Shown one piece after another: positions 1-64,000 of a DNA stretch of 64,000 nt (positions are counted from its first letter, which is position 1; each line of letters begins with the position of its first letter). The notes below the pieces were generated by a model. The model ran no database searches. It saw only the letters and a list, made by a program, of their open reading frames with translations, and was not told where the DNA came from. The DNA is from Isoetes taiwanensis. Taxonomy: Eukaryota; Streptophyta; Lycopodiopsida; Isoetales; Isoetaceae. The stretch spans positions 2,162,282 through 2,226,281 of the forward strand of contig JAJEKV010000112.1 in NCBI GenBank assembly GCA_021234155.1, given 5' to 3'. A program made the translations under genes and the position numbers.

Positions 1-640
1 CTTGTCTTTCCAAAGAGGCTTTGAGTCGCTATGGGCCCATCGCCACCGCCAAAGCAAGGTTGGGCAGCCGGGCTTCATTCATAGCCACCACCTTCGGGAA
101 GTAAATAATGTGACGTTCCAGATAGCGCCCCTCTCAGAATGGAAGGAAGCCTGTCTCTGAGCAAGATCTCGATATGGGACCGTGGACTTCACTCCCAGTG
201 CCCGGGCCAAGAAGGCCTTCTGTAGCTGCTCTAGATCGTTCCAAGTAGTGAGGGATATCACCGCCCCCACACTTTTGCCCCATAGAGGAGGACCGGTTCA
301 ACCAAGGCCACAACAAGTGTGCTGGTGACCCCATGCATCTGACTACGCCTTGTGGATGTTGTTTTGCATTGCATACAGGGCTTTCCAACCTGCAATGACC
401 CGTAACCTGATGGATGCATCCCAGTGTGTGGTAGTAGAAAACTCAATGCCCAAATACTTATAAGACTGAGCCACCTCCACTACCTGTCCCTGGTAAATGA
501 ATGAGGGAAGGCGTGGGTGCCGGGATGATGGGACCAGCAGCACCCTTGTCTTGGCCAAGTTAACTCTCATGTCAGTGAATTGGCAGAAAGTGTCCAAAGC
601 ATCCAGGTGGCGTAGAGTGCATATTCAGATGCTAGCCACA
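1..640 (-). pseudogene. LINE reverse transcriptase fragment (copy 1)
   Basis: Conceptual translation on the minus strand gives broken pieces of the C-terminal half of a non-LTR retrotransposon polymerase. The piece at about 597-343 has the motif SYKYLGIEF and then AGWKALYAMQNN, typical of the region after the RT palm in plant LINEs. The piece at 270-79 has a LEQLQKAFL..ALGVKSTVP stretch. Both match the better copy at 47.3-48.3 kb almost motif for motif (YKYLGVEF, AGWRALYAMQNN, LERVQKSFL). The reading frame changes at least twice, so it is dead. The fragment runs off the left edge of the window. Confidence 0.8.
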
Positions 641-2529
641 ACTTGGCCTATTGCATAATAAAACTGCCTAAAACTGAAGCCGATAAGCTGATAATTGGAT
701 GTACCTTAGCGCACTGGGCTATGGCAGTGGATCCTAACCTGCAGCACATGAAGAATATCAAAACAGATACTATACTGAGTTCCCAAGAGACGAATTTACT
801 GACTACTGATTTATGTCTAGCCATGTTATCTAAAGTTAAAAAAAAATGTTAAACATGGAAATTCTAATCTCACAATGAGAGAAAATAGATTCGGAGAAAC
901 AGTTCTTGATCAAAGGGCAAGAAATAAGATCCACAAATGGATCTAAAACACGACCATGGCTATTCCTCCAGGTCTGACGCAATTGCATCTATGGGAAAGT
1001 GAAGGATAGAAACAGCCTATGCCGATACTTCTACGCAGACCAAGCTATTCACGTCTCAAGAATCTTTGTGTGGAATGAGCAATCCAGACAGAGAAACAAA
1101 GAATATGGCTAAAGAAAAGGCAACAAAGCATTTCCATGATGTTACAGGGGATAAATAGAGAAAGTTCATACCTAGAGTGAAGGAAACTACAGCCCTTCAT
1201 TATTTGCACGAACTATAGATGCAGCATCCTTCGTTGTCACACTGAGATAACTTGAACACTGACCTTCAAAAACCACCCGGAAAGAGCTTCAAAATGTAGA
1301 CGAAAAATGGGGCCATTGAAGCAAGAATGATACCAGTGAAAGATATGAGGATAACTAAAACTTCGTGATGGAAACCAACACTTTGCTCTTAAAACCAACA
1401 CTTTGCTCTTAAAAAGCATTTCATAAAAGCACTGTGCAAAAAAATAGAATACTGAATATTATAGTCAGAGAAATACCTGGAAGCTTTGTCGTTAATACTA
1501 TCTCTTATTGTCCACACTGCTCTGGTTATACCGAAGATAAAGAAGGCATTGCGACTTTTCACACAATAGCTGATTTTTCACGCAATAGTTGTTTCTGCTC
1601 CAAAATCAGAGGATTCTTACATGTAGAATAACTAATCAGAGGTTGCTTACAGAGGATGTCTACATGTAGAAGAACTAAAATCAGAGGATGCTTACATGTA
1701 GAAGAACTAATCAGATGTTACTAACTTATAAAAGAACTACCAGATATGAAAAGGAAATCCAAAGAATGTAAGAATATAGTAACCTCAGTTTGCAATAGCC
1801 CTGTCATTGGGGCTTGCGAAGGAAAAAAGAGGTAAATTACGCCGAAGAGATAAAGACATGGAAATTTTTTTCCTCCTCTGTGGCCCGAAATGCGGTATCC
1901 AGTTTGCCATTTCTATTGTTGTCCGAATTCTAAATCCTGGAATGATCCGGTATCCAGTTTACCAAAGCAGTGTTGAGTGCCTCCACAAAAATCGTTGTTG
2001 CAAATGACGCCGCCGATGTTCGATTTCGCATGATCTAGCCGCAAGTGTGTATCAAAAATATGGTGTACAAAACGGCAAATTTTTTTTCCCTTTAAAATAT
2101 TTTTCTTATCTTTCAATGATCAGATACATAAGTAGGCAGTTATTGATTTATAAACTTGGCCCTTCTCGAGGCTAGAACTGATCTGATCTTGGTTAAATTC
2201 ATTTTTGAGATTCCACTTCTGGCTAAAGAATCCTCACATGGAGTAAAAAATTGAATGACGAAGGAGCTTTTACCCGGGAGTTGCGTGAAAATCGTCCACC
2301 TAAGACCCCATGCTTTCGGAGCTGTAAGAAATTGCTAGTTCTTGTCTTATTAGTGGAATCTAGGACAGAAGAAAGATCGAAAGCAGCTGAAGAGGAAATC
2401 GACGCGACATAGTTCTCTAGACGCGAAGATAGACGCATGCCCATTCAAAATATTCCCGCAGGGGGAAAGGGGATGCCGTATGCGGCGTAACATGCGGCGT
2501 TCCAGGCACGTAAACCAAAGCCCTCTCTT
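641..2529. other. No recognisable gene
   Basis: AT-rich sequence with only short random reading frames. I see a 20-bp tandem duplication at about 1,379-1,412 (unit core CCAACACTTTGCTCTTAAAA) and the degenerate repeat listed separately at 1,605-1,735. No coding or RNA gene can be supported. Confidence 0.5.
1605..1735. repeat. Degenerate tandem repeat, about 40-bp unit
   Basis: Three to four copies of a unit built from ATCAGAGG, then a TTACATGTAGA-type core, then AGAACTAA follow one another with variable spacing. This looks like a decayed minisatellite. Confidence 0.6.
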
Positions 2530-2760
2530 TTTAATAAAGAAGATAGGTGGAGGAAGGTGGAAAGGGAAAATTGGGTCTGTAGAATCTGTAACACAGGGAA
2601 AGTAGAGGACGAGAACCACATGCTTAACGATTGTATAGCATATGAAGACATCGGAAACAAATACAGGCATATAAGGTGGGGACAACCAGCACATATCCTA
2701 ATGGCAAGGGCAATACAAAAGCAGATCTGGCAGACGCAATCAGGAAGATGATAAATAGAC
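2530..2760 (+). pseudogene. LINE C-terminal zinc-binding domain fragment
   Basis: A short plus-strand frame encodes a CRICNTG..VEDENHMLNDC pattern. This is the Cys-Cys-His-Cys zinc-binding segment (zf-RVT type) that ends many plant LINE polymerases. Nothing recognisable of RT precedes it, so it is a 5'-truncated copy. The sequence to about 3,030 may be its 3' UTR, with a GAAACCCTCCGAAAGGGC hairpin and runs of AATTCTAATCTAATTC near the end. Confidence 0.65.
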
Positions 2761-3030
2761 ACCGGGAGGTGCACAAAGAAAGAGGTTGGTAATATGAACC
2801 ATTGAAAAAGGTGGGACATTGAAGCCTGCAAAAGTTCAGCTAAAAGCTGATGATAATGACGCACCACCACACGACCACGATGCCGATTATAAGCGGGATG
2901 CCGGTATCAATAGAAAATAAGAGAAACCCTCCGAAAGGGCTACAATGTATCAGCATGCAGCGCTAGCAGCACCCATTGGGAGCTCGCCCATGTTACATCA
3001 GTCCGGGGGCCTCAGGGCACTAGGGACAAT

Positions 3031-3529
3031 AATTCTAATCTAATTCAAAGAAAAATTTCCTCCCTTCAAACTTTATGAGATGTCTTGAGTTGATATTATC
3101 GAGCCAAAGAATCGATGGTCAACTAGAAACCTCATCAAGGGACGACAACTTGCATGCAATTTGGCGAATCCAAGAATCGACAGTTCGAAGGACAACTAAT
3201 GAAGAGAACAACTCCCTAGCCAAAGGAACTGCGCACAACTTCAAGGGGCGCCTCTAAATAGCTTCAAACATCGTGTAGGGGAAACAATTAATGTCCGAGA
3301 TCAAGCTTAGGAAGCAGACCAGAACGCCAAAGCATTAATGATTGTCACATCCGTAGTAGAGTGTGAAGCAAAGCGTATGGTGCCATAGCCAACAGACATT
3401 GGAGAGCTCAAACATATCAAAGAGTCTACCAATTGAGCACGAGCCGATGTACAAATAAGAGGATATAGATCTTCAACACCAGCGCACTAGGAGGAATATC
3501 GACAACACTGCCATGGAGTACATGTGCAC
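3031..3529. other. Unassigned flank of the gypsy insertion
   Basis: No gene recognised. The sequence is interrupted after TGCAC at 3,525-3,529 by the retrotransposon and resumes at 11,297. Confidence 0.5.
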
Positions 3530-3916
3530 TGTTAGAGCCTGAACTCTGACCTTGCAAGAAGGATGAAAAACCCAACAATCCAAGCTCAATCTATCAAATC
3601 AAGGCAATGCACAACACAAAGAATCATCATCTCCATAGCTAGATCAAGCAAAATGCTCTCTCTCAATACACCGTCCCTCTGTTCTTCTCTCTCTGCTCAG
3701 ATAATACTCTCCTGATCATGCCTCCTGCACACCATAATGTATACGTGCAAAATATCCTGCACGCGTACATGTGCGTATCTCCCTCCATATACGGTATACA
3801 ATCTCCTATACCACCTCAATAGTGGTGAGTGTGGTGAGTGTGGTGAGTGGTGAGTAGTGACAAGTGTGGTGAGTGGTGAGTGGTGACAAGTGTGGTGAGT
3901 GGTGACCACCCCAACA
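3530..3916 (-). repeat. 3' LTR of the gypsy element
   Basis: 387 bp with TG...CA ends. It shares about 360 bp with the LTR at 10,930-11,291. The end at about 3,821-3,905 is a GTGGTGAGT-based minisatellite with roughly one more unit block than the other LTR. Confidence 0.93.
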
Positions 3917-4311
3917 GTGGCGACCACAGTGGGAAAATGTGCCACTCCGTGGGTGAGAACCCACAACAACACATACTAATATGGTCCTTGGGACATGTCC
4001 CCAAATGACACATTTACACCCTCCTCAAATCCAAATGACACATGCAAACAAACTGGTCCAAAATGATGCGGTGACAAAGAGCCTCAGAATCGTGGGAAAC
4101 TTTGAAAAGCTGATATCTTGAGTTCCGACCTCCGCTTGACCTGCACCATAGCTCGTTGGATTAAATCAGAGATTTAAATACATCCTTTGATGTAGGATAG
4201 ATTGTGTATTATGGAACCGTCACCATCTGTTTTACAGAAAAAACGACCTGTTGTAACCCAAAAGTTCTCCACAAATTCTCTCAGAATTGAGCTATGCCAA
4301 ATCTGAATCCC
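3917..4311. other. Untranslated 3' region of the gypsy element
   Basis: Noncoding sequence between the integrase frame and the 3' LTR. I do not see a clear purine-rich tract next to the LTR. The first bases inside the element, GTGGCGACCACAGTGGG, resemble the primer-binding region at the other end. Confidence 0.5.
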
Positions 4312-5586
4312 TTAGAAAAATACTTCTCTTTCAAAATAAGGCCTGAGATCCTTGCCATTTCTGGGATTAGGCAACAATTCCCCTTCTGGAGTCATCAAGT
4401 AGAAAGCCCCACCTGGTACCTCTTTATCAATCAGAAATGGGCCTTCCCATGGGCTTTGAAATTTGGATAGATGCTGCTTAGTGGTCATGCACAACACCAA
4501 TTGTCCTTCCTCAAATGGATTGACAACCTGTAACTTGTCTTTGATAAGCTTTACTTTCTGTTTATGCCTCATATTGAAGTCTGCTGCTTCTTGTCTCATC
4601 TCTTGCAATTGCAACAAATCATCCATCCGATTATGCACTTGATTTGGAGTTGGAACTTCTCCTAAATTCTCATAATAAGGGAGCTCCACAAATGAACACA
4701 AAGGAATGTCCAAATGAATAGGCATCACTGCTTGCACTCCATAAACCAATTCAAATGGTGTAAATCCACGAGCCAACTTGTAAGTACACCAAAACTCGAT
4801 AAGGCACTGTCAAGGCTTCACGCCAATTTCTTTGATTATCCTTCACTGTTTTGGCCAAGATAGCTTTCAAAATTTTGTTAGTAGACTCAGCTTGTCCATT
4901 TCCTCGTGGATAATAAGCGTAAGCTTGCACATGTTGAACACCAATCTTTTCTATTAACTGAAATGCTACTTTCCCCATGAAATGAGTTCCCGGTCGACAC
5001 AAAGAATGGTTGGAACACCGCAACCGAGAAATCAAATTGTGATAAAGAAAGCTTACTTGTGGTATTTTATGTAGCATACTTTGGTTTGAATTGCTTCTAC
5101 CCACTTTGTAAACATACATGTGTGGCTGCCAAGATATACTTATGACCTTTGGAAGATGGAGGATTGATAGGCCCAATGTAATCCAATCCCCACATATGAA
5201 ATGGACCAACGCCAAAATAGGATGGAATGGCATATTATTATGGCTCGTTAACCGCTTGTGCCTTTGACACTTCTCACATTTGCTAACAAAGTCTCTAGTA
5301 TCCTTGTAAAGAGTTGGCCAATAATATCCCCAATGAAGGATCTTCCTAGCCGTGGTTCCCCGCTGCAAAATGCCCCCGACAATCATGTGCTTGTCGCAAC
5401 AAGTCATGAGTTTGCTTTGACCAAAGAAACACACCTTAATAAGAAACCTTCCATAGTCCTCTTATAAAGAATAGCCTCATGCACCACATAACCAGCTGCT
5501 TGTACTCTAAGAGCATGCTTTTGTTGCTTTGAAAATGATGAAGGATAAGTCTGATCTTGTAAATACCAGATATATTGGCATACCAA
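4312..5586 (-). pseudogene. Gypsy integrase region
   Basis: Several frames on the minus strand together cover an integrase. A decayed zinc-binding part ends in CEKCQRH near 5,270. The core follows, with an Asp in CGDWITLG and the Glu-containing stretch YYPRGNGQAESTNK near 4,900. A C-terminal part starts with FTPFELVYG near 4,765. The middle catalytic Asp is lost: the segment that should precede GTHF reads CRPGTHF. Frameshifts at about 4,770 and 5,430 separate the pieces. It would have inserted the cDNA into chromosomal DNA. Confidence 0.88.
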
Positions 5587-5599
5587 AGATCCACAGTCC

Positions 5600-6379
5600 T
5601 CAATGAACCCCCTCAGAATACTCCATTATCCCGAAAATGCTACTTGCTGGTTCTGCTTCCTCTTCTATTTCAGCACCACTACTCAAATAGGAACTTGGAT
5701 TATGAGCTCCTTGAGCCATCTTAACATACTTCAATTCAAATTCTTGTATGATAAGAGCCCATCTTGTAAACTTAGGATCTTGGACAGTCTTGTTGTAAAT
5801 GCATGGTAATGGGTTCACATCCATATGAATGTAAATATATTGTATATTTGCTGAATTCCATTGTGAAGGAAGAAGATAATGTCTAAATTTATTCAAGGCC
5901 CACTTCAATGCCAACCCAAGATGTTCCACATGAGTCCATTTCTGCTCTTGTGGAGTTAACAACCTGCTAGCATAGTAATTCACATCATAATGCTTTTGCT
6001 GATTTTTCTGACATAGTGTGACAGCCAAAGCTTGCTCCCAAACTGTAAAGAATAAATGAAAAGGCTCACTCATTCTTAAAGTTCTCTCTTTCAATTGTCC
6101 AAGACACCATTCAAATGCTTCTTGCGTCTGCCCTGGCTTCATACAATCCACAAGTGGCTGGGTTATTTTAGCAAAATTGTGCAAATACCTCCTACTAAAA
6201 CTGAGTTGGCCATATAAGCTTCTCACTTGTGATACATTTGTAGGTGGTTTGACCTTCTCTAAGGCTGCAATCTTACCATGATCCACTTGTAATCCCTTTT
6301 CTGAAACATAATTGCCCAATAGTTTTCCTCCTCTAGTGAAGAAAATACACTTAGCAGGATTCAAACTTATGCCATACAA
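5600..6379 (-). pseudogene. Gypsy RT thumb and RNase H region
   Basis: A 259-codon frame starts at LNPAKCIFF, continues through the RT connection (VRSLYGQLSFSRRYLHNFA) and enters an RNase H-like segment with YYASRLLTPQEQKWTHVEH and FRHYLLP. Catalytic acidic positions are poorly kept. A TGA separates it from the RT palm at about 6,380. This is the ordinary gypsy RNase H position, distinct from the archaeal-type RNase H at 7.4-7.8 kb. Confidence 0.82.
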
Positions 6380-7080
6380 TCAGCATCTTTCAAGAACTTT
6401 TCTGAGGTGATCCAAGTGATCCCTTCTTGGATTCGAAAACACTGTTAGGTCATCTATAAAGACTCTCAAACAGTCCAAAATGTAATGAAAAGCATATGTC
6501 ATAGCTCGCTAATGTGGCTGGAGTATTTGTAAGGCCAAAAGGTAATACCTTATAAGCATAGATGCCAAAAGGTGTTCGAAAAGCCGTCATTGCTTGATGT
6601 GGTGGATAGATTTGGATCAAATTATATCCTGAGTACCCATCCAAGAAAGAATAGGCCTGATTTCCTGCAACAATATCCAACAAGGTGTCTATGAATGGTG
6701 TAGGAAAATGATCTCTTTTGGTAGCTTTGTTGAGATCCCTGTAATCAATGCATACTCGGATTGAGTTATTTGGCTTCCTCACTGGTACAATAGAACTGAT
6801 CCAATCTGAATTTGGCACTGGTACAATAAATTCCGCCTCTAAAAGCTTCATGACTTCAACCTTTACTTGCTCCTCTATTGCTGGACTCATTCTCCTTTGA
6901 GCTTGTTGGACTAGTTTTGATCCTTGTTTCAAATCAATGGTATGAACCACAACCTCTGGTGGAATGCCTTTCAATTCTTTGTAATTTCTTGCCAAAACAT
7001 CCCTGAATTCCCTTAACAACGATATCAAATCACGTTCCTCCTCTTGAGTAAAATCGCCTCCAATAGTAACCAATTCTTCT
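6380..7080 (-). pseudogene. Gypsy reverse transcriptase palm and fingers
   Basis: The frame contains VPVRKPNNSIRVCIDYRDLN, then FPTPFIDTLLD, FLDGYSGYNLIQI and AFRTPFGIYAYKVLPFGL, the canonical RT blocks in order. The catalytic YVDD equivalent is present as FIDD near 6,445, but in a different frame, so a frameshift lies at about 6,500. Upstream the frame runs without a stop into the GTG minisatellite. Confidence 0.92.
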
Positions 7081-7114
7081 TGATTTCCTTGAGAAATATT
7101 AATATTCTTGACTG

Positions 7115-7360
7115 AATGTGGTGACTGTGATGAATGTGGTGACAGTGACAAAAGTGATGACTGTGGTGAATGTGGTGAATGTGACGAATGTGGTGAATTG
7201 GTGACTGTGGTGACAGTGACAAAAGTGGTGAATGTGGTGACTGTGGTGAATGTGATAACAGTGATAAATGTGGTGAATGTGGTGACGGTAGTGAATGTGG
7301 TGCATGTGATGACTGTGGTGAATGTGGTGACTGTGGTGACTGTGATGAACATGGACTGAT
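7115..7360. repeat. GTGGTGAAT minisatellite inside gypsy pol
   Basis: About 245 bp of 9-bp-based units (TGTGGTGAA, TGTGGTGAC, TGTGATGAA) lie between the RNase H and RT coding parts. Because the unit is a multiple of three, all minus-strand frames stay open. They read His/Ser, Thr/Val/Phe or similar low-complexity peptide. The LTR ends carry a closely related repeat. Confidence 0.9.
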
Positions 7361-7374
7361 ATGATTGACCGCAT

Positions 7375-7786
7375 CCTCCAGAATGTGCGCATGCCACCAA
7401 GCTGCTTGCACCATTGCCGATTGTGCTAAAGCATCCGCCACACTGTTTTGTTCTCTTGGAACATGTAACACAATGCACTGCTGAAAATAGGCCTTCAAAT
7501 CCATGGCTTGTTGATGTAAGCTTCTCAAATTAGCACTTAAAACCTGAAATTGATCCATAAGTTGTTGATACACCAACAAAGAGTCTCCAAAAATAGTTAA
7601 ACAATCAACATGCTTCTTCTTTGCTAAAGTCATCCCTTGAATAAGTGCATGATATTCAGCCTCATTATTACTGCTTGCAGTGCATGGCATACTCAATGTA
7701 ACAATCTTCTTTTTATGCCCATATATCAGAAATACTCCTACACCTCCATAACTCTTGAGCTTAGAGAATGCACCATCAAAATACAT
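7375..7786 (-). pseudogene. Archaeal/plant-type RNase H domain upstream of RT
   Basis: Conceptual protein begins MYFDGAFSKL with the first catalytic Asp in YFDGA. It continues with SSNNEAEYHALIQGM (Glu), FGDSLLVYQQL (Asp) and ends HVPREQNSVADALAQSA (Asp). This is the full D-E-D-D layout of the RVT_3 family. The domain is intact over about 135 residues and then runs into the minisatellite. As far as I know, plant elements with two RNase H domains (Tat-like gypsy) carry this one after the ordinary RNase H, not before RT. Confidence 0.85.
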
Positions 7787-7819
7787 TTGTCCTTGTATAG
7801 TGGGCTGATTTCTGTTTAT

Positions 7820-8100
7820 GGGTCAAAGCATGGAGCTGGGGGGCACTTTTGCGCCAGCCAAGCACCCACGAAGCACCCAATGCTGAAAATTTTATATATT
7901 TTTATCTTTTTTTCTGTAACTCGGTTAAAGCTGAAAAATTTTATTCCAAGGCGTAATATTAATGCGTTTCAAGGAAAAATATTAAAAAAATAAAAGAAAA
8001 ATATTTTTTCAAAATACAAAGAAAAGGTCCCCAGAAAGCACCCACTAAGCACCAAGTGTCCAGGACACAAAAAGTGTCCCCCACCTCTATGCTTTGACCC
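7820..8100. mobile_element. MITE 1, 281 bp, inside the gypsy element
   Basis: Terminal inverted repeats of about 32 bp start GGGTCAAAGCATGGAG on the left and, read from the other strand, GGGTCAAAGCATAGAG on the right. The insertion is bordered by TTAT at 7,816-7,819 and 8,101-8,104. The interior is AT-rich with no coding capacity. It interrupts the pol coding sequence between protease and RNase H. Same TIR start and target size as MITE 2 at 17,990. Confidence 0.85.
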
Positions 8101-8747
8101 TTATTCCATCCATGCTTGATGTCAAAATCAACATCTCTACTTGATCTTGATCAATACCTTGCTGAAATAAAGTCTCACTAATGGGTCTTTGAATGGACTC
8201 CTCCTGCATGTTTATAAGAATCTCTTGTAACTCACCTTCACCAATACTTTCAAGTCTTTGGATATACTTATCTACAACTTGCTGCTATAAATGACATATT
8301 TCTGAATTTTAGGTACCTTTTAACCACTTGTACAAAGTCTTAGCTTCCCTGTCACCCACTTCCAAGACATGAAAACAACTAAGACCTTGCTGCCCTGACA
8401 CCATAGCATTCTCTTTGCTGATTTCTAACTGCGGGCTGCTCAAAGAAGGATTGCAAAGAAAGGTACCTTTTGCTGATTTCAGAGGATGATCTATAGTAAC
8501 CTTGTGTTCTCCTTGAAAGATGTTCATTTCGCGCTTCCTCCATGAAGTCTCAGCTTGTACGACATCTAACCATGTACGACTCAGCAACAAAGTATAAGTT
8601 TCAGCATGCACACTCTCTGGAAATTTCAAAACCATGAATCCAAGATTGCTTTCACCTCATAGACCTTGCATAAGACATTTCTTATGACTCCCATGGGCTG
8701 CATCTTCATTTGATTGAAGGCTTTGAGCATCATAGTTGTCGGTTCCA
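8101..8747 (-). pseudogene. Gypsy protease-RNase H connecting region
   Basis: A minus-strand frame at 8,635-8,309 continues the protease-like fold with a YTLLLSRTWLDVVQAE stretch. This corresponds to the conserved LLGRPWL segment after retroviral-type aspartic proteases. The frame is broken from the DTGSG-containing part by a shift at about 8,650-8,750. The rest to 8,101 has no identifiable domain. Confidence 0.65.
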
Positions 8748-9623
8748 TCATTTTAATCCAACTTGAAGCATTATATGGTAAGGCATTACATTCACTCCGC
8801 TGCCGGTATCTATGTTGGCGTCTTTGATTAAATATCCATTAATACTCACATCACAAAGAAATGGCCCTGGATCCTTGGATTGCCGGGCTGGTGGCTCCAT
8901 TCTACTCTTATTGGTATCATTTGAGATGATTTGTTGGACTGAAATTTCTGATTTTGTTCTTCCCCCTAACTCTTGCAACAAATTTGGAGAATAATGCATC
9001 AATTGCTCCAGAGTAAGTGTAACTTCAGTGGCCAAAACTTGGCTGATCACATCATCTTCATTTTGAATTTCCTCATCCACCATAGGAGGCATCACTATGG
9101 GCTGATTTTCTTCTATAGACTGAAACTGTTCTGTGGGCAGCACATTGAATTGCACCTTCTTAGGTGCTGATACCTGTCCCTTCAAAGCCTTTGGAAAAGA
9201 GGTCTTAGTCTTCTCCGCAATTGGCACTACTCTTGGTTCTTGCACCACCTTTTGTGATCTTTTAACCGCATTTACTTCTCCAATCTCTTCTTCTTGCTGA
9301 AATGGGTCACTGTCTATCTCAACGAATCCACAATTTACTACTGATTTTGCCTTCTCTTGCTTCTTAAGCTCCTCAATAAGAGCCTTAACTTGAGGATTAT
9401 CAATGTACTTTGCATCTTGAATACGAACATCATTATTAGGAAGAGGTACTGATTCAAACACTTGCTGCTTTGGTGGATACTTGTTGGTTGCCCATTCTGG
9501 TTTCCCATGTCTCATCATGCTTGAACTTATCACATAACTTGCAATATAAATGAGCCTTACTTGGATACCATCCCTGTTTTGGCTGCACCATTGGTGTGGA
9601 ACCCATTGGAACTTGTTGAGCAA
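8748..9623 (-). pseudogene. Gypsy gag-pol linker and aspartic protease
   Basis: The frame ends with the active-site stretch ANIDTGSGVNVMPYHI (DTGS motif) near 8,800. That identifies an aspartic protease which would cut the polyprotein. The preceding ~200 residues are a charged, low-complexity linker with no known domain. It overlaps, in another frame, the Pro/Gln-rich segment at 9,454-9,768. Confidence 0.8.
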
Positions 9624-10030
9624 TTGGAGCTTGTGGCATCATTGGAACTTGTGGTATGATAGGTGCTGCTTGCATTGGTTGAATAGGAATAGGTGGTGCT
9701 TGTTGCATAACAGCAAATACCGGATTGGCTCTCTCAAAGAATCTCTTCTCCCTACATTCTTGAATCATTATGGCCCTTGATTTGGCATCTTGAGCAGAAT
9801 TTCAGCAATCTACATGTAGTATCAGAATGTCCAATAGACCCACAATACTCACAAGTAATAAACTGCACCTCCCTTGGCTTCTCACCAATTGTAAGCTTAG
9901 AAATCTTGGCTGCAATATCCTCTGTTTTATGCTCTGAGGCAGCAACGTCATGAATGTATCCCAGCTTATCTTCAGCCTTGAGAGTATACTTTTGTGCCTC
10001 TAGTAATGTTGTAGGCTGTTTGGCCTTCAC
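9454..10030 (-). pseudogene. Gypsy gag zinc-knuckle region
   Basis: A CEYCGSIGHSDTTC knuckle (CX2CX4HX4C) lies near 9,840, followed by a second one, CSRCQIKGHNDSR, whose last Cys is reached only through a frameshift near 9,765. After it comes a Pro/Gln/Met-rich tail (PIPIQPMQAAPIIPQVPMM). The knuckles would bind the genomic RNA. Confidence 0.85.
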
Positions 10031-10045
10031 CTTATGAGCAATAGC

Positions 10046-10738
10046 TCATTTCAGCCCCTTCACATACCATTGAATATCTATTTCATCACTCCTTGCAATC
10101 TTCCAATGAACTACGGCTTTGAGAACCGCAATATACCTCTGATTATACTCTCTAATTGATTCATCTTCCTTTTGTGTGAAATTAGTCCACCTTTCCATAG
10201 TCTTATCCTTACCATGAACTTCTTGATAATTAGCAATGAAAGCTTCCTTTAATTCCTGATATATCATGGTATCTGGCTGAGTTTGTGCCCATTCCTCCAC
10301 TGAATCTTGCAAAGAACTATGAAACCAAAGCAAGTAATCAACAGCTGGTAACTTACATTGCTGGCAATACCTCTCAAAATTCACAATATGCTTCAAAGGA
10401 TCCCGATCCACCAGATCATCAAACTTTGGAATGCCCATTCTCTGAAAACCCCATACCATAGGTGGTAATACAGCCATCTCTGCCTCTTCTTGGGTTTCTT
10501 GAAATTGGAAAAACGAAATTGAATCTCCCTTCAATTTGAAAAACGAAATTGGATTACCTTCTAGATCGGTAAATGGAATCAAAACCTCCTGGATTTGAGA
10601 ATTAGACCCCAGATCTGCTGCCAAATCTGAAAACGAAATTGAATCTTGATGCAACTTTAAGCCCAAAGATTGACTCACCGGTCCCTTTCTTGTTACGATA
10701 GAGCTTGGTGGTATATCCTTCTTACTTCTCTTGGGCAT
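10046..10738 (-). pseudogene. Gypsy gag capsid-like domain
   Basis: A 230-codon frame starting MPKRSKKDIPP. Its second half fits the plant retrotransposon gag domain: DPLKHIVNFERYCQQ, then YLLWFHSSLQDSVEEWAQ, then ELKEAFIANYQ, and FTQKEDESIREYNQRY. Imperfect internal repeats (two to four copies of a SISF-containing motif) occur near residues 30-75. The frame stops at 10,046, just before the zinc-knuckle part, which is in a shifted frame. Confidence 0.85.
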
Positions 10739-10908
10739 AAAACTATGCTCTCCTTGTCAAATTTTGCTCCGCAAATCACTTACGGCAAAATCCCCTTCAC
10801 ACAAAGAAATTGTTCCTTCCTCAATGGTGTCGTTCTTTACCGACGATCACCAATTCCAATAGTAACAACTCCCTTTTTAATGAAAATTCTTGCTGATCAA
10901 TGGTCTGT

Positions 10909-10926
10909 CGAGCACCGTGGTCGCCA
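10909..10926 (-). promoter_or_regulatory. Putative primer binding site of the gypsy element
   Basis: On the minus strand, three bases after the 5' LTR, the sequence reads TGGCGACCACGGTGC. It starts with the TGG expected to pair with a tRNA CCA end. I cannot name the tRNA with confidence. Confidence 0.65.
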
Positions 10927-10929
10927 AAT

Positions 10930-11291
10930 TGTTAGAGCCTGAACTCTAACCTTGCAAGAAGGATGAAAAAACCCAACAATCCAAGCTCAATCTATCAAAT
11001 CAAGGCAATGCACAACACAAAGAATCATCATCTCCATAGTTAGATCAAGCAAAATACTCTCTCTCAATACACCGTCCCTCTGTTCTTCTCTCTCTGCTCA
11101 GATAATACTCTCCTGATCATGCCTCCTGCACACCATAATGCATCCGTGAAAAATATCCTACACGCGTGCATGTGCGTATCTCCCTCCATATACGGTATAC
11201 AATCTCCTATACCACCTCAATAGTGGTGAGTGTGGTGAGTGTGGTGAGTGGTGAGTGGTGACAAGTGTGGTGAGTGGTGACCACCCCAACA
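10930..11291 (-). repeat. 5' LTR of the gypsy element
   Basis: 362 bp, direct copy of the LTR at 3,530. Transcription would start here and run leftward. Confidence 0.93.
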
Positions 11292-11296
11292 TGCAC

Positions 11297-12076
11297 CTCG
11301 AGGGGAGACACTAAGGGGACCTAATAGCTTTAGTAGTATTTGTAATCGTAATGGCGTAAGCTATACGCCTTGCATGCATATTCCCCTTGTTATTCCCTCC
11401 CTCTTACAGTGTAATAGATCAAAGAAAAGAGATGCCAGACAATTTGAATGCATGAAGCGAGCGACATCCTCAACATTCATCTGGGAATATGCTACTAGCA
11501 AGAGAAGGACTTGATGATGGAGTGTCATAACAATATCCGATCCAGAGGCATCCTTTAGCCGCCAAGATGAAGAATTCAACGTGGAGGATGTTTGTCAATG
11601 AAACTACCTTCAGAGGTTTGGAAAGTGAGGTAGAAGCTTTCAAGTGGTCAACCACGCCATCAAAACCACTGAGGCCTCTAAAGAAGAAAGTTGACCTCTA
11701 CATCAAAAGGAGCCTGGAGTCTCAAGCAACTAAAGAACATTACCTTGCTGCTTCAAGAAGGCAACGAGGGGATGAGCTACTAGCAAGATTGAGGAGCTAC
11801 GATCATATAGTCGAATAAAGCAGGATTTTGTTAATTAGAGAAATTTGGTTTTCTCAATCGACAATGAAATAGGTCGCAGTACCCTCCTGGAAAGGGAAAA
11901 TTTGTTACTGTCAAGCAAATTGCAATGGCACTGAGCACACTTTTCGGTCGCCATATTTTTATCTGTGGGAAAAGCACTTATGGGCATGCCTTCACTGTGT
12001 TGGAATACAAAACTTAGAACATGCATAATGTCAACTGAGTGCAAGCTTTATGGGAGGAGTTTAACATCATTTCCAG
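11297..12076. other. No recognised gene
   Basis: Resumes the sequence broken by the gypsy insertion. One plus-strand frame at 11,567-11,818 (83 codons, charged C-terminal half) has no recognisable motif and no supporting context. Confidence 0.45.
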
Positions 12077-12132
12077 ATTACTGAACATGTCGAGAAGATC
12101 GCGATGGCGATCTTCCCGACAAGTTCAGTAAT
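12077..12132. repeat. Fold-back hairpin H1 (ATCGC-N4-GCGAT family)
   Basis: Two 26-bp arms pair with only two mismatches around the four-base loop GATG. The loop-proximal core is AAGATCGC/GCGATCTT. It lies about 230 bp beyond the stop of the methyltransferase-like gene. Confidence 0.9.
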
Positions 12133-12172
12133 ACTATTCGGAGTTATATCCACAACTTTCGGAAAATAATAG

Positions 12173-12275
12173 ACAAGGTCATTATTTCTAATCGGTAAAA
12201 AAAATGTAAGAAAATATAATACACAAGGTCATTATTTCTAATCGGTAAAAAAATGTAAGAAAATATACACAAGCT
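12173..12275. repeat. Direct repeat, two copies of about 53 bp
   Basis: The unit starts AAGGTCATTATTTCTAATCG, continues with GGTAAAAAAA and ends TGTAAGAAAATATA. It occurs twice in tandem with small indels. Confidence 0.8.
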
Positions 12276-14303
12276 CAAAAAAAGCAGAATAGTTTTATAA
12301 TATTTCATAATCTTTACATGATGTTTCACATCCAATAAAGCTAAAATACTTCACTAACGCCGAACTATTGAGTCTCTTTCACAGAATCTGGAGTAATGCC
12401 AAGTTCCTTGGCCATTCTATCTGCATGTTCCTTTCCTGCTGCAAGGGTCTGTGAGAGATTCATTTCGGAATATCCTGTAACCGAAGGGATCTCTACGTCC
12501 ATTGCATTGGCGATATCCTGCACACGCCCTGAGCACTATGTGTCCAACAATTCCTCCCATAGCTCACCAGCGAATTCAGACGTGCCCAGTAATCTCCTTC
12601 TCTTGCTTCCTTCAATCTTTTCTGGCCCTTCAAACTGAGAGTCGGCTTCAGAGGTACCCACCTATTCAAACTGGATAGATTGTTTGTTGATCATATCAGT
12701 TATTAATGGCATTGCCATTTCAAACTTCTGGTTCAGTACCTCGAGCTTTTCGAATGTTTTATCAAGTGCAGCGGAGTCCCTTTCCGTCTTCTCTAGCAAC
12801 GCCTAAGTTTCCTGTAGCCTCTCTGCAAAGCCTTTCTGATATAACTGGTCCACGATCGTGTCCATGTTACTTAGATCAGTCTCTTGAGTTATCTTGAGGT
12901 CCAAAACGTCTCCAGCGTTAGGGACTTCTTTCTGTTCCTCTTCTTCTTGTTCACAGTCTGGCCTTGCCATTTTCTCTAAGGTCTCGAAAAACGATCTAAA
13001 AAACCTGCAGACCTTATCGTCATACTCCAAGGAAACGCTATGTTTCCCTTGCATTAAAGCCACTCTAGAAGCTGTCCCCGCGGAAAAGAAGTCAAGAACA
13101 ACACCATCATCGGGAACCAACTCCTTGACCATGGCGTAAATATACGATGTTTTAGCCTGACCTTTGAGAACAAAATCCCCTTCCATTGCTGCCCATGAGA
13201 ACTTTGGCTTACCTGTGAAGTATTCCTGATATTTTTTCTTTGTTTTTGCGTCCACCTCCTCATTACCTGTGATTGGATACTTTGGAAGAAGTGTGCCTCT
13301 TGGTGCATTGGTCCCCTGAGTTAGACGAAGCTCCAACCTGGGTTGCACAGGCAAGATACGCACCTCACTTCTATTGATCGTCACATGGGTGACGTAGTAT
13401 TGAAATTCCGTAACCATTTTCTTGCTAACCCAGCCTTGTTCTTCATAAGCACCCATGGAGACATGCGAACTCCCCTGGATCTGACTTTGGCTGAACAAGC
13501 AGTTTGGCAAGTGGACTGATCTCAAGAACAAGACGATGTGATACACCTTTGCAGTTGTCATGCTTGCTATCCTGCGTATATTTTCAATGATCTGTGTATT
13601 TTTTCACTTCCCACACAGTGTTGAAACTGCGCATATCAATGAAAACCATTGTAGCATTTTTTGATACTTGTCCCCACACAAGAGTACCAGATTTAGTTAC
13701 CACTTTAATAATGTTTCTCTTTTCTTTCTGTTTCTGCTTCTTCGGGTTTGAGTATAGCTAGAATAGCTTCTAAGAAAACAGTGGGAAGATTTTCCTGGAC
13801 GTGATCCTTGTTATAGTTGGCCTTGATATAATCAAAATCCATACCTGCTATATCAAGTAGCCTCTCTTCATTGAGTTTAAGGAATAGTGCCACAAGCTCC
13901 TCCATGCTGCCGTATTTTTTATCTAACAACCAATTGGCATATGATAGTACCTCACGGTGCATCAAGGTCAGAGTTCTGATGTCTAAGGCCCTCTGCTTAC
14001 AGTCATGCCTGCCGGTATATCCAGATGCACCTTCAAATATGTCTTTCCCGCTAGAATCTCATCCATTGGTTGGGCTACCTCCGCATTATTCATGCCACAA
14101 AGGTACCTGAGAAATGTTTTATTGAAAAAAACTTTTGTTGGCTTCTCTGGCAGTTCTCCATGATCATCTGATAGCTTCCGTGCTGCCAACTTATTTACAA
14201 CCTCCATGAACTTTGCCCATGGTTCGTCGTGCATAAAGAGAAACTGCTTTTCATCTTTAAGTTCTTTGACCTTCAATGTAGTGGTGGCGACTTCAACAAA
14301 ATC

Positions 14304-14367
14304 CTGCAATGAAATGCTCATTAGGATCGCGGTCGCGATCTGTTTCAGCAAAAAGTGAGTAGGCTAC
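14304..14367 (-). other. 64-bp intron containing hairpin H2
   Basis: Donor AAG/GTAGCC and acceptor TTGCAG/GAT join AWK to DFVEV in phase 0. The middle of the intron is the palindrome GATCGCGGTCGCGATC (14,325-14,340). Confidence 0.7.
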
Positions 14368-14716
14368 CTTCCAAGCTGATGTCACTGCTGTGCCCGTTGC
14401 TCCCTGTGGAGGGCAACCGAAAGCCTTGTGCTGATTACGCAATTGTTGAAGCTTCTCCACAAGTGGCTCTCTGTACACAGTGTCTGCAATTATGTCGTTG
14501 CATTGAATAGATAATTGGATGTACTCCCTGTTGGACATGTTTCCATTGAGCACCCGCGTTCTTCTCTTGGCGTAAACTTTTGCAAATTCCAAGCGTTGTT
14601 CAACGCTGCCCATCACAGAGCAAAGGATCTGAGCAACAAATATACTGTGGTTTCCAGAAATAATGTAAATTTTTTTGTTTTGAAGCTCCTCAGGTCTCGA
14701 CCAAGTAATTATTTTT

Positions 14717-14780
14717 CTGCGAAAGAAAATAATTTAGTATTTTAATACATGACAGTAATGTATGTATACAAAGTACTTAC
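14717..14780 (-). other. 64-bp intron of the methyltransferase-like gene
   Basis: Donor GTAAGTAC and acceptor TTTCGCAG. Removal keeps the frame open from DPITK into ITWSRPEELQN and on to the next block. Confidence 0.7.
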
Positions 14781-15612
14781 TTCGTGATGGGGTCAAAAGG
14801 CACAACATCTGCCGGTGTAAGAACCTCTGTAGGGCACTTCTTGAAGCTCCTTATTAGAGTTTGCACGTGGTCGTTAGAACGAAATATGTGCGTCATTGTA
14901 GCTGGAGCTGTCTCGCAGTCGAAGATACTTACTTTTGTGAACCAATTCACCCCCATGGGATAAAATTTTCTAAACTCTTCGAGTTTTTGTGCTGTTTGTT
15001 CTGCAAGTTTTTTTTCCTCAGCAGGGTTGAACTTGAGTTCCTCAGACATACGAATATCAGAAGGCCAAGTTATTGCAGTTGAAGTGGCAGTTGGGACACC
15101 TGATGAAGTAGGCGTAGATGATGAAGAAGGCTGGTTCTAATCATCTATATTTAACTTCTGTAGTCTAATCTTGAAAGTACCTGTCTTCTTTTGTACTGGT
15201 TCATCCTTTTGACTAGACTATACTATAGGGGGAGGCATGAGCAATTTTGGAGCAGTAGGATCTACAACTGCTGAGGATGTTGGATTAGCAGAGCAGGTCA
15301 TAACTGGATCTTTTGGTGCAGATGATTCACCAACTGCAGCCAATAGAGCAACAATCCTTTTCTTAGCAACTGCACGCAACCAGTTTGTATCCATATGCGA
15401 GGGTAGCTTGTTGTCCTTAGTAGCCTTTAAGGCACAAGAAGGAGGCTTCTTATCTACTGACAATCCCTTTCTGCACTTGCTGAAGCCCACAAGAAGATCT
15501 TTGTTGCACTTAATACCAGAGAGAGACAAAGAATCATATGATGGCAGAATCCAACCATAGCCCTTTGCACTCGTTGGCAAACTCTTGCCACTAGCCGGCT
15601 TGTTCACTTTGC

Positions 15613-15679
15613 TTGCGACCATGATGGAGGGTTTAGGGTTTATGGTCACATGTTTGTTTAAGGTCCATCATGGTCGCAA
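15613..15679. repeat. Inverted repeat with perfect 16-bp arms
   Basis: TTGCGACCATGATGGA at 15,613-15,628 pairs with 15,664-15,679 around a 35-base spacer. It sits between two coding blocks of the methyltransferase-like gene. It does not share the exact ATCGC-N4-GCGAT core. Confidence 0.85.
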
Positions 15680-16012
15680 TCGCAGGATGTACTCTACAAA
15701 CTGCAACTGCTGCGGGTCCTCTATGCTACATATAATGGCATCCTGCACGTTATTCTTCGTACCCTCCCACATGGCTACGATGATGCCCAACTGTTCAAAG
15801 TCATCTGGGCCCTTTCCTGTCCTGAAAAAGAGGCAGAGATCCTTCCTGCGGTCCCCTTTGATATGCGGTATCGCCTGGGCAATTTCCATGCACCACTTCT
15901 GACTTTTGTCGGGAGTTACTGTGCGCATGGGTTCAACATTTGGCCCTCGGAAGAGGTCAAGTGCTGCATGAAGTTGATTAAGAAGGTCAATAAACATCTT
16001 AAAACAAAAGAG

Positions 16013-16044
16013 CCTCGAAGGAATGCGAGCGCGATCCTTGGAGG
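16013..16044. repeat. Fold-back hairpin H3
   Basis: 14-bp imperfect arms (CCTCGAAGGAATGC pairing with GCGATCCTTGGAGG) around GAGC. The left core has drifted to AATGC. Confidence 0.7.
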
Positions 16045-16060
16045 TCTTTGTCCTCAGAGA

Positions 16061-16076
16061 AATCGCGGCCGCGATT
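16061..16076. repeat. Palindrome H4
   Basis: Perfect palindrome AATCGCGGCCGCGATT. The outer arms beyond it barely pair. Confidence 0.8.
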
Positions 16077-16192
16077 AGTGAAGACACTTGAAACCTCTAT
16101 TGTATAAAGAGTGAAGCAAGTAAACATTTTAAAAAAGTGCTGGCAAAGAACGCGACCATGATTCTTGGAAGCAATGCAAACAAAAAAGTTCC

Positions 16193-16244
16193 AGTGTTAT
16201 GTTCTGAAGGATCGCGACGGCGATCCTTCAGATAATAAAACACT
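16193..16244. repeat. Fold-back hairpin H5
   Basis: Arms of 23-25 bp with a small bulge pair around the loop GACG, core GAAGGATCGC/GCGATCCTTC. Confidence 0.88.
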
Positions 16245-16256
16245 AGATGTTATTAT

Positions 16257-16302
16257 TATAGTGCTCTCAGAAATCGCGGCCGCGATTTCTTAGAGCACTA
16301 TA
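16257..16302. repeat. Fold-back hairpin H6
   Basis: 21-bp arms with one mismatch pair around GGCC, core GAAATCGC/GCGATTTC. The arm sequence (TATAGTGCTCT) is unrelated to that of H1 or H5. Confidence 0.92.
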
Positions 16303-16323
16303 AACCTTAAGTTCATAGATATA

Positions 16324-16361
16324 GAGATCGACAGGATCGTGATGGCGATCCTGCCGAGCTC
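16324..16361. repeat. Fold-back hairpin H7
   Basis: 17-bp arms with three mismatches pair around GATG, core CAGGATCGT/GCGATCCTG. Confidence 0.85.
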
Positions 16362-16549
16362 TTTTCATTGAAATTCTAAGATGCAAATAGTGTCAATTGA
16401 CTAGTGCTAAAAAAAGCGCGGAAATTACCTTCTTTAAGGGCAGCTGATCGAGACATGAAGGGCTGGTTTTTTTCCGAAGGCGCTAGATTTTCCGAAGGTG
16501 CAAGGAAACTCTAACTAAAAAAATCGCGAAGCTTAAGTAGGCTGGAGCC

Positions 16550-16745
16550 GCCCGCCATAAATGTCCTCCCATAAATGCCTGGTCATAAATGAACGTCATA
16601 ATTGTAGATGTCAGACTCGCACGTGCGCAATTAATTCCGCCGGCGGCCCTCATAAATGCGTTGTACTACATGCCTTCTCATTAATGCCCTGACATAAATG
16701 CACCTGACATAAATACACTTGTCTATAAATTCACGCATGAGAAAT
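16550..16745. repeat. CATAAATG repeat cluster
   Basis: The motif CATAAATG or CATAAAT recurs about eight times at irregular spacing, mixed with CATTAATGC variants. No gene is seen. Such short dispersed repeats are common near transposon ends. Confidence 0.65.
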
Positions 16746-17224
16746 GCCCCACGGCATTAAGGAGGCGGTGAAAAGTTAGTACCCGTCAGACAGAAAATTC
16801 CCTTCAGACAGAGACGGCCTACGGCTGTCGGAATGTACCTTGTACAAAATGTACGATGACTGCGACAGGGAGAGTCCTTGTAATTATGGCGTTTATAAGA
16901 GGACATTGATTTGAATTTTAAAAAGAAATTTGCCCGCCCATGCCCATGTCAAGAGCAATTCATTCCAAACAATTTCAGAAGGAATTAGTAGCTCAGGCAC
17001 TCGGGAGATTTCCACAGAGGCGCAAGGGAGGTGGCTGCTGGCGCTCACCAAAATTTAGCATCTGAACGACATATAAGTGGCCAATACAGGCAAGAACCGA
17101 AGTCTACTTTAGGATTTGATATGCATATACAAATTTACTGTTCGAATTCATGCTTTTGTTGCATTCTTCTTGTTTTTAGGACAGTAGTATTCTTCTGCAT
17201 CATTTCGTGGATAGATTAATTACC

Positions 17225-17550
17225 TTCGATTGCATTCTTCTATTCCATGAATTGTTATATGCTTTTAAAAGGTCTGTATAGACTAAATCCATTCTGCTAA
17301 TGCATTCTTCTAGTGTTTAGACTAGTAGTATTCTTCTGAATGATTTGTTGCATGAATTTGATCAGTCATCCTCAATTGCATTGATCTATTCCATGAACTA
17401 TTTTATGCGTTCAATAGGTCTATCTATAATAATTCCATTGTTAAATGCCTTTAATAGGTTTGCCTACAATAAGTCCATTCTGTTATATGCCATTAATAGG
17501 TCTGTCTATAATAATTCCATTATGCTATATGCCTTTATTAGGTCTGTTGC
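17225..17550. repeat. Degenerate tandem repeat, about 55-bp unit
   Basis: Four to five copies of a unit containing TATGCCTTTAATAGGTCTG, then a TATAATAA stretch and TTCCATT follow each other with substitutions. No coding capacity. Confidence 0.7.
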
Positions 17551-17738
17551 TTTTTTATGAACTTCCTTGCTGCATAGTTGAAATGCCCGTTGCTGCATAA
17601 AGGAAATGCACGTTGCTTGATCATGTTAGAGAACATGTTAGAGAACGTGCAACATATCGGGACCTTTTTAAAACACTTCATTTTTTGTACAGAAGATTAG
17701 GACAGTTCAACATATCGGGAGTTTCCGTCTGTTCAACC

Positions 17739-17756
17739 AGATCGCGGTCGCGATCT
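17739..17756. repeat. Palindrome H8
   Basis: Perfect palindrome AGATCGCGGTCGCGATCT. Outer arms pair poorly. Confidence 0.8.
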
Positions 17757-17825
17757 AAGGCAACAATCTTAGAGTATCTGCCTCTTACTGGACCGTCATT
17801 AGGTGGCTCTATTGTGGACCGTGAG

Positions 17826-17861
17826 TGCTGAACCAGATCGCGGTGGCGATCTAACGCAGCA
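17826..17861. repeat. Fold-back hairpin H9
   Basis: 16-bp arms (TGCTG at the base, AGATCGC at the loop, four mismatches between) pair around GGTG. Confidence 0.8.
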
Positions 17862-17907
17862 GTTTCCAGGTGTGTTGACTAATCCCACCAAGACATTGGC
17901 AGATAGT

Positions 17908-17941
17908 GCTCCATAAAATCGCCACGGCGATCTCTTACAAC
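17908..17941. repeat. Fold-back hairpin H10
   Basis: Core AATCGC-CACG-GCGATC with weakly paired outer arms. Last member of the family, 50 bp before MITE 2. Confidence 0.65.
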
Positions 17942-17989
17942 ATACCATTTTGTTTTTATGTCAGGATGGACCAATTGAGGTCTATTTTA

Positions 17990-18264
17990 GGGTGAAAGCA
18001 TGCTAGGGCCTACATAAAAAATTACCAAAAAGGTACTTTTCTGTGTACTTCTGTGCAAGTACATAATTGTATTTTAAAGTACCTAGACTACAAGATTGGC
18101 TAAAAGAAATTGTGTTATGTTCAAGAGTAGTAGTACATAGATGTTGTAAGGTACCTTGTGATGTCAAGAAGATGTTAACAACTCAAATATATCATCATCT
18201 TTGACTACCCAGAGTATTTTCCAGGTAGTTTCCAAAACATGTAGACCCTAGCATGCTCTTACCC
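17990..18264. mobile_element. MITE 2, 275 bp
   Basis: Inverted ends of about 26 bp: GGGTGAAAGCATGCTAGGG on the left and GGGTAAGAGCATGCTAGGG read from the right. Flanked by TTTA at 17,986-17,989 and 18,265-18,268. Noncoding. The TIR start, length and 4-bp target match MITE 1. Confidence 0.85.
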
Positions 18265-18283
18265 TTTATTCAATGGGACGAAG

Positions 18284-20140
18284 GTGGGGGAGGCTCGTCT
18301 ACACAACTTCACAAAGCACCATAACTTGCCCTTGCCCGAGGGTTTCGCTGTAGTGTCTGTGGAAGCCATTCTTGATGGGAGCATTCCGTTGCCTTATTCA
18401 GAACCCGAGATTTCAAATCTTGGAGAGTCCAGAGGGAGTTTTATTTTGTGGCTCGAGAGAGATGTGACTGAGCTTGAAGATAACACTGCCATCTCCACTC
18501 CACCTGCACAGATAAAGAAGCTGAATTGGTTGTCGTTGGAGGATCCCACTACTCCATTTGGTTCACTACATCATCCTGGGGGTATTTCTAGGGAAGAACT
18601 TGTCGAGAGTAATTGCACACTTTTGCATGAATGCTGTGATATGCCTTATGGCTTCAGTGTGATCATCTTTAGCGATCCTAATCAAGCAGTTGCTGATACT
18701 AGATTAGGTGATGACTTCCTGGCTGCCACCTTGATGAAGCTATGCCCCATGCCAGAAAGACTGTCAATGAGATGCCAAGCTTGTGCTGAGATGTCACAGT
18801 TGCACGACTTTGTGAAGTGATCGAATGCTTTGGTATTAGGAGACAATGTTGCTGTCTCGACACTCATAAAGACTGTCAGAGAGACAGTCATTGAAGCAGA
18901 ACCCTATGCCATGCAAATTGAAGTCGAAAAGGCACCCAAGAGGATGTACAGAATGGTGAACCGGACTCCACGTAAAGTTGCTGTGACCACTAAAGCCCAG
19001 AGAAAGATCACGACAGCTTCCATTTTAAACTTTACATCTTCGATTTGTTGCATGAGAAGATGCTGCGCAAACGTCTCAACAGCCGAGATTATGTGCACGC
19101 GTACTTTCTTTTGGAACTTGAGTGCTTCAGACAGGACAACATTTGTTTTTAACATGTCAGACGTTTGTTCAGATAACGGACAGGTCAGGATGCTCATGCT
19201 AAATAACAAGCAGGTTTGTTTGAAAGCATGGCATATAGCCTATGGCATTCCAATGTCCACTTTCTATAAGTGGCAAAGACTTTTCCTTGCTGGTCACAGA
19301 GTTGCTGAACATGGTAACACGGGCACGAAAAAACCAAGGTCTCACACTCTAGCAGGGAAGGCCGTGCTGTCTATGTACATAGATGAGAACGCTGAGACAA
19401 TGCCCCACAGATCGAAAATCACTACTGAAGGCGTGAGAGAGAATGTGAAGAGGATCCCCTCTGTCCTAACCAAAAAAGACATTTTTCATGAGGTGAACGC
19501 CAATGTGATGGAGATGACAGGCAAGCACATCTCTCATTCTTCATTTTCACGTGGGTGGAAGCTAAATCACAACGAGGTTGCAATAGCAAAGAGGATAGCT
19601 TTCTCTAAGTGCAATACCTATATTGTAATAAAAGAGAAAATGACTAAGACGAGAGATCCAAGGGAGAGAAGAGAATTGCAGATTGAAAGGAAGGCACACA
19701 TGACTGCCCAGATATCTTGTAGGAGCTTGTAGTGGTCATGGAGAGCTCTGTCCCATCGATCACCGGATCAGGCGCTCACTATCATACATTATAAGATGGA
19801 CCAAAACAAGACTATGATTCCAAGACTGGAAAAATTAGCAAAGTCGGTATGGAGAGGTGAACGCTTGAAAGTTAGTGTGACTGGTGCACTGATGCATGGC
19901 CATGGAACAGGTGCATTGGGACATTTATCACTCGACCTTTGAAAGGATGATTCAAACTTTCATGTTGGTTCCTTGAATCATGCTATCAAAACACTGGAGG
20001 ATGCATCCGAAGATAATTGGGGTCATTTGAGAGAACAAGGTCGGCCTGAGGGCATGTGGGTCAATGCACTCCTCGATAGTGCAGGGTTGAGGACAAAAAA
20101 AAGCAATTGCACTGGACAAGACTTTGTAGCACCTCCTAAG
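18284..20140 (+). pseudogene. Transposase-like pseudogene with helix-turn-helix segment
   Basis: One plus-strand frame runs from 18,284 to about 20,140 with in-frame stops at 18,818 (TGA), 19,730 (TAG) and 19,939 (TGA). The N-terminal part (GFAVVSVEAILDGSIPLPYS, then SRGSFILWLERDV) resembles the DUF8039-like domain of plant En/Spm-type proteins. The middle has QVCLKAWHIAYGIPMSTFYK followed by AEHGNTGTKKPRSHTL, a helix-turn-helix-like block. The last third has YKMDQNKT and VSVTGALMHGHG then DSNFHVGS, which I take as the DDE-type catalytic region. Because one frame persists over ~1.85 kb, decay is mostly by point stops. I infer a transposase; the superfamily is uncertain. Confidence 0.65.
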
Positions 20141-20149
20141 CAACCAGTG

Positions 20150-22093
20150 CACTTCCTCTGCATCTTCATGGCTACAACTGAGCCTCCAACTTCTGCATTG
20201 GTCTAGGAAAGATTGTCTACTCTCTGGGCTTAGATGCTTCTTTGTTTGCCTTTGCAAACACCGTTCAAAGTGGAAAACACATGATCTTTCCTTTTCTGAA
20301 TTTGGCTCGCCTCCGAAGAAGACTTCTCGGACGGCATTCCAATTTGCCTGGGCCTCGTCAGCCATAAATCCATGGAATTGTGCTGGTGGAAAGCCCTTAC
20401 TTTTTAGCACTTTGTTCATTTTTCTCCAGAACTTCTTTTGAGATTCTACATCCTCCGCTGCATCCTTATGTATCCTAGTAAACAATATAGATACAATGGA
20501 TATCTTTGTGCAATAAATATATTTTATAATTAGGTGTAGAAAATATACTCACATGGGATCATATACATGACAGGCCATTGTTGTCACCCAGTTATTCGCT
20601 TAACATGATCAAAATGCAACCATGAGGTTGCCGAATCTCCTGACGGACTCATTCGGTTCACCAAATCCATGCCCGAACCAGCCCCAATAGTTGACATCTT
20701 AAAGAAATAGCACCTCTCATGTTGAGTGTCATGCAACTGGTCCGGAAACTTTGAACCATGGAAGAACTCGTAACAACATCTTCTTTTTAAATACAACATG
20801 CTACTTAGCTCATCTTGGCATTGGCGATTTCTTTTTCTTGCATCATCTCCACTTCCTCAACCTAGCACATACAAAAGAAGAAGAAGCTTAGTTTACAACA
20901 ATGGAGAAAATCCACACCTTAAAGCTCACCTTCTTTGATTGCATAGTGGTTCCAGTCGTAGCAATAGAACATCTACTTGTTCGGTGGTCATTTTGTTTAT
21001 GTCTTCAACATCCACTTCCAGCAATATGCTTCTACATATTTCTTCCATAGCAATATTATTCTGAAGCTGCCTTGGAGCCATGTGCACAACTGAAGTTGGA
21101 GTACTATCAATAATGCTTTTCATTTCTCTTAATTTCCAATCTTGAAAGTGCACTCCTGATTGGATGGGAGTGGGTGCTTGTGTGTATAGCAAGTCTAGTG
21201 TCTAAGATACACTTTGGAAGACAGTAATATATAGTAGCATCACATAGTGCAATACAATATGGCTGCTCCTTGCAATATGTGCAACTTACTGAACCATGCT
21301 CATCACTTATAGGCCCAACATCTGGTCAGATATTCATAGAGCCCCTACATTGAATGGAATTATGCTCCCCTTTACTAAGAAAGTAATCACAACAAGGATT
21401 TTGGCATTGCAGATGGCCTCCACAATATGCAAGCCTCACTGTGCCATCTAATGCATGGCTATATGTTGTCCACATATGAGGATCTTGATTTTGCTGCATA
21501 CCGTCCATGCTACCTCTTGTTTCCTGTTGGCTTGGTAATTCCAACACTACTTTGCCATCATAGTAAGGGGGCAAACATGTTACATTTACTGACTCCTTTA
21601 CTTCCGTGAGTATCTTCTTTAACTTGCTATTACCACTCCGTAACAACATCTTTTTGAAGGTTGAGTTGCAACCTTTTAGGGACTCTGGAGATGATGATTC
21701 TGAGTCTATATTTATCACTCTACTAGGTTTGTCAGACAACAAACCACTATATACCATCACATTGTTGCCAAAGCATTCCTCTACAATATAACAACGCTTG
21801 CCTCCTTCATTCACAGTTTCCTCTAACACGTTGCTCAGAAAGTTTGGACCATAGCCACTCTGAACAATACATAAAGCATCCTCTGCAAATTGGAAGAAAG
21901 TTGCAAGAGCATTACTATCCAGAACGCATTTCCCATTGAGGAAAGGCATAGACATTTCTTGATCTCTTTCCCATGCCTTCACTATAACGCGAGTAGCCAT
22001 ACAAGAAGAACTCAAACAAGAACTCAAATAAGAACTCAAAATTCTAGACACAATGCGCGCATAATATACATAAAGGATAAAATAATATACCAT
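20150..22093 (-). pseudogene. Second transposase-like gene, zinc finger plus catalytic region
   Basis: Reading leftward, the first block (22,093-21,326) contains the Cys-rich segment YCGGHLQCQNPCCDYF and a following SIQC. The next block (21,192-20,926) has an IAMEEICRSILLEVD stretch. A third (20,799-20,584) ends LHFDHVKRITG. A 78-bp GT-AG intron (20,475-20,552) joins HVYDP to the final block, which reads FHGFMADEAQANWNAVREVF and later RSCVFHFERCLQRQTKKHL. The ADEAQANWNA and CxFHFE motifs recur at 63,030. Frame changes at about 20,590 and in the zinc-finger tail mark it as decayed. The 3' end meets the plus-strand pseudogene head-on near 20,150. Confidence 0.65.
20475..20552 (-). other. 78-bp intron in the second transposase-like gene
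   Basis: Donor GTGAGTAT and acceptor TTTACTAG. Splicing joins YDPM to IHKDAAED in frame. Confidence 0.7.
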
Positions 22094-22404
22094 TAAAATA
22101 AAAATTAAGTAGTATATCCGTTAAAACGAAAAAATTACGTTATTATTAGTTTTGGTGGCTATGAGGCACCTGCTCGTTAAAACAGAATACGAATTTGAAA
22201 ACATGGCTAACGAATAGTATTAGTTATCGAATAATAATTATTATTAATAACGAATATGATATTAGTTGTATTAAGTGGCTATCAAAATTATATTCAGTTA
22301 TAATGTTTCTAAAGCATGTGACCTTTGAAAAAAGAAAAATAGAAAACACAAAACTTGAGCAATCGAAGCTTAAACACCTTTGTGCAATCAATCTTTGCTA
22401 CTCG

Positions 22405-23190
22405 CGCAATGGCCGACCGGGAGATTTTGGAGCCGACCGATATTTCGCCATGAGATAAGTTTTTTACGATATATTTTCTTTACCTTTTTTAGTTGAATCT
22501 ACTTGATCGGGCCCGACCGAAGTTTCTCTCGAAGTTCCCCGAGTTCTTCTACCGAAGTTAATCATCGGTCGGCACCGACCGCCGAAGTTCCCCGAGTCTT
22601 AGCCGAAGTTCCTTGAGCCCCGAAGTCCGGGATCGAGTTCCATGAGTCTGATCCCTGAGTTTTTAATTCAAAACTGCCGGAGCTGGAGCTGGGGCTAGAA
22701 GCCCCATTTCTTTTCCCAGAAGGCTATGGAGCTTCCAACAGCTTCGCCGGATTGATTGTTTCGACTGGTCGGCGCCGACTCAACATTTTCAGAAATCATT
22801 TGCTTGATCATCAACATTTGTTGGATCATTTGCTGGATCATTTGCTTTCCCTGGTCGGCGCCGACTGAGGCAAAAACGTGACGTATCTCTGCTGATCAAT
22901 ATCTCTGTTGTAAAATATCTCTGTAAACGTGATGTGCAAAATACCTCTGCTTGATCATCTCCTTGCTTTTTGCAAAATACCTCTACATTGCTTGATCATT
23001 TCTTTTCTTTGCTTTGCTTTGCTGTGAATATCTCTGCTTTGATCATTTCTTTGTAGATCCCTCTACAAAATGATTCGGCAGACCTTCGGCAGACCTCTAC
23101 TGTAAATGACTCGGCAGACTTTCGGTAGTCCTTCGGCTGTAAATCTCTGCTTATCATTTCTTTGCTTTGCACGCCTGGTCGGCGCCGACT
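22405..23190. repeat. GTCGGC/GCCGAC palindrome cluster
   Basis: The 12-base palindrome GTCGGCGCCGAC occurs at 22,768, 22,854 and 23,178. A variant CGGTCGGCACCGACCG occurs at 22,566, and half sites (GCCGACCG) at about 22,411, 22,434 and 22,510. The three perfect copies share CTGGTCGGCGCCGACT. The surrounding bases show partial self-complementarity. Confidence 0.8.
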
Positions 23191-23360
23191 GAGATAAATG
23201 CCTCTGCAAAAACCTCAAGTAAATATCTCTGCAAAATACTTCTACTGTAAATATCTTGTAAATACCTATGCAAAATACCTCTGCAAAACATCTGTGTGGG
23301 TTGCAAGCTGCAAAAGATCTATGTGGGTTCGTGTAGCAAAATATATCTGTAAATATCTGG
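22880..23360. repeat. AAATAYCTCTGC dispersed repeats upstream of the 482-codon ORF
   Basis: About fifteen variants of AAATACCTCTGC or AAATATCTCTG, often followed by TTGATCAT, fill this stretch. It could be an expanded promoter or 5' untranslated region, or an old minisatellite. Confidence 0.6.
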
Positions 23361-23512
23361 GCAAGGAATAATCTGTGCCCATTTAATTGGTTTGCCCATT
23401 TAATTAATTTAATCTTCTTGGATGTATAGTGTGCATTTCATTTCCTTTCCTGCTTTGTTCATTTCAAACTCCAATTTACACATTTCCAATTTAATTTATG
23501 TAGACTATTGGC

Positions 23513-24961
23513 ATGGTAGAGACCAGAAATAGAGCTTCAAATTTTGTGTACAAGTATTTGGATAAGGAGCCAAGGAGACGATCGTCAAAAAAGATGTCTA
23601 ATTCTAATACAGATGATAGTGATAGTGGTGTTAAAAGTCCAAGGGCTGATGCAGATTCTAGTGTTGCACAAGAAGAGCAAATACACGAAACTATTATCCA
23701 GCAACCAGACTCTGATTGCCATGATACTACAGGGCATGATTCGGCAGACCTGAATGTCCTTACACCTGAGCATGACAAGCCAGCAAGTAAAGATATTTCC
23801 AAATCAAGAAGGGAAGGAAAAAAAAAGGCAAAAGAAGATGAAGATTTGGAGACTCTCGAATTTCCCAAGACATTCACAATGCAGATGATTTCTGAGACAC
23901 TCCAGGAGTTAAGAATTGTATGCAGGACCTCTCCACCGTTAATTCCTCTATGTAGAATAATGTTGAATCAGGCAGTAAGAATCATCAACAAGGAAGCTAA
24001 ATCATTGAGAGAAACATTACGAATTGATGGTTATGTAATGGAGAAGGGGAGCTTCATTTTGTCTGTCACCACTGCAGTAGGCACTCATTGTCCAATCACA
24101 GACCAGATAATGAGCACTTGGGATGCCTATTGGTTAGAGGAAAACCAACGCTTCGAGAGTGAGCTTGCGAAAAACGAAGAATGGAAAGATTTAAGTGGCA
24201 ACAGCTCTGATCAGCAAACCAATCAAGCTAATCAAGGTGAAAAGAGTAGGAGAGCCAGAATTCCAGATTCATTAAGAAATAGATTATATGTTTCTGCAGA
24301 TGATGTTATTATTGCCAGAATTGAGTTGCAAAGGAAACATGATGAAGCAGCTAGAATTAGGGAGGAAAAGGAAGCTGAGAGAAAGAAAATACAGGAAGGG
24401 AAAAGAATGGCAAAGGAGATGGAGAAGAAGAGGAAGGAGGAAGAGAAAAAGAAAAGAGAGGAAGCAAAGAAATTGAGGGAGGAGGAGAAAAGAAAAGCAA
24501 TAGAGGATAGGAGGTCAGGAAGGCCAAGAAGAGAAAGAAAGGCTAAAAAATATACAGATTATGACATGGATACTGATGATGGTGAAATGCAGGAGGAATA
24601 TGCTTCAGACCATAGACAACAGCAAGAAGTAAGTGAGGGAAATGCAAATTTGCAGCAGAGCCAAGGACTTGAACTTGTAGTTGACTTGCATGTTGATGAA
24701 CAACATGCATTGCTCCAGGACAGCCAGCCACCTATTGAGGAAGAGGATATGATAGGTTGTAGTTTGGAGGAGACTCACGTGTGTTCATGGGACCAACATT
24801 GCAGGGAAAAAGAAGACCAATTGGCTGAAAATATCCAGCAAACACCTTCTTCATGTTCTGATAGTTTTGATGAATCTGAAGAAATTCAGAAAAAAACAAA
24901 AGCATTGGATGATTTGTATCGAGCCGAGGCACATAACCATTTGTTAAACCTTGGCCTTTGA
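23513..24961 (+). CDS. Uncharacterised Lys/Glu-rich coiled-coil protein, 482 aa
   Basis: The longest intact frame in the window. I do not recognise the family. Residues 1-45 are basic and Ser-rich. 45-110 are acidic and low complexity. 115-235 form a more ordered region with hydrophobic helices (FTMQMISETLQELRIV, then PLCRIMLNQAVRIINKEA). 265-340 are a long charged helix rich in REEKEAERKK and KKREEAKKLREEEKRK, likely coiled coil. It is followed by an AT-hook-like SGRPRRERKAKKY at about 333-345. The C-terminus is acidic and Gln-rich and ends in AEAHNHLLNLGL. This could be a nuclear host protein or an ORF of an unrecognised transposon. The first ATG in the frame is used. Upstream is repeat-rich DNA, and I see no TATA box I would defend. 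Confidence 0.6.
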   Translation: MVETRNRASNFVYKYLDKEPRRRSSKKMSNSNTDDSDSGVKSPRADADSSVAQEEQIHETIIQQPDSDCHDTTGHDSADLNVLTPEHDKPASKDISKSRREGKKKAKEDEDLETLEFPKTFTMQMISETLQELRIVCRTSPPLIPLCRIMLNQAVRIINKEAKSLRETLRIDGYVMEKGSFILSVTTAVGTHCPITDQIMSTWDAYWLEENQRFESELAKNEEWKDLSGNSSDQQTNQANQGEKSRRARIPDSLRNRLYVSADDVIIARIELQRKHDEAARIREEKEAERKKIQEGKRMAKEMEKKRKEEEKKKREEAKKLREEEKRKAIEDRRSGRPRRERKAKKYTDYDMDTDDGEMQEEYASDHRQQQEVSEGNANLQQSQGLELVVDLHVDEQHALLQDSQPPIEEEDMIGCSLEETHVCSWDQHCREKEDQLAENIQQTPSSCSDSFDESEEIQKKTKALDDLYRAEAHNHLLNLGL

Positions 24962-25590
24962 TGATAGTGTAAGATTCTTAATGTAAGCAATGTAATTCTT
25001 TGATGATTTGGGGTTTAAGCAATATAAATTGATATTGTTTATTGTTGTTTTCAGTTGCTTTGAGTTGGTTTAACTATTCAATGTGCAATTAGAGTATCTA
25101 TTCTTCCAGGTATGTTTACTGAACTCAAAATTCATTTCTATTAACTAGTTTGAAAGACATCATTAACTACAAATGTGATCAAGACCAGTTGTGTTGGCAC
25201 TTGATTGAAGGTTCAAATCCTTCAACTCCATGGTCTTTTTGCTTAGATTTGTTTGCAGCAGATTTAACTGAAAGGAGCAGTAGCAGCAGCACCTATAAAG
25301 TCTAATTCTTGATCAGTCAATGTCCTCTGGAACCATCATTTAGGTTCTGTTCATGTAGCATTGAAACTTATTAGTGCACAATATAAAACTTGGGATGCAC
25401 CATCAAAGTTTGCAGGTAATGCCATTGAAGATCAGGGACTGCACCATTTGGATTTGGAAGTCGCTCCATTAAAGGCATTGGTGCGCACCAAGGACGTCAT
25501 TGGTGTGCTCCATTAAAACTGTCACCATTTAGGAACATGGCTCACTGATAAGGGCAAATACTTTCGCGTCGCAAGCATCTGAAGGTTTTG
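24962..25590. other. No recognised gene
   Basis: 3' flank of the 482-codon ORF, AT-rich. At 25,204-25,224 a tRNA T-arm-like sequence (GAAGGTTCAAATCCTTC) sits within an AGACCA...TGGTCT stem. There is no complete cloverleaf. Confidence 0.4.
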
Positions 25591-25770
25591 CGTCGCGGCG
25601 CCATTTTTTTTTTTTTTTTTCGTCTCAGACGCTTTTTTTTTTCTTTTTGCGTCGCTGAAAAATTTTCAGCGACGCTGTTTTTTTTTTTTTCCGGCCGGCG
25701 AGGTTTTAATACGTTAAATACGTATTTTATTAAAAAATACGTATTTTTTGACTTTATACGTCAGGAATTT
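25585..25770. repeat. GCGTCGC/poly-T palindrome block
   Basis: Four GCGTCGC-type motifs alternate with T runs. The 13-base arm GCGTCGCTGAAAA at 25,649-25,661 pairs perfectly with 25,663-25,675. Next comes TACGTATTTTATTAAAAAAT, then TACGTATTTT, also self-complementary. Confidence 0.75.
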
Positions 25771-26924
25771 GAATTTTGTACGTACAGAACCTATCCCTGA
25801 ACAAGACAGGCAGTCACACACGACATCACAACTAGAAATAGATGTTATAATGCTGTTAAATAACTCTAACAATTAAATTGTTAACTGCTGGCGACCGGAA
25901 AATGATTCATATTTAAATTTCTCTTGACAGAGCGATTTTTCTGAGTGTGCGGGTTGTAAAACCATAATCAGAGACCACGACGAAAAACCCGTAAGCAGAC
26001 CATTTGCGTAGCATCCTTGAGGATATGAAAGATGAAAGAAACTTTTGGAGATCCAGCATGTAATTAATGGCGGCAAAGGAAGCTCATCAATTCCATTAAG
26101 CGGCTTGCATGGCTTTTTCTGCGTAGCTACTTCAGATGTCATACAACAGATTGAAAGCCGACAAATCGAAGTGAACAAAATCCGAATGAAAACTCAATGT
26201 TATTCATGTCACAAAAGAAGCAGAGGAGGAAATCGGGATGGTCGGAGAAGAGGAAAAATAATTTTCAAGGACTTTCTAATTTCCATGGCCGTCCGATGCG
26301 AAATTAAGAGACCTAATGGTTGAGATAAAATAAGCTGACGTGGCAAGACACGTGGCATAGCTAGAATTGCAGGAAAGTGGGCAGCTCGGGTTAGGCAACC
26401 CTGCTAAAAAACTGGTGCCATGCATTGCTCCAGATTCTTGCTTCGAGGATGATGATGGAATTTTGGGACCGTCACTAACATAGAGAAGCTCCAGAGTAAT
26501 CTCAATACAAAATGAAATAGCTACTGCGAGACTGAACCAAAAAACATTCCCAACGCTATTAAGAGGCATAAACTGCATGCACCATAGGAAACAAGCAGAA
26601 TCACTTCATAAGGAACAAACTCTACAAAAATAGAATGCATCTTATGCAATAACATATGTCCAAACAAGAATGTCCAAATAATACTTCCTCAAGTAGCTCT
26701 TATAGATGTGGTCTCTTACAGATACCATTTATTGTGAGAAGCCCTAGTCCTCGAAAACAACTGAATAAGCCTGTATACAGAGAACAAGACAGTCTTGTCT
26801 TATAACCAAGTACCAGAACATTGTAAATTGCCTTCCAAGCCATCTAGCTTTGGGTGGGTATCAACTGAACTCAAAACTACACTCTACTTAAGCACGAAAC
26901 ATAGCAAAAAACTAGCATGAGCAT
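25771..26924. other. No recognised gene
   Basis: Two overlapping frames of 92-101 codons (26,045-26,323 plus; 26,276-26,578 minus) show no family motif. The minus one has a hydrophobic N-terminal stretch. Homology to the SAUR 3' flanks begins near 26,925. Confidence 0.4.
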
Positions 26925-27312
26925 CCGGTGAATTCAGTAATGAAGACCGGATAGGATTGAAAACTTTTGTGAGGCTCTGATGGGTACGGGTTGCTCAAAT
27001 AAAGTTGCCTGTAATTTCCGGGAACTCTTGGCAATTGGACAGCTCAGTTTGGAGTTTTCTTTGTTCCCGATTTACGTGTAGAAATAGTCAAGTTCTTATG
27101 TTCTATAAGCAGAAAAACAACGAATCCATGAAGAAACAAATGCTTCAACCAAAACTTATGACAGATTGTTAGTAAGGATTTATAGTGCATTGTGGCCACT
27201 CTAAAACAACGGCTATTACAGAATATAACGAAAGTTGGGAGTGTATTCATTACCCCCAAATTGGGGGCAGTTTCTGTACAGTTAATATAATGGGAGGCAA
27301 AACCTTTCCCTC

Positions 27313-27747
27313 CTAAGAGTCATAGAAATCTAATAGCTCATCAATTGCTAGTTGAGCTGCCTGTTTCTGGTTATTTTCCAAGAGCCACAAGAAGTGCTCA
27401 AATAGAACAGGGTCACATGGTATTGTGAGGCCTCCACTACATTCAAATCCATATTCTTCAGCAGATCTCGCCAGCAACCTTCTCATCAAATTGTGGCTCA
27501 ATACAGCAGTTGGGACAACAAACCTCTGCCTTTTCTCTCCTACATACATTGCCACACAACCTTGTGGCATATCTGAAACCTCAACACAGCATGCATCTGC
27601 TTCATAATCACTGTCTAAGTCGCTCATTTGCCTCTGCGATTCAACAGAGCTGCTCCTGCTACTAGCCCAAGAACTTGATCTTGATAACCTATCCTTTCTT
27701 TGCAGGAAAGCAGACATCCGTTGCAATTTAGATCTCAAAAAAGCCAT
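27313..27747 (-). CDS. SAUR: SAUR family protein A1, 144 aa
   Basis: SAUR proteins are small auxin-induced regulators. The best-known ones bind PP2C.D phosphatases and so keep plasma-membrane H+-ATPases active during cell expansion. Residues 1-25 are basic, 25-40 Ser-rich, and 43-60 acidic (DLDSDYEAD). The SAUR core spans about 61-124: GCVAMYVGEKRQRFVVPTAV, then EEYGF and GGLTIPCDPVLFEHFLWLL. The C-terminus is DELLDFYDS. The start is the ATG in GCCATGGCTT, which aligns with all class A paralogues; an upstream in-frame ATG lies near the TATA box. No intron, as usual for SAURs. TATA (TATAAAT) at 27,826-27,832. Head-to-head with B2. Closest to A8 at 60,458. Confidence 0.95.
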   Translation of the reverse strand: MAFLRSKLQRMSAFLQRKDRLSRSSSWASSRSSSVESQRQMSDLDSDYEADACCVEVSDMPQGCVAMYVGEKRQRFVVPTAVLSHNLMRRLLARSAEEYGFECSGGLTIPCDPVLFEHFLWLLENNQKQAAQLAIDELLDFYDS

Positions 27748-27825
27748 GGCAAGCAATGGAAAGTAAGAACTTGTGATAAGAATTTGAGAAGAAAGAAGTA
27801 CTGGAATAGAGAAAGATAGGACTGG

Positions 27826-27925
27826 ATTTATAACCAAGACGGGTGCTGCAACAAGGACGTTTGTTTGAGTACACAGTAAATGAACGGACCCACTTCTCCT
27901 TTATGGCACATGCCTTTGTCTACAC
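27826..27925 (-). promoter_or_regulatory. Class A SAUR promoter block of A1
   Basis: Contains, in coding direction, GGGTCCGTTCATTTACTG, GAGTAC, AACGTCCTTGTTGCAGCACC and TATAAAT. The same block precedes every class A gene at the same distance. Confidence 0.8.
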
Positions 27926-28169
27926 TATACAGTCAAATTGTCAAATTGTATCATAGTGTCAGGATAAATTCTGGGCAATGCAGCACCGTATATTTGTTGA
28001 TAAGGTGAGCATTTTGCTTAGATAGTCTGGTGTTGCACGATCAATCAAGCATGGCTTTTTGACTTTGAATCCAAAATGCAGTAAAAGCAGATAACTTAAT
28101 TTATTTTAAACAGACGAGTAAAGCACCTATCTAGATATTATGTATCTAGGGATCATGTATCTTGGCTTG

Positions 28170-28262
28170 GTTTTATCACCAATATGGGTTGCTGCAAGAA
28201 GGACGATTGTAAGTACATATTAAATGCCTGGACCCATTTCACATGCATTTGTCTACATAGTC
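28170..28262 (-). promoter_or_regulatory. Orphan class A-type promoter block
   Basis: In minus orientation it has ATGTGAAATGGGTCCAGGCA, TTTAATATGTACTTA, CGTCCTTCTTGCAGCAACCC and a TATA-like TGATAAAACC. No SAUR start codon follows; the sequence continues into AT-rich DNA. Equivalent orphan blocks lie at 34.50 and 59.90 kb. Confidence 0.7.
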
Positions 28263-28439
28263 ACACAAATTATATTGCTTGGATGTCTTACTTTAGCTTG
28301 TGCAATGCAACATACTATTTCTTTGTCGGTTGTTATGAACTTGAATTCTTCTGAGCAATCACATGATATTGCTGACAGCATACCATATTGGAATCTGGCA
28401 AGCAAATTGAAGTAATTGCATTCTAGCAGTATCATAATA

Positions 28440-28700
28440 ATTGAGTACAGAGAAATACGGCAGCCGCCGAAACTTTTCCGGCTATGCTCGTCCTCAACTG
28501 TGCACTTTGTACACCAATGTCACATTCCTTTCCTAAAAGACTAGTTGATGTTTGCCAAGTAATGCCAAGACCAACCTCAATATTGGCCATGCAAGGCCTG
28601 TTGTATTTGCAGACAATTGTATTTGCAGACAACTGCATGTCCCACAAAGGAGAAGATGTACTTATGGTTCATGCTACTTGCCCTTACCTTTGTTGTTGAC
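28440..28700 (+). promoter_or_regulatory. Conserved upstream block of class B SAUR gene B2
   Basis: About 260 bp ending at the TATA box (TATAAAA, 28,701) is conserved at the same place before B7, B3 and the B relic. It is open for translation in both directions. The sense frame begins MLVLNCALCTPMSHSFPK, and the antisense frame contains VGLGITWQTSTSLLGKECD. Confidence 0.75.
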
Positions 28701-28786
28701 TATAAAATGAAGCATTCCTTCAATGATGCTGCAATCAGTTCTTTCTACAGATATCCTAGTATATTCCCTTTTTCTAGCATAAAGAA

Positions 28787-29206
28787 ATGGCTTCCCTGAA
28801 GGCTAAGTTCTGCAGGTTTTACGAGTTTCTTGGCAGCAGAAATATGCTATCAAGATCAAATTCCTTGGCCAGTAGTAGCAGGTGTAGTTCTTCAGACTTG
28901 GACAGCGACTGCGAGGGAGAAGGAGGCTGCTCTGAGTTTTGTGAAGTGCCTGAATTTTGTATAGCAATGTATGTGGGAGAGCAAAGGCAAAAATTTGTCG
29001 TGGCCACTGGGACTTTGAGATGCCCATTTATGAATAGGCTGTTTGATAGGTCTGTCAAAGAGTATGGATTTGAATATAATGGAGGCCTTACAATCCCTTG
29101 TGAGCCAGTATTGTTTGAACACTTGCTATGGCTTTTATGCAAGGACAAAAAGCAGGCAGCTAAAATTCAGATTGATGAGCTACTAGATTTCTATCATGAT
29201 TGTTAG
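28787..29206 (+). CDS. SAUR: SAUR family protein B2, 139 aa
   Basis: Class B SAUR. The N-terminus MASLKAKFCRFYEFLGSRN differs from class A and is followed by a Ser-rich stretch and an acidic linker (DLDSDCEGEGG, residues 37-47). The core at about 58-118 reads CIAMYVGEQRQKFVVATGTL, then KEYGF, GGLTIPCEPVLFEHLLWLL. The C-terminus is DELLDFYHDC. Single exon. TATAAAA at 28,701 gives a 5' leader of about 50-60 bases. Divergent from A1 with 1.04 kb between start codons. Compared with B7 it has K70 for R, N83 for K, F86 for L and VKEYGF for AEEYGF; all lie in the core but nothing is obviously disabling. Confidence 0.93.
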   Translation: MASLKAKFCRFYEFLGSRNMLSRSNSLASSSRCSSSDLDSDCEGEGGCSEFCEVPEFCIAMYVGEQRQKFVVATGTLRCPFMNRLFDRSVKEYGFEYNGGLTIPCEPVLFEHLLWLLCKDKKQAAKIQIDELLDFYHDC

Positions 29207-30221
29207 ATTGACTCCCACTACGGGTTGGATCTACAGATATGCCTCAGATGGGCAAATGAATAGAATTAACAATTATCCTCCAAGATCACATGTTTTTTCT
29301 GCTGAATGTTCTTGTGTTCTTTCCTACACTTTCTTAGTTCTTATCTTTTACAAAAGAGGGATACTATATCCAGAGATTTGTGTATATAGATAGAATTAAC
29401 AATACATCTTCCAAAATCAATTGTTTTCTTCTGCTGATTCTTCTTGTGTTCCTTATTATACATTCTTTATTTCTTATCTTTTAAAAGGGAGGATATATAG
29501 TAGAGTATCATGAGCAAACTTTGTCTCATAAAGAATGTGGGCTACTACATAGGATCACAAAATAATATGGAGCCCAAGAACGTGAGCTACTACATAGGAT
29601 CACAAAGATAAATTGGAGCCCCTGGCTTTAAATCTCTAGCATACAATAACAGACAAATAATGGAAGTATTGAAGATGAAATTCAAGAACGAACATAATAT
29701 GACATTGTAAGGGAGTGGCTTCTTGCTATTGCATACTAAGATTGAACATTTGTTCTGCCCTACGTGATGGAATAAACTTGAACTCTTCTTTACGAGCTCA
29801 TCAAAGAATAACTCATTACTCAAGTTCCTGGTACTATAACGGAATTAATCTCCTTCCTAATTTTCTATTTGTCCCTTGAATAAAATGCATGGTGATCATT
29901 CTTATTTGTAGAACATGGCCAAGCTTAGAGTGGCTTATTTTTTGTGATTGTCTTCGTCCAAAAGGTTGGCCAACCCTTGTTTGTACTATGTGAGTTATGA
30001 ATGAAAGATGAACGAGCATGAAAATATAGCAGAGAAAATTGATTATGTAGCTAAGTTTAACCTGAACTATGTATATCCACATCGTTTTCTTTTGTATACT
30101 CATTATAAGTAACTCCTCTTATATATATTGTCATTGCAGTTAGGATGCAATTGTCAGTTTGGTGCCATGCATTGGGCCACAATATCGAGAAGCTTGCACT
30201 CTAGAAGTTTGCCACACGTAT
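29207..30221. other. Duplicated noncoding spacer
   Basis: 3' flank of B2 and an inverted counterpart of 57.8-58.7 kb. Small frames here are not conserved as protein. No gene. Confidence 0.55.
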
Positions 30222-30273
30222 CTACAAGCTTGCAAAATTAGACAACCTTAGAAGTTAGAGCTAAAGAAGTCAT
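30222..30273 (-). pseudogene. Truncated class A SAUR relic
   Basis: The start MTSLALTSKVV ends at a stop after 11 codons, owing to a deletion relative to the MTSLRSNLLRL relics at 34.2 and 57.8 kb. It retains an upstream class A promoter block (30,349-30,445). Confidence 0.7.
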
Positions 30274-30587
30274 GGCTTGCAACAGGATGTAGGAGTTTAT
30301 CCAGGGAAAGTGTTAGAATGTCGAAGTTGGAAGAGTATGCAGTGCAGGGCTGGTTTTATAACTAAGATGGGTCCCTGCAACAAGGACAATTGAGTACATA
30401 TTAAATGCTTAGACCCACCTCGTCTTTGCAGCATATGCAATTGTTTATATATTCAGACAAGTCATATTGTTTGGACCAGGCATAGCTTGTTAACTGCAAC
30501 AAACTATTTGTTACCTGTTCAAGGAAGTTGTCCAGCCTCAAAGCAGTTGTCATGTGAAAACAAATGCTTCAACCAAATTTATGACCC

Positions 30588-30620
30588 TACACTACACTAC
30601 ACTACACTACACTACACACT
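30588..30620. repeat. (ACTAC)n microsatellite
   Basis: About six perfect CACTA units mark the point where the inverted copy changes from relic flank to class A upstream sequence, a likely recombination joint. Confidence 0.8.
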
Positions 30621-31609
30621 CAAATTGTATTACTTGCTTCTCAAATTGTATCAGGCCAGATAGTGTCAGGATAAATTCTGGGCAATGCAGCACCGTATAT
30701 TGTTGATAAGGTGAGCATTTTGCTTAGATATTCTAGTGTTGCACGATCAATCAAGCATGGCTTTTTGACTTTGAATCCAAAATGCAGTAAAACCAGATAA
30801 CCGTTGTTAATTTGTTTTAAACAGACGAGTAAAGCACCTATCTAGATATTATGTAGTACATAAAAGACCATGATTAAACCACAACCAAGAATATTAAGGA
30901 CGTCTAAAATCGAAGATCCATTAGCAGGACAGAGCTTATATCGCCGGCACACAAGCTTAATCCACGTCAAAATGTATGCAAATGTGTGCATTTATTATTC
31001 GCAGTGGGAGAATAAATAACCTGGACATTCGTCATGAAGGAGATTGTTATTGTTCTAATGTTCCGAATTGCTTTTTAGCAGGAATTTGCATTATGATTTA
31101 TCGTTTGCTGCAGACTACAGATACATGAGCTCTTAAGGAAGAGTTCCATCTTGTAGAGCAGAATAAACGTTCAATTTTGCTATGGATTAGAATTAAGGGA
31201 GAATTCTATCTTGTAAAGCAGAATAAACATTCAATTTTTCTATGGATTAGAAAGAAGGCAACTCAGTTAACAATGTCAAATGTTCATTCTTAAATTTCAT
31301 CTTCAATGCTTCATTATGTGTATGCTAAATGTCCAAAGCCAGGAGCTCTTTTCTTATTTTGTGATTCTATTTATTGTTTGTTTATGAGTTGCTCAAATGT
31401 AAATTGAGTTCATTGAGTTGACTGTAAATGCAAACCTCTATATATAACTTAGTATCCTTCTTTTTAAAAAGATAGCAACTAAGAATATATAGCAAAGAAC
31501 ACAAGAACATTCAGCAGAAAAAAGCATGTGATCTTAGAGATAATTGTCACTTCTATTCATTTGCCCATCTGAGGAATATCTGTACATTCAACCCATAGTG
31601 GGAGTCAAT

Positions 31610-32014
31610 CTAGCAATCGTGATAGAAATCTAGCAGCTCATCAATCTGGAGTTTAGCTGCCTGCTTTTTGTCCCTGCGCCAAAGCCATAGCAAGTGTTCA
31701 CAAGGGATTGTAAGGCCTCCAGTATATTCAAATCCATACTGTTCGGCAGATCTATCAATCAGCCTTCTCATAAATGGGCATCTCAAAATCTCAGTGGCCA
31801 CAACAGATCTTTGCCTTTGCTCTCCCACATACATTGCTACACAACCTTCAGGCACTTCACAAGACCCAGAGCAGCATGCTTCTCCCTCACAATCGCTGTC
31901 CAAGTCTGAAGAACTACACCTGTTACTACTGGCCCAAGATTTTGATCTTGATAACATAGTTCTGTTCCCAAGGAACTCATAAAACCTGCAGAACTTAGCC
32001 TTCAGGTAAGCCAT
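31610..32014 (-). CDS. SAUR: SAUR family protein B3, 134 aa, with core deletion
   Basis: Class B SAUR starting MAYLKAKFCRFYEFLGN. The core reads GCVAMYVGEQRQRSVVAT, EQYGF, then GGLTIPCEHLLWLW. Relative to B2 and B7, five residues (EPVLF or PVLFE) between TIPC and HLLWL are missing, a 15-base in-frame deletion in one of the most conserved SAUR segments. It also has S for F in RQRFVV. The frame is intact to DELLDFYHDC and the TATA box (32,094-32,100) is present, so it may be transcribed. Folding of the core is doubtful. Head-to-head with A4, 1.27 kb between starts. Confidence 0.85.
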   Translation of the reverse strand: MAYLKAKFCRFYEFLGNRTMLSRSKSWASSNRCSSSDLDSDCEGEACCSGSCEVPEGCVAMYVGEQRQRSVVATEILRCPFMRRLIDRSAEQYGFEYTGGLTIPCEHLLWLWRRDKKQAAKLQIDELLDFYHDC

Positions 32015-32093
32015 TTCCGTGTGCTAGAAAAAGGGAATAAACTAAAAAATCTGTAGAAGGAACTTACTGCGTCATCACTGAAGGAATCCTTCA

Positions 32094-32560
32094 TTTTATA
32101 GTCAATACCAAAGGTAAGGACAAGCAGCAAGAACAATAAGTAAACTCTCCTTTGGGACATGCAGTTGTGTGCAAACACTTAATGTTAACTCGTGGGGCTT
32201 AAAGTTGTCTGTAAATACAACAGGCCTAGCATGACCAATATTGCGGTTGGTCTTGGCACTACTTGGCAAACATCAACTAGTCTTCTAGGAAAGGAATGTG
32301 ACATTGGAGGACAAAGTGCACGGTTGTGGACAAACATAGCCGGAAAGTTTCCGCAGCTGCCGTATTGTTATGTACTCAACCATTATGGTACTGCCAAATT
32401 GTGCTTACAATGCAATCACTTCAACTTGCTTGACAAATTCCAATGTGGTATGCTGTCAGCAATATCATGTGATTGCTCAAAAGAATTCAAGTTCATAACA
32501 CCAAAGATATTTGATGCCAAGTAATGGAGTAACAAACCTCTACTCCTCTAATGTTGTTCT
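32094..32560 (-). promoter_or_regulatory. Upstream block of class B gene B3
   Basis: Same conserved block as before B2, with TATAAAA at 32,094-32,100. The antisense frame (32,192-32,524) is open for 110 codons. Confidence 0.7.
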
Positions 32561-32719
32561 ACAAGGATCCACCACATGGTATCTCTGACACAATTGTTGG
32601 CCCACTCTACAAGTGCTTTAAGCTTGGACAATTCCTCATACCAGCAAAAAATAGTCTGTTGCATTTCACAAGCTAAAGTAAGACAACCAATCAATATGAT
32701 TTATCTGAATATGTAGACA

Positions 32720-32915
32720 AATGCATGTGAAAATGGGTCTAGGCATTTAATATGTGATTACAGTCGTCCTCCTTGCAGCAACCCATGTTGGTGATAAAAC
32801 CAAGCCTTCGCTTTATACTCTTTCATATTTCCAACACATCAGTCCTCACAAGTTCTTGCTGGCCATGGCTTTTTTGAGTGAGGTATTTTACTGGTCTCTT
32901 TTAAAATACAATTAA
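32720..32915 (+). pseudogene. Class A promoter with truncated SAUR start
   Basis: The promoter block (ATGTGAAAATGGGTC, CGTCCTCCTTGCAGCAACCC, TGATAAAACC) is followed by a normally spaced ATGGCTTTTTTGAGTGAGG. The frame loses SAUR similarity after four codons (MAFL) and stops after 16. A near-identical copy is at 56,337-56,529. Confidence 0.75.
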
Positions 32916-33031
32916 CAACAGTTATGTGTTTTTACTGCATTCTGGATTCAAAGTCAAAACATGCTTGATTGATCATGCAACATTAGAATTTATCCTGACA
33001 CTATGGCCCACGCCACAACTACCTTACAGTT

Positions 33032-33037
33032 GAGACA
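33032..33037 (+). promoter_or_regulatory. Auxin-response-element core upstream of A4
   Basis: GAGACA (TGTCTC on the other strand), the classical ARF binding core, 254 bases before the A4 start. It is conserved before A6, but A5 and A8 have GAAACA at the aligned site. Confidence 0.5.
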
Positions 33038-33119
33038 TTTTATTGGGACGTCCATTTTATTGTACCAATATGCCTGTGGTAGGAGAAGCAAGAATACAAC
33101 TTGAGTGTGTAGTGTAGAC

Positions 33120-33206
33120 AAATGCATGGGCTAAAAAGGAGATGTGGGTCCACCCATTTATTGTGTACCCAAATGTCCTTATGCAGCACCCATCTTGGTT
33201 ATAAAT
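33120..33206 (+). promoter_or_regulatory. Class A SAUR promoter block of A4
   Basis: ATGTGGGTCCACCCATTTAT, GTGTACCC, ATGTCCTTATGCAGCACCCA and TATAAAT at 33,200-33,206. Confidence 0.8.
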
Positions 33207-33285
33207 CCAGCCTCATCTTTCTCAATTCCAACACTTCTTCCTTCTCATATTCTTATTCACAAGTTCTTACCTTCTATTGCTTGCC

Positions 33286-33720
33286 ATGGCTCCCTTGAGA
33301 TCTAAATTACAAAAGTTATCTGATTTCCTGCGAAGAAAGGACAGGCTATCAAGATCAAGTTCTTGGAGTAGTAGCAGGAGCAGCTCCCTTGAATCACAAA
33401 GGGAAATGAACGACTTAGGCAGTGATTATGAAGAAGATGCATTCTCTGTTGAGGTATCAGATATGCCAGAAGGTTATGTGGCAATGTATGTAGGAGAGAA
33501 AAGACAGAGATTTGTTGTCCCAACAGCTCTTTTGAGCCACAATTTGATGAGAAGATTGCTCGACAGATCTGCTGAAGAATATGGATTTGAATATAGTGGC
33601 GGCCTCACAATACCATGCGACCCTGTTCTATTTGAGCACTTTATGTGGCTCTTGGAAAAGAACCATAAACAGGCAGCTCAAATAGCTATTGACGAGCTGT
33701 TAGATTTCTATGACTCTTAG
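33286..33720 (+). CDS. SAUR: SAUR family protein A4, 144 aa
   Basis: Class A SAUR with MAPLRSKLQKLSDFLRRKDR, a Ser-rich stretch and an acidic linker DLGSDYEED. The core contains GYVAMYVGEKRQRFVVPTAL, RSAEEYGFEYSGG and PCDPVLFEHFMWLLEK; the C-terminus is DELLDFYDS. The start in GCCATGGCTC is preferred over an ATG three codons earlier, because only it is shared by all paralogues. Single exon. Its direct duplicate is A6, with about six amino-acid differences, including Y63 here against C63 in A6. Divergent partner of B3. Confidence 0.95.
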   Translation: MAPLRSKLQKLSDFLRRKDRLSRSSSWSSSRSSSLESQREMNDLGSDYEEDAFSVEVSDMPEGYVAMYVGEKRQRFVVPTALLSHNLMRRLLDRSAEEYGFEYSGGLTIPCDPVLFEHFMWLLEKNHKQAAQIAIDELLDFYDS

Positions 33721-34019
33721 GAGGGAGAAATTTTTCCTCCCATTATATTGATCTGTACAGAAACTGCCCCCAATTGTGGGGTAATGAATACATTTTATAT
33801 ATTCTGTAGTAGTCGTTGTTTCAGAGTGGTCACAATGCACTGTAAGTCCTTACTAACACTCCGTCATAAATTTGGTTGAAGCATTTGTTTTTTCATGACA
33901 ACTGCTTTAAGGTTGGACAACTTTCTCGAACAGGCAACAAATAGTTGGTTGCAGTTGACAAGATATGCCTGGTCCAAGCAATATGACTTGTCTGAATACA
34001 TAGACAATTGCATATGCTG

Positions 34020-34228
34020 CAAAGACGAAGTGGGTCTAAGCATTTAATATGTGCTCAATTGTCCTTGTTGCAGGGACCCATCTTAGTTATAAAACCAGTC
34101 CTGCACTGCATACTCTTCCAATTTCGACATTCTAACACTCCCCCTGGATAAATTCCTATGTTCCGTTGCATGCCATGACTTCTTTAAGATCTAACTTGCT
34201 AAGGTTATGTAATTTTGCAAACTTGTAG
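34020..34228 (+). pseudogene. Class A promoter with 17-codon SAUR relic
   Basis: A promoter block with GTGGGTCTAAGCATTTAATA, GTCCTTGTTGCAGGGACCC and TTATAAAACC precedes ATG at 34,175. The peptide MTSLRSNLLRLCNFANL stops at 34,226-34,228. The first ten residues align with class A N-termini; the SAUR core is missing. Duplicate at 57,620-57,830. Confidence 0.8.
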
Positions 34229-34494
34229 ATACGTGTTTCTAGATATGTGTGGCTCAATGCATAGCACCAAACTGACAATTGCATCCTAACTGCAAGGACA
34301 ATATATATAAGAGGAGTTACTTATAATGGGTCCATACAAAAGAAAAGCTACATAGTTCAGGTTAAAATTAGCCACATGGTCAATTTTCTCCGCGATATTC
34401 ATGCACGTTCATCTTTCATTCATAACTCACATAGTACATGCAAGAGTTGGCCTACCTTTTGGACAAGGACAATTATAAAAAATAAGCCACTCTA

Positions 34495-34560
34495 AGCATG
34501 TGAAATGGGTCCAGACATTTAATATGTACTTAAATCGTCCTTTTGCAGCAACCCATAATG
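34495..34560 (+). promoter_or_regulatory. Truncated orphan class A-type promoter block at a deletion joint
   Basis: Begins at ATGTGAAATGGGTCCAG, exactly where about 1.76 kb present in the other segment is missing. The TATA-like part has also been lost. Confidence 0.7.
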
Positions 34561-34889
34561 CACGATCTCTATATACATAATATCTAGATAGGTACTTCAC
34601 CCTGTTTAAAATTTATTAACAACAGTTACCTGGTTTTACTGCATTTTGGATTCAAAGTCAAAAAGCCATGCTTGATTGATCATGCAGTGCTAGAATATCT
34701 AAGCAAAATGCTCACCTTATCAACAATATACGGTGCTGCATTGTCCAGAATTTATCCTGACACTATCTGGCCCACGCCACAGCTACCTTACAGTTGAAAC
34801 ATTTCATTGTACCATTTCAGTTACCTTACAGTTGTAACATTTCAGTGGTAAGAGAAGCAAGTAATACAATTTGAGTGTGTAGTGTAGAC

Positions 34890-34977
34890 AGATGCATGTG
34901 CCGTAAAGGAGAAGTGGGTCCGTCCATTTATTATGTACTCAAACGTCCTTGTTGCAGCACCCATCTTGGTTATAAAT
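34890..34977 (+). promoter_or_regulatory. Class A SAUR promoter block of A5
   Basis: GTGGGTCCGTCCATTTATTA, GTACTCAAACGTCCTTGTTG, CAGCACCC and TATAAAT at 34,971-34,977. Confidence 0.8.
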
Positions 34978-35056
34978 TCAGCCCTATCTTTCTCTATTCC
35001 AATACTTCTTTCTTCTCAAATCCTTATTCACAAGTCCTTACTTTCCATTGCTTGCC

Positions 35057-35491
35057 ATGGCTATTTTGAGATCTAAATTGCAAAGGTTGTCTGCTTTCCT
35101 GCAAAGAAAGGATAGGTTATCAAGATCAAGTTCTTGGGCTAGTAGCAGCAGCAGCTCTGTTGAATCGCAGAGGCAAATGGGTGACTTAGACAGTGATTAT
35201 GAAGCAGATGCATCCTGTGTTGAGGTTTTAGATATGCCACAAGGTTGTGTGGCAATGTATGTAGGAGAGAAAAGGCAGAGGTTTGTTGTCCCAACTGCTG
35301 TATTGAGCCACAATTTGATGAGAAGGTTGCTCGCCAGATCTGCTGAAGAATATGGATTTGAATATAGTGGAGGACTCAAAATACCATGTGACCCTGTTCT
35401 ATTTGAGCACTTTTTGTGGCTCTTGGAAAAGAACCAGAAACAGGCAGCTCAACTAGCAGTTGATGAGCTGTTAGATTTCTATGACTCGTAG
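35057..35491 (+). CDS. SAUR: SAUR family protein A5, 144 aa
   Basis: Class A SAUR beginning MAILRSKLQRLSAFLQRK. The acidic linker is DLDSDYEADA, and the core runs GCVAMYVGEKRQRFVVPTAV to LFEHFLWLLEKN. Direct duplicate of A8. Differences include I3 for F, L58 for S and K108 for T in the otherwise invariant GGLTIPC (here GGLKIPC). Its divergent class B partner was deleted (joint at about 34,497), so it is now a single gene. The 3' flank has a short hairpin, GAGGGAAAGG/GCCTCCC. Confidence 0.95.
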   Translation: MAILRSKLQRLSAFLQRKDRLSRSSSWASSSSSSVESQRQMGDLDSDYEADASCVEVLDMPQGCVAMYVGEKRQRFVVPTAVLSHNLMRRLLARSAEEYGFEYSGGLKIPCDPVLFEHFLWLLEKNQKQAAQLAVDELLDFYDS

Positions 35492-35892
35492 GAGGGAAAG
35501 GTTTTGCCTCCCATTAAATTAATCTGTACAAAAACTGCCTCTGGGGTAATGAATACACTCCAAATTTTCGTCCATATATTCTGTAATAGCCGTTGTTTTA
35601 GAGTGGCCACAATGCACTATAAATCCCTACTAACAATCTGTCACAAATTTTGGTTGAAGCATTTGTTTCTTCATGGATTCGTTGTTTTTCTACTTAGAAC
35701 ATAAGAACTTGACTGTTTCTACACGTAAATTGGGGACTAAGAAGAATAAGAAGAAGTGAAAGTTCCCAAACTGAGCAACCCGTACCTATCAGAGCCTCAC
35801 TCAATCCTATCCGTCTTCATTACTGAATTCACCGAGCGTATTTTATTTCATTGTGACAAGGGATGTCCTTTAGTTTGTTATAGTGATATTAT

Positions 35893-36640
35893 CCTTCCTT
35901 CATTTGATATGTCTCCAGTGACAAAAGATTGAATAATCATATAAGGTAGTAGGATTTGACAGCTAGCTTCATCCTTGGTCGTAGTAGTTCAACGCTTAAG
36001 TTTTTATTCATAGCAAATCATTTGTCATTTACTTATCTCTGTGGGAAGTTGGGAATTCAGTACAATTGTGTTGTGGCTTTCTTCCCAGAATTTGTAACTC
36101 TTGTAGCTTATATATAAGCTTGGTTCTAGGTTCTAAGGTGTGGTGTTTCGCAATTTTATCAGGTAAGTGAAATCCTCTGTAGGATGACAGGTTTAATTAC
36201 TTGGAGAATATTCTCCCTAATCGATAAAGTAATACATCACCGATGAAGAATCTTAGAATATAAAACTTCTCGATCCTCGAACTCCTTGTGATCATCGATT
36301 TTCGGGGCTCGAACCGGAATGCAAAATTGTTGATCTGAGCCATAGTCTAGTAAGAACTGAGGTGAAGAGAGTCAAGCTTGTTGGGTCAAAGTATGCAGGT
36401 AGGTTGCAAAAGCATGCATCCAGACTATGCATTTAGCAGGGTTTTAGTCCGCTTATAATACCTCTGCTTTTGCTTATTTTGGATGCTGGTGGGGCATAAC
36501 TGCATGTCACTTTTTTAGCCTTTCGTGTTTTAACACGTCCACTTCACCAAAGAACAGTTAAGAAATGATTTTGATATTTTGGCTGGATTTTCGTGCGAAT
36601 GGTGGTACATTGGAGATTTAGGCCTTCAGAGCTTATGGCC
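35893..36640. other. No recognised gene
   Basis: Sequence unique to this side of the duplication boundary; only random short frames. Confidence 0.45.
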
Positions 36641-36642
36641 CA

Positions 36643-36643
36643 T

Positions 36644-36717
<74 letters not shown>
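36643..36717. repeat. Compound (CT)n(CA)n microsatellite
   Basis: About 25 CT units followed directly by about 12 CA units. Confidence 0.97.
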
Positions 36718-36718
<1 letters not shown>

Positions 36719-36860
36719 AACAATATTGCAAACTTTGCCTTAAGGGATATTTTACGGTCACACTTGCAACGCTATCTCACATTTATTTAAGAATTGGCTT
36801 TGTTGGGTTTAGCTATTGCTAAGGTGTTCTACACACACTCCCCCCCCCGGCAAGAAATTC

Positions 36861-37720
36861 ATGGCTTCCTTTGATAGTGGCTTGGATGCAATCATGTGTT
36901 TAGAATTGGATTTCTGGCCAGATGGATTCCAGTTCATTGATCCAGATTTGTTGGATTTCATTGAAACTCAAGAGGTATTGTATGATAATGTAGGTTCCTC
37001 TGCAATTTACAAATTATTTGCATACATAGAGAAAGGGAAATTTTAGATTGAAGAATAAGATGAAAAATGCAGTGGTTGATCGAGAAGATTTTTGCAGCAG
37101 ACGCAGGCAAGAAATAGTCAAACGCATAGTTGATTACTTCCCAAGAAGCATTCACCAGAAGTCAAAGCGAATGTGATGAAGATGATTGTTCATCACTACC
37201 AAATGGAAATCTCGAAACTTGGAATCTTACCAAATCCAAAAGAATGTAAGGCAGTAGGGGTGCTACTCAACAATCTGAAACAGGCAATGGTAGCTATAAA
37301 GAGCCAAAGAAACCATGACATTTGACGAGCCAGAACTTAAACACTGGTGATGGCTTTATCCACAAAATCGAGATGCAATTCGACTATGGCAAGGCTCTTA
37401 GGTACATCTCTCACAGTTGATTACATGTATGTGGTTTTTTATGCTTTCAAACACTTGAATTCACTAAGTGATGTTGGATGGAACAGGTTCATTAAATGTT
37501 GTGCAATCTTTCTTATGCTAGGTTCCAAAAGGTCACAATTGCAACTGCTGCATTGAGGAAATCGGAATTCTTGAAAATGGTCCATGGTCTAATTTTCGAA
37601 GAAGGTTGAGGTGTAATTCTCTAACCCTTGGTTGCAACCAGAATTCTAAAAAGAAAATAGCAGAGTCTTTCCTTGCAGAACAAATGTTATGAACTTGTTG
37701 GAGACTCGGGCTTCCAAATT
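36861..37720 (+). pseudogene. Possible gene remnant, unidentified
   Basis: A frame starting MASFDSGLDAIMCLELDF runs 61 codons. Downstream, disconnected coding-looking pieces in several frames (DDCSSLPNGNLETWNLTKSK; FDYGKALRYISHS) suggest exons or a decayed gene. I cannot name a family. It may be chance. Confidence 0.25.
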
Positions 37721-39240
37721 TCCTATCCTTTGCATCGTATGGAGGTCACAGGGGCATAAAGTTCCATATAAACACTCCTTGCTATTCTTACTTAAATATT
37801 TCTAACAACTAAGTTACCTTTCAATTGCAGGTTTTTCAATAATACAAAAAGGCGCACCCTGAATACCCTGTTCCCTTGAAGGCTTTTGCGATAAAGCCTC
37901 TTTATGTTAAGAAAGTATCAGAAAGTGAAACCATATGAAGAGACTGTATTCTCCACATTAGATATACACAAACCTGAGAAAATAAAAAATGAACTGGGCA
38001 AAGAATTTCCAAACCAATTTAGCAATGAATGAAAACAAATTACATACTCGCATTTTGCTTCAAACCATAGGAAAGTTCATCCTTTACTGCTTTTGCCATA
38101 TCGGTTTGAGTATATACATGTCTTAATTGTACATATATCTCTTTGCCTGATTGCAAACCAAACATTAAGCCTTCCAATGGGCAGGGGCATCATTTCTCTT
38201 GTATCCTTTTACTTGTCATTCACCTCTCTTTCCAAGTTTGAGAGTAACAAAGTATCCGGGTGCATATTCACATGGGGGTTACTCCTGGCATCGAGAGCTG
38301 TCGGATGGGCATATTTGCCCTTTATTCCTTGATCTGGACCGTACATAATGATCCTCGTTTATGGGGCATGCCACAAGTTTTTGTATACTGTATATTGAGG
38401 TTTGCAAAATATTATAAGGTTTGAGGGAATGTACTTAATGATGTTAATTTTGTACATGTATTGTAAGTTTTTAGAGGCTCTCGCTGCCTAAAAACCCCCC
38501 GTGTAAATATACACCCAAACCAAAGGGGGTTTCAGGGGGATTTTGATTTAAATGCATTGGATGCAATGGTTTGTGTTAATAATGTTAATGTTAGTTATGT
38601 GTTGGTAGTTACATTAACAAAAATTTTGGGCCCTTCGGGCCCTAACAAAAGAAATCATAGGTAAACATAAAAGAAAACATTTGTAATGATGTTGTACATG
38701 TTTAAAACATTTTATTCATATGTTTATTTAAGAATTAAAAATAGCATTTTCACAAATCAAAAAAGCCAAAGATATATTTGTGTGATAATGAAGTTTGCTA
38801 GTGCAGCTTGTATTTTTTTGTGATATATTTCAAGAAGTTGATGTCTTATATGTTTATTTGAATGGTATAAAAACACACGGTGATAAGTATAAATGTTTCG
38901 GTGGTAGCTAAAGCATAATGCATATGATATGTTTTATGTACAAGATTACAATGCAATATAAGATGCCACTAGATTCCAATGTAACCATTAGATTGTTTAG
39001 CGCTAAAAATTCTATCCATGGTCTCTGTGCATGAAATCCCTGCAAATTTTAACATCTATCCATGAAAATATATGTCCAATCATGTTGAAAGTCCATGTGC
39101 AATCATCACACAATACCAAATAGTTTGCTTTATCTCCGCGCAACTATAGCATTTGCTATTTCATGAGCTACAAAAGCATGTTTGAAAAATTTCATGAGCT
39201 ATAAAAGCTTGTTTGAAGAAGGATGTGAATGTGGCTATAT
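37721..39240. other. No recognised gene
   Basis: AT-rich DNA. A GGGCCCTTCGGGCCC hairpin sits near 38,628. Confidence 0.45.
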
Positions 39241-39319
39241 AGGTACAAGCATACACTAGCAAGTGCCAAATGTCATATGTATCATAGTTCAAGTATACTA
39301 GCAAGGGATCTTGCCAAAT

Positions 39320-39770
39320 GGAAATAGAATAGAATAGAATAGTTTTTTTAACATCCACGAAGACCAATAGGTCATGGGACCCATACAATGGGCTAGTACA
39401 ATCATTACTACTAGGATTAAAAAACCCCTGCCTCGAAAGGTTTTCAAGGGAAAAACCTTTGCAGTAATGATGATACTAGACAAGCTTAGATAATGACTAC
39501 TGAGGGCTCAGTAATTGCAGACGTTTATCTAGAACCTCAAGTATGTATAATGCCAAGTCATGCACAGATGGTGCGCTGAGAAGTTGTGGAAGCGTGGAAT
39601 GGAATGCTAAGGTCGAAAAACGATTCCTGACTATCTCAAAAGCGGGGCAACTTCGAGAAAGAGTATGGCTTTCATCTTCAATAACACATGAATCGCAAAT
39701 GTGCACATAGTCTCAAACTTCAGCGGCAATTCGCGCCGCTCCCATCTACCGTCTCAATCCGTAGCTTTGT
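39320..39770 (-). pseudogene. LINE 3' part (copy 2, left of the CACTA insertion)
   Basis: Minus-strand pieces give LRIET, then HICDSCVIEDESHTLSRSC, the zinc-binding C-terminus. The 3' UTR follows with the conserved hairpin (GGTTTTTCCCTTGAAAACC, about 39,440) and a TATTC-type microsatellite tail at about 39,325-39,345. It completes the LINE fragment whose upstream half lies at 47.3-48.3 kb. Confidence 0.8.
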
Positions 39771-39789
39771 CACAACAAGAGAATGGACA

Positions 39790-40025
39790 TTTAGCGGCGT
39801 GGGCTTGCGGCGTGCGTGCGGCGTGACGCCGCGAAATAACGCCACCATGCGGCGTCAATGCGGCGACACGTCGCGGTATTACGCCGCATCGACGCGTGTA
39901 GTCGCGACGTCGACACCGTGGCGTGGCGAGGCCAGTGCGCCGCCGACCATGTCGCATCGCGTCGTCACTTTTGTCGCGACGTGACGCCGCGTGGGACGGA
40001 CGCCGTCTACGGGGACGCCTCATTT
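39790..40025. repeat. Left subterminal GCGGCGT/CGACG repeats
   Basis: GC-rich zone with repeated GCGGCGT, GACGCCGC and CGTCGCG motifs. The mirror zone at the right end is 47,070-47,290. Confidence 0.8.
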
Positions 40026-40039
40026 GGGCGTCTAGTGTA

Positions 40040-43000
40040 CTTTGTTCTTTTTCGAGAACAAGGGTGGTCTTCGCCCCACGAAAGTTGGTCCCCGTGGTAA
40101 TGTCGATATTACGAGTCCATTGGAAGAGCCAAATCATGGTTTTGGAGAGGGGAAATTGCTCGTCCATCGCCGGGGCCTTCGTAAAGAGAACTTTTGTGGC
40201 GGCATGTGAGCTCGAAGACTCGGAGCTATTTCATCGTGCACCAACACTTGCATATCCTAGTGAAATGTTTTTCTCATGTCCGCGACCGCAAGACGTTGCA
40301 CCGCTTGTCAAAATTCCACCTTTTTTCGATGCACGAAATTTTTTAGTTATCGTTCTTTTGCATTCATGCTTCATAAATTCGTAATTAATGCATGGTATGG
40401 AATTAAATTCTGATTTTTTGTCAGTTGCCTTCCTAGGTCATCCCCAACATACAGGCAAATTTTTAGAATTTCCGGATAAAGTTCTGATCAAATAGGTAGC
40501 ATTGGAACGGTCTAGGCAGCCTGTTGTTGTTGAAGCAAGAGTAAAGACATTCATAAATTTGTAATTAATGCATAGTAAGGAATTAAATTCTGATTTTTTG
40601 TCAGCAGGCTTCCTAAGTCATCGCCAACGTACATGCCGGTTTTCAAAATTTCCGACAAGGTTTAGATCAAAGTGTTTGCATTAGTACGGTCCCGGCAACT
40701 GTTGTTGGGCGGCCAGAGTGCCGCACGCTTGCCCAAGTCAAACAAGGCCAGGAACTTGCAAGGCCGCCTCATTAGAGGGGAGAGTCCGAACCCCAAGAGG
40801 CGAGCCACAAAAAGTTTCCCGTCCGTCGCCAGGGCCTTCGGGAGAGGGGAAGTTGCCCGTCCGTCGCCAGGGCCTTCGGGAGAGGACTTTTGGGGCAAGC
40901 CTTCCTGTGTGGTTTTAGGGTCCGTGCTCGGCATCAACACCCCCCTCTACGCCAAGACACGGCCTTAAAGGTCCTAGTCGAATCGACAAGGATAGAGCCT
41001 CAAACGTAAACCCTATGAGTTGCCGGGTTCTAGCGGGGTTTTGCGTTTTGGATCTTAGAAGTTTTGGTCCTTTGCACTTGGGACTTGGCGGATAAGATGC
41101 GATTGAGAACGCCAAGCAAGGGGCCCGAGCGGAATCGAGTTTGGATCATACTCCTCCCGTTGTGGCGGTTAGAAGTAAAGGGCGCTTTTGCGGTAGCAAG
41201 ACATTCATAAATTCGTAATTAATGCATAGTACGGAATTAAATTCTGATTTTTTGTCGTCAGCAGGCTTCCTAAGTCATCGCCATCATACGAGGCCAGTTT
41301 TTCAAAATTTCGGACAAGATTTAGATCAAAGTGTTTGCATTAGAACGGTCCGGGCAAAATTGTTGTTGGGCGGTCGGTGGCACACTTGTCCAATTCAAAC
41401 AAGGCCAGGACCTTGCAAGGCCACCTGATTAGAGGGGAGAGTCCGGACCCCAGGAGGCGAGCCCCAAAAAGTTTCCCGAGGCAGCCTTTCCTGGCAGTGC
41501 TCCCCCGGGGGGCCATACGCTAAAGACCACACTCCCGGATCTCGGTTCCCCTATCCGACCGTTGAATCCTTCGTTCAAGGGCCCTGTCTCGATAAGGTCC
41601 AAAAAAATCCAACATCCGTCCGGGAGAACTTATCAAACCGCGAAGCGTCCTGCGGTCGACCGTGTAGAAACCAAAGTGTTTTGTCGTTCAGACATTGCGG
41701 AGGCTCCGGAATGGCGATTCGACTTCGCCACATCGTCCGGGAGGCCGAAATTACCCTAGAGACCAAGTTGCACGGTCAGTTTTGCAAAAGAAAGAAACAC
41801 TTACGCCCTACGTCGCAGTATTCGACAGCCACCTCCTAGGCCAATTGACTACGAGTGTGTTGGACATGAGATAATTTGACGCTACCTCGAGAAGGGGTGG
41901 TCTTTTGGCCATGAAACTTGGTCCCCAGGGCAATGTCGACGTTCCGAGTCCATTGGCAGAGCCGAATCACGATTCCGAAGAGGGGAAGTTGCCCGTCCGT
42001 CGCCAGGGCCTTCGGGAGAGGACTTTTGGGGCAAGCTGCTTCCAGGTGGTTTTTAGGGTCCGTGCTCTGGCGTCAACACCACTCCTCTACGTCAAGACAC
42101 GGCGCAAGGTCCTAGTCGAATCTGACAAGGATAGAGCCTCCGAAACGTAAACCCTATGAGTTGCCAAGTTCTAGCAGGGTTTGCGTTTTGGGTGCCGAGT
42201 TTTGGTCTTTTGCACTTGGGACTTGGCCGATAAGATGCAGTTGAGAACGTGAAGCAAGGGGAACTGACGGAATAGAGTTTGGATCTGTACTCCTCCCGTT
42301 GTGGCAGTTAGAAGTAAAGGGCAGCTTTTGCAGTAGCAAGACATTCATAAATTCGTAATTAATGCATAGTACGGAATTAAATTCTGATTTTTTGTCAGCA
42401 GGCTTCCTAAGTCATCGCCAACATACAGGCCAGTTTTCAAAATTTCTGGACAAGATTTAGATCAAAGTGTTTGCATTAGAACGGTCCCGGCAGTTTGTTG
42501 GGCAGCAGAGGCGCACACTTGCCCAATTCAAACAAGGCCAGGACCTTGCAAGGCCACCTCATTAGAGGGGAGAGTCCGGACCCCAGGAGGCGAGCCCCAA
42601 AAAGTTTCCCGAGGCAGCCTTTCCTGGCAGTGCTCCCCCGGGGGGCCGTACGCTAAAGACCACACTCCCGGATCTCGGTTCCCCAATCCGACCGTTGAAT
42701 CCTTCGTTCAAGGGCCCTGTCTCGATAAGGTCCAAAAAAATCCAACATCCGTCCGTGAGAACTGATCAAACCGCGAAGCGTCCTGCGGTCGACCGTGTAG
42801 AAACCAAAGTGTTTTGTCATTCAGACATTGCGGAGGCTCCGGAATGGCGATTCGACTTCGCCACATCGTCCGGGAGGCCGAAATTACCCTAGAGACCAAG
42901 TTGCACGGTCAGTTTTGCAAAAGAAAGAAACACTTATGCCCTACGTTGCAGTATTCGACAGCCACCTCCTAGGCCAATTGACTACGAGTGTGTTGGACAT

Positions 43001-45050
43001 GAGATAATTTGACGCTACCTCGAGAAGGGGTGGTCTTTTGGCCATGAAACTTGGTCCCCAGGGCAATGTTGACGTTCCGAGTCCATTGGCGAGCGAATCC
43101 ACGATTCCCGGAGAGGGAAGTTGCCCGTCCGTCGCCCGGGGCCTTCGGAGAGGACTTTTGGGGCAAAAATTGCTTCCGTGGTGGTTTTAGGGTCCGTGCT
43201 CAAGGCGTCAACACCCCCCCTCTACGTCAAGACACGGCGCAAGGTCCTAGTCGAATCTGACAAGGATAGAGCCTCCAAAACGTAAACCCTATGAGTTGCC
43301 AGGTTCTAGCAGGGTTTGTGTTTTGGATGCCGAGTTTTGGTCCTTTGCACTTGGGACTTGGCCGATAAGATGCAGTTGAGAACACGAAGCAAGGGGAACT
43401 GACGGAATGGAGTTTGGATCTGTACTCCTCCCGTTGTGGCAGTTAGAAGTAAAGGGCAGCTTTTGCAGTAGCAAGACATTCATAAATTCGTAATTAATGC
43501 ATAGTACGGAATTAAATTCTGATTTTTTGTCAGCAGGCTTCCTAAGTCATCGCCAACATACAGGCCAGTTTTCAAAATTTCTGGACAAGATTTAGATCAA
43601 AGTGTTTGCATTAGAACGGTCCGGGCAGCCTGTTGTTGGGCAGCAGAGCTGGCACACTTGCCCAATTCAAACAAGGCCAGGACCTTGCAAGGCCACCTCA
43701 TTAGAGGGGAGAGTCCGGACCCCAGGAGGCGAGCCCCAAAAAGTTTCCCGAGGCAGCCTTTCCTGGCAGTGCTCCCCGGGGGGCCGTACGCTAAAGACCA
43801 CACTCCCGGATCTCGGTTCCCCTATCCGACCGTTGAATCCTTCGTTCAAGGGCCCTGTCTCGATAAGGTCCAAAAAAATCCAACATCCGTCCGGGAGAAC
43901 TTATCAAACCGCGAAGCGTCCTGCGGTCGACCGTGTAGAAACCAAAGTGTTTTGTCGTTCAGACATTGCGGAGGCTCCGGAATGGCAATTTGACTTCGCC
44001 ACATCGTCCGCGAGGCCGAAATTACCCTAGAGACCAAGTTTCACAGTCAGTTTTGCAAAAGAAAGAAACCTTACGCCCTACGTTGCAGTATTCGATAGCC
44101 ACCTCCTAGGCCAATTGACTACGAGTGTGTTGGACATGAGATAGTTTGACGCTTCCTCGAGAAGGGGTGGTCTTCTGGCCACGAAACTTGGTCACCAGGA
44201 CAATGTCGACATTCCGAGTCCATTGGCAGAGCCGAATCACGATTCCGGAGAGGGGAAGTTGCCCGTCCGTCGCCAGGGCCTTCGGGAGAGGACTTTTGGG
44301 GCAAGCTGCTTCCAGGTGGTTTTTAGGGTCCGTGCTCTGGCGTCAACACCACTCCTCTACGTCAAGACACGGCGCAAGGTCCTAGTCGAATCTGACAAGG
44401 ATAGAGCCTCCGAAACGTAAACCCTATGAGTTGCCAAGTTCTAGCAGGGTTTGCGTTTTGGGTGCCGAGTTTTGGTCTTTTGCACTTGGGACTTGGCCGA
44501 TAAGATGCAGTTGAGAACGTGAAGCAAGGGGAACTGACGGAATAGAGTTTGGATCTGTACTCCTCCCTCCTTGTGGCGCTTAGAAGTAAAGGGCGGCTTT
44601 GCAAGTAGCAAGACATTCATAAATTCGTAATTAATGCATAGTACGGAATTAAATTCTGATTTTTTGTCAGCAGGCTTCCTAAGTCATCGCCAACATACAG
44701 GCCAGTTTTCAAAATTTTCGGACAAGGTTTAGATCAAAGTGTTTGCATTAGAACGGTCCGGCAGCTTTGTTGTTGGGCAGCCGAATGGCACACTTGCCCA
44801 AGTCAAACAAGGCCAGGACCTTGCAAGGCCGCCTCATTAGAGGGGAGAGTCCAGAACCCCAAGAGGCGAAGCTCCAAAAGTTTCCCAAGGTAGCCTTTCC
44901 TGGCAGCGCTCCCCCGGGGGGCCGTACGCTAAAGACCACACTCCCGGATCTCGGTTCCGCTATCCGACCATTGAATCCTTCGTTCAAGGGCCCTCGTTCG
45001 ATAAGGGCCAAAAAAATCCAACATCCGTCCGGGAGAACTTATCAAACCGC
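40040..45050. repeat. Tandem array of about 1.14-kb units
   Basis: The landmark ACATTCATAAATTCGTAATT recurs at 40,547 (last base changed), 41,201, 42,341, 43,476 and 44,613, giving periods of 654 (internally deleted), 1,140, 1,135 and 1,137 bp. A diverged unit starts at about 40,040 and the last is cut at about 45,050. Units 3-5 are very similar. Short frames recur once per unit but show no protein family and are interrupted elsewhere, so I read the array as noncoding. Confidence 0.93.
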
Positions 45051-45234
45051 CCACCCAGGCTCAAACATGCCACCCCAGGCTCAAACATTCGTAAGTAGTA
45101 GTAGCAATAGAAGATTGGTTAAATCCGGAATGCGATTTTGACTGCATATATGGCTCGGGAATGTCCAAATTAGCATAAGGACAAACTTTCATGACCATCA
45201 GATGAAAAAAAGGCACCAAAAATTAAAAGTGTTA

Positions 45235-45385
45235 GACGTCGCTATAACAAAAATATCGTTACGGACATCGCCGCATGCGACGTTAAACCGTATATACGAT
45301 TTTGAAATCGTATATACGATTTCGAAATCGTATATACGATTTCAAAATTACGTCGCATGCGACGTCGCGACGTCGCATGCGACGC
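45235..45385. repeat. Internal palindrome cluster with 20-21-bp tandem repeats
   Basis: TCGTATATACGATTT-type units repeat three times (45,285-45,345) and are flanked by GCATGCGACGT and ACGTCGCATGC in inverted orientation. The whole block can fold on itself. Confidence 0.8.
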
Positions 45386-45565
45386 CGTGTGTTTTACGAT
45401 CCGTGGGGCCGTCTTTTCCGGGACCATTCTAGGCTTCCTTCTATCGACTATTTTGGGCGATCTTCGGCGCTACAACCTTGAACGACTTGCAAGCACTCTT
45501 TTTAAGGTTATTAGATCATGGTTTTTGGATTGAATGGTTTTTTGGATTGAATGATTTAGTGTAGA

Positions 45566-45920
45566 TTTCAAATTTTTTTTTCTATCTCTTTCCTTTTTTT
45601 TCTTCTTCTTGTTTCTTCATTCTTCTTCTTTTTCCTTCTTTCCTCATTTCTTTCTTCGATTCTTCCCTTATTTCACTGTTCCATTCTTCCATTCTTCTAT
45701 CTTCTTCCATTTCATTCTCTTATTTCTTCCATTCTTCTCTTTCTTCCCCTAATTTCTTTTTTCTCCTCTTTCCCCTTCTCTTCTTTCTCCCACCCTTCTC
45801 TTCTTCTTTGATTCATTCATTTTTTTTCTTTCTTGTTTTACTATTTCTTCATCTTCTTTTTTTTTTTTTTTTTTTTTTTTCTTCTTCGATCTTTTTTTTC
45901 GTTGTTCTTATTCTTCTAAC
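45566..45920. repeat. Polypyrimidine tract
   Basis: About 350 bp of almost pure C and T on the plus strand, dominated by TTCTTC and T runs. Confidence 0.95.
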
Positions 45921-46043
45921 TCTTTGTTGCTTTCTATTTCGATTTGGACCCGTCAGGATCTTGTTACACACGTCCTTCTTTTGGTAAGTTGATCGCGCTT
46001 GCATTTTATTTTTATAATTTTAAGCAGGTTAAAAAAAATTGAT

Positions 46044-46330
46044 GGAGTGGCTTGTTCAAGGGCATGGGTCGGCTCCACCTAGAGTGGGGAGGACCATGTA
46101 TCCGGGTTCGAAGTCCACTTTACTACGATCATATATTTTTCCTAGGTTAAGGAGTGGCTTGTTCAAGGGCACGCACTCCCACCTAGAGTGGAGAGGGCCA
46201 CGTACCCGGGTTCAAGTCCACAACCACTTGTTATTTTTTAGGTTTAAAATAAAATTGTAGTGGCTTGTTCAAGGGCACGCTAGGCTCCACTACGAGTGGA
46301 GACGACCAAATGTTCGGGTCCAAGTCGACT
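46044..46330 (+). repeat. Three tRNA-like tandem units
   Basis: Units at about 46,044, 46,151 and 46,258 share GAGTGGCTTGTTCAAGGGC (an A-box-like start), a CTAGAGTGGAGA segment and CGGGTTCAAGTCCA (B-box-like). Unit 2 matches the B-box consensus GWTCRANNC exactly; the others have one change. The spacing is about 107 bp. They could be a tRNA-derived SINE fragment amplified in tandem. None folds as a full tRNA by eye. Confidence 0.6.
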
Positions 46331-47069
46331 TTTCTTGTAATTCTTAGGTAGAGGTGGCCAAATCTAGCTTATAACCCTAAAGCGTATGTTAGCCAACTCT
46401 AGCTTTTAATCCGACTAATCCAGATTTGGAAGGGGCTCATTTCGATGATGGGGGGAGCTGCTTCGAAAAAGAAGGTACATGACCTAGTCATAGTCTTATT
46501 TTTATTCTTTTGTTTTGTGTTAATCTATCGATTTATAGAAAAGGCAAAGAGTGATTGCAAAATTGAAGTCGAATGCCAAAAAATTGGGAGGCGATTGGTC
46601 AAAGGTCCCTAAACCACTTAATCTGTCCATAAGGAAGATATCAAGGTATTTGTTATTTGTTGCCATTCGTTCAATTCGAAATAAGACATTTAACTTGTCA
46701 TGTTGTATTCCTTGCAATCAGATCACTTTCGAACGTGCAAAGGATTCCAAGAAAAAACATCTGCCTCACGGACTGCCAAGGCAACTTCAAGCAAACGAAT
46801 TCCGTCTCACTTGGGTTCTGGCGGCCGAAAAGGCTTTTTACATAGATTTGTAAGTGCTATAAACTCTTAGTTCACGTTAACTTTCAATGTCATTGTCTAA
46901 TATTGGTCGTATTGTTATAGAATTGGCTATACGGGTCTTCCCCTAACAGGGAACACGTAAAGATAGCCACTACTCGCCTCTTGCCTCTTGTATATGATAT
47001 TGTAACTAACTATTAAAATTCTTTCCTTTTTTTTTTTTTAATTTTTTATTTTTTTTTTATTTTTTAGAC

Positions 47070-47290
47070 ACCACGCCGCGACGCCCCGAGTCACGCCCGA
47101 AAGTCACGCCTCGAAAGTCACGCTCGAAATCACGTCTCGCGCGACGCCTCGAAGCGACGCCGCCAACGTCGCGATGCGACGACGTCGCGATGCGACGAAT
47201 CTGCAACGACGTCTGTGACGGATACGCCTGCGGCGACGCCGCCGACGTCGCATAGACGTCGCTCAGACGTCGCTATAGACGTCGCTAAAT
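47070..47290. repeat. Right subterminal CGACG repeats
   Basis: GACGTCGC, CGCGACG and GACGCC motifs repeat densely up to the right inverted end of the CACTA-type element. Confidence 0.8.
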
Positions 47291-47308
47291 GACCCTTTTC
47301 TTGTTGTG

Positions 47309-48290
47309 TGTGGGACCCCGTGCGAATTGATGCAATAGCTACAAGCTTGTTCCTGGACAATGAAGCAAGCAAATAAGCTTGGGGCCCTGGTGCCAAAGTG
47401 GGATTTATGTGTGCATGATAATGACCGATTTTTCACTTGGGCCAAAGTAATCGTCCCATATCTTTTGAGAAAAACGACCATTAAGATATTGTTGCAAAGC
47501 TCGGGATCGAATCGGCAAGCATCGGGCGATTATTCGCTGTTTACCCCAATAACGGGCAAACCATGTAGTGCAATGCTCTTTCCAACATCGTTTCAAACGC
47601 TAAGGAGATTCAGCCATGGCAAGTGCAAGAACAGGATACCTAACATCGTCCATGTGGTGCATCTTGCAGATATAGTGGAGATGGCGCTTCATGGCAGAAT
47701 GTTGAAGAGGCCAAAAACCTGTCTCTTGTAAAAGAATAGCATAGGGCACCGTTGTTTTAACTCCAAGGCTGTAAGTGAGAAAGGACTTTTGCACCCGCTC
47801 CAAGCTCTCCCAAGCACTAGCACTAATGGCATGCCCCCACACTTCGTAACCATACAAAAAAAAAAGTCTACCAAAGCCCAAACAAGTGGGCTTTCCGTGG
47901 CCAATCATGAATTTCTGCGCGAAAACAATTGTTTTGCATTGCATAGAGTGCTCTCCATCCAGCAGCTACCCGCTTGGTAATACACTGTTCCCAGAGTGTG
48001 TTCTTACAGAATTCTACACCAAGATACTTGTAGCTATCTACAACTTCAACTTTGCGGCTATCATAGTGCATAGAGGGAACATTGTGACGAGAAGATTGAA
48101 CTACCAAAAGCTTGGTCTTTTGCAGATTAACACGCAGGCCTGTGTTCTCACAGAAACTGTGCAGAGCATGTAAATGTTGCTGCATACTAGCAGCGGTATG
48201 TGCCAGAAGTGAAACATCATCAGCATACATAAGTTGCCTAATGATATAGTGTGCCAAATATGCTTCTAGACAGCCCACATTGAATGTTAA
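47309..48290 (-). pseudogene. LINE RT fragment (copy 2, right of the CACTA insertion)
   Basis: Starts inside RT with RQLMYADDVSLLAHT (catalytic YADD), then LRVNLQKTKLLVV, VDSYKYLGVEF, AGWRALYAMQNN, LERVQKSFLTYSLGVKTTVP and finally NKLVAIASIRTGSH at the CACTA border. The 5' side is truncated at about 48,290. Frames shift at about 47,900, 47,600 and 47,450. With 39,320-39,770 it forms one element. Confidence 0.88.
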
Positions 48291-48530
48291 GCTTCCTGTT
48301 TTAAGCTACGCATATGTATGGATAGATAGAAGCATATACTAGCAAGGGATCTGCAAAATGAAACTTTGAGTATACATGCTAGCAAGGAATCTTCAAGATA
48401 GCCCAAATGTGGGATCTGCAAGGAGGAAGAAATGCCAAACAAAACTTCAAGTATATTAGCAAGGGATCTTGCCAAACAGAACTTCAAGTATGCTTCTAGA
48501 TAGCCCACATTGATCATGAATCAGCCAGTA
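48291..48530. repeat. CTAGCAAGGGATCT direct repeats flanking the LINE
   Basis: Three to four units containing ACTAGCAAGGGATCT and CTTCAAGTAT, plus two copies of GCTTCTAGAYAGCCCACATT. Related sequence lies at 39,240-39,320, so the LINE went into this repeat. Confidence 0.65.
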
Positions 48531-51500
48531 GAATAGCTTTATCATCTTTTGGCATGTTCAACTTCGATGGATGCATGGTAACAAGAAGCTGCAAATGCTA
48601 TGCCTACCTTTGGCGCCTTGTTTTCGCACAAGCCGTACTATTTCTTGTGCTCTATTTTTAACACTAGCGACTCATTTGTAAACGAAATTTTAGCCACCTT
48701 GAAATTATAGGGTAAATTGCCTTTGATTTTTCAAGGCAAAATTTCAAGGTGATTGCCTGTTCATTTCAAGGTCTAAAACTTCCAGTTTAAAACAGCCAAA
48801 ATTGCAACAAAGCCAACACAGATCAATTACAGAGATATGAGTGATTCAGTGATCAAAACAGAGTTTCAATACAAAGTTTCTATGATAAAATGACTTTCAA
48901 TACAGAGATTCAATATAGAGTTTTCAGTGATCATATCAGCCTTAAAATATCAGGCAGTGTCAAACAGAGCATCTTCATGCAGCTCGCCACTAATATTGAA
49001 GGCATTGCCCGCCTAAATTGACTGTAATAGCAGCTCATCTACCATTTGCACTTCCGTTCTTGATTAACCAGCAAGATCTGCAAGAAAAGGACAGTTAGGA
49101 AGGAATAATCATCAAAACATAACACAAATTAAAACTCGCTTACCTAAATGCCACTGCAAAAAACGAGAACCCAAATCAAGGCGAACGTTTAAAGACCATA
49201 CCAGGTGAGGGTCTGCCTTCCAGTTGATGACGATGCCAAAATATATTTGTTTTTCGGAAGGTGAGGAAAAGCCCAGGCAGAAACTTTCAGTGGCCAACAA
49301 AGTATAATATTTGTCATAAACAGGGTAAATATCACGATGGATGGAATTTGAATGTAAAGATCTAAAAGCGCCACTGCAAGCCCTAAGTGGAGAAGGACGC
49401 ATAGAATAGAATAGAATAGAATCATCCTCAATTTAAACATGATAACATTGCACACGGTCTCTTTAGAGTAAGGTAAAAGCTTAGAGATTGCATCTGCAGC
49501 TTCTTCGGAGAGCTCATTTAATTGCATCTGGAATTTGGAAAGAGATTTCAAGGCTGTGACTCCTTTCTCACCAAGAACGTCATGAAATAATATAGCTTGC
49601 TCTCTTCTAAGGCAGAGGAAAGAATAGACCTCGCTTTAAGAGCCTGAACCTCAGGTCTGTTGAGCAACCTCCTCCCTACCAGCTTTGAACAACAAAAGCC
49701 CTAAGCCAAGCCTGATTATAGGCCGCATCAGATAGTACGGCTACTGGACGGCGATAACCTGAAACCTTGCCCTTTAATAATAAGAGATAGGAAGGTGTTG
49801 TAAATAACGGATATGAAGATGCCCCCAAACCTCTAAATTTTTGCATTCTTTTCCTATCTATTAAAACCAAAAACTGTCTATTAGGTAAAACCCTAAAATG
49901 CATGGATCCAAAACTTTTGAGAGACCAATACCACAAGATTGCATTTCTTATTCAAAATCAATGGCTCAGAAAGAGTGCACTCTAGAAATACATTTTAGTA
50001 CACCTGCATGAATGCAACAATGAAATCATAAAAAAAAACTATGTGAAAAAAGATACAAAACTATGAGTGCTATGTGTTCAAACTCATTTTCGATTGTGAT
50101 CGAGCTTACAACCATCTATTGTTACAAAATTCATGTCAGTAGAAGAGTAGAATAGAAATATTAGTAGGAGGGCTCAATGAATTTATCTCAGTGAATCAGC
50201 GCGAGCATTCAAACTCTCTTGGTGCAAATTTGTTGATCAAAACACTTGGGCAAGAATTGAGGGTGGGAGAAACGGTCATTATTGTTTCTTTAAAACCTGA
50301 CACCCACACCAAGAGCTACTGGCATCATTGAAGCTACATGAGATTGACATCTGAAAAATAGTTTGGAGGCTCAGGTAAAAGTTAAGCTTGGCCCCCTACT
50401 GGCTGCGCACTTCTTGACGTGTCATGGGATTTTGGCCTTTAATTGATCTATATATTCCCTAATGCTAATTACAATAATCTTCTTGCATATTATTGTCTTG
50501 GTTGTCCATTTACATTTTGAACCATTGCCTTTGACATGTTGTTTCTTTGTTGGTGATAGCATGTGGCCATCTCTACCTGTGGCATGATTATCAAAAGCTC
50601 GAGTACATTCCTACCCCCAGGTTCTGTGTTCTACTTGTAGCAACAATGCATTTATCATTATTTGACTGCCCATCATAAGCCTTAGAAACTTCATATGGTT
50701 TGGGCTATGGCATAGTTTGGCAAAAAGAGCTTTTTGTACAGAAGCTGCAGATGTAGCTTCAACTTCGATCGTGGTAATTAAGATTGATCCACGCAACGTC
50801 AACAGAAGATCTCAAGAAAAGGGAAAATGAGCTACCAAAAGGAGTTTATTAGTACTAGATATATAGGCACTGACGGTCACGTGCCATTAGTGCTTGTCGT
50901 CAATCTGAATTATGTAAACAAGTCCTCTTTGGAAGAAGGTGAACTCTCTATTTCTTTATATCTACGTGACCCTTAAATTCATGTGAATTTATTACTATGT
51001 TGTCTTTCTACATCTATTCATTCTGTTTATTTGTATGTGTTTATTGCATATACTAAATGGACTTATAATCATATCGCAGGGAAATGGTCGTCAAAACGAA
51101 AGGGCACAGATAGACCAGACAGCAGCAGAGAAGTGTGAACATTAATTTCTTTTAGATTTATGGTTTGCTTGTAGTTGTAATTGACTCGATCTTTTTGGCA
51201 GAGAAAAGAGAACTTCCGAGCTTATAGTGAAGATGCTCTAGATGATTGAAGATATGAAGGTAGTTTCTATTAATTGTTTTATTTTATACTACAATGTATT
51301 TAACCTGGTAGAAAAATAGGAGAATAGAATAGATTAGAGAAAACTTGTAAGCATAAGGAGCCTGAGGATGATGGATGGGAAAAAGATGATGATGACTGTA
51401 GCAACGGCGAAATAGGAGATGAGACACAAGAGACTAGCCTAAATGTCAAAAGGTGCATATGCATGTTTGATGACAACACCATTTTCTCACAATTACTGGT

Positions 51501-52595
51501 TTCTCGAGTACAGCGCAACTAATTTTGCAGCTACAAATTTCCCCATTATTATATTCTTGCATGCTCACGCGTATCCCAGGATTATGGTCTGGAGTCAATG
51601 TTCTACCAGGTAGTTGATATTAGGGAATGCAAACTCTTTGTGGCAGTTTATTGATTCTATTTCTTTTGGTGTAGCTTTCATTACTTCAAATATTCCATGA
51701 AACTCTTTCAAGTGAAGGGTAACAACACCTATGGAACATCAATGTCTTGTTGTTTTTTTGACAAAAAAAGATCCAGTGAAATCACTTACTCTTTATATAG
51801 CTCTTATTTTGGAAGATCCAGAGAGAATCCCATGAAACTACTGCAAATTATGCCATTATAGAAGGATCCTCTAGTAGAGGTAGCAAGCAGTGTCAAGGCA
51901 TTGCGAATGCTCTTGGAGAACATGAGAATTATATTGGTCAGCCATGTAGTCTAGGTCATGGTCAAAGGTATTGAACAATGAAGCATTTTTTATTTTTATC
52001 TGAAAAGAATTCTAATTCCTAAAAGGCCTATGCGTACAGGGATAGTGAAGTCATTGGTGCAATTTGCACATTTGAACTGTTTCTTCTATATAGACACCAA
52101 ATTGCTTTCTCAAAATATATTTTAGGAACCTAGTTTGCTACTTCTAGTTGTAGCTTTTAATATGAAGCCTTACAATAATCTCTATTCTATCCAAATGGCA
52201 ACATGTGGGGTGAAAGAAGCAAGTATATATGGATCTACACATCCATATTGTAAAACCTAACATGCGTTATCTATCTTATACATTAATAACATGATGCTTG
52301 TCTTATGGATAGTATGCCACTTCAATCTTTATTTCTATTTCAACCGTTAATAAAATAATGTTTGTCTACACGTTTATATCGCTCGAATTATCATTACATT
52401 TTTGCCTCTCAAACATTCGACAAGCAACAAAGACAACTTCTATGGTCCTCCATAAAGCAACTTGGAGTAAGTGCTTATATATTGCAATTTTAACTTTGTA
52501 GTCTTACCAAGTTTATGCTCTTCTCCCTAACCTAGCTTATATCATGGCAATGGGGCCACAACGAAAAGAGAGCTCAATGGCTGGCTAGATAGAAT
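48531..52595. other. No confidently recognised gene
   Basis: Minus-strand frames at 49,112-49,551 (including LNELSEEAADAISKLLPYSK) and 49,676-49,936 look mildly protein-like but match no family I know and do not join with clear splice sites. A (ATAGA)n microsatellite lies at 49,402-49,422. The rest is AT-rich. Confidence 0.4.
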
Positions 52596-53275
52596 GTGCA
52601 GGAGCATAGGTGCATACATGTACAAACAGAGGCAGATCACCATAGCTTGAGGCAATATCTTGAGCTTGCTTCCTCAGCAAGCTCTGGGATGCCAGTGCCC
52701 TTGAACAGGTCAAGACAGCGCCACATAAATCCCACATTGGAACGCGGCCCGCAATGCGACCTGCGTACACACTTGCCTATGAAAAGTTGCAGACTCATTG
52801 CCTCCATTCGCACAGGGGCATATCACCTTCGAATTGAGATGGGCAGATGGATTGGTGAGCCACGTCAGGACAGGCTTTGTCAATGCTGCCAAATGGGAGT
52901 CATTGAGAGGATGAATCTCATACCCTTCAAAGCTGCCCAGCAGATGATCAAATTCGGACGTGCTATGCTGAGTTAGTCAAGCCTGGCCAACCGCTACATG
53001 TGACACTGAGCATGGCTTCCGTACAGATGCTGGAATCGTACCTTCAGGAGGTCATGGACATGCGAGATCAGCTATGTCCTCGGGCATATGTTTCATGATG
53101 ATGTATACCTGTACAGTTTGACAGCATTCTTATTACTGCCACGGTTTTTTCCTCGAAAACCCTTTGGGGCAGGGGTCTTTTAACTCGGACAGTAATAAGT
53201 TTGATGAGCTCCCTCTGGGTGTAATAGGCCAATTAGTCTCAGTGGACGATAAAAATCATTCATTCATTCTTTCTT
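52596..53275 (+). pseudogene. LINE C-terminus and 3' UTR (copy 3)
   Basis: The plus-strand frame has CRLIASIRTGAYHLRIEMGR then DRLCQCCQMGVIE, matching the part of copy 2 that surrounds the CACTA insertion. It confirms what the intact LINE looks like there. After the frame a 3' UTR carries the conserved hairpin (GGTTTTTTCCTCGAAAACCC, near 53,145), ending in an (ATTC)n tail at about 53,258-53,275. Confidence 0.8.
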
Positions 53276-53659
53276 TCTTAGATAATGCATCTCCCTTACG
53301 TCTTCCTAGTTTGAGCCCCACCCCCTACCCTTCTTCCATTTGTGAATTTTATGTCAACTAACATTTGGTTGGAGGCCTGCCCTCGTGCATGGTTGGAGGC
53401 CTTCGTGCCTAGATAAGCCCTAGGGGTTTTTGGTTCACTTTGTGTATGCAGAGAATCAGTTGGTGAGCGAAGCTTTCCTATATTTTTGGCATTTTGGACG
53501 AACATATTGGATTCTAGGCGCAAGCTGAAGTTCAATAGAGAAGGCAATTCAAAAACGAATTCAATTTTCAACTTTTCTTTGCTATAGTGTATGTTTCACC
53601 CAACAAGGCTGCTGAGCATGAGGTATAGATTATTTATGACTTATGATTCTAGCATAGGT

Positions 53660-53785
53660 TAGTGATCCCATTATTGTTACGGTTTTTCCTCGAAAACCCG
53701 AAAGGGCGAGGTTTTTTAATCCCGACCATAATGGTTTCACTAACTTGCTATCACTATGTATCCCCCTCCCCTTTTTGTTAAAAGA
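53660..53785 (+). mobile_element. Isolated LINE 3' UTR fragment
   Basis: Contains TTACGGTTTTTCCTCGAAAA, then CCCGAAAGGGCGAGG and TTTTTTAATCCCGACC, homologous to the 3' UTR hairpins at 39.4 and 53.1 kb, with no coding part. Extreme 5' truncation. Confidence 0.65.
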
Positions 53786-55171
53786 AGATGCTGTGCATTA
53801 CAGGCATTCTTGTCCTTGTATATCCATAGTGGTTCTAGAAATTGTTATAGCTATTTTTTAGAGTATTATGGTCTCGATTAAGTTTGCCCAATTCGTTTGG
53901 TATTTGGGGAGGGTATTCTCGCAATGGTGGGAACTATGATTCTGGTATTGTTTTGTATTGAGAATGGTATGTTTGTGCATGTTAGATCTGCTTATTTGTT
54001 TTGAGGGGCAAGTTTCTATTTGAGTGGTGTGTTCGTGTTATTTTTTTTTTAAGTCAGCTCAATGGTTTGAGGAAAGAAATGTGGGGTCTGTTTTTGGAAG
54101 CTCTGTTGTGTCGATATGGCAGTGGGCGAAGTTTGGAAGCGGACGGTGTCATTGAATCGAAGGAGGGCCACGAAGGTGGGTGGCGATTCCATGCGGCCGG
54201 TTTTGGCTGGGGCATCTCCAGAGCAGATCGGGGTTTCTATTTGGAGCCCCCGTTTCCTGAGTCTGGGCAGGCATCCGAAGCTTCTGCCAAATTCGGCATG
54301 GCTATGCCTGCCTTCTGGCTCGGTCTCTCCACACGTAGGTTTGACCAGGGGTTTGTAGTTGTGAAGGAAGCATTTGTACCACCAAATAATCTGATAGGTA
54401 AAATTTCGTATGTCGCTTTAGCTTCATATGTGGTATGTGGTTCACAGGCCACAGATGCTATGGCGGACGAGGCCATCGGCTGAATCATGAGCAGTAGTAA
54501 TTTGTCGGCTTGCATTAATCATGAGCAGCACTAATCATGGCTGTGGCATGTCGGCTTGCTTGTATGCTGCTGCTTGCATTGATGCATTTGAATGTCTTAG
54601 TTTGCTGCTGCTTGCTTGTAGGATTTATGCATTTATGCAGGATAGGTAAGATGGAGGGTTCTGGTGAGGCCGACATGGCCTGGAGGTTCGAATCCTCCAG
54701 CCCTGGTGTAAACAGCCATCTCTGTTGTACAGGTAGATCCAGTTGCGAGATTGATTCCGAGATTGCGAGATTGATTCCGAGATTGTGTAGGATTGATTTA
54801 TTCATTCAAGCAGTTCGAGATTTTGGATTGACTGTTATGGTGAAACAGCAATGTAAATGTGACAGTCAAATATGAATATATGAATATGGCTATTGTCCAC
54901 AGCAATTTCGGTTCACATAACGGCAATGGTGATGTGTATGAATTCTGCACCTTTGAAATTTGTATGGGTCGTGGCCTAGAGGACCCATGATCTGGCATAA
55001 AAGGAGGAATATTCCTCCAATCGAGGGCCCCAATTGCAAAATGAAAACATCCCATTAAGTATTAAGTAAAATTGTTTCTCTAAGAAACATTCTTTGTAAT
55101 TGAGGAAAATCCAGAGAATGGAAATTGGGCCTTCAAAACTTACCCAAACCGGACAATCAGAAAGAAATAAA
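53786..55171. other. Unassigned region with a GC-richer ORF
   Basis: A 160-codon plus-strand frame (54,001-54,483) and an overlapping 80-codon frame (54,116-54,358) lie in a GC-richer patch. Neither shows a known motif. A perfect T-arm-like GGAGGTTCGAATCCTCC occurs at about 54,682 without the rest of a tRNA. Confidence 0.35.
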
Positions 55172-55588
55172 AGACCATGATTAAACCACAACCAAGAATA
55201 TTAAGGACGTCTAAAATCGAAGATCCATTAGCAGGACAGACCTTACATCGCCGGAACACAAGCTTAATCCACATCGAAATATGTGCAATGTGTTCATTTT
55301 TTATTCACAGTGGGAGAATAAATAACCTGGACATTCGTCATGAAGGAGATTGTTCTTGTTCTAATGTTCGGAATTGCTTTTTAGCAGGGATTTGCATTAT
55401 GAGTTATCGTTTGTTGCAGACCACAGATCCATGAGCTCTTAAGGAAGAGTTCCATCTTGTAAAGCAGAATAAACGTTCAATTTTGCTATGGATTAGAAAT
55501 AAGGGAGAATCCTATCTTGTAGAGCAGAATAAACATTCAATTTTGCTATGGATTAGAAAGAAGGCAACTCAGTTAACAATCTCAAATG

Positions 55589-55627
55589 CTGATAAAACCT
55601 GCAGAACTTAGCTCTAAGGTAAGCCAT
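55589..55627 (-). pseudogene. Class B SAUR relic, first 13 codons only
   Basis: MAYLRAKFCRFYQ followed directly by unrelated DNA. The full promoter region of B3 type remains upstream (TATA near 55,707). The deletion joint is AATCTCAAATGCTGATAAAA. Confidence 0.88.
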
Positions 55628-55706
55628 TTCCGTGTGCTAGAAAAAGGGAATAAACTAAAAAACCTGTAGAAAGAACTTACTGCATTATCACTGAAGGAAT
55701 CCTTCA

Positions 55707-56175
55707 TTTTATAGTCAATACCAAAGGTAAGGACAAGCAGCAAGAACAATAAGTAAACTTTGCTTTGTGGGACATGCAGTTGTGTGCAAACACTTAATGT
55801 TATCTCTTGTGGGGCTTAAAGTTGTCTGTAAATACAACAGGCCTAGCATGACCAATATTGAGGTTGGTCTTGGCACTACTTGGCAAACATCAACTAGTCT
55901 TCTAGGAAAGGAATGTGACATTGGTGGACAAAGTGCACGGTTGTGGACAAGCATAGCCGGAAAGTTTCCGCAGCTGCCGTATTGTTACGTACTCAACCAT
56001 TATGATATTGCCAAATTGTGCTTACAATGCAATTACTTCAACTTGCTTGACAAATTCCAATGTGGTATGCTGTCAGCAATATCATGTGATTGCTCAAAAG
56101 AATTCAAGTTCATAACACCAAAGATATTTGATGCCAAGTAATGGAGTAACAAACCTCTACTCTAATGTTGTTCTA
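55707..56175 (-). promoter_or_regulatory. Upstream block of the class B relic
   Basis: Homologous to 32,094-32,560. The antisense frame 55,767-56,141 is open for 124 codons and the sense frame for 79. It now drives no gene on this side. Confidence 0.65.
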
Positions 56176-56336
56176 CAAGGATCCACCACATGGTATCCCT
56201 GACACAATTGTTGGCCCACTCTACAAGTGCTTTAAGTTTGGATAATTCCTCATACCAGCAAGAAATAGTCTGTTGCATTTTACAAGCTAAAGTAAGACAA
56301 CCAATCAACATGATTTGGCTGAATATGTAGACAAAT

Positions 56337-56529
56337 GCATGTGAAAATGGGTCTAGGCATTTAATATGTACTTACAGTCGTCCTCCTTGCATCAACCCAT
56401 GTTGGTGATAAAACCAAGCCTTCGCTTTACACTCTTTCATATTTCCAACACATCCATCCTCACAAGTTTTTGCTGGCCATGGCTTTTTTGAGTGAGGTAT
56501 TTTACTGGTCTCTTTTAAAATACAATTAA
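56337..56529 (+). pseudogene. Class A promoter with truncated SAUR start (copy 2)
   Basis: Same as 32,720-32,915: promoter block, ATG at 56,479, MAFL then unrelated residues and a stop after 16 codons. Confidence 0.75.
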
Positions 56530-56645
56530 CAACAGTTATGTGTTTTTACTGCATTCAGGATTCAAAGTCAAAACATGCTTGATTGATCATGCAACATTAG
56601 AATTTATCCTGACACTATGGCCCACGCCACAACTACCTTACAGTT

Positions 56646-56651
56646 GAGACA
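56646..56651 (+). promoter_or_regulatory. Auxin-response-element core upstream of A6
   Basis: GAGACA, 238 bases before the A6 start, aligned with the one before A4. Confidence 0.5.
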
Positions 56652-56734
56652 TTTTATTGTACCAATATGCCTGTGGTAGGAGAAGCAAGTAATACAAGTT
56701 GAGTGTGTAGTGTAGACAAATGCATGTGCTAAAA

Positions 56735-56804
56735 AGGAGGCGTGGGTCCACCCATTTATTGTGTACCCAAATGTCCTTATGCAGCACCCATCTTGGTTAT
56801 AAAT
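56735..56804 (+). promoter_or_regulatory. Class A SAUR promoter block of A6
   Basis: GTGGGTCCACCCATTTATTG, ATGTCCTTATGCAGCACCCA and TATAAAT at 56,798-56,804. Confidence 0.8.
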
Positions 56805-56883
56805 CCAGCCTCATCTTTCTCTATTCCAACACTTCTTCCTTCTCATATTCTTATTCACAAGTTCTTACTTTCTATTGCTTGCC

Positions 56884-57318
56884 ATGGCTCCCTTGAGATC
56901 TAAATTACAAAAGTTATCTGATTTCCTGCGAAGAAAGGACAGGCTATCAAGATCAAGTTCTTGGAGTAGTAGCAGGAGCAGCTCCCTTGAATCACAAAGG
57001 GAAATGAACGACTTGGGCAGTGATTATGAAGAAGATGCATTCTCTGTTAAGGTATCAGATATGCCAGAAGGTTGTGTGGCAATGTATGTAGGAGAGAAGA
57101 AACAGAGATTTGTTGTCCCAACAGCTGTTTTGAGCCACAATTTGATGAGAAGATTGCTCAACAGATCTGCTGAAGAATACGGATTTGAATATAGTGGCGG
57201 CCTCACAATACCATGCGACCCTGTTCTATTTGAGCACTTTATGTGGCTCTTGGAAAAGAACCATAAACAGGCAGCTCAACTAGCTATTGACGAGCTGTTA
57301 GATTTCTATGACTCTTAG
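56884..57318 (+). CDS. SAUR: SAUR family protein A6, 144 aa
   Basis: Class A SAUR, direct duplicate of A4 (MAPLRSKLQKLSDFLRRKDR). The core is GCVAMYVGEKKQRFVVPTAV, with EEYGFEYSGG and FEHFMWLLEK. Compared with A4 it has K for E in the linker (SVKVSDMP), C63 for Y, K for R in EKKQRF, V for L, N for D before RSAEEYGF, and L for I near the C-terminus. Because C63 agrees with the other paralogues, Y63 in A4 is probably the derived state. Single exon. Its divergent partner B has been lost. Confidence 0.95.
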   Translation: MAPLRSKLQKLSDFLRRKDRLSRSSSWSSSRSSSLESQREMNDLGSDYEEDAFSVKVSDMPEGCVAMYVGEKKQRFVVPTAVLSHNLMRRLLNRSAEEYGFEYSGGLTIPCDPVLFEHFMWLLEKNHKQAAQLAIDELLDFYDS

Positions 57319-57619
57319 GAGGGAGAAAATTTTCCTCCCATTATATTGATCTGTACAGAAACTGCCCCAAATTGAGGGGTAATGAATACATTTCCAATTT
57401 TCATTTATATATTCCGTAGTAGTCGTTGTTTCAGAGTGGTCACAATGCACTGTAAGTCCTTACTAACACTCCGTCATAAATTTGGTTGAAGCATTTGTTT
57501 TTTCATGACAACTGCGACAACTTTCTTGAACAGGCAACAAATAGTTGGTTGCAGTTGACAAGGTATGCCTGGTCCAAACAATATGACTTGTCTGAATACA
57601 TAGACAATTGCATATGCTG

Positions 57620-57830
57620 CAAAGACGAAGTGGGTCTAAGCATTTAATATTTACTCAATTGTCCTTGTTGCAGGGGCCCATCTTAGTTATAAAACCAGTC
57701 CTGCACTGCATACTCTTCCAATTTCGACATTTTTTAACACTCCCTCTGGATAAATTCCTATGTTCTGTTGCATGCCATGACTTCTTTAAGATCTAACTTG
57801 CTAAGGTTGTCTAATCTTGCAAACTTGTAG
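57620..57830 (+). pseudogene. Class A promoter with 17-codon SAUR relic (copy 2)
   Basis: TATA-like TTATAAAACC, then ATG at 57,777 and peptide MTSLRSNLLRLSNLANL before TAG. This copy still reads LRLSNL where the other has LRLCNF, closer to the LQRLSAFL of real class A genes. Confidence 0.8.
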
Positions 57831-58793
57831 ATACGTGTAGCAACCTAGACTTCAAACTTCTAGATATGTGTGGCTCAATGCATAGCATCAAACTGACATT
57901 TGCATCCTAACTGCAAGGAGAATATATATAAGAGGAGTTACTTATAATGGGTCCATACAAAAGAAAAGCGATGTGGATATACATAGTTCAGATTAAAATT
58001 AGCCACATAGTCAATTTTCTCTGCTATATTCATGCACGTTCATCTTTCATTCATAACTCACATAGTACAAGCAAGAGTTGGCCAACCTTTTGGACAAAGA
58101 CAATTATAAAGAATAAGCCCCTCTAAGCTTGGGCATATTCTACAAATAAGAATGAGGACGATGCATTTTACTCAAGGGACAAATAGAAAACTTATGAAGG
58201 AGATTAATTTCGTTTTACAGTCGCAGGAACTTGAGTTAATGAGTTATTCTTTGATGAGCTCTTAAGGAAGAGTTCAAGTTTATTCCATCATGTAAGACAG
58301 AACAAATGTTCGATCTTAGTATGCAATAGAAGGAAGCACTCCCTTACAATGTCATATTATGTTCCTTCTTAAGTTGCATCTTCAATACTTCCATTATTTG
58401 TGTGTTATTTGTATGCTAGAGGTCCAGAGCCAGGGGCTCCATATTATTTTGTGATCCTATGTCATAGCTCGCATTCTTTATGTGATAGAGTTTGCTCATG
58501 ATACTCTATTATATATCCTTCCCTTCTAAAAGATAAGAACTAAAGAATGTATACGGGACACAAGAACATTCAGCAGAAGAAAACAATTGATTTTGGAAGA
58601 TGTATTGTTGATTCTATCTGTATATGCAGACCTCTGAATATACTGTCCTCCTTTTGTAAAGGACAAGAATTAAGAAAGTATAGGAAAGAACATTCAGCAG
58701 AAAAAAACATGTGATCTTGGAGGATAATTGTTAATTCTAATCATTTGCCCATCTGAGGCGCATCTGTACATTTAACCCATAGTGGGAGCCAAT
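57831..58793. other. Duplicated noncoding spacer
   Basis: Inverted counterpart of 29.2-30.2 kb. No gene. Confidence 0.5.
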
Positions 58794-59207
58794 CTAACAA
58801 TCATGATAGAAATCTAGCAGCTCATCAATCTGGATTTTGGCTGCCTGCTTTTTGTCCTTGCGCAAAAGCCATAGCAAGTGTTCAAACAACACTGGCTCAC
58901 AAGGGATTGTAAGGCCATCATTGTATTCAAATCCATACTCTTCGGCAGACCTATCAAGCAGCCTTTTCATAAATGGGCATCTCAAAAGCTCAGTAGCCAC
59001 GACAAATCTTTGCCTTTGTTCTCCCACATACATTGCTATACAACCTTCAGACACTTCATAAAATTCAGAGCAGCCTCCTTCTCCCTCGCAGTCGCTGTCC
59101 AAGTCTGAAGGAACACCTGCTACTGCCCAAGAATTTGATCTTGATAGCATATTTCTGTTGCCAAGAAACTCAAAATTCCTGCAGAACTTAGTCTTCAGGA
59201 AAGCCAT
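58794..59207 (-). CDS. SAUR: SAUR family protein B7, 137 aa
   Basis: Class B SAUR: MAFLKTKFCRNFEFLGNRN, a Ser-rich part, acidic linker DLDSDCEGEGG, core GCIAMYVGEQRQRFVVATEL, RSAEEYGF, GLTIPCEPVLFEHLLWLLRK, and C-terminus DELLDFYHDC. Two residues shorter than B2 in the Ser-rich stretch (AVAGVPSD). Core intact, with D for G in the NDGLTIPC part (others NGG or TGG). TATAAAA at 59,280-59,286. Head-to-head with A8, 1.25 kb between starts. The only class B gene left in this segment. Confidence 0.93.
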   Translation of the reverse strand: MAFLKTKFCRNFEFLGNRNMLSRSNSWAVAGVPSDLDSDCEGEGGCSEFYEVSEGCIAMYVGEQRQRFVVATELLRCPFMKRLLDRSAEEYGFEYNDGLTIPCEPVLFEHLLWLLRKDKKQAAKIQIDELLDFYHDC

Positions 59208-59279
59208 TTCTTTGTGCTAGGAAAAGGGAATAAACTAAGATATCTGTAGAAAGAACTGCATTACTGAAGGAATGATTCA

Positions 59280-59700
59280 TTTTATAGTCAACAGCAAAGG
59301 TAAGGGCAGGTAGCAAGAACAATAAGTAAAATGTTTTCCTTTGTGGGACATGCAATTGTCTGCAAATACAAAAGACCTAGCATGGCCAATATTGAGGTTG
59401 GTCTTGGCATTACTTGGCAAACATCAACCAGTCTTCTAGGAAAGGAATGTGACATTGGTGTACAAAGTGCACAGTTGAGGACGAGCATAGCTGGAAAAGG
59501 TTTGGCGGCTGCCGCCATATTTTTCTGTACTCAACCATTATGATCCTGCCAAATTGTGCTACAATGCAATTACTTCAACTTGCTTGCCAGATTCCAATGT
59601 GCTATGCTGTCAGCAATATCATGTGAATGCTCAGAAGAATTCAAGTTCATAACATCAAAGATATTTGATGCCAAGTAATGGAGTAAGAAACCTCTCCTCC
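59280..59700 (-). promoter_or_regulatory. Upstream block of class B gene B7
   Basis: Conserved block with TATAAAA at its end. The sense frame (59,518-59,288) holds MLVLNCALCTPMSHSFPRR as in B2. The antisense frame is also open. Confidence 0.75.
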
Positions 59701-59892
59701 TCTAATGTTCTACTAGAGCATACATACAGGGATCCACCACATGGTATGTCTAACACCATTACCATTTGGCCCACTCTACAAGTGTTTTGAGGTTGGACAA
59801 TATCCTCGTACCGACAAAAAATAGTATGTTGCATTGCACAAGCTAAAATAAGACATACAAACAATATAATTTGTCTGACTATGTAGACAAAT

Positions 59893-59970
59893 GCATGTGA
59901 AATGGGTCCAGGCATTTAATATGTACTTAAATCGTCCTTTTTGCAGCGACCCATATTGGTGATAAAACCA
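59893..59970 (+). promoter_or_regulatory. Orphan class A-type promoter block
   Basis: ATGTGAAATGGGTCCAGGCA, TTTAATATGTACTTAAATCG, TCCTTTTTGCAGCGACCC and TGATAAAACC. No start codon with SAUR similarity follows. Confidence 0.7.
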
Positions 59971-60289
59971 AACCTAGATGCATGATCTCTTTATACATAA
60001 TATCTAGATAGGTACTTTACCCTGTTTAAAATTTATTAACAACAGTTACCTGGTTTTACTGCATTTTGGATTCAAAGTCAAAAAGCCATGCTTGATTGAT
60101 CATGCAGTACTAAAATATCTAAGCAAAATGCTCACCTTATCAACAATATACGGTGCTGCATGCATTGTCCAGAATTTATCCTGACATTATCTGGCCCACG
60201 CCACAGCTACCTTACAGTTGAAACATTTCATTGTACCAGTATGCCTGTGGCAAGAGAAGCAAGTAATACAATTTGAGTGTGTAGTGTAG

Positions 60290-60379
60290 ACAAATGCATG
60301 TGCCATAAAGGAGAAGTGGGTCCGTCCATTTATTATGTACTCAAACGTCCTTGTTGCAGCACCCATCTTGGTTATAAAT
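60290..60379 (+). promoter_or_regulatory. Class A SAUR promoter block of A8
   Basis: GTGGGTCCGTCCATTTATTA, ACTCAAACGTCCTTGTTGCA, GCACCC and TATAAAT at 60,373-60,379, 78 bases before the start codon. Confidence 0.8.
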
Positions 60380-60457
60380 TCAGCCCTATCTTTTCTATTC
60401 CAACACTTCTTTCTTCTCAAATCCTTATTCACAAGTCCTTACTTTCCATTGCTTGCC

Positions 60458-60892
60458 ATGGCTTTTTTGAGATCTAAATTGCAAAGGTTGTCCGCTTTCT
60501 TGCAAAGAAAGGACAGGTTATCAAGATCAAGTTCTTGGGCTAGTAGCAGGAGCAGCTCTGTTGAATCGCAGAGGCAAATGAGTGACTTAGACAGTGATTA
60601 TGAAGCAGATGCATCCTGTGTTGAGGTTTCAGATATGCCACAAGGTTGTGTGGCAATGTATGTAGGAGAGAAAAGGCAGAGGTTTGTTGTCCCAACTGCT
60701 GTATTGAGCCACAATTTGATGAGAAGGTTGCTCGCCAGATCTGCTGAAGAATATGGATTTGAATATAGTGGAGGACTCACAATACCATGTGACCCTGTTC
60801 TATTTGAGCACTTTTTGTGGCTCTTGGAAAAGAACCAGAAACAGGCAGCTCAACTAGCAGTTGATGAGCTGTTAGATTTTTATGACTCGTAG
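60458..60892 (+). CDS. SAUR: SAUR family protein A8, 144 aa
   Basis: Class A SAUR and the best consensus copy. Residues 1-24 are basic, 24-34 Ser-rich, 43-52 acidic (DLDSDYEADA). The core at 62-124 reads QGCVAMYVGEKRQRFVVPTA, RSAEEYGFEYSGG and LTIPCDPVLFEHFLWLLEKN; the C-terminus is DELLDFYDS. An in-frame ATG 41 codons upstream lies ahead of the TATA box and is ignored. Single exon. Divergent from B7. Almost identical to A1 and A5. Auxin control is the family rule, but the GAGACA site of A4/A6 reads GAAACA here. Confidence 0.95.
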   Translation: MAFLRSKLQRLSAFLQRKDRLSRSSSWASSRSSSVESQRQMSDLDSDYEADASCVEVSDMPQGCVAMYVGEKRQRFVVPTAVLSHNLMRRLLARSAEEYGFEYSGGLTIPCDPVLFEHFLWLLEKNQKQAAQLAVDELLDFYDS

Positions 60893-61305
60893 GAGGGAAA
60901 GGTTTTGCCTCCCATTAAATTAATCTGTACAAAAACTGCCCCCAATTTTGGGGTAATGAATATACTCCAAATTTTCGTCCATATATTCTGTAATAGCCGT
61001 TGTTTTAGAGTGGTCACACTATAAATCCTTACTAACAATCTGTCACAAATTTTGGTTGAAGCATTTGTTTCTTCATGGATTCGTTATTTTTCTGCTTAGA
61101 ACATAAGAACTTGACTGTTTCTACACGTAAATTGGGGACTAAGAAGAATAAGAAGAAGTGAAAGTTCCAAACTGAGCAACCCGTACCTATATCAGAGCGT
61201 CACAAAAACTTTCAATCCTATCCGTCTTCATTCCTGAATTCACCGAGCGTATTTTATTGCATTGTGACAAGGGATGTCCTTTAGTTTGTTATAGTGATAT
61301 TATCC

Positions 61306-61480
61306 CTAGAAACGTGTGCCCGGCGATGCCGGGCATTTGTCTTGGACGTGTGAAATAAAATATGTAAGGGGAGTTTATAGGTCATTAGATGCAATGTCGG
61401 GCATTATCATCATGGATGTGCGGGATGCAGGCGCCGCCCAACTTCTTAAATTACTTGAATATAGTAACGTGTGCCCGGCG
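61306..61480 (-). mobile_element. Helitron-like 3' terminus candidate
   Basis: On the minus strand a hairpin TGCCCGGCATCGCCGGGCA is followed by CACGTTT and CTAG at 61,309-61,306, the layout of a Helitron 3' end (hairpin, 7-12 bases, CTRR). The SAUR duplication stops exactly here. A second such hairpin lies at about 61,469-61,490. The base after CTAG is G, not the usual T, so this is tentative. Confidence 0.4.
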
Positions 61481-61862
61481 ATGCCAGGCATTAGTCGTGG
61501 ATGAGTGAATCCATAGATGCAGTGCAATAAAAAGTTGTAAATGTATTCATGTGGGTACCCTTAGGTACGTGGAATGGTTGGAGATCATAGAATGCATAGT
61601 GCGGATGGAATTGATAGACATAATGGAATGCGTAAAGTTTAAGCTATTATTTGGCGCTTGTAAAACTATGGAGTTTTATCGAAGAACACAGACCGCTTCC
61701 GCTTGTAAATGGTTCATGAAACAAACAATGACCAACTTTAAGGTCTAGGACTTAGGCATTTTTAGTAAGTTCAATGATATGTTAAGACTTATGCATATGT
61801 TACTACTCTATCCTTGTACTTTTATACATATAATCAGTTAAGAGAAAGAACTTATTTTCATA
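61481..61862. other. No recognised gene
   Basis: A 65-codon frame at 61,551-61,748 has no known motif. Confidence 0.4.
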
Positions 61863-62715
61863 TTACGTGCACAAATTTAACTTGGCATTAGTTTAGTATT
61901 ATCCATGCTTAAAAAAGTTGTCCCTAATAAAAACCCTTTGGAATTGTCTCTACCTACTCCATCTATGAGTTGCATGTTACATCCTAGCAGTTCTTCAAGC
62001 TTTATGTTATGATAGATCCTTGAACCCTAAACCCATAAACCTTAGCCCCAAAACTGCTTAACCCTTAACCCTTCTACAATTAGAAAAATTTACAACTATT
62101 ACTAAAGACGTCGTAAAGGGTAGTTGGGTGCACAAAGAACATTAACATTCCCTCATAGTTTCCAAAGGAGCACCGTACATATCGGACGCTGTCATGTTAT
62201 AGCCACGGGCATATCCGTGGTATATCCGTGTCTTTGACATGTTATAACCACACCCAAAAAAATTTACACAACATTTTTGTGGACTTAGCGGATTTTTTGC
62301 CATTTAAGGCTGGCTATAATATGCCCACGTCCGACATATACCGCGATGGATTTGCGAATACATTTGTAGAGAAGGTAGTGTAATTCTGCATAGGGTATTG
62401 CATGCACAAATATAACTTGGCTTTGGTTTAGTATTATCCATGCTTAAAAAAGTTGTCCTTAATAAAAACCCTTTAAAATTATAGCTACCTTTGGAAGTTG
62501 TAGTGATTTGATCACGTGGTTGATATGTATAATTATCTGTTCCATCCATGAATTACATGTTACATCCTCTCAGTTCTTCAGGCTTCATGTTATGATAAAT
62601 CCTTAAACTCTAAACTCATAAACCCTAACTCCAAAACTCCATAACCCTTGACCCTTCCACCTTTACAAAAATTTACAACTATTAATAAAAACATCATAAA
62701 GGGTTGCGTAGAAGG
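61863..62715. repeat. Direct repeat pair of about 270-310 bp
   Basis: 61,863-62,130 and 62,400-62,715 share GTTTAGTATTATCCATGCTT, AAAAACCCTTT, a TACATCCTNNCAGTTCTTC part and AATTTACAACTATTA. Each copy includes CCCTAAAC-type runs that only loosely resemble telomere repeats. Between them lie GGGCATATCCGTGG and ATATGCCCACG in opposite orientation. Confidence 0.7.
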
Positions 62716-62795
62716 ACTCCCTGATAGTTTTCAAATACATTTGTAGAGGAGGCTTAAAAATGAACCAAGATGACAAACATTATCATCAAACATCA

Positions 62796-62875
62796 AAAGT
62801 CTTGTTTTAAAAAAGGTGAAGATGTTAGAATGATTCTTGTTTTAAAAAAAGGTGAAGATGTTAGAATGATTCCTT
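62796..62875. repeat. Tandem duplication of a 38-39-bp unit
   Basis: TCTTGTTTTAAAAAAGGTGA plus AGATGTTAGAATGAT occurs twice in a row. Confidence 0.85.
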
Positions 62876-63029
62876 AAACAAACAAGGTGCTGCGCACGGA
62901 GGGTTGCCCTCCATGGCCGGAGGTTGAGGTGGCTTAAATCATACTTGAAAGTTATATTTTTACAATCAATCGAAATTGCTATTTTAAAACATTACATTTT
63001 GTGAAGGTGATGGTACCCATTTGCATCGC

Positions 63030-63346
63030 TAACAAATGAGGCCCAGGCCAATGGGATGGCAATTAGAGAAGTCTTTTATAATGGCCAAATATATCCTGAA
63101 AAGAAAAGATCTTGTGATTTCCATTTTGAACAATGTCTACAACGCCATACTAACAGTCTTATACATCTAGAATATAGACCAGAACATCTCAAGCTTTGTA
63201 GAAAGTGGAGAGAGTGTCAAATAATAGATGATGCTGAGAAGATGTATCAATCGATCATAGATTGGTGGCATGGCAAGGCTTCACCAAGTGATGTAAACTC
63301 TTTGTCCTCATGGCTAGCATGGTGGCATCATAGAGTAAGTAGATAG
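63030..63346 (+). pseudogene. Transposase-like fragment, same family as 20.2 kb
   Basis: The frame runs NEAQANGMAIREVFYNGQ, then RSCDFHFEQCLQRHTNSL, and ends SLSSWLAWWHHRVSR. The first two parts align with ADEAQANWNAVREVF and RSCVFHFERCLQRQTKKHL of the minus-strand gene at 20.2-20.5 kb. Upstream and downstream domains are missing. The last part, a WLAWWHHR motif, is not preserved in the 20-kb copy. Confidence 0.7.
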
Positions 63347-64000
63347 GAAAATTATATGAAGGCTAGCGTAGACTTATCCACAGCTATGTATATGCCTGAT
63401 ACAAATTTGTCAAAATCTAGACATGGGAGTTGGTTAGCTGCAACTGGGTATACCAGAACCTTAACATTGTACTAGTAATGGTGCCCAGCGTTGCTGGGTA
63501 TAGGTTGGGAACCTGTTCATCTCTGACTCCTCATAAAGAGGTTATCTTCATTTTTTTTCCCTCATTTGGGGGGGATTCTCAACATGGGTACATTAAGAGT
63601 AGTTTTTTAAGAAGCTCCAAAGACAATGAAGGTAGAGAGGGCACTATATGTTTTCATCACATCTTTAAACCAATTATAGTGTGTTCATGGTGGCTTGATT
63701 TTTTGGTGAGAATTAACCAAGCTGGATCTAACGTGGGAGCAGCAGCTAGGGAGGTGGGTGTGATCAGCGGCGCAGCAACCCTCTCGCTGCAACAACAGTT
63801 CCGCTCATAGGTGTATGCCCTGCTTGAAAATTTACAATGCTATTTTAAAATTTGCAGCGCTGCCAAGATGTCACGCCCTCTTGCAGCTGACGTTTTTTCA
63901 TGTGCATGTGAATCTGCCATGAGCATATGTGTTGGGGCAAGGTGTTATACCTCAACCAAACACGGGTATGGACAGTTGGGCAGTTGAGTTTTTATAAGAA
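63347..64000. other. No recognised gene; Helitron-like hairpin at 63,472
   Basis: On the minus strand ACCCAGCAACGCTGGGCACC is followed by ATTACTAG and then T at 63,471, fitting a Helitron 3' end inserted before T. A 126-codon plus-strand frame starting at 63,430 crosses the hairpin and has no known motif. Confidence 0.4.

Follow-up and report, generated by a model that had tools for sequence, protein, structure and literature searches.

Palindrome arrays inside a Sola1-like transposon of Isoetes taiwanensis as candidate lineage-specific self-recognition sites

It has been suspected that ParB-methyltransferase proteins carried by transposons act on the element that encodes them, and the literature searched does not describe their target. 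Sola1-1_Ec32 of Ectocarpus carries an opposite-strand gene, ParB-like and N4C/N6A methyltransferase, whose product is proposed to bind and modify its own transposon (PMC12477816), and ParB-like domains fused to N6_N4 methyltransferases are common in phages (PMC12704722). A functional precedent is the VANDAL/VANC anti-silencing system of Arabidopsis, in which Mutator-like VANDALs encode a sequence-specific DNA-binding protein; the 9-bp motif, YAGTATTAY, is non-palindromic and differs among related families (PMC5735166). Here we analysed a window of 64,000 nucleotides from Isoetes taiwanensis (contig JAJEKV010000112.1), in which palindromes cluster at 12.08-17.94 kb. The element that holds them probably has Sola1-1_Ec32 as its closest published relative. 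Both are large TIR DNA transposons with an accessory gene opposite the transposase, which in the quillwort element resembles ParB and methyltransferase genes by weak matches; unlike Sola1-1_Ec32, the quillwort element resides in a land plant, a lycophyte, and the catalytic motif of the window lineage is degraded. The parts of the text on Sola1-1_Ec32 that were searched make no mention of palindrome arrays. The host element appears to be of a kind already known; its arrays of palindromes seem novel.

The palindromes are internal parts of one degraded DNA transposon of ~10-12 kb. An earlier note on this DNA had overlooked both this large TIR transposon and the tandem duplication of ~62-bp units within it. 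Its left end lies at 11818, where the left TIR begins (AAGCAGGATTTYGTTAATTAGAGAAA, 11818-11845, plus strand), and this boundary is sharp in all copies. The TIRs are ~25 bp long, and the pattern AAGCA(G/T)GATTTC(G/A)TTAATT is seen at both transposon ends; the exact 19-nt pattern has 600 genome matches (305 + 295) versus 0 for the reversed control. Target duplications of 4 bp were found in all five transposon copies checked (AATT, AATA, ATAT, TATA and TAGG), which fits Sola2 as reported in PMC3627910. The right end was placed with two copies plus ten more. In the window, the N-terminal part of a divergent DUF7869 transposase-type gene occupies 18265-20152 on the plus strand, and homology to other copies ends at 20152, so the window copy lacks the right part and right TIR here. 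For the Isoetes element Pfam identifies DUF7869 (E=1.3e-20) and gives no MULE domain. A small inverted-repeat element at 17989-18265 is a later insertion that other copies do not have. An Rfam search of the window at 39-48.5 kb gave no match.

When at most one mismatch is allowed, the window contains 11 matches to the core ATCGC-N4-GCGAT, always within 12.1-17.9 kb, against 0.6 expected; 0 of 100 shuffles of the window gave as many as 11. The matches at 12501 and 15870, which lie in or near coding sequence and have asymmetric arms, are probably due to chance; the nine others, together with two more divergent cores, make 11 real palindromes, in agreement with the earlier claim of at least ten in 5.9 kb and none elsewhere in the window. 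Palindrome 1 (12077-12132, core 12098-12111) is subterminal, with 26-nt arms that are 92% paired; in other copies a second palindrome, lost in the window copy, lies 107 bp closer to the end. Palindrome 2 (14313-14352, core 14326-14339), an exact match to the two-box motif defined below, lies within the minus-strand gene. Palindrome 3 (16009-16048, core 16022-16035) has the diverged core AATGCGAGCGCGAT, palindrome 4 follows at 16049-16088 (core 16062-16075), and palindrome 5 (16136-16175, core 16149-16162) has the diverged core AACGCGACCATGAT. A 62/63-bp array comprises palindrome 6, or hairpin C (16198-16237, core 16211-16224), palindrome 7, or hairpin B (16256-16303, core 16273-16286), whose 24-nt arms are 96% paired, and palindrome 8, or hairpin A (16323-16362, core 16336-16349, ATCGTGATGGCGAT). 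Palindromes 9 (17728-17767, core 17741-17754), 10 (17824-17863, core 17837-17850; again an exact two-box match) and 11 (17905-17944, core 17918-17931) complete the set. Long self-complementary arms, as described previously, are present at 12077-12132 and 16256-16303, with shorter ones at 16203-16232 and 16323-16362, but five hairpins (cores 16062, 17741, 17837, 17918 and 14326) pair at just 6-9 of 20 positions.

A genome scan located the core at 6001 places, versus 518 for the reversed control, and the palindromes are not confined to this locus. Genomic cores are clustered, with order and 62/63-bp spacing conserved, and the palindromes hold their positions in other transposon copies. A second shared box, TGCT/AGCA, is located 8-11 nt outside the core, and TGCT-N7-ATCGC-N4-GCGAT-N7-AGCA, with at most three mismatches, accounts for 8 of the 11 palindromes, where 0.05 would be expected. 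The arms, previously regarded as unrelated, have a common sequence in orthologous hairpins across copies, and the outer box is common to all hairpins. Among lineages 63-92% identical to the window, identity is 0.88-0.96 in the cores versus 0.42-0.55 in the linkers, and conservation peaks in mirror image at positions 3, 8 and 10, such that the boxes are kept symmetrically while the linkers diverge. The central four bases are variable, with the pattern S-R-Y-S, and the GATC and CGCG once taken as core features are not conserved. No pairing or covariation was detected among these four bases beyond an R-Y preference at N2-N3, in keeping with a bound dyad. An ordinary MITE or fold-back family spread through the genome would have the high copy number observed, but the single palindromes lack TIRs, target duplications and independent insertion; chance palindromes are excluded by the window shuffles and the two-box motif count. 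Because the palindromes occupy fixed positions inside one element across copies, the MITE/fold-back explanation is rejected as hardly credible, and the earlier contention that these are not simple MITE copies is borne out. A free-standing fold-back family was likewise ruled out, since the palindromes sit inside a larger transposon. We consider it probable that they are dyad-symmetric DNA recognition sites, with the two-box motif, inside a Sola1-like TIR transposon, and infer protein binding, the binder and the effect.

Flanking arms pair at 7.87 of 20 positions, above the 6.60 that the composition at each position predicts (permutation sd 0.25). A plain dimer site does not call for pairing outside the two-box motif, a point against recognition sites as the explanation. 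It could be that pairing itself is selected, the arms forming DNA cruciforms or RNA hairpins that the element needs: within-hairpin symmetry is above motif expectation, hairpin C has 10 tree-based double WC-to-WC changes (slid controls 0-1), hairpin B also has 10, or 5 once those of a single frame-shifted sequence are set aside (slid controls 0-3), and L033/L035 carry clean C:G to T:A plus G:C to A:T pair changes. Half of the double changes in hairpin B were discarded as an indel artefact in L064. Against selected pairing, hairpin A has no double-change excess (1 versus 0-2 in slid controls) and a C:C mismatch fixed beside its core in 21 of 29 sequences, WC-to-broken changes (21-27 per hairpin) outnumber double changes, and many sites are weakly paired. 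Compensatory change at orthologous loci is thus a modest excess in two hairpins and nil in the third; of the earlier suggestion of selection to keep pairing, some compensatory changes stand, but strict selection is weakened, as the excess is limited to B and C, half of B's is artefactual and A has none. In no hairpin set did G-T or A-C mismatches exceed what permutation predicts, and neither strand had a G-T excess. Since G-T wobble is not favoured and compensatory changes are modest, the data agree better with a dyad at the DNA level than with an RNA hairpin, and structured RNA, with its small double-change excess only, was rejected. We judge selection for pairing to be quite improbable. Alternatively, arm symmetry may be a mutational by-product, in which quasi-palindrome template switching and exchange between tandem units copy one arm to the other and only the boxes are selected. 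The ~62-bp units are tandem, are gained and lost between copies and include chimeras (L017, L060-L062), and some coordinated arm changes fall on the same tree branch; the conserved mirror-image boxes and their spacing are left unexplained. As the full account we find this somewhat unlikely, yet it is compatible with recognition sites as the source of the extra arm pairing.

The minus strand at 12372-16096 holds a degraded, divergent ParB/methyltransferase-like accessory gene, broken into ORFs at 12803-13603, 13705-14058, 13983-14363, 14293-14733, 14777-15136, 15218-15667 and 15668-16096. The N6_N4_Mtase match is weak and under the cut-off (E=0.02), and the ParB match (TIGR03764), also weak, comes from a sister lineage only (E=0.0021). 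In the window lineage IFVDMRS replaces the DPPY of motif IV, and methylation by its protein is doubtful with the canonical catalytic motif lost; L091 retains the motif as DIPY. AlphaFold models of the accessory protein were too poor for use (mean pLDDT about 40), and a viral-contig search with a ParB-like ORF of a sister lineage found no relatives. The methyltransferase-like gene is also present in all seven core clusters sampled, and where it lies close to the DUF7869 gene the two are divergently oriented in 24 of 25 pairs, as against an expectation of 0.3.

The likeliest reading is that the palindromes serve a putative element-encoded DNA-binding protein as self-recognition sites, operator- or parS-like and specific to the lineage. 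The sites would have multiplied near the left end and in the region of the divergent promoters, via tandem duplication of the ~62-bp units; a dimeric protein would load onto its own element by reading two half-sites that share a helical face, with several phased sites allowing cooperative, element-specific binding. We favour the ParB/methyltransferase-like minus-strand product as the candidate binder, with the transposase second. The earlier note's suggestion of a recognition-site role connected with that gene is now the preferred reading, as a candidate. Binding could lead to self-methylation, to anti-silencing or to control of the divergent promoters.

Ac, Spm and hAT elements carry subterminal repeats that serve as transposase-binding sites, and the palindromes might be bound by the transposase for synapsis and transposition rather than be targets of the accessory protein. 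Several diverged families have two palindromes, spaced 107 bp, at 0.1-0.3 kb from the left end, and the DUF7869 gene is present at palindrome-bearing loci of both lineages. However, no cores lie near the right end in the two copies scanned (L029 and L030), and most palindromes are central, between divergent genes, which would be unusual for synapsis sites; we view transposase binding as unlikely. The subterminal repeats of hAT, CACTA and P elements are also short sites repeated inside a TIR transposon, but the Isoetes sites are long palindromes. Bacterial-type parS sites are palindromes present in several copies; the Isoetes protein has weak ParB similarity, and its palindromes have no parS sequence match. 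Like the VANDALs, the Isoetes element has lineage-specific motif arrays in non-coding DNA; unlike them, it combines a ~36-bp dyad with a ParB/methyltransferase-like candidate protein.

Self-recognition may extend further. We tentatively suggest that land-plant Sola1-like transposons own a parS-like system, in which a phage-derived ParB/methyltransferase-like protein co-evolves with lineage-specific phased palindrome arrays and each lineage tags, de-silences or regulates only its own copies. The Isoetes arrays would then join VANDAL/VANC as a second instance in which plant transposons have evolved private address labels. Should the protein methylate or de-silence DNA at these sites, it would be a plant module of prokaryotic ancestry for sequence-specific epigenome editing. 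The palindromes that adjoin such genes number in the thousands, are long, phased and lineage-specific, and offer a concrete, testable candidate target. Motif arrays differ by transposon lineage: all four sampled DUF7869 loci without this hairpin family have long palindromes of other sequence, and the sister-lineage palindrome AAGTGTATTCNNGAATACACTT, spaced at 41-43 bp, occurs at 3039 genome places versus 0 for its control.

The palindromes sharing the core ATCGC-N4-GCGAT are parts of a transposon. With at most one mismatch, the core occurs 11 times in the window (0.6 expected), always within 12.1-17.9 kb, in agreement with the clustering in one ~5.9-kb part described in the earlier note. Two matches (12501 and 15870) are probably due to chance, and two more diverged cores lie inside the array (16022 and 16149); leaving out the former and counting the latter, the window holds eleven palindromes. 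They are not limited to this locus, as a genome scan (1,658,258,908 bases, 1110 contigs) placed the core at 6001 sites, against 518 for the reversed pattern. For DNA near 14.3 kb, the genome contains at least 40 matching copies (79-97%). Among the copies compared, a sample of those in an assembly that may collapse repeats, 13 align across most of 11.8-18 kb, two of them continuing to 20152, where homology with the window copy stops. The left edge is sharp at 11818 (AAGCAGGATTTCGTTAATTAGAGAAA), with flanks unrelated between copies, and of ten right ends read, the complete ones share ...TTCTCTCCAATTAATGAAATCATGCTT and diverge beyond, indicating terminal inverted repeats of ~25 bp. A 19-nt terminal repeat pattern has 600 exact matches in the genome (control, 0), and the flanking 4 bp are duplicated in all five copies with both ends readable (AATT, AATA, ATAT, TATA and TAGG). 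A near-complete copy on contig C1032 is ~12 kb long; the window copy is damaged: at 17989-18265 it carries a 277-bp inverted-repeat insertion not seen in other copies, and it has lost one of their two subterminal palindromes. The element appears Sola1-like, by parallel with the Ectocarpus transposon Sola1-1_Ec32. A short way to its left lies a degraded LTR retrotransposon (8309-10756, minus strand; Pfam Retrotrans_gag, E=1.1e-8). Several copies or partial arrays fall within tens of kilobases at G000:C1090:1474-1504 kb, C1006:359-403 kb and C1100:1880-1900 kb; on C1006 the palindrome array repeats every ~3.4 kb. Near the C1100 right end (L029:1707-2722), a ~370-bp stretch encoding a ~98-aa ORF is duplicated within the element and has ~2,500 candidate matches genome-wide.

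The element carries two genes. The transposase-type gene (plus strand, from ~18.25 kb) has, in the C-terminal part of a fuller copy, a DUF7869 domain (PF25273, E=1.3e-20), and with ~9,900 candidates in the genome the transposon group must be very large. The accessory gene (minus strand, ~16.1 to 12.4 kb) resembles N6/N4 DNA methylases weakly in its C-terminal region (E about 0.02, below cut-off), as it does a PHROG DNA methyltransferase (E=0.018) and M.RsrI in the PDB (E=0.47), and contains a ParB-like 'SGNHS..A' stretch; a sister lineage, L091, matches a curated ParB model (E=0.0021). These domain assignments are weak by sequence and lean in part on the Ectocarpus parallel. Where the two genes lie close together, 24 of 25 pairs are divergently oriented, against a chance expectation of 0.3 pairs, and most are separated by ~7.2-7.6 kb. 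Even in families 60-72% identical the layout is kept: two palindromes 107 bp apart near the left end, a single one within the accessory gene, a group clustered where the two genes diverge, and another three ahead of the transposase gene. They are arranged in ~62-bp units (spacing 62 in 43 cases, 63 in 22) that are gained, lost and chimeric from copy to copy.

The hairpin arms had been described as unrelated; they instead have a further box in common, roughly one turn of the helix away from the core. The half-site derived from 67 non-redundant hairpins is A-n-T-G-C-T-c-(variable)-R-ATCGC. Counting outward from the core, its most informative position is 8 (T, 76%), followed by 11 and 10. The pattern TGCT-N7-ATCGC-N4-GCGAT-N7-AGCA (up to three mismatches) matches eight window palindromes where 0.05 were expected. 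In lineages that share 63-92% identity with the window, core identity is 0.88-0.96 against 0.42-0.55 for linkers, and the conservation peaks are mirror-image. The central bases prefer R-Y without covariation.

Selection to keep pairing, also proposed earlier, holds only in part. Arms pair above chance, at 7.87 of 20 positions per hairpin against 6.60 predicted from the common motif (permutation sd 0.25). In three orthologous array hairpins compared with slid controls (offsets -3 to +5), pairing survived a change of the left base in 57% of comparisons for 16273 (controls 9-29%), 42% for 16211 (8-33%) and 13% for 16336 (0-27%). Tree-based double Watson-Crick changes numbered 10 in 16273 (controls 0-3; five stem from one sequence with shifted arms, and five remain) and 10 in 16211 (0-1), but only one in 16336 (0-2). 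Pair-breaking changes are commoner (21-27), and G-T and A-C mismatches show no excess over permutation expectation. Arm-to-arm coordination at the DNA level is thus real but modest, in some hairpins only, and does not demonstrate an obligate hairpin; it can arise from a preference for symmetric sites, from template switching that copies one arm onto the other, or from tandem units exchanging sequence.

The simplest account is that the palindrome is a lineage-specific, dyad-symmetric site that would be recognised by a DNA-binding protein encoded in the element itself, and that tandem duplication multiplied this putative site. We favour the ParB/methyltransferase-like protein as candidate binder because ParB-type proteins recognise palindromes, and because every cluster sampled in the core hairpin family adjoins the accessory gene. 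The VANDAL/VANC system, where motif arrays have likewise evolved to differ between related elements, points the same way (PMC5735166). The main rival is that the transposase binds the palindromes instead. Binding could lead to methylation, de-silencing or promoter control; the catalytic motif, DIPY in L091, reads DMRS in the window lineage, and its loss argues against that lineage's protein methylating DNA. We found no report of such palindromes in the open-access literature, which does not prove novelty.

Outside the core hairpin family, all four DUF7869 loci sampled have long palindromes (shuffled controls, 0), and across these few loci there is one palindrome type per lineage. AGGCCAAAGTGTATTCCGGAATACACTTTGGCCT is common to L091 and L092 in several copies, lying between the divergent genes in L092. 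AAGTGTATTCNNGAATACACTT (L091:1374-1485 and 3025-3058; L092:2759-3059), which marks a palindrome family of other DUF7869 transposons, second to that of the core hairpins, occurs at 3039 genome places (control, 0), often spaced 41-43 or 83-85 bp; the adjoining methyltransferase-like ORF of L091 retains its intact DIPY. L090 has repeated GCGCAGCTGCGC palindromes, and both L089 and L090 have the GTATAAATTTATAC type. Elsewhere in the window, perfect palindromes arranged in tandem (ATTTCGAAATCGTATATACGATTTCGAAAT type, and also CGTCGCATGCGACG) occupy 45285-45384, near which no DUF7869-type ORF was recognised and Rfam gave no match. Two more palindromes (GCGTCGCTGAAAAATTTTCAGCGACGC and AAATACGTATTTTATTAAAAAATACGTATTT) lie in an unannotated stretch at 25649-25746, and a reverse-transcriptase fragment at 47871-48305 (minus strand; Pfam RVT_1, E=3.4e-9).
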